A program made the translations under genes and the position numbers. Under the pieces are notes generated by a model, which was given only the letters and a program-made list of their open reading frames with translations, was not told where the DNA came from and did no database searches. DNA of 64,000 bases, taken from Microbacterium sp. CGR2. GTDB taxonomy: Bacteria; Actinomycetota; Actinomycetes; Actinomycetales; Microbacteriaceae. Shown here piece after piece: positions 1-64,000 of this stretch. Numbering within the stretch: position 1 is the first letter of the stretch; the number at the start of each line of letters is the position of its first letter. Location of the stretch: contig NZ_RBHX01000001.1 of NCBI RefSeq assembly GCF_003626735.1, positions 2,046,001 through 2,110,000 on the forward strand, written 5' to 3'.

Positions 1-2
1 AC

Positions 3-869
3 TACGTCTCCGGACTCACCCCGGTGCTGACCGCTCGGAACGTGTCGATCGAGTACGAGGTCGACCCGCCCGTCGAGGCCGTGAAGAACGTGTCCCTCAC
101 GCTGCACCGCGGGGAGATCCTGGGCCTTGCCGGTGAATCGGGCTGTGGGAAGACCACCTTTGCGTACGGCCTGAACAAGCTGCTGAAGCCACCGGCCCTG
201 ATGCGCGAGGGCGAGGTCGTCTTCCACGACGAGTCCGGCAAGGACATCGACGTCGTCGCGCTGAGCGGTGACGGGCTGCGGCGCTTCCACTGGGACAAGA
301 TCTCGATGGTGTTCCAGGGGGCGATGAACTCGCTGAACCCGGTCATCAGCATTCGTGCGCAGCTGTTCGACGTCCTCACCACGCACCGTCCGGGGATGAC
401 GAAGACCGAGAAGCGCGAGCGCAGCCGCGAGCTGTTGAGCCTCGTCGGGGTCGACCCGGACAGGCTGGACAGCTTCGCGCACGAACTCTCCGGCGGGATG
501 CGGCAGCGGGTGATGATCGCCATGGCCCTCGCGCTGCAGCCGCAGGTGATGATCATGGACGAACCGACGACGGCCCTGGACGTCGTGGTGCAGCGCGGCA
601 TCCTGCGCGAGGTGATGCGGCTGCGGGAGCAGTTCGACTTCGCCGTGATCTTCATCACCCACGACCTTCCGCTCCTTCTGGAGATCAGCGACCGGATCGC
701 TGTCATGCTCCGTGGCGAGATCATCGAATTGGACACCGCCGAAGCGTTGTACGAGTCGCCTCGGCATCCGTACACGCGACGCCTGCTCGCCTCGTTCCCC
801 AGCCTCACCGGGGAGCGCGGCGACTTCGTCCGAACCGGAAGCCCGGCAGGGGAGAGGGAAGACGCATGA
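3..869 (+). CDS. Dpp/Opp-type ABC transporter ATP-binding protein (5' end at window edge)
   Basis: Cytoplasmic ATPase of a peptide- or oligosaccharide-type (Dpp/Opp family) importer. From a possible GTG start at 24, Walker A GESGCGKTT lies near residues 37-45, then the Q-loop (MVFQ), signature LSGGMRQR, Walker B VMIMDEP and H-loop ITHD. The C-terminal HPYTRRLL segment is the usual tail of oligopeptide ATPases. The frame is open to the left edge and no good ribosome site precedes the GTG, so the true start may lie outside. It overlaps the next ATPase by ATGA at 866-869, so the two are translationally coupled. Permeases and binding protein are presumably upstream, so the substrate cannot be read here. 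Confidence 0.88.
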   Translation, partial: YVSGLTPVLTARNVSIEYEVDPPVEAVKNVSLTLHRGEILGLAGESGCGKTTFAYGLNKLLKPPALMREGEVVFHDESGKDIDVVALSGDGLRRFHWDKISMVFQGAMNSLNPVISIRAQLFDVLTTHRPGMTKTEKRERSRELLSLVGVDPDRLDSFAHELSGGMRQRVMIAMALALQPQVMIMDEPTTALDVVVQRGILREVMRLREQFDFAVIFITHDLPLLLEISDRIAVMLRGEIIELDTAEALYESPRHPYTRRLLASFPSLTGERGDFVRTGSPAGEREDA

Positions 870-1732
870 GCGCCCTGGAAGTCCGCAACCTCACCAAGGA
901 CTTCGTGGTCCGAAACGGATGGAAGCGCTCCACGCTGCGCGCGGCCAACGACATCAGCTTCCGCCTCGAGCCCGGCAAGACGGTGGCGATCGTCGGCGAA
1001 TCCGGCTCCGGCAAATCCACCGTCGCACGAATGATCGCGAAGCTGGAGAAGCCGACGTCCGGCGAGATCCTGCTCGACGATGTCTCCAGCGCGACGGCGG
1101 GGCGGGCACTGGGCGCGTACCGGCACCAGGTGCAGATGGTGTTCCAGGATCCGTTCGCCTCCCTGAACCCTTTTCACAGCGTCGAGCACCATCTCGAACG
1201 ACCTCTCCGACTCCACGGCGTCACCACCGGCGCGCGAGAGACCAGGGAACGGGTGCACGAGCTTCTCGAGCGCGTGAACCTCACTCCTGCCGAGGTGTTC
1301 GCCGCAAAGAAGCCGCACGAGATGTCCGGAGGACAGCGACAACGCGTCGCGATCGCCCGGGCGCTCGCTCCGGGGGCGCGATTCCTGATCGCGGACGAAC
1401 CGGTCTCGATGCTGGACGTCTCGATCAGGTTGTCGGTGCTCAATCTTCTCGCTCGCCTGCAGCGCGAGGACGACCTCGGCGTGCTCTACATCACCCACGA
1501 TCTCGCGACCGCACGTCACTTCAGCGACGAGATCATCGTGATGCTCCGCGGCAACATCGTCGAGCGGGGACCGTCCGACCAGGTCATCCTGGACCCGCAG
1601 CACGAGTACACGCGTCTCCTCCTCGCTGCCGCCCCGGATCCTCGCGGTCAGGGAAAGCTGCGCGACGAGGTGCGCCGCGAAGTCGCGACGGGTGGAAAGC
1701 GACGGGGGCGAGCCCCGGACGCCGTCAGGTGA
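866..1732 (+). CDS. Dpp/Opp-type ABC transporter ATP-binding protein (second ATPase)
   Basis: Partner ATPase (288 aa) of the preceding gene, DppF/OppF-like. It has Walker A GESGSGKST near residue 49, Q-loop MVFQDPFASLNPF, signature MSGGQRQRVAIARAL, Walker B FLIADEP and H-loop ITHD. The D-loop reads SMLD, as is common in this subfamily. It starts inside the stop of the upstream ATPase (ATGA). Its stop overlaps by 8 bases the 3' end of the convergent TetR gene, so no room is left for a separate terminator. Two different ATPases in tandem are typical of Opp/Dpp importers, which carry peptides, nickel or, in actinobacteria, often oligosaccharides. Confidence 0.9.
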   Translation: MSALEVRNLTKDFVVRNGWKRSTLRAANDISFRLEPGKTVAIVGESGSGKSTVARMIAKLEKPTSGEILLDDVSSATAGRALGAYRHQVQMVFQDPFASLNPFHSVEHHLERPLRLHGVTTGARETRERVHELLERVNLTPAEVFAAKKPHEMSGGQRQRVAIARALAPGARFLIADEPVSMLDVSIRLSVLNLLARLQREDDLGVLYITHDLATARHFSDEIIVMLRGNIVERGPSDQVILDPQHEYTRLLLAAAPDPRGQGKLRDEVRREVATGGKRRGRAPDAVR

Positions 1733-2387
1733 GTTCGATCTGAAGTCGGCGGGTCAGTTCCGCCGCCGGCATCGACCGCGGGAACACGGCGACCACGACG
1801 TCGTCGGGCGCGCGGTCGGCAGCATCCTCCGCGACGCCGTATCGGCGGCGGACATCAGCCAGTGCCGCCTGCAGGGTCGACAGCGGCACTTTCTTCGTGC
1901 CGCGCAGCAACTGCCGCAGAACATGATTGTGCACGGCGGTGACCAGAGCCGCGAAGCCGACGGCATCCAACGGGGCGACGCCGGGGAGAGCGCCGCGCAG
2001 ATAGTCGTCGAACAGGCGCTCGTAGCGGAACACCGTGATGATCTCGCGCTCGCGCAGGACCGGCACCTCTCGGACCACCTGATAGCGGCGCCGGGCGAGC
2101 TGGGGGTCGTTGGCGAAGTGGGTGAACACGGATTCGGATGCAGCGCACACGGCGCCCCAGGGATCGTCGTGTCCCGCGGCGAGGAATTCGCGCAGCTGTT
2201 CGAGAAGCACCTCGTGGTCGGCGAAGACCACGTCCTCCTTGCCGCCGAACTGACGGAAGAACGTCGATCGCGAGACGCCGGCGGCCTTCGCGATCTGCTC
2301 CACGGAGGTCTGATCGAATCCCTGGGCCTGGAAGAGCTCGAGGGCTGCGGCGACGACGGCGTCGCGCGGTTCGGGGAAGTCGGGCAT
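1725..2387 (-). CDS. TetR/AcrR family transcriptional regulator
   Basis: 220-aa one-component repressor. The N-terminal helix-turn-helix is clear: the segment at residues ~10-55 contains the family pattern AAxELFxxxGFDxTSVEQIAxAAGVSRSTFFRxFxxKEDVVF. The C-terminal ligand-binding half is helical and does not reveal a ligand. It is transcribed divergently from sucC with about 146 bp between, and that gap holds an 18-bp palindrome at 2479-2496 that could be its operator. It converges with the ABC ATPase gene at its 3' end. Targets could be itself, sucCD or the ABC genes; sequence alone does not decide. Confidence 0.88.
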   Translation of the reverse strand: MPDFPEPRDAVVAAALELFQAQGFDQTSVEQIAKAAGVSRSTFFRQFGGKEDVVFADHEVLLEQLREFLAAGHDDPWGAVCAASESVFTHFANDPQLARRRYQVVREVPVLREREIITVFRYERLFDDYLRGALPGVAPLDAVGFAALVTAVHNHVLRQLLRGTKKVPLSTLQAALADVRRRYGVAEDAADRAPDDVVVAVFPRSMPAAELTRRLQIELT

Positions 2388-2478
2388 AGCGAAAGCCTAG
2401 AACCTCGTCGGGCTTGCGCAATCGGCGGGCACCGAGGACGCAGGCGGCTTAGGCCGAGGTAGTAGGCTGGGGGACTGG

Positions 2479-2496
2479 TCGATGTCTCGACATCGA
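2479..2496. promoter_or_regulatory. 18-bp palindrome upstream of sucC (candidate TetR operator)
   Basis: Two perfect 8-bp arms, TCGATGTC and GACATCGA, are separated by TC. The site sits 38 bp before the GTG of sucC and about 90 bp before the divergent tetR gene, just downstream of a possible -10 (TAGGCT, 2463-2468). Size and symmetry suit a TetR dimer. Binding is inference. Confidence 0.45.
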
Positions 2497-2533
2497 GAGA
2501 ATTACCAGACAGCAGCCCAGTGAAGGAACCACA

Positions 2534-3700
2534 GTGGATCTGTACGAGTACCAGGCACGAGACGTTTTCGAGAAGTACGGAGTGCCGGTCCTCGCCGGCA
2601 TCGTCGCGGACACCCCCGAGGAGGTGAGGGCGGCAGCCGAGAAGATCGGCGGCGTGGTGGTCGTCAAGGCCCAGGTCAAGACCGGCGGTCGTGGCAAGGC
2701 CGGCGGCGTCAAGGTCGCGAAGACTCCCGACGAGGCGTACGAGGCGGCGAAGGCCATCCTCGGTCTCGACATCAAGGGGCACGTGGTCAAGCGCGTCATG
2801 GTCGCGCAGGGTGCGCGCATCGCCGAGGAGTTCTACTTCTCCGTGCTCCTCGACCGCGCCAACCGCTCCTACCTCTCCCTGTGCTCCGTCGAGGGCGGCA
2901 TGGAGATCGAGCAGCTCGCCGTCGAGAAGCCGGAAGCGCTGGCTCGCGTCGAGGTCAACCCCCTGACGGGCATCGACAAGGACAAGGCTGTCGAGATCGC
3001 TCGCGCGGCGAACTTCCCCGAAGACCTCGTCGAGAAGGTCTCCGACGTCTTCGTGAAGCTGTACGAGGTCTACAAGGGTGAGGACGCGACCCTCGTCGAG
3101 GTCAACCCTCTGGTGCGCACCGAAGACGGCGACATCATCGCGCTGGACGGCAAGGTCACGCTCGACGAGAACGCGTCGGAGATCCGTCACCCCGAGCACG
3201 AAGCGCTCGAGGACAAGGATGCTGCCGATCCGCTCGAGGCGAAGGCCAAGGCAAGCGGCCTGAACTACGTGAAGCTCGACGGTCAGGTCGGCATCATCGG
3301 GAACGGCGCAGGTCTGGTCATGTCGACGCTCGACGTGGTCGCCTACGCCGGCGAGGCACACGGCGGCGTGAAGCCCGCCAACTTCCTCGACATCGGCGGC
3401 GGCGCCTCGGCCGAGGTCATGGCTGCGGGGCTCGACGTCATCCTCGGCGACCCGCAGGTCAAGAGCGTGTTCGTCAACGTCTTCGGCGGCATCACCGCAT
3501 GCGACGCCGTGGCGAACGGCATCAAGGGCGCGCTCGAGACGCTGGGTGCCACGGCATCCAAGCCGCTCGTCGTCCGCCTCGACGGCAACCGTGTCGACGA
3601 GGGCCGCGCGATCCTCGCCGACTACGCGCACCCGCTGGTCACCCTGGCCGCCACCATGGACGAGGGCGCCGACAAGGCCGCCGAGCTCGCCAACGCCTGA
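2534..3700 (+). CDS. sucC: Succinate-CoA ligase (ADP-forming) beta subunit
   Basis: TCA-cycle enzyme subunit that, with SucD, interconverts succinyl-CoA and succinate with formation of ATP or GTP. At 388 aa it has family length. The ATP-grasp domain begins [20 protein letters not shown] and contains [16 protein letters not shown] and EVNPLV, which carries metal ligands. The C-terminal CoA-ligase domain has GGGASAEVM and [15 protein letters not shown]. The GTG start follows AAGGAACC at a proper distance. sucD follows after 18 bp with its own ribosome site, so they form one operon. Order and identity match the sucCD-perM-purN-purH region of mycobacteria. Confidence 0.97.
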
Positions 3701-4621
<921 letters not shown>

Positions 4622-4640
4622 CCTGAGTTACGCTTGATCT

Positions 4641-4674
4641 GAAGGCCCCGGACTCCACTCCGGGGCCTTCTTTC
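4641..4674 (+). terminator. Intrinsic terminator after sucCD
   Basis: A perfect 12-bp stem (4641-4652 GAAGGCCCCGGA with 4659-4670) closes a 6-nt loop and is followed by TTTC. It lies 19 bp after the sucD stop and before the convergent TetR gene. The symmetric arms beginning GAAGG could also work for the opposite strand. Confidence 0.85.
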
Positions 4675-4684
4675 ATGTCCGGAC

Positions 4685-5266
4685 TCACGACGTTCGAGGG
4701 GCCACGGCATCCAGGAGCTGGTCGAGCGCGTCGTGGGCGTGAGAGCGTGCCGCGGCATCCGTCGGTCGTTCGGAGAGCCACACAGCGAGTTCGTTCATCG
4801 CCCCGGACAGGGCGGCGGTGAGAGCGTCGACGCGTGCGGCAGACGTTCCGGCCTCGACGAGCCCCGTGCGAAGCTCTGCGGCGGGCCCTTCAGCGTCGAG
4901 ACGCCGCCATTCCTCCCAGCTGAGCACGGCGGGCCCGTCGACCAGCAGCACCCGCGCTGCGGCGCCCCGCGTGATCGCGTCGAGGAACGCATGGCTGCCG
5001 TCGCGGAGGGCGCTCTTCGAATCGCTCGCCCGCGTGGCGGCCACGATCTGGTCGGCGACCTGACGCTGTTGTTCCACGGCGACCGCGGCGAACAGTCGGG
5101 GCTTGGACGAGTAGTGGTGGTAGACAGCCCCGCGGGTGACTCGGGCGACGCGGGCGATCTCATCCACAGATGCGGCGGCGTACCCGTGCGCGGCGAAATG
5201 GGCTGTTGCGACGTCGAGGATGCGACGGGCGGTCTTGGCAGCATCGATGGCGGATGCTCGGGGCAT
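4685..5266 (-). CDS. TetR family transcriptional regulator
   Basis: 193-aa repressor. The HTH spans residues ~12-55 ([19 protein letters not shown] ... [13 protein letters not shown]), the YxHYxxK signature being typical of TetR proteins. The rest is an alpha-helical ligand domain of unknown specificity. It is divergent from a glyoxalase-fold gene, and the 73-bp gap between them contains an inverted repeat plus a third half-site, so this protein most likely represses itself and that gene. The 3' end converges with the sucCD terminator. Confidence 0.9.
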
Positions 5267-5287
5267 GGTCTTCCTTTACGTGCGGGG

Positions 5288-5328
5288 TGTATGTATTCTA
5301 GCTGCAGGATACAAACACAGTGTATGTA
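5288..5328. promoter_or_regulatory. Candidate TetR operator between tetR and VOC gene
   Basis: TGTATGTATTC (5288-5298) faces GGATACAAACA (5307-5317), an inverted repeat matching at 9 of 11 positions around an 8-bp centre. A third half-site, TGTATGTA, recurs at 5321-5328, 33 bp after the first and so on the same helix face, next to the ribosome site of the VOC gene. This AT-rich block stands out against the GC-rich surroundings and probably also holds the promoter elements. Confidence 0.6.
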
Positions 5329-5339
5329 AAGGAGAGCTG

Positions 5340-5744
5340 ATGGAGATCACGAGTTTCTACCCGGTCCTGATGGTGGACGACGTCGCCGAGGCTGCGCGGT
5401 TCTACCGCGAGGAGCTGGGCTTCGAGACGACCTTCGAGGCGGACTGGTACGTGAGCCTGCGCTTCGACGGCGGCGAGCTGGCAGTGCTCGACCGTCGCCA
5501 CGAGACGATCCCGGAGGGGTTCCGGGAACCGGTGCAGGGGTTGCTGTTGAACGTCGAAGTGACCGATGCATCGGCGGAACATGCGCGCCTCGTGGGGGAG
5601 CGGGCGCTGCCCGAACGGCTCCCGCTGCGGGACGAGGCGTTCGGCCAACGCCACTTCATCGTGGAGGCGCCGGGTGGGGTCCTGATCGACGTGATCGAGC
5701 CGATCGAACCGGCTCCCGAGTTCGCCGAGGCCTACGCGGGCTGA
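5340..5744 (+). CDS. VOC superfamily (glyoxalase/bleomycin-resistance fold) protein
   Basis: 134-aa single-module vicinal-oxygen-chelate protein. It opens with the usual beta-alpha unit ([22 protein letters not shown]) and ends with a second module carrying [16 protein letters not shown]. Such proteins are metal-dependent lyases, dioxygenases or drug-binding resistance proteins, and the substrate is not evident. The start was placed at the ATG after AAAGGAGAGCTG, an optimal ribosome site; longer upstream reading would run through the operator. The divergent TetR regulator suggests induction by a small molecule, in keeping with a detoxification or resistance role (inference). Confidence 0.85.
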
Positions 5745-5802
5745 CCGCGGCTCCCGCGCCCACTGCCGTCTCGCTCCGTTCCGAGTGCGCAAGCTGCGTG
5801 CC

Positions 5803-5856
5803 CCGGTCGCGGAAAAGCAGCCATCCAAGCCGAAGTGGGTGCAGAACCGCGACCGG
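5803..5856. terminator. Inverted repeat between convergent VOC and permease genes
   Basis: Perfect 10-bp arms CCGGTCGCGG (5803-5812) and CCGCGACCGG (5847-5856) enclose 34 nt in the convergent gap. There is no T-tract. It may act as a bidirectional terminator or be a relic of a dispersed palindromic repeat, since GCGACCGGAG recurs at the palindrome at 51366-51416. Confidence 0.35.
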
Positions 5857-5880
5857 AGGCCGCAGCGGGAACGGAACCGG

Positions 5881-7359
5881 TCAGATGCCGACGCCGAAGA
5901 TCGACTCGATCGGACCTCGTGCGAAGAAGATCAGGAACCCGGCTCCGACGACCCAGAGCAACGGGCTGATGCTCTTGGCCTTGCCGGAGAACGCGTGGAT
6001 GAGCACCCAGCTCACGAAGCCCGCGCCGATGCCGTTGGCGATCGAGTACGTCAGCGGCATCACCGACACGGTGAGGAACACCGGCAGCAGCACACGGAAG
6101 TCGGTGAAGTCGATGTGGCGGATCTGCGCCATCATCATGGCGCCGACGATGATCAGTGCGGCCGCGGCGATCTCGGTCGGGACGATCGATGTGAGGGGCG
6201 TCAGGAACATCGCGATGAGGAACACGACGCCCGTGACGACGTTCGCGAGACCCGTGCGCGCGCCCTCGCCGATGCCTGCTCCCGACTCGATGAAGACCGT
6301 GCTCGACGACGACGAGGTGGCACCACCGGCGATCGCTCCGACACCCTCGACGATCAGAGCCGACTTGATGCGGGGGAAGTCGCCGTTGTCATCCGCGAGG
6401 TTCGCCTCTTTGGCAAGACCCGTCATGGTGCCCATCGCATCGAAGAAGTTCGTGAACAGCAGGGTGAAGACGATCATCACGATGGCGACGAGACTGACCT
6501 TGCTCAGATCGAAGGTGAAGTCGACGGCGCCGACGAGGCTGAGGTCGGGGACGCTGACCGGTGACCCGGTGAGCGCGGGAACGGTGAGTCCCCAGCCGCC
6601 CGGGTTGACCACGTTGCCCTCGTCATCGAACCCACGCGGTCCGATGTGCCAGATCGCCTCGACGATGACCGCCAGCACCGTGCCGGCGACCAGGCCGATC
6701 AGCATGCCGCCCTTGACGCGGAGCGCCACGAGAATGCCGGTCAGGAGCAGCGTGATGACGAACAGCAGGCTCGGCACGGTCGCGATCGAGCCGTTGACGC
6801 CGAGCCCGACCGGGGGAGACGACGCGCCGGTCGCGGTGACGAAGCCGGAGTTCACGAAACCGATGAAGGCGATGAAGAGTCCGATGCCGACCGTGATCGC
6901 GATCTTCAGCTGGAAGGGCACCGCGTCGAAGATCGCCTTCCGCAGGCCGGTGGCGGCGAGCAGCACGATGATGACACCGTTGATCATGACGAGCGCCATG
7001 GCCTCCGGCCAGGTGACCTGACCGACCACCGAGAAGGCGACGAAGGCGTTGATGCCGAGGCCGGCCGCGAAGCCGAAGGGCAGACGCGTGACGAGCCCGA
7101 ACAGGATGGTCATCACACCCGCGGTGAGGGCGGTCGCCGCTCCGACGGCGTTGAACGCCAGCACGTCGCCGGCGACATCGGGTGTGCCCGACAGGATGAT
7201 CGGGTTCAGGATCACGATGTAGGCCATGGTGACGAAGGTCACCAGTCCGCCTCGGATCTCGGTGCCGACGGTGGATCCGCGTTTGCTGATCTCGAAGAAG
7301 CGATCCAGCGCGTTCGTGGGCTCGGTGGACGCCGTATTGGGCGACGGGGCAGTTGTCAT
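5881..7359 (-). CDS. NCS2 family purine permease (AzgA/GhxP-like)
   Basis: 492-aa integral membrane carrier of the nucleobase-cation symport 2 superfamily, AzgA branch (adenine, guanine and hypoxanthine uptake). The N-terminus LDRFFEISKRGSTVGTEIRG precedes a conserved helix GLVTFVTMAYIVILNP; later LPFGFAAGLGINAFVAF and SSSSTVFIESGAGIGEGART are family signatures, the latter in the substrate site. About 12-14 hydrophobic segments can be traced. Start ATG at 7359 follows CCGGAGG. It is alone on its strand and divergent from the perM-like gene. A role in purine salvage fits the nearby purN and purH. Confidence 0.92.
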   Translation of the reverse strand: MTTAPSPNTASTEPTNALDRFFEISKRGSTVGTEIRGGLVTFVTMAYIVILNPIILSGTPDVAGDVLAFNAVGAATALTAGVMTILFGLVTRLPFGFAAGLGINAFVAFSVVGQVTWPEAMALVMINGVIIVLLAATGLRKAIFDAVPFQLKIAITVGIGLFIAFIGFVNSGFVTATGASSPPVGLGVNGSIATVPSLLFVITLLLTGILVALRVKGGMLIGLVAGTVLAVIVEAIWHIGPRGFDDEGNVVNPGGWGLTVPALTGSPVSVPDLSLVGAVDFTFDLSKVSLVAIVMIVFTLLFTNFFDAMGTMTGLAKEANLADDNGDFPRIKSALIVEGVGAIAGGATSSSSSTVFIESGAGIGEGARTGLANVVTGVVFLIAMFLTPLTSIVPTEIAAAALIIVGAMMMAQIRHIDFTDFRVLLPVFLTVSVMPLTYSIANGIGAGFVSWVLIHAFSGKAKSISPLLWVVGAGFLIFFARGPIESIFGVGI

Positions 7360-7451
7360 CGGGTGAACCTCCGGATAGACGCTACCGTGTCGTCCGACCC
7401 CGCGCGCGCCCCCAGGAGGTCAGCGGGAACTCGTCGTAGTCTCGATTCGAT

Positions 7452-8831
7452 ATGCAACGCCTCCTCGTCGCGCTCCTCGCCGCCTTCGACGCCGCCATCG
7501 CGGCGGCTGTCGGGCTGGCTGTGCTTCTGGCGCCGTTGACGCTGCTGTGGACGCTCGCCTTCGGAATCGACGCCGACTGGGGTGCGCTCTGGCCGCTGAC
7601 GGGAACGCTGTGGGAGTTCGGCCACGGCGTCCCCCTCGAGGTCGTGATCCCCGACGCGCTCGTGGTCGCGCTGAGCATTCCTCCCGCCGCGGTCACGTTC
7701 GTGGTTTCCGTCGCACCGCTCGCGTTCCTTCTCTTCACCCTGTTGTTCGCCGCGCGCTCCGGAGCGCGGGCAGCGAAGGCAGGCGCATGGTTGCTCGGGG
7801 TGCTCTCCGGGTCCGCGGTGTTCGCCCTCATCGCGGCCGCCGTCGCTCTGACCGCGGGACTCGAGGCCGCTTCGACTCCGCTGCCCGCGGCCATCCTGCT
7901 GCCCGCGGTCGTGTATCTGCTCGGCGCTGTCTGCGGCGCGGTGCGGATCGCTTGGGAAGACGGGGACGGCGGTCTCCTCGACCGCCTGCACGACCTTCTG
8001 GATGCGCGCGAGGATTGGGCGCCGGTCCCGTCGGCCATCGTCCGTGGCGCGGCGTTCACGTTGGTCGCGGTGGCCGGTGCGGCAGCACTCGGTGTCGCGG
8101 TGATGGTCGCGACTCGCGGGGGAGAGGTCGTCGCCCTGTTCCAGGCGGCGCGTGTCGACGTGCTCGGCCTCACGGTCATGACCCTGGCTCAGATCGCCTA
8201 CCTCCCCACACTCGTCGTGTGGGCGGCATCCTGGATCGCCGGCCCCGGCTTCGCGGTCGGCGCCGGCACCGCGGTCTCCCCGGCGGGCACACAGCTCGGT
8301 GTCGTGCCCGGCATCCCGATCTTCGGACTGGTGCCGGAGAACAGCTCGATCTGGATGCTGATCGTCGTGCTCATCCCCATCGGAGCCGGTGCCTTCGCCG
8401 GATGGGCGGTGCGCTCGCGCCTGGTGTGGGAGGGGACCCCGCTCAGAATGGCGCAGCGCGCCGTCATCGCGGTCGGTATCGCCGCGCTGACTGCGGGCGT
8501 CGCGGGAGTCGCCGCGCTGCTCGCGAACGGTTCGATCGGGCCAGGACGCCTGGCTGTCGTCGGGCCGGCCGCCGTGCCGTTCGCCCTCGCCCTCGGTGGG
8601 GAGGTGCTGCTGGGAGCGGCCATCCTGCTGCTCTCGCCTCGCAACCGCGACGAGCTCGCCGAAGAACGGACGGACCGGTGGGTCGCCGAGATGGCGGAAT
8701 CCGACCTCGACGGAGGAGATCTGCCAGCATCCGGCCTGCCGGCGACCGACGAGGGAACACCTGATCGCCGGCCAGGGGTGCCAGGCGTCACACCGGGCGC
8801 GGAAGCGGATGCCGGACGGGCCGGCCGCTGA
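7452..8831 (+). CDS. PerM-like DUF6350 membrane protein
   Basis: 459-aa polytopic membrane protein of the DUF6350 family. Hydrophobic helices run from residue ~5 (LLVALLAAFDAAIAAAVGLA) to ~400; the last 60 residues are polar and rich in Asp, Gly and Pro and are probably cytoplasmic. In Mycobacterium tuberculosis the homologous position upstream of purN-purH is held by perM, needed for persistence and cell division in the host. The same order here (perM-like, purN, purH) supports orthology. purN starts 20 bp downstream, so they probably share a transcript. Molecular function is unknown. Confidence 0.82.
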   Translation: MQRLLVALLAAFDAAIAAAVGLAVLLAPLTLLWTLAFGIDADWGALWPLTGTLWEFGHGVPLEVVIPDALVVALSIPPAAVTFVVSVAPLAFLLFTLLFAARSGARAAKAGAWLLGVLSGSAVFALIAAAVALTAGLEAASTPLPAAILLPAVVYLLGAVCGAVRIAWEDGDGGLLDRLHDLLDAREDWAPVPSAIVRGAAFTLVAVAGAAALGVAVMVATRGGEVVALFQAARVDVLGLTVMTLAQIAYLPTLVVWAASWIAGPGFAVGAGTAVSPAGTQLGVVPGIPIFGLVPENSSIWMLIVVLIPIGAGAFAGWAVRSRLVWEGTPLRMAQRAVIAVGIAALTAGVAGVAALLANGSIGPGRLAVVGPAAVPFALALGGEVLLGAAILLLSPRNRDELAEERTDRWVAEMAESDLDGGDLPASGLPATDEGTPDRRPGVPGVTPGAEADAGRAGR

Positions 8832-8851
8832 GCCACCGCTAGACTGGGCGC

Positions 8852-9439
8852 GTGCTCACGGTCGCCGTTCTCATCTCGGGCACCGGCTCGAATCTTCGCG
8901 CCCTCCTCGAGGCCGCTCGTCACCCCGATTTTCCTGCGCGGGTGATCGTCGTCGGCGCCGATCGCGAAGCCGACGGACTCGCCCACGCGGAGGAGTTCGG
9001 CATCCCCAGCTTCACCGTCCCCTGGCACGAGCATGACAGCCGGGAGGCCTGGGGTGAGGAACTGGGGCGGCAGCTCGCCGTGTGGAGCCCTGACCTGGTG
9101 GTGCTGAGCGGCCTGATGCGGCTGCTGCCTCCGGCTCTCGTGGCCCGGTACTCGCCGCGGATCCTCAACACCCATCCCGCTTTTCTTCCCGAGTTCCCCG
9201 GCGCACACGGCGTGCGGGATGCTCTCGCCGCAGGCGTCGCCGAGACCGGTGCCAGCGTGATCGTCGTCGATGACGGCGTCGACACGGGCCCGATCCTCGC
9301 TCAGGAGCGGGTCCCGATCCTCCCCGGCGATACCGAGCACAGTCTCCACGACCGCATCAAGCCGGTCGAGCGCCGACTGCTCATCGACACCGTCCGCGCG
9401 ATCGCGACCGGTGAACTCGCGCTCAGCCCTGCATCCTGA
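8852..9439 (+). CDS. purN: Phosphoribosylglycinamide formyltransferase
   Basis: 195-aa enzyme that transfers the formyl group of 10-formyl-THF to GAR in purine synthesis. [15 protein letters not shown] near the N-terminus is the phosphate-binding loop. The catalytic triad Asn-His-Asp is visible as [12 protein letters not shown] and the Asp of [14 protein letters not shown] start. It lies 20 bp after the perM-like gene and 37 bp before purH, consistent with one operon. Its cofactor is supplied by the folate genes glyA and folD elsewhere in the window. Confidence 0.95.
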
Positions 9440-9476
9440 CTTCCCCCTCCACCACCACCGCACGAAGGAGCCCATC

Positions 9477-11084
9477 ATGGCCGGCCCCCGCCACGACCCC
9501 TCGCTCTACCGCGACCGCGACACCGTGCCGATCCGGCGCGCGCTCGTCTCGGTGAGCGACAAGACCGATCTGCTGTTGCTGGCCGGTGCTCTGGCCGGCG
9601 CGGGAGTGGAGATCGTGTCGACGGGGTCGACCGCCGCGACGATCCGCGATGCGGGTTTCGAGGTGACCGATGTCGCCGCCGTCACCGGTGTCGCCGAGAT
9701 GCTCGACGGTCGTGTGAAGACGCTGCACCCGAAGGTGCACGGCGGTCTGCTGGCCGACCTGCGCCTGGCCGACCATGAGCGCCAACTGGCCGAACTCGAC
9801 ATCGCCCCGTTCGAGCTCGTCGTCGTCAACCTGTATCCGTTCGTCGAGACGGTCGCCTCCGGTGCGCTCGGCGATGACGTGGTCGAGCAGATCGACATCG
9901 GCGGTCCCGCGATGGTGCGCGCAGCGGCCAAGAATCATGCGAACGTCGCCATCGTCGTCTCCCCGCAGTCCTACCCGGCCGTGATCACGTCGATCGAGAG
10001 CGGAGGCACGTCCCTGTCGCAGCGTCGTGAGCTCGCGGCTCGGGCATTCGCCCACACCGCGGCCTACGACACGGCGGTCGCGCAGTGGTTCGCCGAAGGC
10101 ACCCTCACCGAGCCCGGCGACCTGCCCGCCCACCTCACCATCCAGGCCGAGCGCCTCGCCACCCTGCGGTACGGCGAGAACTCGCACCAGCGTGGCGCGA
10201 TCTACACTCGCGCCGGTGGTCACGGCATCGCTCAGGCCACACAGCTGCAGGGCAAGGAGATGTCGTACAACAACTACGTCGACGCGGATGCCGCGCTGCG
10301 CGCCGCCTACGACATGGTGCTGCCCGCGGTGGCGATCATCAAGCACGCCAACCCGTGCGGGATCGCGACGACGGCGCCCAATGCGCTCGACCCGATCGCC
10401 AGCGCCCACCTGCGCGCACACGAGTGCGACCCGGTGTCGGCCTACGGCGGGGTGATCGCGGCCAACGGGACCGTGACGCTGAAGATGGCCGAGAACCTGA
10501 AGGACATCTTCACCGAGGTCATCGTCGCGCCGTCGTTCGAGCCCGCCGCGCTGGAAGTCTTCAAAGCCAAGAAGAACCTGCGTCTGCTGCAGCTCCCCGA
10601 GGACTGGCAGCAGGAGCGCATGGACGTGCGCCTCGTATCCGGTGGCCTGCTGCTGCAGGACGCCGACCGCTTCCCGGATGACATCGTGTCCGTCGCGAAG
10701 AACTGGGAGCTCGTCTCGGGCGAGCGGCCGTCGGACGAGGAGATGACGAACCTCATCTTCGCGTGGAAGGCCTGCCGTGCAGTCAAGTCGAACGCGATCG
10801 TGCTCGCCAAGGGCAACGCCACGGTCGGCGTCGGCATGGGGCAGGTCAACCGGGTGGACTCCTGCCGTCTCGCCGTCGAGCGCGCCGGCGAGCGTGCGGC
10901 CGGGTCGGTCGCGGCATCCGACGCCTTCTTCCCGTTCGCCGACGGCGCGCAGGTGCTCATCGACGCCGGTGTCACGGCGATCGTCCAGCCGGGTGGTTCC
11001 GTACGTGACGAAGAAGTGGTGGATGCTGCGCGCAAAGCCGGCGTCACTATGTTCTTCACGGGGGAGCGGCACTTCTTCCACTGA
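9477..11084 (+). CDS. purH: Bifunctional AICAR formyltransferase / IMP cyclohydrolase
   Basis: 535-aa enzyme for the last two steps of IMP synthesis. The N-terminal MGS-like cyclohydrolase domain (~20-165) shows [16 protein letters not shown] and [13 protein letters not shown]. The C-terminal transformylase domain has the catalytic KHANPCG motif and ends near GERHFFH. The start was set at the ATG after GAAGGAG, since longer versions run back into purN. Substrate is AICAR (ZMP), the ligand class of the riboswitch in front of glyA-folD. Confidence 0.96.
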
Positions 11085-11167
11085 GGTCGCGGTGGGTGCA
11101 TTTTCGGGCTCACCGCCGTGTCCGATTTCCGCCAGTGAGTGTCGGGCGTGCGTGGCAGAGTGGAGCC

Positions 11168-12736
11168 ATGAGCTTCCCCGTGACCGACTTCGACGAGCGC
11201 TATCGCGCGATCAGCGCTCGTGACACCCGTTTCGACGGACAGTTCGTCACGGCGGTCAGCTCCACTCGGATCTATTGCCGCCCGAGCTGCCCCGCCCGCA
11301 CGCCGAAGCCGCAGAACGTCACTTTCTACCCGACGAGCGCTGCCGCTCACGAGGCGGGCTACCGGGCCTGCAAGCGCTGCCTCCCCGAAGCCGCACCCGG
11401 TTCACCCGCGTGGGACGTGCGCGGCGACACCGCGGCCCGCGCCATGCGTCTCATCGCCGACGGCGTCATCGAGCGCGAGGGGGTCCCAGGGCTCGCCGCG
11501 CGCCTCGGCTACTCGTCGCGCCACCTCACACGGCTGATGAGTTCCGAGCTCGGCGCCGGTCCCCTCGCGCTCGCCAGGGCGCATCGCGCGCATACGGCCC
11601 GGATGCTGTTGGTCGGCACGGACATGTCGGTCTCCGACGTCGCCTTCTCCGCAGGGTTCGCCAGCATCCGTCAGCACAACGACACTATCCGCGAAGTGTT
11701 CGGCCTCACGCCCAGTGAGTTGCGCGCGCGCCGTCGCGGAGCCACCGACGACGTCGCGGTCGCGCCGGGGGCCATCGACCTCGTGCTGCCCTATCGCGGG
11801 CCCCTGGACGCCTCCGGGATCTTCGCCTGGATGTCTGCGCGCGCGCTTCCGGGAGTCGAAGTGGCCACGTCCAGCTCCTTCTCCCGCTATCTGCGCATGG
11901 CCGGCGGTCCGGCCTGGTTCCAAGTCAGCGAGCACGCCGACGGCCGGTTGCATCTGCGGACCCGCGTCGCGCAACTCGGCGATCTTGCTCCGCTGGTCTC
12001 GACCGTCCGCCGCATCTTCGACCTCGATGCCGACCCGCGCGCCATCGACGATGCGCTGTCCGCCCACCCGGAGCTGGTGCCCCTCGTCGCCCGCACGCCC
12101 GGCATCCGCGTGCCCGGCACGGCCGACCCGCACGAGATGCTGATCCGCGCGATGGTCGGCCAGCAGATCACGGTCGTCGCGGCCCGCACGGCACTGAGCG
12201 CCCTCGCTGAAGCGCTGGGGGAGCGACCCTTCGGCAGCGCCTCGACCTCCCCAGTGTCCGGCGAGACCGACGGTCTGGCCGACGAACGCTCGGATCCGGA
12301 GCCGGACCCGCTGCTCTTCCCGACGATGCAGGCGATCGCCGACCACGGCGCAGATGTGCTGCGCGGCCCCGCTGCGCGCATCCGTGCCATCACCGGTGCT
12401 GCCGCCGCACTCGCCGACGGCTCTCTGCGCCTGACCATCGGCGACGACGGCGTCGAACAGCGTGCGGCACTGCTGGCGATGCCGGGTATCGGCCCGTGGA
12501 CCGCGGACTACGTGCGGATGCGGGTGCTCGGCGATCCCGACATCCTGCTGCCCGGCGATGTCGCGCTGCGCGCCGGAGCGGTGGCATCCGGGCTCCCCGG
12601 CGAACCGAAGCCGCTCGTCGCCTGGGCGGAACGAACAGCCCCGTGGCGCAGCTACCTGAGCGCCCACCTCTGGCGCGCGGCACCGGTTCGGCCCGCGCGC
12701 ACACCCCGCATCGTCATCCCGAAGGAGACATCATGA
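11168..12736 (+). CDS. Ada-type regulator fused to AlkA 3-methyladenine DNA glycosylase
   Basis: 522-aa multidomain alkylation-response protein. Residues 1-75 form the Ada metal-binding domain with Cys37, Cys41, Cys68 and Cys71, aligned with the four zinc cysteines of E. coli Ada (Cys38 takes methyl from phosphotriesters). Residues ~85-195 are an AraC-type HTH ([27 protein letters not shown]). Residues ~205-520 are the AlkA N-domain and HhH-GPD glycosylase with [18 protein letters not shown] and catalytic Asp in LLPGDVALR. The start ATG lies upstream of the Ada domain; earlier starts add no homology. The stop overlaps ogt (ATGA). It probably senses methylated DNA and activates its own operon. 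Confidence 0.95.
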
Positions 12737-13227
12737 CCGCCATCATCCAGACCATCGACACCGCCGACGGGGCCTTCACGATCCTCGCCGACGACAGTCA
12801 GCGCGTGCTGTCCTCCGGCTGGACCGCCGATCCCGCGGCCATCATCGCCCGGTTGCCGATCGGCGCACGACCGGAAGCCGTGCGAGAGGGCGAGACGGAT
12901 GCCGCAGCCGCCGCTCTCGCCTACTACGCCGGGGACATCACCGCGATCGACGCGGTCGCCGTGAAGCAGACCGGCACGGCGCTGCAACTCGTCGGATGGT
13001 CGGCGCTGCGATCGATCGAACCCGGGGAGCCGCTGACCTACACGAGCTTCGCCACGCGCCTCGGTAATCCGCGTGCGGTGCGCGCCGCGGCATCGGTCTG
13101 CGCCCGGAACGCGCCGGCTCTGTTCGTGCCGTGCCACCGGGTGCTGCGCACGGACGGGACGCTCGGCGGCTTCGCTTGGGGGCTGGGCATCAAGGCGAGC
13201 CTGTTGGCGCGGGAGTCGGCCGCGTAG
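12733..13227 (+). CDS. ogt: Methylated-DNA-[protein]-cysteine S-methyltransferase
   Basis: 164-aa suicide repair enzyme that takes O6-methyl from guanine. The active-site motif VPCHRVL holds the acceptor cysteine near residue 134; a helix-turn-helix with [20 protein letters not shown] precedes it. The start codon overlaps the stop of the Ada-AlkA gene and has GAAGGAGA eight bases ahead. Together the two genes form a complete adaptive-response operon: phosphotriester sensing, base excision of 3-methyladenine and direct reversal of O6-methylguanine. Confidence 0.95.
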
Positions 13228-13292
13228 CGAGTGCGCGGGATCCATGGCGCGGGCGCGGGAGGCGGTCGAGCCACGCGAATCGGGAATGCATC

Positions 13293-13322
13293 TTGTGTCC
13301 AGCCTGTTCACAGGAATATGCT
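13293..13322 (+). promoter_or_regulatory. Predicted sigma-70-type promoter of leader ORF and ABC exporter
   Basis: TTGTGT (13293-13298), 18-bp spacer, TATGCT (13317-13322). Transcription would start near 13329 and give a leader of more than 200 nt before the exporter gene, containing the short ORF at 13374 and a hairpin at 13472. It lies in the 315-bp gap between ogt and the exporter; nothing else recognisable is in that gap. Confidence 0.5.
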
Positions 13323-13373
13323 GATGGGCTGTCGCGCCGACCGGGCGACGTCGCCGAGCCTGAGGAGGACATC

Positions 13374-13439
13374 ATGACCATCATCGCCACCGCGCGGGTC
13401 GCAGCTCTCGGCTCGACCCCGGCGCTGCCGCTCGCTTAG
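13374..13439 (+). CDS. Possible 21-aa leader peptide upstream of ABC exporter
   Basis: A short frame, [20 protein letters not shown] followed by Ala and stop, has a very strong ribosome site (GAGGAGG, 4 nt before the triplet ahead of ATG). It sits about 45 nt after a predicted promoter and 103 bp before the exporter gene, whose own ribosome site is weak. A hairpin follows at 13472-13487. This layout is what ribosome-mediated attenuation of drug-exporter genes looks like: a stalled ribosome on the leader would alter RNA folding downstream. No homologue is recognised and coding has not been shown. Confidence 0.45.
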
Positions 13440-13471
13440 AGCCCTTCGCACCCTTTTCTTCTTCGGATGTC

Positions 13472-13487
13472 GGACTCTGCGGAGTCC
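13472..13487 (+). promoter_or_regulatory. Hairpin in exporter leader RNA
   Basis: GGACTC (13472-13477) and GAGTCC (13482-13487) pair over the loop TGCG. It lies between the leader-ORF stop and the exporter start. There is no T-tract after it, so it more likely affects RNA structure than terminates on its own. Confidence 0.35.
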
Positions 13488-13542
13488 CGCTCTCGCGTCC
13501 GCCCCTCGAAACCGAATCCCATACGAAACTCGTCTGAGAGAC

Positions 13543-15480
13543 ATGTCCTCCTCGCCCTCTGCGCAGAACCCTTCCCCCTCCTCCTCTCTCTCCACACCGG
13601 CAGCGCTGTGGCGCCTCAAGCCCTTCGTCAAGCCGGTCATCTGGCGTCTCGCCGGCGGTGCCGCGAGCGCGCTCATCGCTGCGATCATCGCGCTGATGAT
13701 CCCGATCGTCCTCGAGCAGATCATCGCGGGACCCGTGCAATCCGGCGAAGTCAGCGCCATCGCGTGGGGTGCGGCTGTCGTCTTCGCTCTCGCGCTCGGC
13801 GAGGCCGTCATGGTCTGGCTTCGACGCCAGTTCGTCCTGAACCCGGCCACCGAGGTCGAGTACCAGATGCGGACGACGCTCTACTCGCGTCTGCAGACTC
13901 TGCCCGTCTCGTTCCATGACCGTTGGCAGTCAGGTCAGCTCCTGAGCCGCATGATGCAGGACATCGGTCTCATCCGCCGGTGGCTCGCGTTCGGGCTCGT
14001 GCTCCTGGTCGTGAACCTGCTCACCATCGCGATCGGCTCGGTGCTGCTCTTCGGCTGGCACTGGCTCCTCGGGACGATCTTCCTCGTCACCGCGATTCCG
14101 CTGTGGATCCGGGGGTATCTGTTCGAGAAGCGCTACGGCGCGCTCACACGCCGCAGCCAGGACCAGGCCGGCGACCTCGCCACCAGCGTCGAGGAGAGCG
14201 TGCACGGCATCCGCGTGCTCAAGGCCTTCGGGCGTGGCAAGCATGCGCTCAGCCGGTTCAGCCGCCAGGCGGAGACCCTCCGCGAGACGGAGATGAGCAA
14301 GGCGGGCGCGATCGCGTCGATCTGGTTCTGGCTCGACCTGATGCCGCAGATCGCCTTCGGCCTGAGTCTCATGTCGGGAATCTGGCTGATCTCGCAAGGG
14401 GCGATCGAGCTGTCGCAGCTGTTCGCCTTCTTCGCGATGGCCACCGTGCTGCGCTGGCCGATCGAGTCCATCGGCTTCCTGTTCTCGTTCATGCTCGACG
14501 CGCGGACGGCGACGGACCGTGTGTTCGACATCTTCTCCGAGGTCAACACGATCACCGACCTCGAGAATCCCGTGCACATCGAGAACCCGCGTGGCGAGCT
14601 CGTGTTCGAGGGCGCCCACTTCCGGTATCAGGATGCCGGCGCCCACGAACGTGATCTCCTCGACGGGATCGACCTCGTGCTGCGGCCAGGGGAGACGATG
14701 GCGCTGGTCGGACTGACCGGAAGCGGTAAGACGACGCTCACCACGCTGCCGGCGCGACTCTACGACGTCACCGGCGGTCGCGTCACCCTCGACGGGGTCG
14801 ACGTGCGCGACCTCTCGCTGTCGGAGCTGCGCCAGCACGTGGCCATGGCATTCGAGGATGCGACGCTCTTCTCGGCATCCGTCCGTGAGAACGTTCTTCT
14901 CGGACGTGCGGAGCTGGACATCTTCAGCGACGAAGCCGAGCGCGTGCTGCGTGAGGCCCTCGACGTCGCGCAGGCGGCGTTCGTCGACGCGCTCCCCGAG
15001 GGTGTGGAGACCATCATCGGCGAGGAGGGGCTCAGCCTCTCCGGCGGGCAGCGTCAGCGACTCGCCCTCGCCCGAGCGGTGGCCGCGAACCCGAGGGTGC
15101 TCGTTCTCGACGACCCGTTGTCGGCGCTCGACGTCGATACCGAGGCTCTCGTGGAGGAGGCGTTGCGTCACGTGCTCGCTGACACGACAGCGATGATCGT
15201 CGCCCATCGGCCGTCGACGGTCGCGCTCGCCGACCGCGTCGCGCTGCTCGAAGCAGGGCGCATCACCGCGGTCGGGACGCACAGTGAACTGCTGCGCACG
15301 AGCCGCCATTACCGTCACGTCATCTCCAGCCTGGAGGCCGAGGAGGCCGCGCGGACCGGCGCGATCCCCATCATCTACGAGGAGCCGGAGGACATCGACG
15401 ACTCCGACGACTCCGACGACTCCGAGTCCTCCGATGTCGACGACGTCAACGAAGGTCAGAAGAGGGAGGTGCAGGCATGA
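13543..15480 (+). CDS. ABC exporter half-transporter, degenerate-site subunit
   Basis: 645-aa type IV ABC exporter half: Ser/Pro-rich N-terminus, six-helix membrane domain (~25-320) and nucleotide-binding domain with Walker A LTGSGKTT and canonical signature [14 protein letters not shown]. Walker B reads [12 protein letters not shown], with Asp where the catalytic Glu normally sits. This substitution marks the inactive-site partner of heterodimeric exporters such as TM287/288 and LmrCD. The C-terminus is a strongly acidic Asp/Ser run (~620-635). The next gene overlaps by ATGA and is the canonical-Walker-B partner. Likely role is multidrug or lipid export; substrate unknown. The ribosome site before ATG 13543 is weak. 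Confidence 0.93.
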
Positions 15481-17291
15481 GCTCCGCGATCACCGGTACC
15501 CAGGACGAGGACCGCTCGAGCTACACCCGCGAGGAGAGCAAGGCGATTCGTCGGCGCTCGTTGCGGCTGCTCGGTTCGCTCGTCCGACCGCTGAAGGCAC
15601 AGGTGGTGCTCGCGGCCGTCGTGCTCGTCGTGTCGACCGCTCTCACGGTGGTGGGGCCGATCCTGATCAGCATCGGGCTGGATCGCGCGCTGCCGGCGGT
15701 GATCGACAACGCCGACTGGATGCCGACGCTCGTGATCGGCTTCCTGTACCTCTTCACGGGCGCCGCCGCCGCCGCGCTCATCGCGTGGTACGTGATGATC
15801 GCGGCCCGCATCACTCAGGCGGTGCTGCTGGATCTGCGCAAGCGAATCTTCCTGCACACTCAGCGATTGAGCTTGGAGTTCCACGAGTCCTACACATCTG
15901 GTCGCATCATCTCGCGGCAGACCAGCGACCTCGATTCGATTCGGGAGCTGCTCGACGGAGGTCTGAACAACCTCGTGTCCGGCGTGCTGTTCGGCGCGTT
16001 CACCTTCATCGCGCTGGTGGTCTGGGACTGGCAGTCCGGCGTGATCCTGGCGCTGGCCGGCATCCCGCTCCTGATGCTGATGCGCTGGTTCTACTCGCGC
16101 TCACAGCTGGTCTACCGTGAGTCGCGGGTCATCAGCGCCAAGGTCATCGTGCAGTTCGTCGAGACGATGACCGGCATCCGCGCCGTCAAGGCATTCCGCA
16201 AGGAACCGCGCAACGACGTGACGTTCCGGGACGTCGCCGGCGACTACCGTGACGTGAACCGCCGCTCGATGATGCTCTTCGGGACATTCGAGCCCGGTCT
16301 GATGGGCGTCGCGGCGCTCACCCTCGGCGTGGTGGTCCTGTGGGGTGGCGTCCGGGTGTCGACCGGTGCGCTCACCGTGGGCGTGCTGCTGTCGGCGGTG
16401 CTGTACGTGCGGAACTTCTTCGCACCGATGCAGGAGATCGCGATGTTCCTCAACTCGTACCAGTCCGCCACGGCTGCGTTGGAGAAGGTCTCCGGCGTGC
16501 TCGAAGAGGTGCCGACCGTTCCGGACCCCGAGAAGCCCATCGACCTGTGGGAGTCGCGCGGACACGTGAAGTTCGACGAGGTGACCTTCGGTTACAACGG
16601 CGAGAAGACGATCCTCCCGAACTTCTCTCTCGACATCCCCGCCGGGCAGACGATCGCCCTCGTGGGCACGACCGGCGCCGGAAAGTCGACGCTGGCGAAG
16701 CTCATCTCGCGCTTCTACGACCCGTCGGTGGGGCAGGTGACTCTCGACGGTGTGGATCTGCGTTCGCTGCATCCGAAGGATCTGCGTCGCGCCATCGTGA
16801 TGGTCACGCAGGAGGCCTATCTGTTCAGCGGGACCGTGGCCGACAACATCGCCCTCGGCAAGCCGGATGCCACGCTCGACGAGATCCGCACGGCAGCGCG
16901 TGCGGTCGGCGCCGATGAGTTCATCTCGTCTCTGCCGGACGGCTACAACACCGACGTCAACAAGCGTGGCGGCCGGGTCTCGGCGGGGCAGCGTCAACTG
17001 ATCTCGTTCGCCCGGGCGTTCCTCGCCGACCCCGCGGTGCTGATCCTCGACGAAGCGACGGCGTCGCTGGACATCCCGTCGGAGCGGTTGATCCAGGACG
17101 CGCTGCAGACACTGCTCGCGGACCGCACCGCGATCATCATCGCCCACCGTCTTTCGACGGTCGCGATCGCCGACCGGGTGCTGGTGATGGAACATGGCCG
17201 GATCATCGAGGACGACACCCCTGCCGCGCTCATCGGCGGCAGCGGCAAGTTCGCCCAGTTGCACGCGGCCTGGCAGGAGACTCTGGTCTAG
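15477..17291 (+). CDS. ABC exporter half-transporter, catalytic subunit
   Basis: 604-aa partner of the preceding gene. Six membrane helices (~35-330) are followed by a nucleotide-binding domain with Walker A TTGAGKST and Walker [14 protein letters not shown] carrying the catalytic Glu. Its signature is VSAGQRQ rather than LSGGQ. In heterodimers the deviant signature of one subunit pairs with the Asp-bearing Walker B of the other to make the degenerate site, and this pair fits exactly. ATGA overlap gives equal translation. A hairpin follows at 17319-17360. Confidence 0.93.
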
Positions 17292-17318
17292 CTGCGACCG
17301 CCGAATTCTGCGATCACA

Positions 17319-17360
17319 ACTTCTGCGGCCGCTTCCGACGTGTGAATCGGCCGCAGAAGT
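17319..17360 (+). terminator. Perfect 13-bp inverted repeat after the exporter operon
   Basis: ACTTCTGCGGCCG (17319-17331) and CGGCCGCAGAAGT (17348-17360) pair without mismatch around a 16-nt loop. It lies 27 bp after the exporter stop and 46 bp before the next gene. There is no T-tract, so termination is plausible but unproven; it may instead belong to an intergenic palindrome family. Confidence 0.5.
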
Positions 17361-17406
17361 GCATGCCTCGGAACACGCGCGGGGGCAGCGTCGGTAACAT
17401 CGGAAC

Positions 17407-18222
17407 ATGGACCCCTCGCTGCTCGTGGAGTGGTGGTGGATTGCGCCTTCTGCGATCGCCATGGGGACAGTGGGGGTGATCGGGATGAACCGACGGAGCA
17501 CGGCCGGCGGCAGACGCCTCGCCTACGATGCCGCCCGGCACGACCTCTCAGTCGCGCGCCAGGCCGCGATCGAGAAGCGCACGGCGCTCCGAATCGCACG
17601 CGCCGACCTCGCGCGGGTCTCGGCGGAGCGCGCCGCTCACCGCGCGACGGCGGAGCAGGTGGCGGGTGCGCGGCGGATGCTGCGCGACAGGGAACGTGAC
17701 GCCCGCGCAGCCACCGCCGAGGTCCGCGCCCGCCAGATCCGGCTGAACGCCGCGCGTGCGGCCATCCCCTCGGCATCCGCTCCTCGCCCGCTCGACCGAT
17801 TGCACGCCGAGCATGACGCGATCATCGCTCGGTGGATGCGGTACGAGACCGATACGGCTCTGCAGATCACTTATCCGGCGATGACCGACGTCAGACAACC
17901 GGCGACGGCGGCGTATCTGCGCGCGGCAGGCCACGCGGTCGATACGCGTCGAGCCGCCGACGGCAGGATCACGGCCGCGGAGTTCGCCGCCTACCGCGAT
18001 GCCGTGGCCGAACTCGAGCGGGCCTTCGAAGCTGCCGAGCATGCGGCGAAGGTGCAGGCGGGCGAAGTGCCGCCGTCCGCTGCCGCCTGGCAGGAGACAG
18101 CGCAGGACATGCTCACGCGCTCCGCCGAGGCCATCGACCGTGCGGCCGGAGCCGCCGCATCCGCCCTGTCCGCGTGGAGCAATCGCAAACGCCCCGGGAA
18201 GCCGGGCGACCCCGACCGCTGA
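17407..18222 (+). CDS. Membrane-anchored coiled-coil protein of unknown function
   Basis: 271 aa, no family recognised. Residues ~5-27 (LLVEWWWIAPSAIAMGTVGVIG) form a single membrane anchor at the N-terminus. Residues ~40-120 and ~195-260 are Ala/Arg/Glu-rich with heptad-like spacing and should be long coiled coils. A middle segment with RWMRYETDTALQITYPAMTD looks more globular and is probably the conserved core. The C-terminus is basic and proline-rich. It stands alone between the exporter operon and the convergent GH1 gene. The architecture suggests a structural or envelope-organising role, but nothing confirms it. Confidence 0.75.
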   Translation: MDPSLLVEWWWIAPSAIAMGTVGVIGMNRRSTAGGRRLAYDAARHDLSVARQAAIEKRTALRIARADLARVSAERAAHRATAEQVAGARRMLRDRERDARAATAEVRARQIRLNAARAAIPSASAPRPLDRLHAEHDAIIARWMRYETDTALQITYPAMTDVRQPATAAYLRAAGHAVDTRRAADGRITAAEFAAYRDAVAELERAFEAAEHAAKVQAGEVPPSAAAWQETAQDMLTRSAEAIDRAAGAAASALSAWSNRKRPGKPGDPDR

Positions 18223-18238
18223 TCGCCCGGCTCCGTCG

Positions 18239-19674
<1,436 letters not shown>

Positions 19675-19678
<4 letters not shown>

Positions 19679-21909
19679 CCGGTGATCTCCTCGAGGTCGA
19701 CGGTGTAGGTCTCTGCGCGACCGTCCGGGTTGGTCACGGTCACCGAACGGGTGCCCGTGCCGCCCGCGAAGACACGCAGCTGCAGTTCGTCATGGTAGTC
19801 GTACTCGGGTCCGTCGACGCGGGCACCCCACGGCAGCGCGGTGCCGGGGTGCACGTACAACGGCAGCGAGTCGAACCCGTGTGTCTCGCTGCGCCACGAG
19901 CCGCCGGTCACCGTCTCACCGGTGAGCAAGGACGTCCACTGGCCGGACGGCAGGTAGAAGTCCACCGTCCCGTCGGCGGAGAACACCGGAGCCACGAGCA
20001 GATCGGAACCGAGCATGTACTGCCGGTCGAGGTAGGCCGTGGCAGGATCCTCGGGGAACTCCAGCACCATCGGACGCATCAGCGGTACGCCCGTCTCGGC
20101 CGCATCGAGACCCTGCTGGTAGAGGTACGGCATCAGCCGCATCTTCAGGTGCGTGAAGCGGCGCGTCACGTCGACGGCCTCCTCGTCGAACGCCCACGGC
20201 ACCCGGTATGAGCTCGAGCCGTGGAAGCGCGAGTGCGAGCCCAGCAGACCGAACGCCGTCCAGCGCTTGTAGACCGCGGCATCCGGGGTTCCCTCGAAGC
20301 CGCCGATGTCGTGGCTCCAGAACGCGAAGCCGGTCAGGGCGAGCGAGAGCCCGCCGCGCAGGGTCTCCGCCATCGACGTGAACGTCGACGTCGAGTCCCC
20401 GCCCCAGTGCACCGGCATGCTCTGCCCGCCTGCCGTGGCCGACCGGGCGAAGAGCACTGCTTCCCCCTCGCCACGGGTGTCGGTGAGCACGTCGAACACG
20501 GCGCGGTTGTACAGCTCGGTGTAGAGGTTGTGCATGCGCTCGGGGTCGGCCCCGTCGGCCCAGACGACATCGGTCGGGATGCGCTCGCCGAAGTCGGTCT
20601 TGAAGCAGTCCACGCCCTGAGCGATGAGTGCGCGCAGCTTGGCCTGGTACCACGCGGTGGCATCCGCGTTCGTGAAGTCGACCAGGCCCATGCCGGCCTG
20701 CCAGAGGTCCCACTGCCATACCGAACCGTCGGCGCGCCTGACCAGGAAACCCTGGTCGGCGGCCTCGCGGAACAGCGGGGAGCGCTGTGCGATGTACGGG
20801 TTGATCCACACGCACACGCGAAGGTTCTTGTCGTGCAGCCGCCCGAGCATGCCCGCGGGGTCGGGGAAGACCCGGGGATCCCATTCGAAGTCGCACCAGT
20901 TGAACTCGCGCATCCAGAAGCAGTCGAAGTGGAACACCGACACCGGCAGCTCGCGCGCGGCCATCTCGTCGATGAAGGAGTTCACGGTCTGCTCGTCATA
21001 GTCGGTGGTGAAGCTGGTCGACAACCACAGACCGTACGACCACGCCGGCACGACAGGCGGACGCCCGGTGAGCGCGGTATAGCGCCCCAGGACCTCCTTG
21101 GGAGTGGGGCCGGCGATCACGAAGTACTCCAGCACTTCGCCGGAGACCGAGAACTGCACCCGCTCCACCGCCTCGGAGCCGATCTCGTAGGAGACGTGGC
21201 CCGGGTCGTTGACGAGGATGCCGTACCCGCGGTCGGACAGATGGAACGGGACGCTCTTGTATGCCTGCTCGCTCGAGGTGCCGCCGTCGGCGTTCCAGAT
21301 GTCGACGGTCTGGCCGTTCTTCACCAGCGGGCCGAATCGCTCGCCGAGTCCGTAGATGTGCTCGCCCACACCGAGATCGAGTTGCTCGTGGATGAAAGTG
21401 GACGCCGTCGGCGCACCCCCGCCCTGACGGGCGTTGTCGACGATGCCGCGGTCGACCTGCGCGCCGGGAGCGAGCTGCACGTAGCCCTGCGCCTTGTGAC
21501 CGCTTCCCGTGACCCGGCGCCCCTCGACCTCGAAAGCGAGGTCCCAGGGAGATCCGGGGGAGATGCGGGCGAGGAGCGCACCGGCATCGAGGATGCCACC
21601 AGCGTCCGACACCTCGACGGATGCCGCCGCGCGACCTGCGCCGGGCAAGGAGAATCCGCCATGCCAGCGGCCGCCGGAGTGGTGCGCGATGCGGACGCGG
21701 ATGACCCCCTCCGCGGGGGAGGAGAGCGTGGTGGTGAGCACGGGCCGGTTGAGCACATCGCCGCGCTTGGCGATGACCATGGTCGGAGCGGTGATGACGA
21801 TCCCACGACCGTCCGGGGTGTCGTCGGTCTCGGCGATGTCGTACGCCTCCTGGGCGTAGAGCGCCGTGACGCCGGGGCGGAGTTGCCAGAACCCGTCGGT
21901 GAACTTCAT
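19675..21909 (-). CDS. yicI: GH31 alpha-xylosidase, YicI type
   Basis: 744-aa family 31 glycosidase very similar along its length to E. coli YicI, beginning with the same MK-[IF]-x-DG-x-W pattern. The nucleophile Asp is in [15 protein letters not shown] and the acid/base Asp in [22 protein letters not shown] and RVPWAFDEE line the pocket. YicI removes alpha-1,6-xylose from isoprimeverose and xyloglucan fragments. The start ATG shares its first base with the stop of the permease gene (TAATG). Intracellular location and pairing with a beta-glucosidase suggest breakdown of imported xyloglucan-type oligosaccharides. Confidence 0.95.
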
Positions 21910-22796
21910 TACTTGACTGCTCCTGCCGTGATGCCGCGTGTGAGGGTGCGCTGGAAGATGAGGAAGAAGATGAGCGTGGGGATGATGCCGAGCAGCGCGG
22001 ACGCACTCGTGGTGGTGACGTCCATCAGCCGATCGCCCTGCAGCACGCTGATCGCGACGGGGACCGTCTGATTGGCGTTGGATGCGAGGAACGTCAGCGG
22101 GATGAGGAACTCGTTCCACGTCCAGATGAAGAAGAAGATGAGCAGCACCGACAGTGTCGGGCGGCTGATCGGGAAGATGACCCGCCACAGGATCTGCCAC
22201 CGGCTGGCTCCGTCGAGGGAGGCCGCTTCGAGGACCTCCTTCGGGAACGTTCCGTAGACCGACGAGAGCAGGTATGTGCCGAAGGCCGCCTGGACCACCG
22301 TGAACACGATGATCACCGACCACACGCTGTCGTACAGCCCGACCTCTTTGAACATGTAGTACAGCGGGTAGAGGAGCGCCTCCTGCGGCAGCAGGTTCGC
22401 CATCAGGAAGAGGAGCACGATCCAGCTGCGGCCCCGGATGCGGCCGATGCCGATCGCGAAGGCGTTGAGCATGGAGATCAGCACGGCGAGGACCGAGACG
22501 ATGCCGGCGATGAAGATCGAGTTCCAGACCTTCTCGGGGAAGTTGACGCGCTCCCAGAACTTGGTGATGCCGCCGAAGTCGAGGGTCTCGGGGAACGCCA
22601 GCGGGCCGGACGTCGCGTAGTCGACCGGCGACTTGAACGAGTTCACGAGCACCAGGTAGAAGGGCGCGATGACCAGCAGGGCACCGACGACGATGAGTGC
22701 CAGCAGCAGCCAGTCGATCGGCCGCTTCTTCGTCATGCCGCCGCGAGGCCGGGTCTTCGCCGGCTTCCCGGTCACGATCGCAGTGGTGGCGTTCAT
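21909..22796 (-). CDS. Carbohydrate ABC transporter permease (MalG/CUT1 type)
   Basis: 295-aa inner-membrane permease with six helices, first at ~28-48 (WLLLALIVVGALLVIAPFYL). The EAA loop near residue 185-205 reads EVLEAASLDGASRWQILWRVIFPISRP, the contact site for the shared ATPase. Start at the ATG that follows the partner permease with one-base overlap (TGATG). No ATPase gene is present in the operon; CUT1 systems in actinobacteria often use a shared MsiK ATPase coded elsewhere. Confidence 0.93.
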   Translation of the reverse strand: MNATTAIVTGKPAKTRPRGGMTKKRPIDWLLLALIVVGALLVIAPFYLVLVNSFKSPVDYATSGPLAFPETLDFGGITKFWERVNFPEKVWNSIFIAGIVSVLAVLISMLNAFAIGIGRIRGRSWIVLLFLMANLLPQEALLYPLYYMFKEVGLYDSVWSVIIVFTVVQAAFGTYLLSSVYGTFPKEVLEAASLDGASRWQILWRVIFPISRPTLSVLLIFFFIWTWNEFLIPLTFLASNANQTVPVAISVLQGDRLMDVTTTSASALLGIIPTLIFFLIFQRTLTRGITAGAVK

Positions 22797-23758
22797 CACA
22801 GACCCGCCCTTTCTTTCCGCTCGAGGGAGTTCTGCACGCGGATGAAGATGATGGACACGATGACCACGACGATGGTGAGCACGGTGGCGATCGTCGCCCC
22901 ATAACCCACGTTTCGCTTGGTGAAGAACTCTTGATACGCGTAGTAGGCGGGCACGAGGGTCGCGCCTGCGGGGCCACCGCGCGTGATGATGTAGACCGGA
23001 CCGAAGACCTTGAGGGCCGCGATCGTGCAGGTCAGGGTGACGACGAAGATCTCGGGGCGGATGATGCTCATCGTGATGGCGGAGAACCGCTGGAACCAGT
23101 TGGCGCCGTCGAGCTCCGCGGCCTCGTAGAGCTCCGGATCGACGCGCTGGAGGGCGGCCATGAACACGACCACGGGGTAGCCGAGCTGTACCCACACCAT
23201 GACGACCATGAGCACGATGAGGGCGGAGGGCATCTGACCCAGCCAGTCGTAGGGTGGGACGCCGAACCATCCGAGGATCTGATTGAGGGCTCCGTCGCCG
23301 CCGGGGCGCACGATCCATCCGATCACGATGCCCGCGACGGCGATCGGCAGGATCTGCGGCAGGTAGTACGTGGCGCGCAGGAAGCTGCCGACCTTGCCGC
23401 CGAACTTGCGACCGACGACGTCGAAGAGGAGCGCGGCGACGATGAGTCCGACGATCGTCGGGACGACGACCATCGCGAGGATCATCCACACCGAGTTGGT
23501 GAAAGACGTCCAGAAGTCGCTGTCGGTGAGGATCTTCTGCCAGTTCTCCAGCCCGATGAACTCCGGGCTTCGCACGCCACGCCATTTCGTGAACGTGAGG
23601 TACAGGTTCCAGACGAGCGGCACGATGACGATGACCAGCAGCAGGACGAAGCCGGGGAGCAGGTACAGCCAGTAGGCGCCCGTCCCACCGCTGCGCTGCG
23701 GAATCGAGGGCTGTTCGGGCGGCAGCTTCGTGCGGCCCGTGGTTGTGGCACGAGACAT
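22796..23758 (-). CDS. Carbohydrate ABC transporter permease (MalF/CUT1 type)
   Basis: 320-aa permease, six or more helices; the first is YWLYLLPGFVLLLVIVIVPL at ~30-50. The EAA motif is ELYEAAELDGANWFQRFSAI. The start chosen (MSRATTTGR) has AGGAGTTGAAC a few bases before it. It is preceded by the binding-protein gene after 55 bp and followed by the partner permease with a one-base overlap. Together they form the membrane channel of a CUT1 importer. Confidence 0.93.
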   Translation of the reverse strand: MSRATTTGRTKLPPEQPSIPQRSGGTGAYWLYLLPGFVLLLVIVIVPLVWNLYLTFTKWRGVRSPEFIGLENWQKILTDSDFWTSFTNSVWMILAMVVVPTIVGLIVAALLFDVVGRKFGGKVGSFLRATYYLPQILPIAVAGIVIGWIVRPGGDGALNQILGWFGVPPYDWLGQMPSALIVLMVVMVWVQLGYPVVVFMAALQRVDPELYEAAELDGANWFQRFSAITMSIIRPEIFVVTLTCTIAALKVFGPVYIITRGGPAGATLVPAYYAYQEFFTKRNVGYGATIATVLTIVVVIVSIIFIRVQNSLERKERAGL

Positions 23759-23813
23759 GTTCAACTCCAGGAGAGTGTGGGGGCGGCGCGGTCGGGCGCC
23801 GCCCCCACGGGGA

Positions 23814-25121
23814 TCAGCGGTATTCCGCGGTGCCTTCGTCGTACTGCTCACCGAGGTTGGTGTTCGTGGTCTTCACGTCCTGCACGCCGGTGACGAGACC
23901 CTGCAGTTCCTGGACGATCACGTCGTAGAACCCGGGAGCGGGCCAGTCGGGGTAGAACGACAATCCGTCTGCCTCGAGTACGCCGTTGAATGTCTCGATG
24001 AGTTCTGCGCTCTTCTCATCGGTGATGTCGGCAGTGTCGGCGGCGACCGGGAGGCCACCGTTGTTGCCGATGATCGCCTGGATCTCGGGGCGCATGGTGA
24101 TGTCGATGAACTCGTAGGCCAGGTCGGCGTTGGCGGCGTTCTCCGGAACGACCCAGAGATTGCCGGAGGAGCCCAGAGAGAGATCGGCACCCGGGAACGC
24201 GGCCATCGACCAGTCGAAGCCGGTGGCCTCGGTGACGAAGCGACCGAACCACCACGAGCCCGACACGAAGATCGGGGAGGTGCCGTTGATGAACGAGACA
24301 CCGGCGTCCTCTGCCTTCACCGACGACACGTCGGAGGCGATGTAGCCCTTGTCGACGTACTCCTTCAGCGTCTCGGTCGCTGCGGTGACCTCCGGTCCCT
24401 GCCAGTCGACCTCGTCCTTGTAGAGCTGGTAGTCATCGACGAAGCCGCGGTCGCCCTCCAGGAGCGCGAGCTGATACCAGAGCTGTCCGAGCGGGTACTC
24501 CGCACCAGCCTCGGCCAGGGGGGTGACGCCCTGGGCGACGAACGCGTCGAGGACCGCGACGAACTCCTCGTACGTCGTGGGGATCTCGAGGCCCGCTTCG
24601 GCGAACGCATCCTCGTTGTAGTAGACGCCGACGAACTCGCCGTAGTTCGGAACGCCGAACCAGGTGTCTCCGCCCATGACGCCGGCCTCGTCGTACTTCG
24701 CCGTGGTCTGCAGCGACGGTGCCAGCTTCTCGTCCCAGCCGTACTCCTCGACCGCGTCGGAGATGTCGGCGATGAGGCCGGTGGAGGCGAGGAAACCCGC
24801 GGTGGCGTTGCCCTTGTTGAACTCCATCAGGTCGGGAGCGGCATCGGTGTCGAGAACCTGGCTGGCGGTCTTCTGGATCTGCTCGAAGGACTTCTCCTCG
24901 AACTCGACCGTCGCGCCGGTCTCCTCTTCGAAGATCGTGATGGCTTCGGCCCATGCCTTGCCCATCGCGCTGTCGGCGCCCTCGTAGTGCCAGAGCTTCA
25001 GCGTCTCGCCGTCGCCGCCGTCATCGCCGGAGCCGGCGGTGCAGCCGCTCAGGGCGACCCCGGTCGCGGTGAGCGCGGCCATCGCGACCAGCGCTTTCGT
25101 TCTGCGGGTGTTGCGTGCCAT
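23814..25121 (-). CDS. Extracellular sugar-binding lipoprotein
   Basis: 435-aa solute-binding protein of a CUT1 importer. The lipoprotein signal peptide MARNTRRTKALVAMAALTAT ends in the lipobox VALSGC, so Cys26 would be lipidated outside the membrane. LKLWHYEGADSAMGKAW and VEFEEKSFEQIQ are typical of family 1 binding proteins. The start follows GAAAGGAG. The promoter region carries TTGACT (25221-25226) and a LacI-type operator at 25197-25210 where the -10 should be, so expression is likely repressed by the upstream LacI protein. Confidence 0.94.
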   Translation of the reverse strand: MARNTRRTKALVAMAALTATGVALSGCTAGSGDDGGDGETLKLWHYEGADSAMGKAWAEAITIFEEETGATVEFEEKSFEQIQKTASQVLDTDAAPDLMEFNKGNATAGFLASTGLIADISDAVEEYGWDEKLAPSLQTTAKYDEAGVMGGDTWFGVPNYGEFVGVYYNEDAFAEAGLEIPTTYEEFVAVLDAFVAQGVTPLAEAGAEYPLGQLWYQLALLEGDRGFVDDYQLYKDEVDWQGPEVTAATETLKEYVDKGYIASDVSSVKAEDAGVSFINGTSPIFVSGSWWFGRFVTEATGFDWSMAAFPGADLSLGSSGNLWVVPENAANADLAYEFIDITMRPEIQAIIGNNGGLPVAADTADITDEKSAELIETFNGVLEADGLSFYPDWPAPGFYDVIVQELQGLVTGVQDVKTTNTNLGEQYDEGTAEYR

Positions 25122-25196
25122 CGTCGGCACTCCTTTCTCGTTGGCCACAGGGGCCGGACACTTCACTGGGTCAGGTTGTTCAGTTGTGGGTGTGCA

Positions 25197-25226
25197 TCGA
25201 AGCGTTTCGACAATCGCGACAGTCAA
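25197..25226 (-). promoter_or_regulatory. LacI-family operator and -35 box of the sugar operon
   Basis: TCGAAGCGTTTCGA (25197-25210) is an imperfect palindrome with a central CG, the form bound by LacI/GalR repressors. It overlaps the -10 position of a minus-strand promoter whose -35 TTGACT is at 25221-25226. A near-identical copy lies at 26288-26301 before the lacI gene. Confidence 0.75.
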
Positions 25227-25243
25227 GCCGCGCGTGCCGGTTG

Positions 25244-26257
25244 TCAGTGCCGAGGTGGCGCGACCGATCCGACGGCGTGATATTCGGGCGGAATGAGGTG
25301 GATCCGGGGGGACACGTTCGACTCTTCGAGGTGTCGCACCGCGAGGTCGACCGCGAGTTCGCAGGACTGCTGCGGGATCAGCGGGATGGTGTCGACGGGA
25401 ACGGGCAGCGACGACGTGTCGAAGGAGGCCGCGGCGGAGACCACGGAGACGTCTTCGCCGACTCGCAGGTCCTGCTCGCCGAGGATCGCCAGGAGCGTCT
25501 CGTGCACGTCATTGGCGGCATGCACGATGAACGCCCGGTCCCCTCGGGCGAGCGCGGCCTCTGCTGCGGCGCGCACAGCTCCGGTATCCGTGGTGGCTGT
25601 CCCGGTCGTGGCCATCTGGAGAGTCACTCCTCGCTCGGCCGCGCGCTCCTGCGCGCCGTGCAGCAAGCGTCGGGGGAAGTTCGACTTCCGGTACGAGACC
25701 TCGGTCTGTCCGAGCAGCGTGATGCGGGTGTGGCCGGCATCCGCCAGTGCGTCGACGGCGAGGTGGCCGGCGGCATCGAAGTCGAGGTCGACGCAGGTGA
25801 GGTCCGTCTGATCGTCCGGAACGCCGATGAAGACGGTCGGTGTGCGCACGGCTCGCGCGATGGCGACACGCTCGTCATCCGGCGCGACGTCGAGAACCAG
25901 TATCGCGTCGACGAGATTGCTCGCCGCCACGCGGTTCATGCCTTCCGAGGCCTGTTCGTCGGTCAGGAGGAGTATGTCGTACCCGCGTCGGCGTGCTGCC
26001 ACCGCGGTGGCCAGGACGAAGGCCATGTGCGTGGGGGCGTGGGTGTCGGCGCGCAGCGGCTCGGTGAGAGCGAAGATGTGGGTGCGCCGACCCGCCAGCA
26101 TCCGCGCGCCGGCATCCGGTTCATAGCCGAGGGAGCGCGCCGCATGTTCGATCCGGAGGCGCGTCTTCTCGGAGACCGGGCGCTTGCCGCTGAGGGCGTA
26201 CGAGACGGTGCTGATCGACACGCCGGCGGCCTTGGCCACCTCATGGATCGTCGTCAT
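25244..26257 (-). CDS. LacI family transcriptional regulator
   Basis: 337-aa repressor. The N-terminal HTH and hinge (TTIHEVAKAAGVSISTVSYALSG, KTRLRIEHAARSLGYEPD) are textbook LacI; the rest is a periplasmic-binding-like sensor domain ending near residue 325. The start ATG puts MTTIHEVAKAAG at the N-terminus, as in the family. The gene lies directly upstream of the sugar operon on the same strand. Matching operators before itself and before the binding-protein gene point to autoregulation and local control, with release by a sugar from the transported oligosaccharide (inference). Confidence 0.94.
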   Translation of the reverse strand: MTTIHEVAKAAGVSISTVSYALSGKRPVSEKTRLRIEHAARSLGYEPDAGARMLAGRRTHIFALTEPLRADTHAPTHMAFVLATAVAARRRGYDILLLTDEQASEGMNRVAASNLVDAILVLDVAPDDERVAIARAVRTPTVFIGVPDDQTDLTCVDLDFDAAGHLAVDALADAGHTRITLLGQTEVSYRKSNFPRRLLHGAQERAAERGVTLQMATTGTATTDTGAVRAAAEAALARGDRAFIVHAANDVHETLLAILGEQDLRVGEDVSVVSAAASFDTSSLPVPVDTIPLIPQQSCELAVDLAVRHLEESNVSPRIHLIPPEYHAVGSVAPPRH

Positions 26258-26287
26258 CGTGACTCCATCGTCATCTGCGGGTTGTCG

Positions 26288-26301
26288 TCGAAGCGTTTCG
26301 C
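26288..26301 (-). promoter_or_regulatory. LacI-family operator before lacI gene
   Basis: TCGAAGCGTTTCGC, differing by one base from the operator at 25197. It lies 31 bp before the lacI start and just downstream of the predicted transcription start, where bound repressor would block its own gene. Confidence 0.7.
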
Positions 26302-26317
26302 CAACGCCTCTGCAGCG

Positions 26318-26347
26318 ATGATACGCACGCCCCAGGCGGGAACGCAA
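26318..26347 (-). promoter_or_regulatory. Predicted promoter of lacI
   Basis: On the minus strand TTGCGT (26347-26342), an 18-bp spacer and TATCAT (26323-26318). Spacing and sequence fit a housekeeping sigma promoter. The predicted start is about 50 bp before the lacI ATG. Confidence 0.5.
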
Positions 26348-26389
26348 GCTTTTTGTGGTCGCTCGCAACATATTGGCGACCGCGCTCGC

Positions 26390-26403
26390 TGGGAGCGCTC
26401 CCG
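26390..26403. promoter_or_regulatory. CebR-type operator box
   Basis: TGGGAGCGCTCCCG contains the perfect palindrome GGGAGCGCTCCC and matches 13 of 14 bases of the box bound by CebR, the cellobiose repressor of Streptomyces (TGGGAGCGCTCCCA). It lies about 45 bp upstream of the predicted lacI -35. It is unlike the two local operators, so a different LacI-family protein may add control. Confidence 0.55.
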
Positions 26404-26413
26404 GGCGCGGGCG

Positions 26414-26464
26414 AAAAAAGGCGACGGAGTCTCGATGGGGGAGGGGATTCGAGACCCCGCCGCC
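26414..26464 (-). terminator. Intrinsic terminator of the acetyltransferase gene
   Basis: A minus-strand RNA stem of 16 pairs (26464-26449 with 26435-26420), two of them G-U, closes a 13-nt loop and is followed at once by six U. It begins 3 bp after the acetyltransferase stop. This is the clearest rho-independent terminator in the window. Confidence 0.93.
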
Positions 26465-26467
26465 GGT

Positions 26468-26926
26468 CTATGGGGTGACGCGGATCTCCGCGATGACCTC
26501 GCCGTAGGCCGTCTCGCCGACTGGAGTGAAACCGACCCGGTGGAAGAACGTCTCGGGTCCGTCGTCGCCCGATTCGTAGATCACGTTGACGTGCTCCATG
26601 CCCCGTGCGCGGGCCTCTTCGATCAGAGCTTCCATCGCAAAGCGGCCCACGCCGCGACCCTGGTCGTCGGCATCGACGTTGATGCGCCAGAGCACGGAAC
26701 GGAAGTGCTCTTCCGGCGCCTCGTCATCGAAGTTGGCGCTGACGAACCCGACGACCTCGTCGCCGTCGAGGATCACCCGCTGCCAGGACGTCTGCGGGTT
26801 GATCACCGTCGCCGCGATCCCGTAGGAGACCGGAGCGAGGAACTGTTCCTGTCCGGGCTTGAGCGACAGGTTGTTCACAGCGACGATCGTCGCAGCGGAG
26901 AGTTCGACCATGCGCAGTTCGGACAT
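26468..26926 (-). CDS. GNAT family N-acetyltransferase
   Basis: 152-aa acyl-CoA-dependent acetyltransferase. The acetyl-CoA loop is DADDQGRGVGRFAMEALIEE (family pattern Q-x-x-G-x-G/A), after a beta-strand LWRINV. It resembles spermidine/amine acetyltransferase-like GNATs (substrate unknown). Two starts are possible, MSEL at 26926 and MVEL at 26911. It is a single-gene unit with its own strong terminator, divergent from icd. Confidence 0.88.
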   Translation of the reverse strand: MSELRMVELSAATIVAVNNLSLKPGQEQFLAPVSYGIAATVINPQTSWQRVILDGDEVVGFVSANFDDEAPEEHFRSVLWRINVDADDQGRGVGRFAMEALIEEARARGMEHVNVIYESGDDGPETFFHRVGFTPVGETAYGEVIAEIRVTP

Positions 26927-27101
26927 GGTCCCAGGCTAACGCCTCGCACGCGGAGGTACACGTTCCGGCAGAACTTTTCACCGCGGACCGTCACACGGCC
27001 GCCTCGGCACGTCGTGGTGACCGGCCCCGGGCCGCAGCGCGAGGGCCGCTCAGGTATCTTGGTATCGAGACAAATACGACTCGTGAACGGAGAACCTCCC
27101 G

Positions 27102-29321
<2,220 letters not shown>

Positions 29322-29332
29322 TCAGCGACACG

Positions 29333-29368
29333 CGAAGGGGGCGGATGCTTCGGCATCCGCCCCCTTCG
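29333..29368 (+). terminator. Terminator hairpin after icd
   Basis: Perfect 16-bp stem (29333-29348 with 29353-29368) closed by a TTCG tetraloop flanked by C and G, the extra-stable form. It lies 11 bp after the icd stop. The tail is TCGTCGTC rather than a T-run. Confidence 0.8.
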
Positions 29369-29465
29369 TCGTCTCCTCGGCACGGAGCCTCTCGGTCGTT
29401 GAGCGACACGTCGACTCGCACGCCGCTCAGCGGAGATCTCCGCGAGCTGAAACGCCCCGCATGCC

Positions 29466-30962
29466 TCAGTTGTAGACGGCAACCTCGACGCCGACGGGCG
29501 ACCAGTCGTAGACGTACTTGGCCATGTCGATCGGCAGGTTCACGCACCCGTGGCTCATCGGGGTGCCGTAGTTGCTGTGCCAGTAGGTGCCGTGGAAGCC
29601 GATGTTCGTGGTGAACCAGGTGATCCATGGCACATCTTCGGTGCAGTAGGGCGCACCTTCGTAGCAGCCCATGTCCTGCATGTCGGTGTGCGCGAAGACC
29701 TTGAAGTTCCCGGTGGGTGTCGGGGTGCCGGGGAGCCCGGTGGAGACAGCCCAGGAGTTCACGACCTCGTTGTTCTCGAACAGGTAGGCGCGCTGGGATC
29801 CGAGGTCGATCTCGATCTTGCGGAACAGATTCACCGTCTCGAAGGGCGTCTCCGAAACCGGAACAGCGAAGACGCCGTCGCCCGCGGCGAGCTGCTGAGC
29901 GAACTCGTCAGCCACGCCGGACGTGTCGCCGACGGCGCGGCCGGTGACGCCGGCCTGTTCCGTGCGCAGAACGGTGCCGGCGGAGTCGACGATGTTCTTG
30001 GCGGTGACCGGTGCGCGGTCGACGGCACCGGGGAGAGCGTCGACGGTGCCCTGGATGGCCTGCGGATCGGCCTCGATGCGCAACTGGCCGCCGTCGTTGA
30101 CGATGGTGAGCCAGCTCGCGGCCACTGCAGGGGCGATGGGGACGACGCGCTCTTCGCCGACGTAGAAGCCGATGTTGCCGAGCATCGTGTTGACCGCCGC
30201 CACGGTGGCGGCGGCATCTTCGTCCGACACAGCGGCCGGAGCTTCGGCAGGGGCACCGGAGAACTCGAGTGTCTTCTCGCCGTCGGCGACCGCCTCGGTG
30301 AAGGCGGCGTTGAGCGCGACCACGTCGATCCCTGTGCCTGCCTCAGCCGGCGTGGCGACGTAGGTGGCCTTGGCGGTGTCGAAGACGACTCCGGCATCGA
30401 CCGGGTCGGAGAAGCTGGTCGGCACAGCGTCGCGGAGAGCGGCTGTCGCCTTGTCGACGTCGAGCGTGATGTCGGCGGCGACCGGCTCGCCCATCCAGGC
30501 GCCGAGGTTCCACATCGGGTCCGAGGCGAAGGCCTCGTCGGCGAGGGCCGACGCGTCGAGCGTGGCGCCGAGATCGGATCCGGTGAGGACGGTGCCGTCG
30601 CCTTCGCCCGTCAAGACGACCTCGGTCTCGGCGAGGTGCGCGCTGATGGCCTCTGCTGCCGCTCCAGGGGTCAGCCAGCCCACCGGGATGCCGGCGACGG
30701 TGGTGCCGGGAGCGATGAGGATGGTAGACGCTGCACCGGCGCCGAGGGCGAGCACGCCGACGCCGAGGCCGATCCACAAGCCCAGGCGACGCTTCTTCGG
30801 TGCGGGCTCGATGGGTGCCCAGGCGAGCGGCTGCTCGCCGGTGGTCGGCGGCATGGAGTCGGGGCCGGCACCGGACGGGGTCAGCACCGCGGTGGATGCG
30901 TCATCACCGTGTGCCTCATCTGCAGCGCCGCGCGCTGCGATCAGATCAGTCACGAACTTCAC
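29466..30962 (-). CDS. L,D-transpeptidase with YkuD domain
   Basis: 498-aa envelope enzyme that makes 3-3 peptidoglycan cross-links or attaches proteins. Residues 1-57 are cytoplasmic and include KKRR; one membrane anchor follows at ~60-85 (LGLWIGLGVGVLALGAGAAS). Two repeated peptidoglycan-binding-type domains fill ~90-350. The C-terminal YkuD domain carries FHGTYWHSNYGTPMSHGCVN, with catalytic Cys473 in SHGC. Start is GTG; a second GTG three codons on is possible. It lies after ridA on the same strand with a 96-bp gap and converges with icd. Confidence 0.94.
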   Translation of the reverse strand: MKFVTDLIAARGAADEAHGDDASTAVLTPSGAGPDSMPPTTGEQPLAWAPIEPAPKKRRLGLWIGLGVGVLALGAGAASTILIAPGTTVAGIPVGWLTPGAAAEAISAHLAETEVVLTGEGDGTVLTGSDLGATLDASALADEAFASDPMWNLGAWMGEPVAADITLDVDKATAALRDAVPTSFSDPVDAGVVFDTAKATYVATPAEAGTGIDVVALNAAFTEAVADGEKTLEFSGAPAEAPAAVSDEDAAATVAAVNTMLGNIGFYVGEERVVPIAPAVAASWLTIVNDGGQLRIEADPQAIQGTVDALPGAVDRAPVTAKNIVDSAGTVLRTEQAGVTGRAVGDTSGVADEFAQQLAAGDGVFAVPVSETPFETVNLFRKIEIDLGSQRAYLFENNEVVNSWAVSTGLPGTPTPTGNFKVFAHTDMQDMGCYEGAPYCTEDVPWITWFTTNIGFHGTYWHSNYGTPMSHGCVNLPIDMAKYVYDWSPVGVEVAVYN

Positions 30963-31058
30963 CCCCCGGTTCTCAACGTGCTCTCACACCATGGTACGGG
31001 ATGGGAGATAACAGGAAGGCAACGGTCCTGGCGAATCGACACGCCGCGGATCGGGTGA

Positions 31059-31463
31059 TCAGTCGATGACGGCGAGCCCGTCGATCTCGACGAGCATCTC
31101 TTCGCGGGGAAGCCCGGTGAAGACCGTGGTGCGGGAAGGCAGCACGCCGCTCGTCGTGTGCGCGTTCACGAAGGCGCCATAGGCGTCGTTCATGATCGGG
31201 AAGTCCTCACGCTTGGTCAGGTACACGCGAAGCATCACCACGTCGTCGAACGTCGCTCCGGATGCCTCGACGATCGCCTTCACGTTCTCCAGAGTGCGGG
31301 TGGTCTGCGCGGCGACATCGCCCGGGAACAGGTATTCATTGGTCTCGGGGTCGACGGGCCCCTGGCCGGAGACCTGCACGATCGGGCCCTTGCGGACACC
31401 CTGCGAGAAGGTGTGGGCGGGGGCGGGAGCGGCATCGGTGGAAACACGGGTCTTCGCGGTCAT
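31059..31463 (-). CDS. ridA: RidA family reactive enamine/imine deaminase
   Basis: 134-aa Rid protein that hydrolyses reactive 2-aminoacrylate-like intermediates made by PLP enzymes. Typical features are FSQGVRKGPIVQVSGQGPVDP, TRTLENVKAIVEASGAT and the substrate Arg in LPSRTTVFTGLP, ending EIDGLAV. It is divergent from the D-aminoacylase/GH20 fusion gene with 69 bp between. RidA genes often travel with D-amino-acid deacylase and deaminase genes, which supports D-amino acids as the common theme here (inference). A possible -10 TAGGCT only 6 bp before the ATG suggests a leaderless transcript. Confidence 0.92.
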   Translation of the reverse strand: MTAKTRVSTDAAPAPAHTFSQGVRKGPIVQVSGQGPVDPETNEYLFPGDVAAQTTRTLENVKAIVEASGATFDDVVMLRVYLTKREDFPIMNDAYGAFVNAHTTSGVLPSRTTVFTGLPREEMLVEIDGLAVID

Positions 31464-31481
31464 GTCTCCAGCCTAGTAGCG

Positions 31482-31501
31482 TTGTTAGATGCCTCTACAA
31501 A
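31482..31501. promoter_or_regulatory. Possible ROK-type operator between ridA and fusion gene
   Basis: TTGTTAG, 5 bp, then TCTACAAA. It shares TTGTTnG and TCTACnAA at the same spacing with the palindrome at 34860-34884 in front of the ROK repressor gene. It would let one repressor control ridA, the fusion and itself. The match is partial. Confidence 0.35.
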
Positions 31502-31532
31502 TTCCTCGGTCCGAGATCCGACCGGTCGCGAC

Positions 31533-34500
31533 ATGCTGCTGAGCGCTGAGAAAGCGAGCGCCGGTGGCGTCCGCGTGTACCGCCGCGCGACCGTGGTCGA
31601 CGGAACGGGACGGCCGCGCTACTGCGCCGATGTCGCTGTCGAGGGCGCTCGCATCGTCGCGGTCATCCAGGAGGCGGATGCGGATGCTTCCGCACAGCTG
31701 ACGCTCCCGGAGGGTGCCATCGAGGTCGACGCGACCGGGCTGGTGCTCGCGCCCGGATTCATCGACATGCACGCGCACAGCGATCTGGCCGTACTGCGCG
31801 GCAGTGATCATCAGGCGAAGATCAGGCAGGGCGTCACCACCGAGGTGCTGGGCCAGGACGGCCTCGGCTATGCGCCGCTCAGCGACGCGGCCGCACCCGT
31901 CATCGCCGCGCAGATCGCCGGCTGGAACGGGATGCCGGCCACGGCTCCGTGGCGCACGATGGATGACCTGCTCACGGCGATCGACGCCGCCACGGTCGCC
32001 AATGCGGCGGTGCTCGTGCCGCAGGGCAACCTCCGGATGATGGTGGTCGGCCACGAGAACCGCCCGGCGACTCCGACGGAGATCGCAGCGATGGGTGAAC
32101 TGCTCGGCGCGGCCCTCGACGCGGGGGCATTCGGGATGTCGAGCGGGCTGACCTACACGCCGGGCATGTATGCCGACGTCGCGGAGCTCGAAGCGCTCTG
32201 CCGAGTCGTCGCGGAGCGCGGTGGATACTGGGCCCCGCACACGCGCAGCTACGGCGGGGGAGCGCTGGCCGCGTACCGTGAGGCCCTCGACATCGGCCGG
32301 CGCACCGGCTGCCCTGTTCACCTCACCCACGCCACGATGAACTTCGCCCCGAATCGCGGGCGCTCGGGCGAACTGCTCGCGTTGATCGACGACGCGATCG
32401 CCGACGGGGTCGATGTGACGCTCGACACCTACCCGTACCTGCCGGGTGCGACGACCCTCGCCGCCCTGCTTCCGAGCAGACTCGCCGCCACCGGTGACCT
32501 GCTGCGCACACTCGCAGAGTTGGATGCCGCCGGACGCGAGGCCGTCCGGGTGGAACTCGAGGAGCTCGGCTGTGACGGATTCCATGGCGAGAAGGCCGAT
32601 TGGTCGGCGATTCAGATCTCCGGCACCGCGAACCCCGCGCTCGCCGACCTCGTCGGACGCACCATCGCCGAGATCGCCGCGAGCAGCGGACGCCGCGCAG
32701 TGGACGTGGTGCTCGACACGATCATCGCGGACGGCGGCGCCACCGGCATCCTGATGCACATCGGCGACGAGGACAACGTGCGTGCCATCATGCGCCACCC
32801 GCAGCACGCGGGCGGCAGCGACGGCATCCTGATCGGCGCACGACCGCATCCGCGAGGCAGTGGCACCTTCCCTCGATACCTCGGACACTACGTCCGCGAG
32901 CTGGGGATCCTCACACTCGAGGAAGCGGTGCGGCACCTGTCCGGGACCCCCGCGCGTCGGCTGGGTATCGACCGCGGCGACGCACCCCGTGGCGTCATCC
33001 GCCGAGGCGCGACGGCAGACCTCGTCGTGTTCGACCCGCAGACGATCGCCGCCGGCGCCACGTTCGATGTTCCGCGGGAGGCGCCGACCGGAATCGTGGA
33101 GGTGCTCGTCGCGGGGGTGCCGGTGATCTCCGATGGCGAGGTCACAGGTGCCACGCCCGGCGCGGCTCTGCGGATGCCACCTCCTCCGCATCGAGCCACC
33201 GTCCCACGCATCGATGCGCGCATCGACCCGGCCGCCCCCGGGTTCCTCTGGACCCCCCAGACGCCGATCGTCGCGTCCCCCGACCTCGCGGCGTCCGTGG
33301 CCCGCCTCGGTGGGGGAGGAGACAGTGAGGCACTGCGCCCGATCCGGCTTCTCGTCGACGAGAGCGTGGGCGGCGGCGGGGCGGATGCTGCGGAGGTGAG
33401 CGGCGAAGCCTTCCGGGTGACCGTCGCAGCCGACGGGATCGAGGTCAGGGGGCAGAGTCCGGCCGGTGTGTTCCGAGGCAGTTCGACGCTCCGGCAGCTG
33501 CGCGAGTCCGATGCGGGTGCTGCCCTCATTCCCGCGGGCGTCTGGGAAGGCGCACCGGCCTACACCTGGCGGGGGGTCATGATCGACGTGGCGCGCCATT
33601 TCCGCCCCGTCGAGGACATCCGTCGTCTCATCGACCTGCTCGCCGATCACCACCTCAACGTGCTGCACCTGCACCTGACCGACGATCAGGGCTGGCGCTT
33701 CGAAGTGCCCGGCTACCCGCGGCTGACCGAGATCGGTGCTCGTCGGGACGCGACGCAGCGCGGGCACGGTCCGCACGCGACCGTCGAACCGGGCGTGCAC
33801 GCGGGCTACTACACGACGCAGGAGCTCCGAGAGCTGGTCGCTTATGCCGCCGAGCGCTTCGTCACGCTCGTGCCGGAGGTGGAGCTGCCCGGCCACGTTC
33901 AGGCGGCGCTCGCCGCCTATCCGGAACTCGGCAATCTCGATGTCGGGGAACCGGCCGCAGCCCCCTGGGAGCGTTTCGGCGTGAACCCCCGAACGCTGGC
34001 TCCGACCGAGCGTGCGTTGGACTTCGGGCGAGCGGCGATCGACGCCCTGTGCGACGTGTTCGACTCGGAGTGGATCGGCATCGGCGGCGATGAGGTTCCC
34101 GTGACGGAGTGGTCCGAGAGCCGAGCGGCGGCGAAGCGGATGCAGGAGCTCGGACTGGCGGACCCCCACGATGTGCAGCCGTGGTTCACGGCGCACTTCG
34201 TCGCCCACGTGCGCAGCCGGGGTCGCACCGCGCTGGCGTGGGACGAGGTTCTCGAAGGCGTGGTCCCGGAGGGCGTGCGGGTTCTGGCGTGGCGTGGGCC
34301 CGTCGCGATGCGCGAGGCACTGCGACGCGGCATCCCCGTCATCGCATGCCCTGACCTGGAGGTGTATCTGGACTACCCGCAGTCGGAATCGGAGGAAGAG
34401 CCGATCAGGGTGGGTCCCCCCTTGAGCATCGAGCGGTCGTACACGCTCCGCGTCGAAGACGGTGCGGTCGGCGGTCAGGCGAATGTCTGGAGCGAGCACC

Positions 34501-34811
34501 TGCCCACCCGCGACCGGGTGGACTTCGTGATGTTCCCCCGGCTCGCCGCGATCGCGGAGCGTCTGTGGATCGGCGGCGATCCCGCGCCGTTCGCCGACTT
34601 CGCCCGTCGCCTGCCGACCCATCTCCGCCGCCTGCACGCCGCCGGGGTGCGGTATCGTCCCCTGGACGGACCCACGCCTGATCAGCGACGTCCGGGAGTT
34701 CCCGGAAAGCCCCTCACGCTCCAGGCGCGAGAGGAGATCGTGGCGCGGCTCGTGGCTCGCCTGGTGGCGCGCTCCGATCCGGCCGCGACGGGCTCGGTGG
34801 CAGTAAAGTAA
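31533..34811 (+). CDS. D-aminoacylase-type amidohydrolase fused to GH20 beta-N-acetylhexosaminidase
   Basis: 1092-aa two-enzyme fusion in one uninterrupted frame. Residues ~10-545 are an N-acyl-D-amino-acid deacylase-type amidohydrolase: metal site GFIDMHAHSD (His80, His82), later HLTHATMNFAPNRGR, and the family ending PRGSGTFPRYLGHYVRE. The usual Lys of HLKAAG is Thr-His here, so metal bridging may differ. Residues ~560-660 are a GH20b domain and ~675-1060 the GH20 barrel with TWRGVMIDVARHF, HLHLTDDQGWR and catalytic pair Asp853-Glu854 in GIGGDEVP. No signal peptide, so cytoplasmic. An internal ATG at 33174 begins the GH20 half but lacks a ribosome site. Followed by ROK repressor, ROK kinase and nagB. 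Confidence 0.9.
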   Translation: MLLSAEKASAGGVRVYRRATVVDGTGRPRYCADVAVEGARIVAVIQEADADASAQLTLPEGAIEVDATGLVLAPGFIDMHAHSDLAVLRGSDHQAKIRQGVTTEVLGQDGLGYAPLSDAAAPVIAAQIAGWNGMPATAPWRTMDDLLTAIDAATVANAAVLVPQGNLRMMVVGHENRPATPTEIAAMGELLGAALDAGAFGMSSGLTYTPGMYADVAELEALCRVVAERGGYWAPHTRSYGGGALAAYREALDIGRRTGCPVHLTHATMNFAPNRGRSGELLALIDDAIADGVDVTLDTYPYLPGATTLAALLPSRLAATGDLLRTLAELDAAGREAVRVELEELGCDGFHGEKADWSAIQISGTANPALADLVGRTIAEIAASSGRRAVDVVLDTIIADGGATGILMHIGDEDNVRAIMRHPQHAGGSDGILIGARPHPRGSGTFPRYLGHYVRELGILTLEEAVRHLSGTPARRLGIDRGDAPRGVIRRGATADLVVFDPQTIAAGATFDVPREAPTGIVEVLVAGVPVISDGEVTGATPGAALRMPPPPHRATVPRIDARIDPAAPGFLWTPQTPIVASPDLAASVARLGGGGDSEALRPIRLLVDESVGGGGADAAEVSGEAFRVTVAADGIEVRGQSPAGVFRGSSTLRQLRESDAGAALIPAGVWEGAPAYTWRGVMIDVARHFRPVEDIRRLIDLLADHHLNVLHLHLTDDQGWRFEVPGYPRLTEIGARRDATQRGHGPHATVEPGVHAGYYTTQELRELVAYAAERFVTLVPEVELPGHVQAALAAYPELGNLDVGEPAAAPWERFGVNPRTLAPTERALDFGRAAIDALCDVFDSEWIGIGGDEVPVTEWSESRAAAKRMQELGLADPHDVQPWFTAHFVAHVRSRGRTALAWDEVLEGVVPEGVRVLAWRGPVAMREALRRGIPVIACPDLEVYLDYPQSESEEEPIRVGPPLSIERSYTLRVEDGAVGGQANVWSEHLPTRDRVDFVMFPRLAAIAERLWIGGDPAPFADFARRLPTHLRRLHAAGVRYRPLDGPTPDQRRPGVPGKPLTLQAREEIVARLVARLVARSDPAATGSVAVK

Positions 34812-34849
34812 CGTTTCGGTAACCCTCCCCATGCGTCCCGCGGCTGAGG

Positions 34850-34884
34850 TTGCACAAATTTTGTTCGTAAGGTCTACTAACAAA
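34850..34884 (+). promoter_or_regulatory. Leaderless promoter and overlapping ROK operator
   Basis: TTGCAC (34850-34855), 17 bp, TCTACT (34873-34878), then 7 bp to the ATG of the ROK gene, so the mRNA would start at or next to the ATG. A palindrome, TTTGTTCGTA and TACTAACAAA around AGGTC (34860-34884, 9 of 10 paired), covers spacer and -10. This is the layout of an autorepressing ROK (NagC-like) regulator. Confidence 0.65.
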
Positions 34885-34885
34885 C

Positions 34886-36073
34886 ATGTCCGTTTCGGGT
34901 GATCAGCGCTCCGCATCGCCGTCAGAGTATGGCGGCGTCAGCGCGCACGCCTTCGGACCCGGGCGCCATCTGCGATCACGGGCCAAAGTGCTCCCCGAGC
35001 ATGCCCGCGGCCACAACCGTGCGCTGGTGCTGCAGACCCTGTACCACGCAGGGGCGATGAGTCGCGCCGACCTCTCCCGCGAGACGGGCCTGACCCGCGT
35101 GACCATCTCCGACCTCGTCGCCGAGTTCATCGCCGACGGCATCGTCGTGGAGATGGGAGTCCGTGAGGCTGTCGGGCCGGGCAAGCCGCCCATCCTCATC
35201 GACATCGACCGCATCGGGCACCAGATCCTCGGCCTCGACCTTTCCGGGCCGACGGCGTTCGAGGGGGCAGTGCTCAGCCTCGACGGCGACGTCCTCGAAC
35301 GCCGCGAGGTGGCACGTCCGGACTCGACCGACGGCGACGCGGCCTACGCGGCCACGCTCGAGCTCGCCCGCAGCCTCGTCGCCGCATCCACCCAGCCGCT
35401 GCTGGGCGTCGGTATCGGCACCCCCGGAGTCGTCCGCCCTGACGGGCTGGTGCTCAGCTCACCCAACCTGGGCTGGACGAATCTGCCCCTCGAAGCGAAA
35501 CTCAGCATCGACCTCGACCTGCCGGTGCTGGCACGAAACGACGCCAACGCGGCAGTGCTCGCGGAGTACACCTTCGGCGACGCCAAAGCCGACTTCATGC
35601 TCATCAAACTGGGTCGAGGCGTCGGCGCCGGCATCATCACCGGCAGCCAACCGCTGCTGGGCAGTCGATTCGCGGCCGGGGAGATCGGCCACGTGGTCGT
35701 CGGAACCGACGGCGGACCAAAGTGCGCCTGCGGCAAGAACGGCTGTCTCGAAGCGTGGCTCAGCGTCAGCCGCATGCGCGAAGCGCTGGCCGCGGACCCC
35801 GACGCGCGCGACGAGATCCTCCGCGACTCCGGCACCCGCATGGCGATCGCGATCGCACCCATCGTCGCCGCGCTGGACCTGTCCGAGGTCGTGCTGTCGG
35901 GGCCGGCAGACCTGCTCGACGGGATCCTGATCGACGCGGCGATCGAGACACTGCACGCGCGCACCCTGGAGGGCGTCTTCGAGGATGTCATCGTGCGCCG
36001 CACCCACCAGGACGACATCGTGCTGCGAGGAGCCGCGGTGATGGTGCTCTCCGGACAGCTGGGAGTGTCGTGA
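34886..36073 (+). CDS. ROK family transcriptional repressor (NagC-like)
   Basis: 395 aa. The N-terminal winged helix spans ~45-100 (HNRALVLQTLYHAGAMSRADLS, GLTRVTISDLVAEFI). The ROK domain follows with GVGIGTPGVV, NDANAAVLAEY and the zinc-binding CACGKNGCLE near residue 280. Family members bind amino sugars or their phosphates and release DNA. Location inside a GlcNAc gene set and the operator over its own promoter suggest control by GlcNAc or GlcNAc-6-P. No ribosome site precedes the ATG, consistent with leaderless initiation. Confidence 0.93.
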   Translation: MSVSGDQRSASPSEYGGVSAHAFGPGRHLRSRAKVLPEHARGHNRALVLQTLYHAGAMSRADLSRETGLTRVTISDLVAEFIADGIVVEMGVREAVGPGKPPILIDIDRIGHQILGLDLSGPTAFEGAVLSLDGDVLERREVARPDSTDGDAAYAATLELARSLVAASTQPLLGVGIGTPGVVRPDGLVLSSPNLGWTNLPLEAKLSIDLDLPVLARNDANAAVLAEYTFGDAKADFMLIKLGRGVGAGIITGSQPLLGSRFAAGEIGHVVVGTDGGPKCACGKNGCLEAWLSVSRMREALAADPDARDEILRDSGTRMAIAIAPIVAALDLSEVVLSGPADLLDGILIDAAIETLHARTLEGVFEDVIVRRTHQDDIVLRGAAVMVLSGQLGVS

Positions 36074-36110
36074 CGATCCGCCGCAGCGCACTGGCAGCGA
36101 GCGACCTCCG

Positions 36111-37076
36111 ATGACGGCCATGGGTGCCGCCGACCGCGCCGGTCGGCAGATTCGAGTGGGCCTGGACGTCGGCGGCACCAAGATCGATGCCGTCGCCGTC
36201 GCTCCGGACGGCGAGATCCTCGGCCGCCTGCGCAGATCCACGGGCTGGGGCGAGGAAGCCGTCGTCGAGAGCATCGTGATGGCTGTCACCGCCCTTGCCG
36301 ACGAGACCGGCTTCCCGCTCGCGAGTGTCCGTTCCGTGGGCATCGGCATCCCCGGACTCGTCGATGCCGACACCGGCCGTGTCGACCACGCCGTGAACCT
36401 GGGCGTCGAGTCGCTCGAGCTCGCCGTTCGCGCGCAGGAGGCGCTCGGCGTGCCGTTCCGGGTGGAGAACGACGTCAAGGCCGCCGCTCTCGGCGCCGCC
36501 GTCCTGAGTGGTGTGTCGGGATCGATGGCCTACCTCAATCTCGGCACGGGCGTGGCGGCGGGCATCGTGATCGACGGACAGATCTGGCGCGGTTCCCGCG
36601 GCACCGCTGGCGAGGTCGGACATATCTCGGTCGACCCGCGCGGACGGCTCTGCGGCTGCGGGCAGCGCGGCTGCATCGAGACGTTCTGCGGCGGGGGCGC
36701 CGTCGCGAAGGCCTGGGGGAGACCCGGGGCCCTGCCCATCAGGGACATCTTCGATGCCGCCGACGAGGGCGATCCGGATGCTCTCGTGCTCCGCGACGAA
36801 CTGTACCGGGGCGCGGCCGCCGCGGTCCGCATCCTCGTACTCACGGCCGACGTCGAGACCGTCGTCATCGGGGGCGGACTCACCGCGCTCGGCGAACGAC
36901 TCGAGAACGGTATCCGGGCCGCGCTGCTCGCCGATGCCGAGGCGTCGCCGTTCATGCGCTCGTTGCACCTGGACCAGAGGATCGGCATGCTTCCCGCAGG
37001 CTCACCCGCCGCCGCATTCGGCGCCGCTCTCGTGGGCGCATCGCTATCAGAGAAGGAGATCGTCCCCCATGGCTGA
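36111..37076 (+). CDS. ROK family sugar kinase (probable N-acetylglucosamine kinase or glucokinase)
   Basis: 321-aa kinase without DNA-binding domain. ATP phosphate loop is GLDVGGTKIDAVAV; GIGIPGLVD and VENDVKAAALGA hold catalytic-site residues; zinc motif GRLCGCGQRGCIE. In context the substrate is most likely GlcNAc, giving GlcNAc-6-P for NagA, but glucose or N-acetylmannosamine cannot be excluded. Start ATG at 36111 with a second ATG three codons on. Its stop overlaps the nagB start by 8 bp. Confidence 0.9.
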   Translation: MTAMGAADRAGRQIRVGLDVGGTKIDAVAVAPDGEILGRLRRSTGWGEEAVVESIVMAVTALADETGFPLASVRSVGIGIPGLVDADTGRVDHAVNLGVESLELAVRAQEALGVPFRVENDVKAAALGAAVLSGVSGSMAYLNLGTGVAAGIVIDGQIWRGSRGTAGEVGHISVDPRGRLCGCGQRGCIETFCGGGAVAKAWGRPGALPIRDIFDAADEGDPDALVLRDELYRGAAAAVRILVLTADVETVVIGGGLTALGERLENGIRAALLADAEASPFMRSLHLDQRIGMLPAGSPAAAFGAALVGASLSEKEIVPHG

Positions 37077-37848
37077 GGTCGTCATCGTCGAGAACGCGGA
37101 TGCTGCAGGCGCGCTGGTCGCCACCGAGATCGTCGAGCTCATCGAACGGCGCCCCGACGCCGTCCTCGGGCTCGCCACCGGTTCGACACCGCTGCCGGTC
37201 TACCGGGCTCTGCGAACGCACCTCGCCGGCCGCGACGTCTCGCAGGTCCGCGGCTTCGCGCTCGACGAGTACGTCGGCCTCGACCCTGCGCACCCCGAGA
37301 GCTACCGGTCGGTCATCACCCGGGACGTCGTCGAGCCGCTCGGCCTCGACCCGCGGCGCATCCACGTCCCCAACGGGGCGGAGGAGACGATCCAACGTGC
37401 CGGTGACGACTACGAAGCCGCGATCTCGGCGGCCGGCGGCGTCGACCTGCAGATCCTGGGCATCGGCACCGACGGGCACATCGGGTTCAACGAGCCGGGG
37501 TCGTCCTTCGCCTCGCAGACGAGGGTCAAGACCCTCACGGAGCAGACTCGTGAAGACAACGCACGCTTCTTCGACTCGATCGACGACGTGCCGAAGCACT
37601 GCATCACGCAGGGACTCGGCACCATCCTGAAGGCGCGCCACCTCGTGCTGCTCGCGTTCGGCGAGGGGAAGGCGCAGGCGGTGGCGGATGCCGTCGAGGG
37701 CCCGCTGACCGCTTTCCTGCCCGGGTCGGCGATTCAACTGCATCCCCACGCCACGATCGTCGTCGACGAGGCAGCCGCCTCGCGGCTGCAGCTCGCGGAG
37801 TACTACCGGTACACCTTCGCCAACAAGCCGGCGTGGCAAGGGATCTGA
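37069..37848 (+). CDS. nagB: Glucosamine-6-phosphate deaminase
   Basis: 259-aa isomerase/deaminase that turns glucosamine-6-phosphate into fructose-6-phosphate and ammonia. LGLATGSTPLPVY binds phosphate; DEYVGL and GIGTDGHIGFNEPGSS carry the catalytic Asp, His and Glu. The ATG at 37069 has AGAAGGAG ahead and lies inside the 3' end of the kinase gene. It completes the pathway with the kinase here and nagA 5 kb away. It ends 9 bp from the convergent Nudix gene. Confidence 0.96.
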   Translation: MAEVVIVENADAAGALVATEIVELIERRPDAVLGLATGSTPLPVYRALRTHLAGRDVSQVRGFALDEYVGLDPAHPESYRSVITRDVVEPLGLDPRRIHVPNGAEETIQRAGDDYEAAISAAGGVDLQILGIGTDGHIGFNEPGSSFASQTRVKTLTEQTREDNARFFDSIDDVPKHCITQGLGTILKARHLVLLAFGEGKAQAVADAVEGPLTAFLPGSAIQLHPHATIVVDEAAASRLQLAEYYRYTFANKPAWQGI

Positions 37849-37857
37849 CGCCGCTTC

Positions 37858-38265
37858 TCAGCTCCGCGGAGTCGGCCAGGCGATCGGCAGCAGGTGCTCG
37901 GTGCTGAGCGGCGCCAAGGGCAGGTTCGCCGCATCGGCGGGCGTGATCCAACGCAGCTCCGCGAGCTCAGCCTGAGCGGTGGCCGATGCCGGATCGATGG
38001 TGGTCGCGAATGCTTCGGCGACGACGCGGTGGCCCGGCTCGTTCGCCGCGGCGGAGACGAACGTGCCCAGCGGGATCAGGTCTGCCTCGTCGACTTCCAG
38101 CCCCAGCTCCTCGTGCAGCTCACGGGTCAGCGTCTCGGCGGCGGTCTCCCCGGGCTCCGGCTTTCCCCCGGGCTGCATGAACCGGATGGTGCCGTGCTTG
38201 CGGACGACGAGGACGCGGCCTTCGTCGTCGACGATCACGGCGGCGCTCACATGGATGTCAGGCAT
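37858..38265 (-). CDS. Nudix hydrolase
   Basis: 135-aa phosphohydrolase. The full Nudix box is GGKPEPGETAAETLTRELHE followed by ELGL. The segment RKHGTIRFMQPGGKPEPGE resembles a group that cleans oxidised or non-canonical nucleotides, but specificity is open. The start MPDIHVSAAVI was chosen because it begins the conserved first strand; it overlaps the 3' end of the FAD oxidase gene by 8 bp, so the two are coupled. Confidence 0.9.
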   Translation of the reverse strand: MPDIHVSAAVIVDDEGRVLVVRKHGTIRFMQPGGKPEPGETAAETLTRELHEELGLEVDEADLIPLGTFVSAAANEPGHRVVAEAFATTIDPASATAQAELAELRWITPADAANLPLAPLSTEHLLPIAWPTPRS

Positions 38266-39622
38266 CGGGAACGAACACCTTCCCGGGGTTGAGGATGCCC
38301 AGAGGATCGAAGACCGCGGTGATCTCGCGCTGCAGGCGCCACTGGTCGTCACCGAGTTCGTCGGCGAGCCACCGGCGCTTCAGGACGCCGATGCCGTGTT
38401 CGCCGGTCAGGGTGCCGCCGAGCCGGATGGCCGCGCGGAAGAGCTCATCCGCCGCGGCCCACACAGGGGGCGGTGTCTCGGGTCCGTCGAAGATGAAGTT
38501 CGGGTGGAGGTTCCCGTCACCCGCGTGGGCGACGGTCGGGATGGTGAGGCCGTATTCGCGCTCGATGCGCGCGATCTCGTCGAACATCGCGGGCATCGCG
38601 CTGCGGGGCACCGACACGTCTTCGATGAGGGTCGTGCCCAATGCGGCCATCGCGGGGTGCATCGAGCGGCGGATGGCGAGCAGCCTCTCGCCTTCCTGAC
38701 GGTCGCGCGAGACGATCGTGACGCCCTCGTGGTCACGCAGGATGTCGGCGATCGTGTCGGCCTCTTCGAGGGCGGCGGGGCCATCGGTCTGAATGGTCAG
38801 CTGGGCCGTTCCCGGAGCGGGCGCCGGGAGAGCGAGGAGCGCGTGCACGGCGGCGAGACTGGCGGCATCCATCAACTCCATGATGGCCGGCTGCACGCCG
38901 GACGCGGTGACAGCGGCGGATGCTGCCGCTGCTGCCCGGACGCCCGGGAACGTGGCTGTAAGGGTGCACACATCCCCGGCGATGAGCCTGCGGAGCTTCA
39001 GGGTCGCCCCCACGACGACGCCCAGTGTTCCCTCTGAGCCGACGACCAGGGCGGTGAGGTCGAGCCCGGTCACGCCTTTGACGCTGCGATGGCCGAGATG
39101 CAGCAGCCGACCGTCGGCGAGCACGAGGTCGACGCCGAGTACGGCATCGCGGACGACGCCGTACTTCGCGCAGAGCAGGCCGCCAGCGCCCGTGGCGATG
39201 TTGCCACCGACGGTGGAGATGTCGCGGCTGGCCGGGTCGGGCGCCCACCAGACACCGTGCTCTGCCAGTTGAGATTTGAGGTCGGCGTTGAGGATGCCGG
39301 GCTCGACGACGGCGAGCAGGTCTTCGGGGCGCACTTCGCGCAGTGCGGTCATACGCCGCGTGGAGAGGACGATCTCGCCGGTGCCCGCATTGGCCGCCCC
39401 CGCCAAGCCGGTCCCGGCACCGCGGACCACGACGGGTGTGCGCGTGGACGTCGCGATGCGCATGGTCTGCTGCACGTGCTCGACGGTCTCCGCGTGAACG
39501 ATGGCGAGAGGACGCCCGACCGCCGCATGCCCGGAGCGGTCAGCGCGGGCCGCCTCGAGCGCCGCCTCGCTGACGTCGACGAGCGCGCCGAGTGCCTCCT
39601 GCAGCAGGGTCAGAGTGCTCAC
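38258..39622 (-). CDS. FAD-linked oxidase, GlcD/D-lactate dehydrogenase family
   Basis: 454-aa flavoenzyme of the PCMH family (glycolate oxidase GlcD, D-lactate dehydrogenase, D-2-hydroxyglutarate dehydrogenase). FAD contacts: PVVVRGAGTGLAGAANA, PASRDISTVGGNIATGAGG and GVTGLDLTALVVGSEGTLG. The C-terminal half has HAGDGNLHPNF and GGTLTGEHGIGVLKRRWL with catalytic His residues. D-lactate would be a logical substrate if muramic acid is recycled nearby, but no MurQ etherase is present, so this is speculative. It overlaps the Nudix gene and follows the DUF2568 gene by 38 bp. Confidence 0.93.
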   Translation of the reverse strand: MSTLTLLQEALGALVDVSEAALEAARADRSGHAAVGRPLAIVHAETVEHVQQTMRIATSTRTPVVVRGAGTGLAGAANAGTGEIVLSTRRMTALREVRPEDLLAVVEPGILNADLKSQLAEHGVWWAPDPASRDISTVGGNIATGAGGLLCAKYGVVRDAVLGVDLVLADGRLLHLGHRSVKGVTGLDLTALVVGSEGTLGVVVGATLKLRRLIAGDVCTLTATFPGVRAAAAASAAVTASGVQPAIMELMDAASLAAVHALLALPAPAPGTAQLTIQTDGPAALEEADTIADILRDHEGVTIVSRDRQEGERLLAIRRSMHPAMAALGTTLIEDVSVPRSAMPAMFDEIARIEREYGLTIPTVAHAGDGNLHPNFIFDGPETPPPVWAAADELFRAAIRLGGTLTGEHGIGVLKRRWLADELGDDQWRLQREITAVFDPLGILNPGKVFVPDA

Positions 39623-39660
39623 GACAGAGAGTTCACGATCGTGTTCTCACGCGACGGCGT

Positions 39661-40032
39661 TCACGACAGGGCGCGACGGCCGCTCAGAACGCCGGCGACG
39701 ATCGCCACGAGAGCGAATGCGGAGCCGATGAGAGCCTGGCCCATCGACCACCACGCGACGGTGACGCCGACGTAGATGAAGAGCTCGACCACTGCACGGA
39801 GGAACGGGTGCACGCGAAGCATGGGTCGCGGCGACAGGAACACCGCCCACAGCAGGATGACGATGACCGGGGCGCCCACTCCGACGATGACGTTCCACGG
39901 AAGAGACCAGGTGGCGAAACCCCAGAGCGCGAGAGATGCCACGGCGACCACCAGGACGACGGCGCGGACGATGTCGAGAACTGTGACGACGGGGCGGTCG
40001 ACGCCGGGAACGGCTGCGGAATCCTGGGGCAT
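39661..40032 (-). CDS. DUF2568 (YrdB-like) small membrane protein
   Basis: 123 aa with four hydrophobic segments (~20-38, 45-67, 80-97 and 100-118), typical of the YrdB/DUF2568 family of unknown function. WNVIVGVGAPVIVILLWAVF and LRAVVELFIYVGVTVAWW are family-like. It follows the sigma-factor gene by only 9 bp on the same strand, so it is probably cotranscribed with it and could act in the same membrane response (inference). Confidence 0.82.
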   Translation of the reverse strand: MPQDSAAVPGVDRPVVTVLDIVRAVVLVVAVASLALWGFATWSLPWNVIVGVGAPVIVILLWAVFLSPRPMLRVHPFLRAVVELFIYVGVTVAWWSMGQALIGSAFALVAIVAGVLSGRRALS

Positions 40033-40041
40033 GGATCCAGT

Positions 40042-42222
40042 CTATTCGGCGGGCGCAGGCTCCTCGGCCGGTGCTGTCGCGGCATCCGCGACGGGTTCGG
40101 CCGGTGCGGGGGCAGGTGCAGGCTCAGGCGCTGGTGCGGGCTCAGGCGCTGGCGCTGCCGCGGGCTCAGGCGCTGGCGCTGGTGCGGGCTCAGGCGCTGG
40201 AGCTGGTGCGGGCGCTGGTGCGGGCTCAGGCGCTGGTGCGGGCTGGGGCGCCGGAGCTGGTGCGGGGGCCGGCTCGGTCACGGTCTCGTCGGCCGCAGCA
40301 TCCGCTGCCGTAATCCCGAACTCGATCTCGATGATGATTCCCGCGTCGGGCTCCAATTCGAGGAGTGTGGTGTCGACGGAAGGACCCGTGCCCGACGCGA
40401 GGAGGTAGCGGAACGTTACCGTGGTGCTCGACGCGAACACGAACTGGCTCAAGGATGGCCGGAGCTCGATGGAGCCGCGACCGTTCGCGTCCAGGACGGT
40501 CGAGCTGCCTCTGTCGCTGCTGCCGTCGACCAAGCCCTCGACGGTCGTTCCGGGTGCGCCGGTGACGGGCACGGTGTAGCGAAGCGCATCACCGTCGTAG
40601 GTGACAGTGGCGGTCTCCCAGGAGGGCGGCTCCGTGGGGTCTGCCGGCTCTGGTTCGACGGGAGTCTCGGGTTCGACGGGAGTTTCCGGTTCGACGGGAG
40701 TCTCTGGTTCGACGGGAGTCTCGGGCTCGACGGGAGTTTCCGGTTCGACGGGGACCTCGGGTTCGATCGGCGTCTCGGGTTCGACCGGTGTCGCCGGGTC
40801 GCCCGGTGTATCGGGCTCGTCCGGAGTTCCGGGTTCTACCGGGGCAGCCGGTGCCGCGGGCGGTCGCGGCGCTGCGGGCGGCGCCGGAGCGGCAGGCGCG
40901 ACAGGGGTCGTCGGCGCCGCCGCGTCGGGGCCTGACTGCTCCACGAGGGGAGGGGCCGGTTCCTCCTCGATCGGGGGAGCGGGCTCTTCGTCGGGTTCGG
41001 TGGCCGGTACGTCGATGACGACAGGCTCCTCGAGGCTCATCGATGCATCCGGCCCGACCTCGGAGGAGATCGACGAGGACTCGGCATCGCCGGCGCTGGG
41101 AAGCGAAGTGGCGGGGTTCGCCCCGGCGAGCCCGGGGACGATGGTGGCCGCGGCGACGACGCCGGCCACGACGAGGGCGGCGGAACCGGCTCCGACCAGT
41201 GCCCCCATTCCACTGAAGATGCCGCCGGAGACAGCTGTGCCCCCGACGCCTCCGATACCGCCGATGCCTGTGCCGACGCCCGCGGGTGCAGCACTCGCCG
41301 ACCCGGCCGCTCCCGCCCCCACACCACTGGCGGCGATGGTGCCGATACCGGGGTCGCCCGCGAAGACGGCGTCGGGGATGGAGGTCGGCATGGCAGCGAG
41401 CGCGACGGTCGGGATGCCACCCGCCTGCAGCGTCGAGAGGTACCCGGCCGCGCCGGTCACTCCGAGGACGAGTGGCAGCAGTACGAGAGCGAGGCGCGTG
41501 GAGACGTCTTTGGCTTCTGCGGAGACGATCATGCAGCGGGCGCAGTCGGCGAGATGCAGCTCGAGCCGCTTACGGTCGCGAGTGCTGAGGTTGCCCCGGG
41601 AATACGCACCGAGATGTTCGATGGTCCATTGGCACTCGGAGCCCGGGGCGGCACTGCGCAGATGCGCCTGGATCCACGCCTCGCGAAGGCCTTCGCGAGC
41701 CCGGAAGGCCAGCTGCGAGACTGCGCCCGCCTTCATGCCGAGAAGCGGGGCCACTTCCTGCGGCTTCATCTGCTCGATCTCGGTGTACCAGAGCACTTCC
41801 TGCCAGCGAGTGGGCAGGCTTCGGAATGCCTGAGCGGTCAGGCCGCGGTCGAGTGCCTCGTTCGCCGCCTGGTCGGTGGTGTCCGGATCGGCGACGGTGT
41901 CGAGCTCGTCGATGGTGGTCTCCCGACGGGAGCGCCCCCACGCTGCCGCGGTGTTGCGGATGCTGGTGAAGAGGTATGCGCGGAACGAGCCGTTGGGGCC
42001 GCCGCCCTTGACGATGGCCTGGTAGATGCGGGTGTACGACTCCTGAACGAGGTCATCCGGGTCGATCGACGAGGTGATGGAGCGTGCCACCGAGAGACCG
42101 GACGCGTAGTGCCGTCGCCAGAGTTCACCGAACGCTTCCGTGTCGCCCGAGCGGGCGCGGAGGATCAGGTCGGCGTCGCCGAGCGGCTCGTCGTGAGCGA
42201 AGGTCTTCTGGTGCACAGTCAT
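40042..42222 (-). CDS. ECF sigma factor fused to zinc finger, membrane segments and repeat-rich C-terminal domain
   Basis: 726 aa. Region 2 of an ECF sigma factor is at ~25-95 ([17 protein letters not shown]) and region 4 at ~125-183 ([31 protein letters not shown]). A zf-HC2 anti-sigma zinc finger follows: Cys197, His223, Cys227, Cys230. Hydrophobic segments lie at ~243-263 and ~337-365 with a Gly/Ala linker. Then come an acidic Pro-rich stretch (400-470), eight PVEPET-type hexapeptides (~479-526), a beta-rich domain (~535-640) and a Pro-Ala-Glu tail (650-726). This joins sigma factor, regulator and membrane sensor in one chain, as in some actinobacterial ECF groups with C-terminal extensions. 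Topology of the tail is unclear: two passes would leave it inside. Confidence 0.9.
40080..40270. repeat. Pro-Ala-Glu coding repeats in sigma-factor gene
   Basis: Degenerate 6- to 18-bp units such as GGCGCTGGTGCGGGCTCA repeat through the last ~200 bp of the gene and encode [13 protein letters not shown] sequence. They are prone to slippage and length change. Low complexity within the coding frame, not a CRISPR. Confidence 0.8.
40650..40793. repeat. 18-bp tandem repeat encoding PVEPET
   Basis: About eight 18-bp units (core TTCGACGGGAGTCTC) encode [12 protein letters not shown] or PVEPEP. Such hexapeptides form extended rods and in surface proteins span the cell wall. The near-identity of the central units suggests recent expansion. 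Confidence 0.85.
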
Positions 42223-42675
42223 CCATCGGTCGTGGGGCGCGAAGTCGCCGCCACAGGCAGAGACGCGTGAGAGCGACTCTCATCACGCGCCTTCCCCATT
42301 GTCTCCCGAATCCGCGGGCAGGGCCAGCCCTTGTCCAACTTGACTGTCTCGCGGATCCGGCGGTCCCTGATCAACCGGTCGTCTCGCTGCCACGACCGAA
42401 TCTTCAAAAGAATCGAAGAACTCGCGTAATGATTCGGCCGCGGCCGCGTCTCATCCGTAGAGACAGCCGTACGAACTCCTCCGGGGGGCGGAGTTCAGGC
42501 GCTGGTGTGAAGGCGTGCACCGGCTCGGCGGGTCGGGATCCTCGGGGGAGGAGAACCCGACCCGCCCTCTATGAGGGGATGAGGCCGCCGGTCTGGGGAG
42601 CGGCGGCCTCCCACCTCGAGATGAAGGCGGACCGGAAAGCGCAGAGCTGCGCGTCGTCGCGCGATGGGCGGCTCT
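42223..42675. other. Gene-free 453-bp stretch between sigma-factor gene and nagA
   Basis: No credible gene is seen. It must hold the sigma-factor promoter on the minus strand. Near that end is a hairpin, CGCGTGAGAG and CTCTCATCACGCG around CGA (42264-42289). Further on is GTCTC/GAGAC (about 42450-42466), then the stronger inverted repeat at 42527-42566. The rest shows nothing recognisable. Confidence 0.6.
42527..42566 (-). terminator. 11-bp inverted repeat after nagA
   Basis: GGCGGGTCGGG (42527-42537) and CCCGACCCGCC (42556-42566), perfect, 18-nt loop. It lies about 110 bp past the nagA stop. No T-tract, so termination is only plausible. Confidence 0.4.
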
Positions 42676-43848
42676 CTAGCCGAGCAGCCGTGGTCCCACC
42701 CATACGCGCGCGACGCGCAGTTCCGCATCCAACAGCACCGCGTCCCCGATCATCCCCGGGCTCAGCCGGCCGAGCGAGGCCTCGCGTCCGATGGCCCGCG
42801 CCGGCGTCTCTGTGACCGCCCGCACCGCCTCCGGCAGGCTTGCACCGGCCGCGACCGCCCGCTGCAGCGCCACATCCTGCGTCAGCGTCGAACCCGCGAT
42901 CGAGCCCGTCTGATCCGTTCGCGCGACGCCGTTCTCGACGGTGACGCTCACGGACCCGAGGTCGTAGTGACCGTCTTCGCTGCCGGCTGCGGCCATCGCG
43001 TCGGTGACCAGGGCCACCCGGCCGGGCGCGGAATCGAACAGCAGCTTGATGACGTGCGCGTCGAGGTGGACACCGTCCGCGATCGCCTCCAGGATGACGC
43101 GGTGGTCTGCTGCCGCCGCCAGTACCGGGCCGGGGGCGCGGTGGTGGATGCCGGGCATCGCGTTGAACGCATGAGTGAGGATCGAGGCGCCTGCATCGAA
43201 AGCGGCTTTCGCCGTGGCAGCATCCGCGTCGGTGTGCCCGACGGCGGCGGCAGCGCCGGCGGCCACGATCTGGCGCACGGCGTCGAGTCCGCCCGGCAGC
43301 TCGGGAGCGACCGTCACCTGGCGGATCGTGCCGCGCCCGGCCTCGAGAAGATGCGCGACATCGGCCGCGACCGGGGCTCTCAGCAGCGCCGGATCGTGCG
43401 CGCCCTGGTGTCCCGGGTCGAGGAATGGGCCTTCCAGGTGCGAGCCGAGGATGTCGGCATCTGTCTCCGTCAGGTCCGCGATGGCGGCGACGCTGCGCGC
43501 CAGATCGTCGATCGACGCGGTCACCAGGGAGATCACGGCGCGTGTCGTGCCGTGCGCGCGGTGCATCGCTCGTGCTGTGCGGATCGCCGCGGCGCCATCG
43601 TCGTATGACGCTCCGGCGCCGCCGTGTCCGTGGATGTCGATGAAACCGGGGGACAGGATGGCACCGGTGCCGGCGGCATCCTCAGCATCGACCACCTCGT
43701 CGGCCGGCGACCAGTCGGTGCCGACCCCGCGGGAGACGACCGCGCCGTCTTCGATACGGATCCACCCGTTCTCCGTGACCGACCCCTCGTCGACGATCCG
43801 CGCGGAGTGGATGACCAGCGAGCCGGCCTCCGAGGAGTGGATGCTCAT
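42676..43848 (-). CDS. nagA: N-acetylglucosamine-6-phosphate deacetylase
   Basis: 390-aa amidohydrolase that removes acetate from GlcNAc-6-P to give glucosamine-6-P for NagB. SPGFIDIHGHGGAGASYDD is the N-terminal metal motif, HLEGPFLDPGHQGAHD holds the metal Glu, HAFNAMPGIHHR the substrate His, and VTDAMAAAG the catalytic Asp. Its start overlaps the stop of the second GH20 gene by 4 bp, so hexosaminidase and deacetylase are made together. It is separated from kinase and nagB by the sigma-factor block. Confidence 0.95.
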   Translation of the reverse strand: MSIHSSEAGSLVIHSARIVDEGSVTENGWIRIEDGAVVSRGVGTDWSPADEVVDAEDAAGTGAILSPGFIDIHGHGGAGASYDDGAAAIRTARAMHRAHGTTRAVISLVTASIDDLARSVAAIADLTETDADILGSHLEGPFLDPGHQGAHDPALLRAPVAADVAHLLEAGRGTIRQVTVAPELPGGLDAVRQIVAAGAAAAVGHTDADAATAKAAFDAGASILTHAFNAMPGIHHRAPGPVLAAAADHRVILEAIADGVHLDAHVIKLLFDSAPGRVALVTDAMAAAGSEDGHYDLGSVSVTVENGVARTDQTGSIAGSTLTQDVALQRAVAAGASLPEAVRAVTETPARAIGREASLGRLSPGMIGDAVLLDAELRVARVWVGPRLLG

Positions 43849-45356
43849 CGTTCGCTCCAGGTGATCTCGGGGGCGGCGTGGAAGTCCACCCCTTCAGCCT
43901 TCCACAGGGGAGCGAGCGACCCCAGACGTGCTCGGAAGGACTCCCAGGTCCGCTCGGGCCCCTCTTTCGGCGACCAGGCGACCTCGGCCTGCGCGGCGGC
44001 ACGGGGGAAGACCATCTGCTCGACGTCGCGGAACGTGCGGGTGGTCTCGGACCACAGCGGGGCCTCGATACCGAGGATCGCGGTGTCCGGGACGTCGAGG
44101 ATCGCGGTCGGCTCCCACTGGTAGGCCGTGCGGACGTCGATGACGGCGGCCCACGTGAGGCCGAGAGGGAAGTCCGCGGTGTACTTCATGTCGAGGTACG
44201 TCACGTCCGCTGCGGACATGATCAGCGCGCCACCACGCTCGACGAAGTGCGCGGCCTCCTCCGCGTGCGTGCCGGAGGGCGTGGTCATTCCCCAGTACTG
44301 ACCCACCGTGCCCTCCGCGATCTGCGCGGCCGAGCCCATCTCGTGCCAGGCGATCGGCGTCTTGCCAGCCTCGACGACGATCGCGGTGGCGCGCTCGGCG
44401 AAGAGGTCGAAGTCGGCCTGCGGGGTGCCGAGCGACTCGTCGCCTCCGATGTGGATGTACGGTCCCGGGGTCATCTCCGCGAGCTCACGGATCACATCGC
44501 GGACGAAGTCGTACGTGCGCTCTTCGTGGATGCGCACACTGGAATGCCCCACGCCCCATCCCAGGTACGTCTCGCCGGCCACGGGCAGCGCCTGCCCGAG
44601 CCGGGCGGATTCGGTGACGAGTGAATCGTTCATGACCGGTGCCTCGACGAGCTCAGGGTAGGCGACGCCGATCGCGTGCGTGTGGCCGGGCAGGTCGATC
44701 TCGGGGATCACGACCATGTGTCGGGATGCCGCGTACGCCACGATCTCGCGATAGTCGTCCTTCGTATAGAAGCCGCCGGCGTCGCCGCCCGCCGACGTCG
44801 AGGACGAGAGCTCGGTGAGCAGCGGCCACGAGTCGATGTGCACTCGCCAGCCCTGGTCGTCACTGAGGTGCAGGTGCAGGTGGTTGAACTTCAGTGCACT
44901 CGTGGTGTCGATGAACTTCTTCACGGCGTCGACGCCGAAGAAGTGCCGCGCCACGTCGAGCATGACGCCGCGTCGTTCGAAGCGCGGGGCGTCCTGCACG
45001 TCCGCGCGAAGGATGCCCCAGCCGCTCTCGTCCTCGCGCAGGAGCTGCAGCAGGGTCTGCATGCCGTAGAAGAGGCCGGCTTCGTCGGCACCCGCGATGA
45101 CGACGCGGTCGTCGACCGTCAGGGTGTAGCCCTCGGGCGCGGCGACGGCGGGGTCCAGACGGAGCTCGATCTCGGCTGCACGCTCGTCGGATCGGGAGAG
45201 GCGGATGCCGGTGCGGCGCTCGACCGCCTCGATCAGCTGCGCGGTGGTGGCAGAGGTGCCGAGGACGCGGGTGGCCGTGGTGACCGGCATCCGCCCTTCC
45301 CCAACGGTGGCGGATGCGGGCGCGGGCACGAGCGGGAGGGAATGGGTAAAGACCAT
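43845..45356 (-). CDS. GH20 beta-N-acetylhexosaminidase (stand-alone)
   Basis: 503-aa cytoplasmic family 20 enzyme. The GH20b domain covers ~1-115 and the barrel ~120-480 with [31 protein letters not shown] and the catalytic pair in HIGGDESLG. It has the same domain order as the GH20 half of the fusion at 31533 but differs clearly in sequence, so the two are old paralogues. The ATG at 45356 lies 6 bp after a -10 box, suggesting leaderless translation. nagA follows with 4-bp overlap. Confidence 0.93.
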
Positions 45357-45391
45357 GAACAAAACTTACCCCGGGGGGCGCGCCCTGCGAA
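45357..45391 (-). promoter_or_regulatory. Leaderless promoter of GH20-nagA
   Basis: On the minus strand TTCGCA (45391-45386), 17 bp, TAAGTT (45368-45363), then 6 bp to the ATG. The bases just before the ATG, TTTTGTTC, repeat the left arm of the ROK operator at 34859-34866, so the same repressor may act here. Confidence 0.5.
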
Positions 45392-45403
45392 GGGGGAATC
45401 CGC

Positions 45404-45409
45404 TATGCT
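45404..45409 (+). promoter_or_regulatory. Candidate -10 box for glyA-folD
   Basis: TATGCT lies 9 bp before the riboswitch, so transcripts would start with the aptamer. No good -35 was found. Confidence 0.35.
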
Positions 45410-45414
45410 CATGA

Positions 45415-45488
45415 CTGTCGCGACTGGCGTCTGGGTGGACAACCACCGGGGAGCGACTGACCACGGAATTCGACCGCGCGCCTGGGCC
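45415..45488 (+). promoter_or_regulatory. ZTP (pfl motif) riboswitch controlling glyA-folD
   Basis: The aptamer pattern is complete: CGCGACTGGCG, then GGGTGG and CCACCGGGGAGCGA (helix GGTGG/CCACC; TCGC pairs with GCGA), and after a short linker the CCGCGCGCCTGGGC hairpin. The class binds ZMP/ZTP, which build up when 10-formyl-THF is short, and turns on one-carbon genes; glyA and folD are classic targets. A ribosome site (AGAGGA) follows 30 nt later and there is no T-run, so control is probably at translation. Confidence 0.88.
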
Positions 45489-45530
45489 GATAGGAACACC
45501 CCTTCGAATCCGTCGTCAGAGGAGCATGTC

Positions 45531-46805
45531 ATGACCGATCGTTACTTCAACGCCCCGCTCGCAGAGGTAGATCCTGAGATCGCCGAGGTCCTCGACCGCG
45601 AACTGAAGCGCCAGCAGACCTTCCTCGAGATGATCGCCTCGGAGAACTTCGTCCCCGTCTCCGTGCTGCAGGCGCAGGGTTCGGTCCTCACCAACAAGTA
45701 CGCCGAGGGCTACCCCGGTCGGCGCTACTACGGCGGCTGCGAAGAGGTCGACGTCGCGGAGGAACTGGCGATCGCCCGAGCCAAGAGCCTCTTCGGCGCG
45801 GAGTTCGCGAACGTCCAGCCGCATTCCGGAGCTTCGGCGAACGCCGCCGTCCTGCACGCCATCGCGCGCCCCGGCGACACCCTGCTCGGTCTCTCGCTCG
45901 ACCAGGGCGGACACCTCACGCACGGCATGAAGATCAACTTCTCCGGTCGTCTCTACGACATCGTCGCCTACGGCGTGAACCCCGAGACCTCCACCATCGA
46001 CATGGAAGAGGTGCGTCGGCTCGCGATCGAGCACAAGCCGAAGGTGATCATCGCCGGCTGGTCCGCCTACCCTCGCACGCTCGACTTCGCCGCTTTCCGC
46101 GCGATCGCCGACGAGGTGGGCGCCCTGCTCTGGGTCGACATGGCCCACTTCGCCGGCCTCGTCGCCGCAGGCCTGCACCCGAACCCGGTGCCGCACGCCC
46201 ACGTCGTCTCGTCGACCGTGCACAAGACCATCGGCGGGCCGCGCTCCGGCTTCATCCTCACCAACGATGCCGACATCGCGAAGAAGATCAACTCGGCCGT
46301 GTTCCCGGGTCAGCAGGGTGGTCCGCTCATGCACGTGATCGCCGCGAAGGCGACGGCGTTCAAGCTCGCCGCGACGCCCGAGTTCAAGGAGCGCCAGGAG
46401 CGCGTGCTGCGCGGTGCGTCCCTGCTCGCCGAGCGGCTGTCCCAGCAGGATGTGAAGGATGCCGGCATCGCCGTCCGCTCGGGCGGCACCGACGTGCACC
46501 TGGTCCTGGTGGACCTGCGGGATGCCCAGATCGACGGCAAGCAGGCCGAAGACCTGCTGCACGACATCCACATCACCGTGAACCGCAACGCGGTGCCGAA
46601 CGACCCGCGCCCGCCCATGGTCACCTCGGGTCTGCGCATCGGCACACCCGCGCTCGCCACCCGTGGTTTCGGCGACGCGGAGTTCACCGAGGTCGCCGAC
46701 ATCATCGCTCTCGCGCTGCTTCCCGGCGCCGACGTCGAAGCTCTCCGGGCACGTGCGGACGCGCTCGCCGCGGCGTTCCCGCTCTACCAGGACCTGCAGC
46801 AGTGA
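45531..46805 (+). CDS. glyA: Serine hydroxymethyltransferase
   Basis: 424-aa PLP enzyme that makes glycine and 5,10-methylene-THF from serine and THF. Typical blocks: [43 protein letters not shown], and [13 protein letters not shown] with the PLP-binding Lys. The start is the ATG after AGAGGAGCATGTC; longer upstream reading covers the riboswitch and is not coding. The stop overlaps folD (GTGA). It is the main source of one-carbon units for purN and purH. Confidence 0.97.
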
Positions 46806-47680
46806 CCGCTGTCGTCCTCGACGGGAAGGCGGCTGCGGCTGCGATCAGGGCCGAGCTCACCGAGCGGGTCGCTGCGCTGAAGGCCCAGGGCATCACGCCC
46901 GGTATCGCGACCGTCCTCGTCGGAGCCGACCCGGCCTCGCAGCTCTACGTCGGCATGAAGCACCGGCAGTCGGAAGCGATCGGGATGAACTCGATCCAGC
47001 GGGAGTTGCCGGCGCATGCCACCCAGGCCGATGTCGAAGCGCTGATCGACGAACTCAACGCCGACCCGCTGTGCCACGGCTACATCGTGCAGCTGCCGCT
47101 GCCGAAGCACATCGACACCGACGCGATCCTCGAGCGGATCGACCCGGCGAAGGATGCCGACGGACTGCACCCGACCAACCTCGGGCGGCTCGTGCTGAAC
47201 GTCAACGGCGAGATCCACACCCCGCTGCCGTGCACGCCGCGCGGTGTGATCGAGCTGCTGCTGCGCAACGGCTACGACCTGAAGGGGAAGCACGTCGTCG
47301 TCGTCGGCCGTGGAGTGACGATCGGCCGCTCGATCGGCCTGCTGCTCACGCGGCGCGACCTCAACGCCACGGTTACGCTCACCCATACCGGCACCGTCGA
47401 CATGCCGCGCTACCTGCGCGAGGCCGACGTGATCGTCGCCGCTGCCGGGGTCAAGCACCTCATCCGTGCGGAGGACGTCAAGCCGGGGGCTGCCGTGCTC
47501 GACGTCGGCGTGACGCGCGAGACCGACCCGGAGACGGGTAAGAGCCTGGTGTTCGGCGATGTCGCTCCCGATGTCGCCGAGGTCGCCGGCTACATCTCGC
47601 CGAACCCCGGCGGGGTCGGGCCGATGACGGTGGCGCTGCTGATGACGAACGTCGTCGAGGCGGCCGAGCGGCTCGCCTGA
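46802..47680 (+). CDS. folD: Methylenetetrahydrofolate dehydrogenase / methenyl-THF cyclohydrolase
   Basis: 292-aa bifunctional enzyme that oxidises 5,10-methylene-THF to 10-formyl-[17 protein letters not shown] holds the catalytic Lys, [10 protein letters not shown] and [11 protein letters not shown] are folate-site motifs, [11 protein letters not shown] the NADP loop (Val replaces the commoner Ser/Asn), and [10 protein letters not shown] the C-terminal signature. GTG start overlaps the glyA stop, so both depend on the ZTP riboswitch. A small hairpin follows. Confidence 0.97.
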
Positions 47681-47690
47681 CAGCACCCTT

Positions 47691-47709
47691 GCTCCGGTGC
47701 GACCGGAGC
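47691..47709 (+). terminator. Short hairpin after folD
   Basis: GCTCCGGT and ACCGGAGC pair over GCG, 10 bp after the folD stop and just ahead of the convergent DUF6882 gene. No T-tract; plausible weak terminator. Confidence 0.45.
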
Positions 47710-47716
47710 GGGCGGT

Positions 47717-48439
47717 TCAGCCTTCGGAGTGCAGCGAGCTCTCGATGCCGCTGATGCGCGCCTGCTCGTCGAAGCGGAACGTGGTCGACCCGGTGGCGTC
47801 GACCACGTTCGCGCCGGAGAACGCCTCGTCGGTCCACGTCAGGGTCCAGCCCGCCAGGCGAGCGAGGTCCCACACAGCGGTGCGCGCGTCCGTGAACGCG
47901 GTCGCCGCAAGGATCCGGGGGAGGGCGATGGTGGCATCCGCGACGGTCAGTGCGGGAAGCGGCGCGTCGAGGAGGAACACCGCGCGCGTACCGCCGCCGA
48001 CAGGGGCGGAGTAGTACGGGGCGCGTCCCGTGAGCTCGACGGCGACGCCTCCGATGATGTGTGCCGCCCGCGCGATCCAGTCGTCGTCTCCCGCGGCGTC
48101 AGCGGGGAACGGGACCTCCGCCGTCGTCAGTTCCGCGATGCCGTGCTGGGCTCCGTACGTTTGCAGCTGCGCCGCGACTCCGTGCGCATCGCCCTGCGGG
48201 TGCGCCCACGCCCACAGCGTCGAGCGGGGCCCGGGCGCGATCGTGGCGATCAGGTGCGCGCGCGTGACCAGCTGGCGCGAAGGATCGGCGTTCGCCGTGA
48301 AGGTGATGGTGCCCGCAGCCATGTCCGCATCCCAGCGGTGCTCGCCGAGAGCGTCGGTGGCCGCCGAGAGAGCATCCTGGCGGAGCGCGGTGAACAGGGC
48401 GGCACGGTCGGCGAGGGGCTGGAGCGCGGCGAAAGTCAT
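47717..48439 (-). CDS. DUF6882 family protein
   Basis: 240 aa, soluble, no signal peptide. It has the layout of the actinobacterial DUF6882 family: an N-terminal helical part, a strand region with WDADMAAGTITFTANA, and the segment STLWAWAHP. No catalytic motif is evident and function is unknown. It converges with folD and is followed upstream by a 117-bp gap to the hpa cluster, with which it shares strand but probably not transcript. Confidence 0.7.
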   Translation of the reverse strand: MTFAALQPLADRAALFTALRQDALSAATDALGEHRWDADMAAGTITFTANADPSRQLVTRAHLIATIAPGPRSTLWAWAHPQGDAHGVAAQLQTYGAQHGIAELTTAEVPFPADAAGDDDWIARAAHIIGGVAVELTGRAPYYSAPVGGGTRAVFLLDAPLPALTVADATIALPRILAATAFTDARTAVWDLARLAGWTLTWTDEAFSGANVVDATGSTTFRFDEQARISGIESSLHSEG

Positions 48440-48556
48440 GCTGACAGTCTCGCGCGCGTCGCTATGAATACGCCAGCGTCAGCTCATCGACTTCCGAATC
48501 GCGCCCGTGGTCCGATCCTCTGCCGGAACGTGACCATCTGCGCGATGCCAAAGCCG

Positions 48557-49357
48557 TCAATAGCTTTCGCGCTCCGCGTCGTCGGACACGATGAAGCGGG
48601 ACGCCAGGGCTTCGGATGCTCGGGCGAGCAGAGCCACGTCAGCACCGACCGCGACGAAGTCGGCCCCGGCGGCGAGGTAGGCGTCGGCGGCCCCAGGGTC
48701 GAACGCGTTAACCCCCACGGGTTTTCCGGCGGTCTTGACCGCGGCGAAGACACGCTCGACGGAGGCGACGACTTCCGGATGCGTCTGCCGTCCCAGAAGC
48801 CCCATCGACGCCGACAGGTCCGAGGGGCCGACGAACACGGCGTCCACGCCGTCGACGGCGGCGATGTCGGCGGCGGCATCCACACCGGCCACCGTCTCGA
48901 TCTGCACCGTCAGTGAGGTGTGGGTGGCGGCCTCCTGAAGGTAGCCCTCGACGCGATTCCACCGCGCGCTGCGGGCGAGTGCGCTTCCTACACCGCGCAC
49001 CCCTTCGGGCGGGTAACGGGTCGCCGCCACGGCCGCGCGAGCTTCTTCGGCGGACGACACCATGGGGACGATGAGGTTCTGCGCGCCGAGGTCGAGGACC
49101 TGCTTGATCGCGACGGCGTCGTTCGACGGCACGCGCACCACAGGAGTGATCGGGTAGGCGGCGACCGCCTGCAGCTGCAGAAGCACCGTCTCGAGCGTGT
49201 TCGCCGAGTGCTCCATGTCGATGAGCAGCCAGTCCAGTCCAGAGCCAGCGGCCACTTCGGTGACCAGGGCACTCCCCGAGCACGCCCACATGCCGACGAG
49301 GGCACGGTCGGACGCGGCCAGCCGCTCGCGGAAGGACGGGTCTAGACGAAGCGACAT
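48557..49357 (-). CDS. hpaI: HpcH/HpaI-type class II aldolase
   Basis: 266-aa metal-dependent aldolase for the last step of homoprotocatechuate breakdown: 4-hydroxy-2-oxoheptane-1,7-dioate to pyruvate and succinic semialdehyde. LLIDMEHSANTLETVLLQLQ, PVVRVPSND, QIETVAGVDAA and VFVGPSDLSASMGL are family motifs with the metal Glu and Asp. The chosen ATG overlaps the hydratase gene by 16 bp. Last gene of the hpa operon on this strand. Confidence 0.92.
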   Translation of the reverse strand: MSLRLDPSFRERLAASDRALVGMWACSGSALVTEVAAGSGLDWLLIDMEHSANTLETVLLQLQAVAAYPITPVVRVPSNDAVAIKQVLDLGAQNLIVPMVSSAEEARAAVAATRYPPEGVRGVGSALARSARWNRVEGYLQEAATHTSLTVQIETVAGVDAAADIAAVDGVDAVFVGPSDLSASMGLLGRQTHPEVVASVERVFAAVKTAGKPVGVNAFDPGAADAYLAAGADFVAVGADVALLARASEALASRFIVSDDAERESY

Positions 49358-50127
49358 GCGATTGTTCCCATCGGTCCGTAGTCGCACAGCACCTCGTCGC
49401 CGCGCGACACCCACATCGGGCGTGTGAACGATCCTGCCAGGATGATCTCGCCTGCTTCGAGACGCGCGCCGTGCTGGTGGAACTTGTTCGCCAGCCACGC
49501 CACGCCGGTGGCAGGGTGGCCGAGGACACCGGCCGCCACGCCCGTCTCTTCTATCTCGCCGTTGCGGGAGAGGACGCCGGGAACCCACCGAAGATCGATC
49601 TCGTCCGGGCGGCGGTGTTCGGAGCCCAGCACCATCGCCCCGTATGCGGCGTTGTCGCTGATGGTGTCGATGATCGTGCGCCCCTCGAGTTCGATGTGCG
49701 AATTCAGCACTTCGAGGGCCGGAACGGCGTAGTCGATCGCCGCGAGCGCATCGTCGAGCGTGCAGCCCGGGCCTTCGAGTGGATGCTTCAGCACGAAGGC
49801 GAGCTCCACCTCGATGCGGACGTTCGAGTAGTGATCGACCGGGATCTCGGCCCCGGACTCGTACACGGTGTCGTCGAACATCACCCCGTAATCGGGCTCG
49901 GTGATGCCTGTCGCCTGCTGCATCGCCTTGGATGTCAGGCCGATCTTGCGTCCGACGAGCCGGCGCCCTGCGGCGATCTGCGAATCACGCCAGACACCCT
50001 GGATCGCGTAGGAGTCCTCGACCGTGGCGTCGGGGTGGCGCGCGGTGATCCGTGGGATCACGCCGTGCGTGCGGTCGGCTTCCGCGAGTTCAGCGGCGAT
50101 CTGCGCAACGGTTTCCGGGGGCAGCAT
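49342..50127 (-). CDS. hpaH: 2-oxo-hept-4-ene-1,7-dioate hydratase
   Basis: 261-aa hydratase of the FAH-like/MhpD family that adds water to 2-oxohept-4-ene-1,7-dioate. YAIQGVWRDSQIAAGRRLVGRKIGLTSKA-type start region and VELAFVLKHPLEGPG, with metal-binding E-x-E (IEVELAF) and later GVLGHPATGVAWLANKF, match HpaH/HpcG. It precedes hpaI with overlap and follows hpaD after a 77-bp gap that holds a dispersed repeat (50156-50189). Confidence 0.92.
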   Translation of the reverse strand: MLPPETVAQIAAELAEADRTHGVIPRITARHPDATVEDSYAIQGVWRDSQIAAGRRLVGRKIGLTSKAMQQATGITEPDYGVMFDDTVYESGAEIPVDHYSNVRIEVELAFVLKHPLEGPGCTLDDALAAIDYAVPALEVLNSHIELEGRTIIDTISDNAAYGAMVLGSEHRRPDEIDLRWVPGVLSRNGEIEETGVAAGVLGHPATGVAWLANKFHQHGARLEAGEIILAGSFTRPMWVSRGDEVLCDYGPMGTIACRFV

Positions 50128-50155
50128 CCATGTCTCCGATCTTCAGGGGTGGGGC

Positions 50156-50189
50156 GTTTCGTCTCGCTGCGCTCGCTCAACGACCGGGT
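50156..50189. repeat. REP-like dispersed repeat, copy A
   Basis: The 34-bp unit begins GTTTCGTCTCGCTGCGCTCG and ends CGACCGGGT. A second copy inside the FAH-RraA gene (54319-54352) agrees at 28 of 34 bases, and 14 bases recur in reverse orientation at 29393-29406. The unit contains GCGAG/CTCGC inverted bits. It sits between hpaD and hpaH. Confidence 0.65.
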
Positions 50190-50204
50190 GGTGTGGTGGG
50201 GTGT

Positions 50205-51341
50205 TCAAAGCTGGTTGCCGAGCTTCTTCTCGCCGTCGTCCGGTCGAGTGTAGGAGAAGCCGTCGGCTCCGATGGTCACGGCCATCTCGCTGGAATCGGA
50301 CCGGGCGACCACCGGTTGGGGGTTCCCGTCGAGGTCGAGCACGAGCGACGCCTCGGTGTACCACGACGGCACGACGGGGTTGCCCCACCAGTCGCGGCGC
50401 TGGTTGTCGTGGACGTCCCAGGTGATGACCGGGTTGTCAGGGTCACCCGTGTAATAGTCCTGCGTGTACACCTCGACACGGTGCCCGTCCGGGTCGCGCA
50501 GGTACAGGTAGAAGGCGTTCGAGACGCCGTGGCGACCCGGGCCCCGCTCGATCGCGTCGGAGCGTCGCAGCGCGCCGAGCTTGTCGCAGATCGCGAGGAT
50601 GTTGTGCTTCTCGTGCGTGGCGAAGCAGACATGGTGCATGCGCGGCCCATCGCCACCTGTCATCGCGGTGTCGTGCACCGTGGGCTTGCGCCGCATCCAT
50701 GCCGCGTAGACCGTGCCCTCGTCGTCCTGGATGTCCTCCGTCACGCGGAAGCCGAGGTCTTGCATGAACTTCACGGCGCGCGGCACGTCAGGGGTGACCT
50801 GGTTGAAGTGGTCGAGGCGCACCAGCTCCCCGGGGATGTGCAGGTCATAGCGCCAGGACATGCGTTCGACGTGGTCGGCCTGGTGGAAGAACTCGTAGGG
50901 GAAGCCGAGGGGGTCGACGACACGCACCGAGTCGCCGATGCCCTTGACGAAGCCGTCGGGGCTGCGTCGCACGTCGCATCCGAGCTCCGTGTAGAACTCG
51001 ACGGCACGATCGAGGTCCTCGGGCGCGCGCACGCGGTAGGAGAAGGCGGCGACCGCGGCGAGGGGGCCCTTGCGCAGCACCAGATTGTGGTGGATGAACT
51101 CCTCGGTCGAGCGCAGGTAGATCGCCTCGTCGTCCTCCTCGGTGACATACAGACCGAGAACGTCGACATAGAACTGCCGGGACGCGGCCAGGTCGGTGAC
51201 GACGAGCTCCATGTAGGCGCAGCGGAGGATGTCCGGCGGCGAGCTCTCGGGAGTGGTGACCGGGTTGTCCGAGCGGATCGGCGCCTCCTGAGACACGTAG
51301 TATCCGGCCGAGGTGAGGGTCATGTCTTCGCGGTGGGTCAT
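50205..51341 (-). CDS. hpaD: 3,4-dihydroxyphenylacetate 2,3-dioxygenase
   Basis: 378-aa extradiol ring-cleavage enzyme of the VOC superfamily (two tandem modules), similar to the homoprotocatechuate dioxygenases of Brevibacterium and Arthrobacter. Metal ligands are recognisable: His in RLDHFNQV, His in RMHHVCFATHEKHN and Glu in HRVEVYTQDY. DLRCAYMELVVTDL-type start follows a polar leader. Product is 5-carboxymethyl-2-hydroxymuconate semialdehyde, the substrate of HpaE coded just upstream. The 91-bp gap to hpaE holds a large palindrome. Confidence 0.93.
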   Translation of the reverse strand: MTHREDMTLTSAGYYVSQEAPIRSDNPVTTPESSPPDILRCAYMELVVTDLAASRQFYVDVLGLYVTEEDDEAIYLRSTEEFIHHNLVLRKGPLAAVAAFSYRVRAPEDLDRAVEFYTELGCDVRRSPDGFVKGIGDSVRVVDPLGFPYEFFHQADHVERMSWRYDLHIPGELVRLDHFNQVTPDVPRAVKFMQDLGFRVTEDIQDDEGTVYAAWMRRKPTVHDTAMTGGDGPRMHHVCFATHEKHNILAICDKLGALRRSDAIERGPGRHGVSNAFYLYLRDPDGHRVEVYTQDYYTGDPDNPVITWDVHDNQRRDWWGNPVVPSWYTEASLVLDLDGNPQPVVARSDSSEMAVTIGADGFSYTRPDDGEKKLGNQL

Positions 51342-51365
51342 GTCAGCGTCCTTGCTTCATGTTTC

Positions 51366-51416
51366 GGTCGCAGTTCGTGTCGCCTCGAGTGAGGGTCGGC
51401 GACAAGAACTGCGACC
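51366..51416. repeat. 19-bp-arm palindrome between hpaE and hpaD
   Basis: Arms 51366-51384 and 51398-51416 match at 18 of 19 positions around a 13-nt loop; the core is GGTCGCAGTTC / GAACTGCGACC. As RNA it would be a very stable hairpin in the hpa transcript, able to lower downstream expression or protect the upstream part. It may be a mobile palindrome (REP-type) since GCGACCGGAG recurs at 5850. Confidence 0.7.
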
Positions 51417-51432
51417 GGAGCGGAGGGGAGGG

Positions 51433-52929
51433 TCAGTTCTTGCCGAACGTCGGGTTGTGAGCGCCGCCGAGCGTGATGTGGACGCTCTGCTGATCGGTGT
51501 AGAAGTCGATCGAGCGGTAGCCGCCCTCATGGCCGAGGCCGGACGCCTTCACCCCGCCGAACGGTGTGCGAAGGTCACGCACGTTGTTGCTGTTGAGCCA
51601 CACCATGCCCGCCTCGACCGCCTGAGAGAAGTTGTGCGCTCGCGTGAGGTCGTTGGTCCAGATGTAAGCGGCGAGGCCGTACTTGGTGTTGTTGGCCAGG
51701 GCCAGCGCCTCTTCGTCGGAGTCGAACGGGGTGATGGCGACGACCGGTCCGAAGATCTCCTCCTGGAAGATGCGGGCGTCGGGGGCGACGTCGGCGAACA
51801 CGGTCGGGGCCACGAAGTTACCCTCGTCGAAACCCTCCGGTCGGCCGCCGCCGGCGACGAGGCGCGCCTCGCTCTTGCCGATCTCGACGTAGCTCATCAC
51901 CTTGTCGTAGTGCTCCGGGTGCACGAGAGCGCCGACTTCGGTCGACGGGTCGTGGGGGTAGCCGACCTTCACACGCTTCGCCTGGGCGGCGTAGCGCTCG
52001 ACGAACTCCTCGTAGATCGAGCGCTCGACGAGGATGCGGGACCCCGCCGTGCAGCGCTCGCCGTTGAGGGAGAAGACGCCGAAGATCGTGGCGTCGACGG
52101 CAGCCTCCAGATCGGCATCCGCGAAGACGACCGCTGGCGACTTGCCGCCGAGTTCCATCGAGAGCCCCTTCAGGAACGGTGCTGCGTTGGCGAAGATGAT
52201 CTGCCCGGTGCGGCTCTCACCGGTGAACGAGATGAGGGGGACGTCGGGATGCTTCACCAGGGCGTCACCGGCTTCTTCGCCGAGCCCGTTGACGAGGTTG
52301 AACACACCCGGGGGGAGGCCTGCCTCCTCGAAGATGCCGGCCCAGAGCGACGCCGACAGAGGGGTGAACTCGGCGGGCTTGAGCACGACCGTGTTGCCGG
52401 TCGCGAGGGCGGGGCCGAGCTTCCACGACTCGAGCATGAACGGGGTGTTCCACGGCGTGATGAGTCCGGCGATCCCGATGGGCTTGCGATTGACGTAGTT
52501 CATCTGGCGACCGGGAACCTTGAAGGCATCGTCGGACTGCGCGACGATCAGGTCGGCGAAGAAACGGAAGTTCTCGGCGGCGCGGCGAGCCTGGCCGAGC
52601 GCCTGAGTCATCGGCAGCCCCGAGTCGTAGGATTCCAATTCCGCCAGGCGGGCGTCGCGCGACTCGACGAGGTCGGCGATGCGGTGCAGCACTCGGCTTC
52701 GCTCGCGGGGGAGCATCCGTGGCCAGGGACCCTCATCGAAGGCGCGCTTCGCCGCGGCGACGGCGAGCTCGATGTCGGCCTTCTTTCCCGAGGCCGCGGT
52801 CGTGTAGGTCTTGTTCGTCACCGGGTCGAGCACGTCGAACGTGTCTCCATCGACCGAGTCGACGAAGGCACCGTCGATGTAGTGCTGGATGTGGTCAGGA
52901 AGATCGGCGGGGATGCGCGAATCGGTCAT
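51433..52929 (-). CDS. hpaE: 5-carboxymethyl-2-hydroxymuconate semialdehyde dehydrogenase
   Basis: 498-aa NAD-dependent aldehyde dehydrogenase. ITPWNTPFMLESWKLGPALA, KPAEFTPLSA, SFTGESRTGQII, catalytic Glu in MELGGKSP and catalytic Cys in NGERCTAGSRI are all intact; VWLNSNNVRDLRTPFGGVKASG closes the family pattern. Among ALDHs the HpaE type is supported by its place between hpaD and the regulator. Start ATG at 52929 overlaps the stop of the GntR gene by 4 bp. Confidence 0.93.
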   Translation of the reverse strand: MTDSRIPADLPDHIQHYIDGAFVDSVDGDTFDVLDPVTNKTYTTAASGKKADIELAVAAAKRAFDEGPWPRMLPRERSRVLHRIADLVESRDARLAELESYDSGLPMTQALGQARRAAENFRFFADLIVAQSDDAFKVPGRQMNYVNRKPIGIAGLITPWNTPFMLESWKLGPALATGNTVVLKPAEFTPLSASLWAGIFEEAGLPPGVFNLVNGLGEEAGDALVKHPDVPLISFTGESRTGQIIFANAAPFLKGLSMELGGKSPAVVFADADLEAAVDATIFGVFSLNGERCTAGSRILVERSIYEEFVERYAAQAKRVKVGYPHDPSTEVGALVHPEHYDKVMSYVEIGKSEARLVAGGGRPEGFDEGNFVAPTVFADVAPDARIFQEEIFGPVVAITPFDSDEEALALANNTKYGLAAYIWTNDLTRAHNFSQAVEAGMVWLNSNNVRDLRTPFGGVKASGLGHEGGYRSIDFYTDQQSVHITLGGAHNPTFGKN

Positions 52930-53612
52930 GATGCTTCTCCTGTGGCGTGGGCGGAACGGGCGTGCAGGGCATCGAGGAACGCGTCCCTCGTGCGCCAGCG
53001 GTGCTTGCGGGCGGCGAGCTCGATTTCGAGAGAGTCGGCGCCCTCGCGGATGAGCTGCAGGATCTGCGCGTGCTCCTCCACGGAGTGCCGGGCGCGACCG
53101 GGCACGGACGCGAACGTGGTGTCGCGGATGCCCGACAGCCGTGCCCACCCTCGGTGCACGAGGTCGAGCAGGTGCGGGTTGGGGCAGGGCTCGAACAGCA
53201 CGGAATGGAACTGGCGATTCAGCTCGGTGAACATGTGCGCGTCGAAGTGGTCGAGCAGCCGCGCCATCCGGTCGTTGACGTCGGATGCCGCCTCGAGCGC
53301 GTCCGCGTCCAGCAGCGGGGCCGACAGAGCGGTGGCTGCCCCCTCGACCAGCCCGAGTGTCTGCATCGTATGTGCGTACTCGCTCTCATCGACGAGAGTC
53401 ACCCGCGCTCCGACGTTGCGCTCGAACGTCACCAGCCCTTCGGCTTCCAGGCGGCGGATGGCTTCACGCACCGGGACGACGCTCATCCCGAGTTCGTCGG
53501 CGATGGGACCGAGCACGAGCCGGTAGCCAGGACCGAAGGCGTGGCCGGAGATGCGCGAGCGGATCCAGGCATAGGCCTGCTCGGACTTGCTGGCGCTGGA
53601 CACCGTGGTCAC
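52926..53612 (-). CDS. GntR family regulator, FCD subfamily
   Basis: 228 aa. The winged helix is at ~10-75 (SEQAYAWIRSRISGHAFGPG, MSVVPVREAIRRLEAEGLV), the FCD ligand domain after ~85 with metal-binding His/Asp positions (FHSVLF, EEHAQIL). FCD proteins sense organic acids. It is inside the hpa operon, overlapping both neighbours (GTGA start inside the previous stop), so it probably controls this pathway in place of the MarR-type HpaR of enterobacteria. Start is GTG. Confidence 0.92.
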   Translation of the reverse strand: MTTVSSASKSEQAYAWIRSRISGHAFGPGYRLVLGPIADELGMSVVPVREAIRRLEAEGLVTFERNVGARVTLVDESEYAHTMQTLGLVEGAATALSAPLLDADALEAASDVNDRMARLLDHFDAHMFTELNRQFHSVLFEPCPNPHLLDLVHRGWARLSGIRDTTFASVPGRARHSVEEHAQILQLIREGADSLEIELAARKHRWRTRDAFLDALHARSAHATGEAS

Positions 53613-55105
53613 GAGCGGTTCTCCGAGCGCGCGTCCCGCTCGAACCGCGCGCGCCACTGGGCGTCGAGAGGGAACAGCCCATCGACAGGGTGCCCTGCAG
53701 CGACCTGTTCGGCGATCCACGCGTCTTCGATCTCCTGTGCGAGGGTGGCGTCGACGACCTCGTCGGCCAGGCTCGGCGGGATCACGATCACGCCGTCGCC
53801 GTCGCCGACGATGATGTCACCCGGCTGCACGGTCGCGCCTCCGCAGGAGATGGTGATGTCAGAGTCCCACGGGACGTGCTTGCGGCCGAGAACCGAGGGG
53901 TGGGCGCCCTGCGAGAAGACCGGAAGCCCGATCTCGGCGACCGCGTCGAAGTCTCGTACGCCGCCGTCCGTGATGACTCCGGCCGCTCCACGCGTCTGCG
54001 CGCGGAGCGCGAGGATGTCGCCGAGGGTGCCCGTCGTCGCATCGCCGCGGGCCTCGATCACGATGACCTCGCCCTCGTCGACGGCGTCGAAGACGCGCTT
54101 CTGGGCGTTGTATCCGCCGCCGTGGGTGGCGAAGAGGTCTTCGCGGAACGGCACGAAGCGCAGCGTCTTGGCTGTGCCGACCACTTTGGTGCCGGGGATG
54201 TTCGCGGAGACACCGTCGATGAAGCAGGAATGGTGACCGCGTTTGCGGAGCTGGGCGGACAGCCCGGCGGTGGGAGCATCCATCAACTTGGCGCGGAGCT
54301 CGGGGGAGAGTGGGGCGCGTTCCGTCTCGTTTCGCTCGCTCGATGAACGGGTTTCAGTGGCGAGCCCCGCCTCTTCCCGAGATCCCCATGCCTCTGCGCG
54401 CTGCAGATCATCGACGGCGGGGAGGGAGCCGAGATCCGGGTAGAACGGGACATCGCCCTGGGTGACGGTGGTGATGAGGCGGCTGGAACTCGGGGCGCCC
54501 TCGGCATCCGGGGCGTCCACCTCGATCTCGACGACATCGCCGGGGACGATCACCGACGATCCGGCTGGGGTGCCGGTGAGGATCACGTCGCCCGGCTCGA
54601 GGGTGAAGTGCTGGGAGAGGTCTGCCACCAGCTGCGCGAGCGGGAACAGGAGGCCGGCGGTGGTGTCTTCCTGGCGCAGCTCGCCGTTGACCCAGGCGCG
54701 CACGCGGAGCGCAGCAGGGTCGACGGTGCGCGCGTCGATGAGTTCCGGGCCGAGGGGGGTGTAGCCGTCGCCGCCTTTGGAACGGACGTTGGACCCCTTG
54801 TCGTTCGCCCGCAGGTCGTACAGCCCGAGGTCGTTCGACGCGGTGACGCCCGCGACGTGCGTCCAGGCGTCGGCGAGCGAGACGCGCCGCGCCGCCGTAC
54901 CGATCACGAGAGCGATCTCGCCTTCGAATGCGAGCAATTCGCAACCGGCGGGCCGCTCGACGGTGCCGCCTGTGACGCCGACGGAGCTGGCCGGCTTGAA
55001 GAAGTAGGAGGGGGCGGCGGGGCGCCGACCTCGCTGATCGGCGCGGGACGCGTAGCTGAGGTGAATCGCGATGATTTTGCCGGGTCGGGTCAGGGGATCC
55101 GTCAC
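53609..55105 (-). CDS. FAH-family isomerase/decarboxylase fused to RraA-like (HMG/CHA aldolase) domain
   Basis: 498-aa fusion. Residues ~5-215 are a fumarylacetoacetate-hydrolase-fold domain with metal residues in FEGEIALVIG (Glu61, Glu63) and Asp92, as in HpaG (isomerase/decarboxylase of the pathway). Residues ~265-490 are RraA/HMG-aldolase-like with RGDATTGTLGDILALRAQTR and ITDGGVRDFDAV (Arg384-Asp385 region). Family members decarboxylate oxaloacetate-like acids, so this half may supply the decarboxylase missing from a single FAH domain. Linker residues 252-263 are encoded by a dispersed repeat. GTG start 55105 has GAGGAGG eight bases upstream. Confidence 0.88.
   Translation of the reverse strand: MTDPLTRPGKIIAIHLSYASRADQRGRRPAAPSYFFKPASSVGVTGGTVERPAGCELLAFEGEIALVIGTAARRVSLADAWTHVAGVTASNDLGLYDLRANDKGSNVRSKGGDGYTPLGPELIDARTVDPAALRVRAWVNGELRQEDTTAGLLFPLAQLVADLSQHFTLEPGDVILTGTPAGSSVIVPGDVVEIEVDAPDAEGAPSSSRLITTVTQGDVPFYPDLGSLPAVDDLQRAEAWGSREEAGLATETRSSSERNETERAPLSPELRAKLMDAPTAGLSAQLRKRGHHSCFIDGVSANIPGTKVVGTAKTLRFVPFREDLFATHGGGYNAQKRVFDAVDEGEVIVIEARGDATTGTLGDILALRAQTRGAAGVITDGGVRDFDAVAEIGLPVFSQGAHPSVLGRKHVPWDSDITISCGGATVQPGDIIVGDGDGVIVIPPSLADEVVDATLAQEIEDAWIAEQVAAGHPVDGLFPLDAQWRARFERDARSENRS
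54319..54352. repeat. REP-like dispersed repeat, copy B, inside FAH-RraA gene
   Basis: 34 bp matching copy A (50156-50189) at 28 positions. It is read in frame on the minus strand as TRSSSERNETER at residues 252-263, exactly the hinge between the two enzyme domains. Confidence 0.65.
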
Positions 55106-55153
55106 GGGGCGCCTCCTCGCGCTTGTCATCGACGCTTGTGCGTCGTATTCGAA

Positions 55154-55183
55154 ATCATATATCATCGGAACATTCCCCGGCAA
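55154..55183 (-). promoter_or_regulatory. Promoter of the hpa operon
   Basis: Minus strand: TTGCCG (55183-55178), 18 bp, TATGAT (55159-55154). The -10 lies in an AT-rich TCATATATCAT block unlike its surroundings, a likely site for the GntR/FCD regulator. It is in the 140-bp gap shared with the divergent MFS gene, which also holds GTGAC/GTCAC at ~55209-55224. Confidence 0.6.
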
Positions 55184-55245
55184 GCACTCGGATTCCCGTC
55201 CATCGCGAGCCGTGACAATGCAGTCACAACCAAAGGAGACACCCC

Positions 55246-56624
55246 ATGAGCGGGCAGTCACAGGCTGGGTTCACCCCCACCGGCACCATCGCGACGACGG
55301 CGGATCGCCGCCGCGTCGTGTTCGCCACCGTCGTCGGCACCACGGTGGAGTGGTACGACTTCTTCATCTACGCCACGGCCGTCGGCCTCGTCTTCGGTCA
55401 GCTCTTCTTCGAGCCGCTCGGCGCCAACAGCGCGCTGATCGCGTTCGCCACGGTCGGTGTCAGCTTCCTCTTCCGCCCGTTGGGAGCGTTCCTCGCCGGT
55501 CACTACGGCGACAAGTTCGGTCGCAAGACGGTTCTCATGTGGACGCTCATCCTGATGGGGGCGGCGACTGCGCTGATCGGCGTGCTCCCGACCTACGAGG
55601 CCATCGGAGTGGCGGCACCCATCATGCTGGTGCTGCTCCGCATCCTTCAGGGGATCTCGGCCGGCGGCGAATGGGGCGGCGCGGTGCTGATGGCCGTCGA
55701 GCATGCGCCGCGGAAGAAGCGCGGCATCTTCGGCTCCTCCCCGCAGATCGGCGTCCCGCTGGGGCTGCTGCTCGCATCGGGTGTGATGGCTCTGATGACG
55801 GTGATCGCTCCGGGCGACCAGTTCCTCGCCTGGGATGGCGCGTCCCGTTCCTCCTCAGCGTCGTGCTGATCCTGGTCGGCTACTACGTGCGCCGCAAGGT
55901 CGAGGAGAGCCCGGTGTTCACCGAGCTCGCCGAGCGCAAGGAGAAAGCGCGGATGCCGATCGTGCAGCTGTTCCGCAAGCACGCACTCCTCGTGGTGATC
56001 GCCGCGTTCGTCTTCGCGGGCAACAACGCGGTCGGCTACATGACCACCGGCGGGTACATCCAGGGATACGCCACCAACCCGGAGGGGCCGATCGGGCTCG
56101 AGCGGGGGCCCGTGCTCTGGGCTGTCGCGGGCTCTGCGGTGACCTGGTTGTTCTCGACCCTGCTGGCAGGGTGGGTGTGCGACCGCATCGGCCGACGCAC
56201 GACCTACATCATCGGCTGGGTGATGCAGCTCGTCGGTGTGTTCACCCTGTTCCCGCTGGTCAACACCGGGGAGATCGGCCTGCTGTTCGCCGGGCTCGCG
56301 ATCCTCACCATCGGACTCGGCTTCACCTACGGCCCGCAGGCGGCGCTGTACACCGAACTGTTCCCTGCCAGCATCCGCTTCTCGGGAGTCTCGATCTCGT
56401 ACGCGATCGGTGCCATCGCCGGTGGGGCCTTCGCCCCGACCATCGCGACCGCGATCGTGCAGGCGACAGGCTCGACCCAGGCGGTCACCTGGTACCTGGC
56501 CGGTATGACGGTGCTCGGCCTGATCGCGACGCTGCTGCTGCGCGATCGTTCCGGCATCCCGCTCGGGCCGGACCATGAGGATGAGCAGGCGGTGAGCCCG
56601 ATCTACGGTCTCGCCAAGGCCTGA
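55246..56624 (+). pseudogene. MFS metabolite:proton symporter (MHS family), frameshifted
   Basis: The first 195 residues (TVEWYDFFIYATAVGLVFG, GHYGDKFGRKTVL, LLRILQGISAGGEWGGA) and the rest, from GWRVPFLLSVVLILVGYYVR to the end, are parts of one ~460-aa importer of the MHS family, but lie in different frames. The break is at 55831-55835: TGGGATGG where TGGGGATGG would restore WGWRVPF. A one-base loss in a G-run can be a real inactivation or a sequencing error. The gene is divergent from the hpa operon and upstream of a flavin monooxygenase, so it probably imported an aromatic acid. RBS AAAGGAG precedes the ATG. Confidence 0.88.
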
Positions 56625-56654
56625 CCTCCACGCAGTCGGAAGGAATCGACGACG

Positions 56655-58526
56655 ATGCAGTTCCACCACCACGGGTATGTCTCGGGCGACCCCCGAGTGC
56701 AGGCCGCCGCGGGAATCGGCTCCCACCGCCCGACCGACCTGCCGGGCGAGATCGATGTGCTCATCGTGGGCTCAGGGCCTGCGGGGATGCTGCTCGCCGC
56801 GCAGATGTCCCAATACCCGGACATCTCGACGCGCATCATCGAGAAGCGCGACGGCCGCCTCCCGCTGGGCCAGGCCGACGGCATCCAACCGCGCAGCGTC
56901 GAGACGTTCCAGGCCTTCGGCTTCGCGGAGCGGATCATCGCCGAGGCGTACAACATCGGGTGGATGAACTTCTGGGGGCCGAACCCCGAGAACCCCCGCG
57001 AGATCGTCCGCACGAACCGCACCGGCGACTACGCCTACGACATCTGCGAGTTCCCGCATCTGATCGTCAACCAGGCGCGCGTGCTCGACTATTTCGCCGA
57101 GGCGGCGGTGAACGGGCCCGGGCGCATCACGCCCGACTACGGCATCGAATTCGTCGGGCTCACGGTGCACGACGAGAGGGAGTATCCCGTCGAGGTGCGG
57201 CTGCGGTACGCCGCCGGGGAGCGCGTCGGCGAGGAACGCACGGTCCGGGCGAAGTACGTCGTCGGCAGTGACGGGGCCCGCAGTGGCGTGCGGCAGGCCA
57301 TCGGTCGGACACACGTCGGAGCGAGCGCCGCACACGCCTGGGGTGTGATGGATGTTCTCGTGAACACCGACTTCCCGGACTGGCGCACGAAGTGCGCGAT
57401 CAACTCCGCGGCCGGCAACATCCTGCACATCCCACGCGAGGGCGGCTACCTGTCGCGGATGTACATCGACCTGGGCGAGGTCGCCGACAACGACGACCAC
57501 CGTGTGCGGCAGACGCCGATCGAGGAGATCATCCGCAAGGCGAATGACATCCTGCATCCCTACACGCTCGACGTGAAGCAGGTCGCCTGGCACAGCGTGT
57601 ACGAAGTCGGCCATCGGGTGACCGACGGCTTCGACGACGTGGTCGACGGATCGGGGCGGACCCCGCGCGTCTTCTTGACCGGCGACGCCTGTCACACGCA
57701 CAGTGCGAAGGCCGGTCAGGGGATGAACGTGTCGATGCAGGACGGTTTCAACCTGGGCTGGAAGTTGGGTTCCGTGCTGGCCGGTCGCGCCCCCGAGAGC
57801 CTGCTGGCGACGTACGGCGCAGAGCGGCGTCCGGTCGCGCAGCAGCTGATCGACTTCGACCGGGAGTGGTCGTCTCTGATGGCGCGGAAGCCGGAGGAGA
57901 TCTCCGACCCCAACGACCTGGCGACCTACTATCTCGCCACCGCGGAGTTCCCGTCGGGGTTCATGACGCAGTACGCGGAGTCGATGATCACCGGTTCTGC
58001 CGCCCACCAGGAGCTGGCAGCGGGCTTCCCGCTCGGCAAACGGTTCAAGTCGGCCGAGGTGATCCGGGTCGGCGACGGCAATGTGGTCCACCTCGGGCAT
58101 CACGCACGAGCGGACGGCCGGTGGCGCGTGTACGCCTTCGGGGATCGTTCGGGCGCCGCGCTCGCCGCATGGGCGGAGCAGGCCGGGTCGCTGTTCGCGC
58201 GATTCACACCGTCGGATGCTGACGCCGACGCGGTGTTCGATGTGAAAGCGATCCACCAGCGGCCGTACGAAGACGTCGAAGTCACGACGAGTCCGGCTCT
58301 CTTCCAGCCGAAGACCGGCCCGCTCGGTCTCACGGATTGGGAGAAGGTCTACGCAGCCGGTCCGAGCAAGTGGACGGAGACCGACATCTTCGAAGCGCGC
58401 GAATTGTCGCGCGATGGGGTGGTGGTCGTGGTGCGCCCGGACCAGTATGTGGCGGGAGTGTTCCCGCTCGACGGTGTTGCCGAGCTTCAGGAGTTCTTGG
58501 AGGGGGCGCTGCTGCCTGCTGCCTGA
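56655..58526 (+). CDS. FAD-dependent aromatic monooxygenase (PheA/TfdB/MobA type)
   Basis: 623-aa single-component flavoprotein hydroxylase. VLIVGSGPAGMLLAAQMSQ binds FAD, YVVGSDGARSGVRQAIG is the DG motif, and FLTGDACHTHSAKAGQGMN the second FAD motif; the last ~190 residues form the thioredoxin-like C-domain of phenol-2-monooxygenase and 3-hydroxybenzoate 4-monooxygenase. Next to a homoprotocatechuate pathway it could hydroxylate 3- or 4-hydroxyphenylacetate to the catechol, as no hpaBC is seen, but other phenolic acids are possible. It follows the importer gene by 30 bp and has GGAAGG before the ATG. Confidence 0.9.
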   Translation: MQFHHHGYVSGDPRVQAAAGIGSHRPTDLPGEIDVLIVGSGPAGMLLAAQMSQYPDISTRIIEKRDGRLPLGQADGIQPRSVETFQAFGFAERIIAEAYNIGWMNFWGPNPENPREIVRTNRTGDYAYDICEFPHLIVNQARVLDYFAEAAVNGPGRITPDYGIEFVGLTVHDEREYPVEVRLRYAAGERVGEERTVRAKYVVGSDGARSGVRQAIGRTHVGASAAHAWGVMDVLVNTDFPDWRTKCAINSAAGNILHIPREGGYLSRMYIDLGEVADNDDHRVRQTPIEEIIRKANDILHPYTLDVKQVAWHSVYEVGHRVTDGFDDVVDGSGRTPRVFLTGDACHTHSAKAGQGMNVSMQDGFNLGWKLGSVLAGRAPESLLATYGAERRPVAQQLIDFDREWSSLMARKPEEISDPNDLATYYLATAEFPSGFMTQYAESMITGSAAHQELAAGFPLGKRFKSAEVIRVGDGNVVHLGHHARADGRWRVYAFGDRSGAALAAWAEQAGSLFARFTPSDADADAVFDVKAIHQRPYEDVEVTTSPALFQPKTGPLGLTDWEKVYAAGPSKWTETDIFEARELSRDGVVVVVRPDQYVAGVFPLDGVAELQEFLEGALLPAA

Positions 58527-58542
58527 GTCCGAAGACGTGACA

Positions 58543-58567
58543 GGTGTCATGTCGAGCGCATGACACC
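58543..58567. promoter_or_regulatory. Inverted repeat upstream of ABC/two-component operon
   Basis: GGTGTCATG (58543-58551) and CATGACACC (58559-58567) form a perfect 9-bp repeat with 7-bp spacer. GCATGACACCGC of its right half recurs exactly at 58626-58637, inside the first codons of the ABC gene. The symmetry and place suit a NarL-type response-regulator site. Confidence 0.6.
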
Positions 58568-58608
58568 GCTCTCCGGCGCCGGATCGGGCCGCAGGCGAGG
58601 CTGGAGTC

Positions 58609-59592
58609 ATGGGATCAGCACTCACGCATGACACCGCGCTGCGAGGCGCACCGACGCCGGCCACACGAGCGTCGGGTGTTCCGCCGGTCGTCGTGGAATT
58701 GAGCGGCATACGCCGCTCCTTCGGCTCAGGAGAGCGCACAGTGCGCGCCGTCGACGGTGTGGATCTCGTCATCCGCCGGGGAGAGGTCGTCGCGCTCCTC
58801 GGGCCGAACGGCGCCGGCAAGACGACCACGCTCGACATCCTTCTCGGTCTCGTCGAGCCCAGCGCCGGCACCGTCCGGGTGCTCGGCGATCATCCGCGGC
58901 GTGCGACGAGCGGAGGTTTCCTCGGCGCGGTGCTGCAGACAGGAGGCCTGCTCTCCGACCTGACCGTTCAGGAAACCGTTCAGCTCATCGCCTCGCTGTA
59001 TGGCGCGGAAGCCCTCGCCCGCGTGCCCGAAGTCCTGACCAGAGCCGATCTGGTTCCGCTCGCCCGAAGACGCATCTCGAAGTGCTCCGGCGGAGAGCAG
59101 CAGCGCGTCAAGTTCGCGCTCGCCATGGTTTCCGACCCGGACATCCTGGTGCTGGATGAGCCGACGGCCGGTATGGATGTCACGACCCGTCGCCACTTCT
59201 GGGACGTCATGCGCGCGGACGCCGACGCCGGGCGGACGATCATCTTCGCGACGCACTATCTCGAGGAAGCCGAGCAGTTCGCGCGCCGCACGGTCGTGAT
59301 GCATCGGGGTGCGATCGTCGCCGACGCATCGACGTCTCGGCTGCGTGCGGAACTGGGCGGGAGGACGGTCTCAGCGACGATAGCTCCCGACAGGGCGGAC
59401 GACGTTGCCGCTTCGCTGGGCGAATGCGAGGGGGTCGTCGACATTCGATGGGACGCGGATCGGCTCAGTCTCCGCGCGTCCGATTCGGATGCCGTGGCCC
59501 GAATCCTGTTCGGCGCCGGGGCGCACGACCTCGAGATCGCAGCCCCCACGCTCGAAACCGCCTTCACCGCACTCACGGAGGAACGACCATGA
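58609..59592 (+). CDS. ABC-2 type transporter ATP-binding protein
   Basis: 327-aa ATPase of the drug/lipid exporter type (DrrA/NatA-like). Walker A GPNGAGKTT, signature CSGGEQQRVKFALAM, Walker B ILVLDEPTAGMD and H-loop FATHYLEEAEQF; the C-terminal ~90 residues are the regulatory extension of this subfamily. The permease starts in its stop codon (ATGA). Adjacent histidine kinase and regulator genes suggest a drug- or membrane-stress-induced exporter module. Confidence 0.93.
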   Translation: MGSALTHDTALRGAPTPATRASGVPPVVVELSGIRRSFGSGERTVRAVDGVDLVIRRGEVVALLGPNGAGKTTTLDILLGLVEPSAGTVRVLGDHPRRATSGGFLGAVLQTGGLLSDLTVQETVQLIASLYGAEALARVPEVLTRADLVPLARRRISKCSGGEQQRVKFALAMVSDPDILVLDEPTAGMDVTTRRHFWDVMRADADAGRTIIFATHYLEEAEQFARRTVVMHRGAIVADASTSRLRAELGGRTVSATIAPDRADDVAASLGECEGVVDIRWDADRLSLRASDSDAVARILFGAGAHDLEIAAPTLETAFTALTEERP

Positions 59593-60389
59593 CGATCTCA
59601 CCCACGACGATCTCGCCCAGAACGATCTCACCGACGACGATGTCACCGACGATGCTGCGCATCGAGGGCATGCGCCAACTCCGCAACCCCTACACGCTCG
59701 CGTTCACCCTGGGGATGCCCGTGGCGATGTACCTGCTCTTCGGGGTGAGCATGGGGTACGGCAGCCTCTCTGCAGGCAACGGCAACGTGTCGTTCTACAT
59801 CATGGCGTCCATGGCCGCGTATGGGACCGCGGTGGCGATGAGCTCACTGACCTCCCTCGCCGCGATCGAGGCGAATCAGGGCTGGGGTCGACAGCTCGCG
59901 CTGACACCGTTGACGACCGTGGGGTACGCCCTCACCAAGCTGACGACCGCCGTCGGCTTCGCCGCGTTCGCACTGCTCGCGGTCTTCACGGCGGGCTGGC
60001 TCACCGGCGCGACGGTGGACGGGGCCTGGCGGTGGGCGGCGACGGCCGGGATCATGCTCAGCCTCGGATTGGTCTATGGGCTGTACGGCCTGGGCGTCGG
60101 GTTGTTCTTCAGCTCGGAATCCGCCGCGGCTCTGGCGTCGATCTCGATGACGTTCTTCGCGTTCTTCGGGAACGTGTTCATGCCGTTGGACGGAGTGATG
60201 CTCGACATCGCCCGGTTCACGCCACTGTACGGATTCGTCGGGTTGAGCCGGTGGCCGCTCACCGAGGGGCAGTTGACCACGGGGCAGACCGACCAGATGT
60301 GGATGCTGTTGCTCAATGTCGCTGTCTGGCTCGTCGTGTTCGTGCTGCTGGTGGTCGCCGGCGTGAGACGTTCGCGTGCGCGACAGTAG
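59589..60389 (+). CDS. ABC-2 type transporter permease
   Basis: 266-aa membrane subunit with six helices, paired with the preceding ATPase. SSESAAALASISMTFFAFFGNVFMPLD is the conserved ABC-2 region. The N-terminus is odd: MTISPTTISPRTISPTTMSP, four near-identical TISPT units from 15-bp DNA repeats. The start overlaps the ATPase stop, so the repeats are translated. The repeats lie before the first membrane helix and are probably cytoplasmic. Confidence 0.9.
   Translation: MTISPTTISPRTISPTTMSPTMLRIEGMRQLRNPYTLAFTLGMPVAMYLLFGVSMGYGSLSAGNGNVSFYIMASMAAYGTAVAMSSLTSLAAIEANQGWGRQLALTPLTTVGYALTKLTTAVGFAAFALLAVFTAGWLTGATVDGAWRWAATAGIMLSLGLVYGLYGLGVGLFFSSESAAALASISMTFFAFFGNVFMPLDGVMLDIARFTPLYGFVGLSRWPLTEGQLTTGQTDQMWMLLLNVAVWLVVFVLLVVAGVRRSRARQ
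59592..59650. repeat. 15-bp tandem repeat at the start of the permease gene
   Basis: Four degenerate units of the form ACGATCTCACCCACG encode TISPT, TISPR, TISPT and TMSPT. Low-copy in-frame repeat just after the start codon. Confidence 0.8.
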
Positions 60390-60398
60390 GTTGGACGG

Positions 60399-61604
60399 GT
60401 GGTGAAGCGATCGGGGGCCGAGCGGCGGGCTTCGACTGAGCGCCGTCGAAACGTGACGACCCTCGCGGCGGCCGGCGCGCCACCGGCAGCCTGGGCTGCA
60501 CCGGGGGCACGCACAGGCACGGTGAACGATCCGTGGGCCCGGTTCGGTTGGCTCATGGCGGTCGTCTGGCTGATCTTCCTCATCTACCCGGTACTCGCTT
60601 TGGTGCGATCGGAGGCGCCGATCGCCTGGGTGGTCGTCGGGTGGGTTGCGCTGGTCGCGTTCGCGGTGTTCTACGTCGTCGGTTTCCTCTACGGCATGCG
60701 CAGTGGAGGTGGGCTCGGAAACGCCCCGTTGCCGATGCAGTGGGTCACCTTCGCTGCGCTCATCGTGTGCGCCTTGCTGTCGGTGCCTGCTGAGGGCGGA
60801 TCCGCGCTGAGCTTTCTGCCCTTCATCATGTCGTTCGCCTCCTACGGGCTCACTCGACCGTGGCACTGGATCACGACCGGCACTGCTGTCGCGGTCACCG
60901 CACTGTGCGTGTTCCTTCTTCCGGGTGGCATCTCCTACCTGTCGATGCTCGCGATCGTCGCGCTGTTGGGCGTGGTGAACACTGTGTCGACGTGGCTCAT
61001 CCTCCGATCCATCGAGGCAGAGCGGCTCGGTCTCGAGCTCGCGACCAGCGAGGGGCGCGAGGCCCTGGCCCGGGATGTCCATGACCTGATCGGCCACTCG
61101 CTGACCGTCGTCGGACTCAAAGCACAGCTCGCCCGGCGCCTCATGGACAGCGATCCGGAGCGCGCGAAAGCGGAGCTGTCCGATATCGAGCAGCTGACAG
61201 CCGAGGCGATCGCCGGCGTCCGCACGACCGTCGCGGGTGCGCGGGGAGCGACGCTCGTGGAGCAGCTCGCCGCCAGTCGCGATGCACTGCAAGCCGCCGA
61301 CATCGACATGGAGGTCGCCGGCGCGCCTGACGCGCTGTCTTCCGTGCAGGCTTTGACGGCGAGCTGGGTTCTGCGTGAGGCGACGACGAATGTGATCCGG
61401 CACTCCGCGGCGTCGATCGTTCGAGTGGCAATGGCACCCGGGAGCCTGGTCGTGGAGGACAACGGCGTCGGCCTCGCCGTCGGTTCCGGGGAGCGAGAGG
61501 GCAACGGCATCCGCGGTATGCGTGAACGAGCAGGAGCGGCCGGTGCCTCCTTCGGGTGCGCGTCTGCAGATGGCACCGGAACCCGCGTGGAGGTGACCTG
61601 GTGA
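60399..61604 (+). CDS. Sensor histidine kinase (HisKA_3, DesK/NarX-like)
   Basis: 401-aa membrane kinase. Basic N-terminus, then about six helices (~50-205) without an obvious extracellular domain, typical of intramembrane-sensing kinases. The dimerisation/phosphoacceptor region is REALARDVHDLIGHSLT with His228, and the ATPase has REATTNVIRHS and VEDNGVGL. The GTG start follows the permease by 9 bp. Its stop overlaps the regulator gene (GTGA). It probably senses the compound exported by the ABC pair or its effect on the membrane. Confidence 0.92.
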   Translation: MVKRSGAERRASTERRRNVTTLAAAGAPPAAWAAPGARTGTVNDPWARFGWLMAVVWLIFLIYPVLALVRSEAPIAWVVVGWVALVAFAVFYVVGFLYGMRSGGGLGNAPLPMQWVTFAALIVCALLSVPAEGGSALSFLPFIMSFASYGLTRPWHWITTGTAVAVTALCVFLLPGGISYLSMLAIVALLGVVNTVSTWLILRSIEAERLGLELATSEGREALARDVHDLIGHSLTVVGLKAQLARRLMDSDPERAKAELSDIEQLTAEAIAGVRTTVAGARGATLVEQLAASRDALQAADIDMEVAGAPDALSSVQALTASWVLREATTNVIRHSAASIVRVAMAPGSLVVEDNGVGLAVGSGEREGNGIRGMRERAGAAGASFGCASADGTGTRVEVTW

Positions 61605-62230
61605 GCGCAGGGAACGAAGGTGGCAGCATCCGCTTGGTGATCGCCGATGATCAGGCCCTGGTGCGTGGGGCGCTCGGGGCTCTGCTCGAGCTCGAGGGCG
61701 ATCTCGAAGTGTGCGCGATGGCAGCGGACGGTGCCGAAGCGATACGGCTCGTCGGCGAGATCAAGCCCGATGTCTGTCTGATGGACATCCAGATGCCAGG
61801 GACGGATGGAGTCGAGGCGACCAGGGGTATTCGCGCGGTCAGTCCTTCCACGCGGGTGCTGATCGTCACGACCTTCGCGAGGCCCGGATACCTGCGTGCC
61901 GCGTTGGACGCGGGGGCGAGCGGATTCCTCGTCAAGGACACGCCCGCCGAGAAGCTCGCAGAGGCGGTGCGCAGAGTTCATTCCGGGATGCGCGTGGTCG
62001 ATCCGGTCTTGGCGGAGGAGAGTCTCTTCGACGGGGTCAACCCGCTGAGCGAGCGGGAGCAGGCGGTGCTCCGTCTTGCTGCTGACGGGCGCAGCGCCGC
62101 CGCCATCGCTTCGGAGGTCTTCCTGTCTTCGGGCACTGTGCGCAATCACCTCTCGGCAGCGATCGGAAAGACAGGAGCGGCGAACAGAGCACAGGCAGTG
62201 CGGATCGCACTCGACAAGGGTTGGCTGTGA
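61601..62230 (+). CDS. NarL/FixJ family response regulator
   Basis: 209 aa. The receiver domain carries IADDQALVRGAL, phosphoacceptor Asp62 in CLMDIQMPGTDG and the conserved Lys in FLVKDT. A LuxR-type HTH is at ~145-200 (LSEREQAVLRLAADGRSAA, SSGTVRNHLSAAIGK). GTG start inside the kinase stop. Target is probably its own operon, where an inverted repeat lies at 58543-58567. Confidence 0.94.
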   Translation: MSAGNEGGSIRLVIADDQALVRGALGALLELEGDLEVCAMAADGAEAIRLVGEIKPDVCLMDIQMPGTDGVEATRGIRAVSPSTRVLIVTTFARPGYLRAALDAGASGFLVKDTPAEKLAEAVRRVHSGMRVVDPVLAEESLFDGVNPLSEREQAVLRLAADGRSAAAIASEVFLSSGTVRNHLSAAIGKTGAANRAQAVRIALDKGWL

Positions 62231-62242
62231 CGGCGCGGTTTA

Positions 62243-62338
62243 GCTGACTACGGCGGTGGGCTGACTGCCCGGTGAGCTGACGACGGCGTGGTGGGCCGAC
62301 TACGGCGGGGGATGCCTGCGGCGTGGGCTGACTGCGGG
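62243..62338. repeat. Degenerate GCTGACTACGGCG repeats
   Basis: The word GCTGACTACGGCGGTGGG and decayed forms (GCTGACTGCCCGG, GCTGACGACGGCG, GCCGACTACGGCG, GCTGACTGCGGGC) occur about five times in 96 bp between the response regulator and the VOC gene. No coding potential is evident. Confidence 0.55.
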
Positions 62339-62428
62339 CGTGTGTGAGATCGCTGGCGCGGTGTCGGCTCTCGGGCGTAGCCTGTGACGCGGCGCGGGCG
62401 ACGGAGCCTGCCAGGAGGAGTTTGCGTC

Positions 62429-62809
62429 ATGGATTGGAAGATCGAGCTCATCTTCGTGCCGGTGTCGGATGTCGACCGGTCCAAGGAGTTCTACGTGAAG
62501 ATCGGCTTCAACGCGGATCACGATCACACGCCGACAGAGGGGTTGCGGTTCGTGCAGATGACGCCGCCCGGATCGGCATGCTCCATCGCCTTCGGGACGG
62601 GCCTCGATACCGGTCTGCAGCCTGGACAGCAGAACACGATTCAGGTGGTCGTGCCCGACGCCGATGAGGCTTTGGCACATCTGCGCGATCTCGGGGTGGA
62701 GGCGCAGGGCGTCGACGAGCAGGCGTGGGGTCGTTTCGTGACGTTCGACGACCCTGACGGAAACACCTGGACCCTGCAGGAGCTGCCGGACTACGGCGCG
62801 CAGAACTGA
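62429..62809 (+). CDS. VOC superfamily protein
   Basis: 126-aa glyoxalase-fold protein: WKIELIFVPVSDVDRSKEFYVKIGF opens the first module and FDDPDGNTWTLQELP closes the second. The paired modules and this ending are typical of lactoylglutathione-lyase-like proteins of unknown substrate. AGGAGGAG eight bases before the ATG fixes the start. It sits alone between two short-repeat patches. Confidence 0.88.
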   Translation: MDWKIELIFVPVSDVDRSKEFYVKIGFNADHDHTPTEGLRFVQMTPPGSACSIAFGTGLDTGLQPGQQNTIQVVVPDADEALAHLRDLGVEAQGVDEQAWGRFVTFDDPDGNTWTLQELPDYGAQN

Positions 62810-62850
62810 GGCGGCGCGCAGTCGGCGGGTGCGCTGAGTGTGGTGGGCCC

Positions 62851-62936
62851 CTGGCGTGCTGGGTGCGTGCGGGCGCGCCTGGCTGGCGTGCTGAGTGCGA
62901 GCGGCCGGCCTAGCTGGCGTGCTGGGTGCGTGCGCG
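62851..62936. repeat. Three ~31-bp tandem repeats at the 3' end of the HNH gene
   Basis: CTGGCGTGCTGGGTGCGTGC and close variants start at 62851, 62883 and 62914 (period 31-32). The last copy covers the HNH stop codon at 62910-62912 and coding DNA for its C-terminal HTHTHDHTRARARTQHAS-like tail. Confidence 0.7.
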
Positions 62937-64000
62937 GGCGCGGGTGTGGTCGTGGGTGTGGGTGTGTCGTGGTGTGCGCCAGCGTCGGTGCGGGTCCCAC
63001 CAGCCGGGTCCGCGGACGGAGGGGATGCCGTTGTGCATGCGGATCTCCCACCCTGATGTGTCGAGGGTGCGGTGGTGGTGCCAGCACAACGCGACCCCGT
63101 TGTCGGTACTGGTCGGCCCACCTCGAGCGTGCTCTTGGACATGGTGGATCTCACACCAGGATGCCGGAACATGACACCCCGGGATCAAGCATTCTTTATC
63201 TCGGAGAGTGATCGCGCGTCTCTGGTGGACGGTGAAGATCCGGTCGGTCGATCCGATACCGAGGATCCGCCCTTCCGGGTCGAACAGCACGCGTTGCACC
63301 ATGCCCCCGCATGCGGTGTGGCGGGCGGTGCCGACGGTGACCGGGATGTCGGTCCCGTCGACGTGCGCCCACCCGCGCCCGGTCGCATAATCCTCCGCGG
63401 TGACAGACACCACGAGGGTCGGGGCGGCACCACCGAGGCGGGGCATCTCGTCGTGGCGGGCCGCGATACCGAGCGCTGCGGCGAGGGCGTCGTGCTGTTT
63501 CTGTGCGCGGGTTCTCGTGTCGACCATTCCCCCCGGGTCGCCGGCGGGAAGGTCATCGCCGGCCATCGCAGTCCGATCATCGGACCCGGCAGCATCGTCA
63601 TCCGCACCGTCGTCAGTGGGTCGGAATGACACCCCGGGGGCGGGTGGCCCGTCGACCTTCGGGTTCAGATACGCGTCCCAGATGCGCTGCAACTGGGCGG
63701 CGACTTCGGGGAACAGGCGCCCGCTGAGGGGGATGAGGCCATCTTTCGCGCGCCCGAGGCTGACCCCGCGGCCGCGCATCGCGATGTCTTCTGCGGGTTC
63801 GGCACCATCGGGGTCGAGATACGCCAGGATCACCCGCGCCAACAACCGCAGATCCTCCGGCGTCGCCGCCGGCGCCACATCCGCATCCCCGTCCACATCC
63901 GCATCGGCATCCGCATCGAGATCGACGTCGGCGTCCGCCGCATCGTCCGCATCGGCATCCGCATCCGCATCTCCGTCCGCATCGGCATCGGCATCCTGGT
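62910..64000 (-). CDS. DUF222/13E12-repeat HNH endonuclease family protein (5' end beyond window)
   Basis: At least 363 aa; the frame is open to the right edge. The N-terminal side is DUF222 (EDLRLLARVILAYLDPDGAEP, GRLFPEVAAQLQRIWDAYLNP). The C-terminal HNH nuclease motif is intact: CLIPGCHVPASWCEIHHVQE, then TDNGVALCWHHHRTLD. Such genes occur in many copies in mycobacteria and Microbacteriaceae and are linked to repeats or mobile DNA, role unproven. Before DUF222 lies a long Asp-Ala run coded by GCATCC/GCATCG hexamers. The GTG at 63896 is not likely the true start because the acidic run continues in frame. Confidence 0.85.
   Translation of the reverse strand, partial: QDADADADGDADADADADDAADADVDLDADADADVDGDADVAPAATPEDLRLLARVILAYLDPDGAEPAEDIAMRGRGVSLGRAKDGLIPLSGRLFPEVAAQLQRIWDAYLNPKVDGPPAPGVSFRPTDDGADDDAAGSDDRTAMAGDDLPAGDPGGMVDTRTRAQKQHDALAAALGIAARHDEMPRLGGAAPTLVVSVTAEDYATGRGWAHVDGTDIPVTVGTARHTACGGMVQRVLFDPEGRILGIGSTDRIFTVHQRRAITLRDKECLIPGCHVPASWCEIHHVQEHARGGPTSTDNGVALCWHHHRTLDTSGWEIRMHNGIPSVRGPGWWDPHRRWRTPRHTHTHDHTRARARTQHAS
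63875..64000. repeat. Hexanucleotide tract encoding (Asp-Ala)n
   Basis: Runs of GCATCC, GCATCG and GCGTCC-type hexamers fill the right edge and code on the minus strand for Asp-Ala repeats in the HNH protein. Slippage-prone; copy number probably differs between strains. Confidence 0.75.

Follow-up and report, generated by a model that had tools for sequence, protein, structure and literature searches.

The window, i.e. the 64,000-nt stretch of the Microbacterium sp. CGR2 genome analysed here, contained at nt 31533–34811 (+ strand) a gene with full-length homologues, the translation of which gave 1092 aa with a single terminal stop and zero internal stops. As a previous reading made from the sequence alone (the sequence-only reading) had proposed, one frame joined an amidohydrolase, predicted to be of the D-aminoacylase type, with a predicted GH20 beta-N-acetylhexosaminidase, and this was confirmed by the translation and the Pfam domains. 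The N-terminal half (residues 1–547, nt 31533–33173, + strand) had a subtype-V amidohydrolase fold according to Pfam and AlphaFold2; the Amidohydro_3 match covered residues 64–531 (E = 3e-30), and residues 1–552 were modelled with a pLDDT of 90.3 and a pTM of 0.92. The C-terminal half is a GH20 member with predicted hexosaminidase activity, possessing GH20 domain 2 (PF02838; residues 571–668, nt 33243–33536, + strand, E = 2.3e-7), the catalytic domain (PF00728; residues 677–1012, nt 33561–34568, + strand, E = 2.3e-90), both over cut-off, and the adjacent catalytic pair Asp853-Glu854 (nt 34089–34094, + strand). Of 129 intact fusions, 128 shared this pair, the sole exception (P0040) having Ala at 854. 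The best PDB sequence match of this half was Arthrobacter aurescens 3rcn (E = 1.2e-109), which likewise has a GH20 catalytic domain with the Asp-Glu pair but is stand-alone. The AlphaFold2 model of the whole fusion was weak (pLDDT 70.5, pTM 0.54, alignment of 22 rows); a structure search with it returned GH20 matches only, and the domain arrangement was not taken from it. No signal peptide was seen by eye, suggesting a cytosolic protein.

The genes around the fusion were, by profile matches, those that the sequence-only reading had described. A RidA-family protein was encoded divergently at nt 31059–31463 (- strand; TIGR00004, 92.8 bits, under its cut-off of 106.25). Downstream on the + strand lay genes for a ROK-family protein (nt 34886–36073, the start of which may be 34988) with a weak, under-cut-off MarR-like N-terminus, probably a NagC-like repressor; a ROK-family kinase (nt 36111–37076), probably a GlcNAc kinase, as its predicted specificity suggests; and nagB for glucosamine-6-phosphate deaminase (nt 37066–37848; TIGR00502, 241.1 bits, cut-off 236.9). 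The nagA gene for GlcNAc-6-phosphate deacetylase (nt 42676–43848, - strand; TIGR00221, 231.6 bits, cut-off 225.65) was situated 4.8 kb past nagB, beside a second, unfused GH20 (nt 43845–45290, - strand) that was only remotely similar to the GH20 of the fusion (32%). The fusion locus had a YkuD L,D-transpeptidase gene as a conserved flank, and a nearby FAD oxidase was GlcD-like, scoring under the GlcD model cut-off.

Both halves were present in 25 of 119 sampled Microbacterium genomes, including one (G065) in which they lay on two contigs; since the contigs break at the join, fusion there is presumed. A single open frame with both halves was found in loci L016-L023, L048 and L074 and in most full-length matches, that of G022 ending early, at residue 1009. 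As fused single frames recurred in independent assemblies, an assembly error was ruled out as the source of the fusion, and homologues consistently split by a stop near residue 547, the outcome by which the sequence-only reading could have been overturned, were not seen. A search of 398 genomes of the family (E ≤ 1e-150, scoring no more than two candidates in each) gave no match with both halves outside Microbacterium, the matches in other genera covering the N-terminal half only. The claim that no enzyme with this pairing had been described agreed with a search of open-licence papers, which yielded none on a deacylase-GH20 fusion or an actinobacterial ong pathway, but fusion-type sequences are already in public databases, labelled for example 'family 20 glycosylhydrolase'.

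The ong cluster of Pseudoalteromonas prydzensis (OngA, OngB, OngC, OngD and KdgK) is described in PMC9537276 as processing oxidised chitobiose, GlcNAc-GlcNAc1A, and as bringing together a GH20, a D-aminoacylase-type deacetylase, a member of a D-amino acid deaminase family, RidA and a sugar kinase. That source places the full pathway in Gammaproteobacteria and a single betaproteobacterium; an operon of this kind, the GH20 of which has been characterised, is described in Paraglaciecola hydrolytica (PMC7014002), and OngB and OngC were not clearly found in Aeromonas according to the available part of PMC11653859. A haloarchaeal glucosaminate route was set aside as different, being predicted to proceed via a CE14 esterase, with no D-aminoacylase named in the available part of PMC12343721. 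In CGR2, the GH20, amidohydrolase and RidA corresponded to the OngA, OngB and OngD parts, so that the combination by which an ong-like locus was recognised, i.e. GH20, deacetylase and RidA at one locus, was present at nt 31059–34811; the RidA was OngD-like by position only, with no blastp match to OngD at E 1e-3. The OngC-type PF14031 deaminase and the KDG kinase had no counterpart at this locus. The OngA- and OngB-type steps belong to separate proteins in the ong cluster but to one protein in Microbacterium; OngA is predicted to be periplasmic (PMC9537276), whereas the fusion showed no signal peptide; and the regulator is MurR/RpiR in the ong cluster versus ROK or IclR in actinobacterial loci.

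Active-site residues were counted in 264 sequences, 129 of the fused set and 135 others. His80 and His82 (nt 31770–31778, + strand), equivalent to AfDam His67/His69, were conserved in 129/129 and 135/135, respectively; His236 (nt 32238–32240, + strand; metal ligand His220 in AfDam and His222 in PpOngB) and the catalytic Asp430 (nt 32820–32822, + strand; AfDam Asp366, PpOngB Asp368) were conserved in all 264. In the stretch His266-Ala267-Thr268 (nt 32328–32336, + strand), the metal-ligand His was kept and the carboxylate-binding Lys (AfDam Lys252, PpOngB Lys254) was replaced by Thr, this position being Thr in 260 of the 264, Val in 3 and His in 1. The sequence-only reading was therefore right that the usual lysine is missing. 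A second change, which it had not mentioned, was Asp109 in a GQDG motif (nt 31857–31859, + strand; Asp in 264/264) in place of the zinc-ligand Cys (AfDam Cys96, PpOngB Cys97), and the two changes together support its suggestion that the chemistry may differ. Compared with the structures of PpOngB, a beta-mononuclear GlcNAc1A deacetylase of subtype V (PDB 9kb1, 9kb3; PMC12017989) in which the Cys is a metal ligand, the fusion retained both His of the Cys97-His222-His252 site but not the Cys; of the carboxylate anchors Lys254, Tyr285 and Arg379, it kept the latter two as Tyr300 and Arg441; on the polyol side, Glu226, Ser290 and Ser292 corresponded to Tyr240, Gly305 and Thr307, while Gln298 had no confident alignment. 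AfDam (1m7j) and BbDam, an N-acyl-D-glutamate deacylase (3gip), shared the fold and most catalytic residues (38–39% identity, structural alignment), but they differed in the same Cys and Lys positions and are not fused.

These replacements could mean that the amidohydrolase has lost its function and is an inactive or structural appendage, only the GH20 half being of importance, as would be consistent with the many relatives in which the N-terminal half was shortened or missing while the GH20 residues stayed intact, a loss seen at three or more distinct points of the tree. However, the unfused, operon-borne enzymes have the replacements too (Asp in 135/135), which therefore mark a subtype rather than decay; His80, His82, Asp109, His236, His266, Asp430 and Arg441 were all kept in 129/129 sequences of the fused set; and one genome (G114, locus L015) had kept the deacylase and lost the GH20. 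An inactive amidohydrolase is thus considered improbable.

In the tree, OngB-like proteins grouped with AfDam and BbDam (100/98), and the actinobacterial clade stood apart (95/87), with three long branches; the deacylase of the fusion thus belonged to another lineage than OngB, with another metal-site residue. A characterised D-aminoacylase of Streptomyces, Sco4986, may have a place in the actinobacterial clade. The structure search gave Z values tied between OngB and D-aminoacylase. Besides OngB, the nearest characterised relatives were D-aminoacylases. This kinship would fit an amidohydrolase half whose targets are ordinary N-acyl-D-amino acids or the termini of D-dipeptides, with the GH20 acting on their GlcNAc conjugates and PF14031 and RidA deaminating a normal D-amino acid; in line with this, oligopeptide ABC transporter genes adjoin a D-aminoacylase, RidA and 'alanine racemase' in an Azospirillum locus, although the Azospirillum protein has a Cys-type site and falls outside the actinobacterial clade. 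Among 80 named actinobacterial loci of unfused relatives, PF14031 was found in 74, RidA in 70, a PfkB kinase in 60, a GntP-family symporter in 45 and KDPG aldolase in 21, the other frequent neighbours in the Pfam scan being mostly unrelated flanks. Since this set matches the expectation for an amino-aldonate, it points to a pathway for 2-acetamido-2-deoxy-aldonate. Neither PfkB nor KDPG aldolase was detected in 15 of the 74 PF14031 loci, as the ordinary D-amino acids would allow, but the PfkB, KDPG aldolase and GntP counts over all 80 loci and the GH20 and nag genes travelling with the fusion speak against them, making such a substrate rather unlikely. The combination of GH20, D-aminoacylase, deaminase and RidA is the one described for ong (PMC9537276) and displayed by an annotated cluster (L124). 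PF14031 adjoined the fusion in 20 of the 25 genomes with both halves; no PfkB was detected in the fused loci L016-L023 or called in the window operon. In CGR2, PF14031 was absent from the window locus, its sole genome match (G000:C1:505647) being found at a distance of 1.6 Mb, where a second cluster with an unfused deacylase also contains RidA, IclR, KDPG aldolase and a PfkB that adjoins the deacylase.

The idea, put forward in the sequence-only reading, of a substrate that combines a beta-GlcNAc with an N-acyl-D-amino acid was supported; GlcNAc1A (N-acetyl-D-glucosaminate) is itself an N-acetylated D-configured 2-amino acid. The fusion is best read, with somewhat better than even confidence, as a cytosolic OngA-like plus OngB-like enzyme that would convert chitobionate to GlcNAc and GlcNAc1A and deacetylate the latter, both activities and the substrate being predictions. 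The GH20 half would remove the non-reducing GlcNAc of a C1-oxidised chitooligosaccharide, most simply GlcNAc-GlcNAc1A, and the freed GlcNAc1A, which may pass from one half to the other, would be deacetylated by the amidohydrolase half to D-glucosaminate (GlcN1A), as judged from operon context only. The metal would probably be held by His236, His266 and Asp109, with Asp430 serving as base and acid. GlcNAc would be handled via the ROK kinase, NagA and NagB; GlcN1A would be deaminated to 2-keto-3-deoxygluconate by the PF14031 PLP enzyme with the help of RidA, and then pass to a kinase and KDPG aldolase. Because the sole PF14031 match is there, these later steps in CGR2 may be supplied from the second cluster. 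Counted against the chitobionate reading were the non-OngB active site and the position outside the OngB clade, the lack of an AA10 LPMO or strong GH18 in the genome, a MurQ association equally strong, and the repeated decay of the deacylase half.

Genus-wide, PF14031 occurred in 28/28 fusion-type genomes versus 22/91 others, and MurQ over cut-off in 27/28 (CGR2 included) versus 23/91, counts that are confounded by kinship; GH18 showed no association (3/28 versus 11/91). As the MurQ control behaved much like PF14031, co-occurrence was dropped as decisive evidence and adjacency was relied on. The MurQ counts, together with the YkuD flank, would suit an enzyme of muropeptides, the best fit according to the sequence-only reading; the GH20 would take GlcNAc off GlcNAc-MurNAc peptides, and an N-acyl-D-amino acid would be cut by the deacylase half. 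However, MurQ in CGR2 lies ~71 kb from the fusion, outside its operon, and the unfused relatives occur in aldonate-type clusters, which with the ong set give a better fit; a muropeptide substrate is thus very improbable. No AA10 LPMO and no strong match to GH18 were found in the CGR2 genome, which leaves a small but appreciable chance that the chemistry is as proposed and the GlcNAc-aldonate or GlcNAc1A comes from another source than LPMO, e.g. sugar oxidases or other organisms. In favour of such a source, a haloarchaeal GQDG-type deacylase is surrounded by Gfo/Idh/MocA oxidoreductases, and a GH20 lies close by; against it, no sugar oxidase was recognised in fused operons, the nearby FAD oxidase being GlcD-like but under cut-off.

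Returning to the chitobionate reading, two enzymes for the use of oxidised chitin fragments, which are separate in marine bacteria, appear to be joined in Microbacterium, their activity being predicted; the operon hints at a little-known sugar-acid pathway present in many actinobacteria. More tentatively, and with slightly less than even confidence, actinobacteria may possess a widespread, apparently unreported 2-acetamido-2-deoxy-aldonate pathway with its own deacetylase lineage, having Asp for the Cys ligand and no carboxylate-binding Lys, that evolved separately from OngB; Microbacterium would have fused it to the upstream GH20 as a two-step chitobionate enzyme, and some lineages would have eroded it to a GH20 plus structural appendage, which also reached yeasts. 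If so, the oxidative chitin route, reported almost only from Gammaproteobacteria in the available part of PMC9537276, would be at home in actinobacteria as well, its deacetylase there having evolved separately; a large protein group that at present bears the name 'N-acyl-D-amino-acid deacylase' would gain a function, and an enzyme would be at hand with which to make or measure oxidised chitin products. The Asp-for-Cys site poses a testable question on metal binding across the amidohydrolase superfamily, and the stages through which one half decays form a natural series showing how an enzyme domain turns into a scaffold.

The fusion gene (31533-34811, plus strand) encoded 1092 residues with zero internal stops upon translation, and Pfam matched an Amidohydro_3 domain at residues 64-531, a GH20 domain 2 at residues 571-668 and a GH20 catalytic domain at residues 677-1012, bearing out the single 1092-aa frame with an amidohydrolase and a GH20 enzyme proposed in the sequence-only reading. 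The neighbours named there (divergent RidA, NagC-like repressor, ROK kinase and nagB) were likewise recovered: RidA (31059-31463) was located divergently 5' of the fusion. Located 3' on the same strand were the genes for a ROK protein whose N-terminus is weakly MarR-like and for a ROK kinase-type protein, followed by nagB. NagA, above its cut-off, and a second GH20 together spanned 42676-45290; the genome containing the window is 3.97 Mb. A YkuD L,D-transpeptidase gene (29466-30962) and a GlcD-like FAD oxidase gene (38258-39622) were conserved flanks in 9/9 and 8/9 of the fused loci compared, respectively, and in two fused loci (L017 and L018) genes for the binding protein and permeases of a sugar-type ABC transporter separated the ROK regulator from the ROK kinase. 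Genes of HpcH/HpaI aldolase, FAA hydrolase and ring-cleavage dioxygenase type at 48557-51341 resemble a cluster for the degradation of aromatic acids.

The fusion is genuine and occurs repeatedly. A genome search gave matches at E <= 1e-100 in 31 of 119 genomes of the genus; exclusion of G025, G040 and G110, matched only via a separate GH20 or unfused genes, left 28 genomes, designated as fusion-type, and 91 others. Both halves were present in 25 of the 28, including G065 (halves either side of a contig break) and G022 (match ending at residue 1009), while the amidohydrolase half was lost or decayed in two (G070 and G075) and GH20 was lost in one (G114). Among 398 genomes of the family (E <= 1e-150, scoring limited to two candidates per genome), matches covering both halves were limited to Microbacterium, and other genera had N-half matches alone. 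All 120 protein matches listed for the full-length query possessed both domains, a share that is no frequency because matches were selected by score.

When 171 proteins were compared with the fusion, 129 retained the seven checked deacylase residues and most of GH20. The other 42, which give no rate of decay because short contig-end proteins are among them, were unfused, truncated, or partly to wholly devoid of the deacylase residues, with the covered GH20 residues intact. Shortened N-halves appeared in at least three separate places of the tree. Half-decayed forms, with the N-half shortened or without catalytic residues and the GH20 residues intact, were seen in loci L013 and L014 and proteins P0248-P0252, P0254-P0256, P0258-P0261, P0263 and P0272-P0274. 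The shortened form also occurred on 2.5-2.7 Mb contigs of the basidiomycete yeasts Vanrija albida (P0265) and V. pseudolonga (P0266), where the GH20 is of Microbacterium type and a remnant of the amidohydrolase N-half precedes it. Both yeast proteins were nested within the bacterial clade; horizontal transfer is probable. P0246, a GH20 labelled Streptomyces sp. AC495_CC817, shared 74% identity with the Microbacterium half, possibly due to a mislabelled genome.

According to PMC9537276, the Pseudoalteromonas prydzensis ong cluster encodes OngA, a GH20 cutting GlcNAc-GlcNAc1A, the D-aminoacylase-like OngB that deacetylates GlcNAc1A (PpOngB characterised in PMC12017989), and OngC that deaminates GlcN1A to KDG. 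It also encodes OngD, which belongs to RidA, as well as a regulator and a kinase for KDG. A P. shioyasakiensis plasmid record has an ong-type gene set annotated side by side. In the window the OngA-like and OngB-like parts form one protein, adjoining RidA. Of the 25 genomes that have both halves, 20 had PF14031, the OngC-type family, immediately next to the fusion; it lay away from the fusion in the window genome (G000), G014, G021, G095 and G107, the last a fragmented assembly. The most likely role of the fusion is bifunctional processing of oxidised chitobiose within an ong-like pathway, an assignment made with moderate confidence. Judged by its predicted metal ligand (Asp109 of the GQDG motif), anchor lysine and tree position, it is placed outside the OngB family. 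Literature searches of open-licence papers found no publications on the fusion or on an actinobacterial ong-like pathway.

The best clue to function came from unfused actinobacterial relatives, sampled as 80 named loci (the best 80 of 366 confirmed) with flanks of up to 10 kb each side as the contig permitted, using profiles made from the first loci. Among these 80, PF14031-type genes (profile search) were present in 74, RidA in 70, IclR in 63, PfkB in 60 and KDPG aldolase in 21, while 10 contained GH20 (fused in two of the 10); PF14031, RidA and PfkB were all present in 55. A GntP-family symporter was present in 45 of the 80. The RefSeq annotation of a Tsukamurella plasmid has a matching gene set plus a gluconate:H+ symporter. 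A deacylase and a deaminase amid a kinase, KDPG aldolase and gluconate symporter match a 2-acetamido-2-deoxy-aldonate more closely than an ordinary D-amino acid. In the closely related loci L012, L060 and L063 a separate GH20 lay within 0.8 kb of the deacylase; therefore, the pairing occurs unfused too. In L035 (genome G151), the immediate neighbours of an unfused deacylase and a PF14031-type gene were an alpha-L-fucosidase and a gene with weak similarity to GH20. A haloarchaeal deacylase on a Natrononativus plasmid (L123), with the GQDG Asp present and the Lys retained, was surrounded by Gfo/Idh/MocA oxidoreductases, with GH20 about 4 kb off.

Several observations argue against oxidised chitobiose as the substrate. 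The AA10 LPMO family was detected in five of the 119 genomes (4/28 fusion-type, 1/91 others), and none was found in the window genome. Strong GH18 matches (E below 1e-60, a threshold set by the analyst) occurred in 3/28 fusion-type genomes versus 11/91 others; the window genome had a weak match only, none below that threshold. MurQ above its cut-off was present in 27/28 versus 23/91, an association about equal to that of PF14031 (28/28 versus 22/91); kinship therefore confounds co-occurrence across the genus. The window RidA had no blastp match to P. shioyasakiensis OngD at E 1e-3, P. shioyasakiensis KdgK matched actinobacterial PfkB weakly (two proteins compared), and the only NCBIfam match of two tested PF14031 proteins was 3-hydroxy-D-aspartate aldolase, far under cut-off. 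Neither PfkB nor KDPG aldolase was detected in 15 named PF14031 loci among the best 80 of 366, and an Azospirillum locus with D-aminoacylase, RidA and 'alanine racemase' contains peptide transporters.

The window genome possesses a second, unfused cluster (L025, G000:C1:495000-514500), which adjoins galactose genes and MFS transporters. Its deacylase shared 37% identity with the fusion N-half and likewise had GQDG. The cluster also encodes RidA, an IclR regulator, a PfkB kinase, KDPG aldolase and the sole PF14031 match of the genome. Therefore, later steps of the proposed ong-like route are encoded in the window genome, outside the fused operon.
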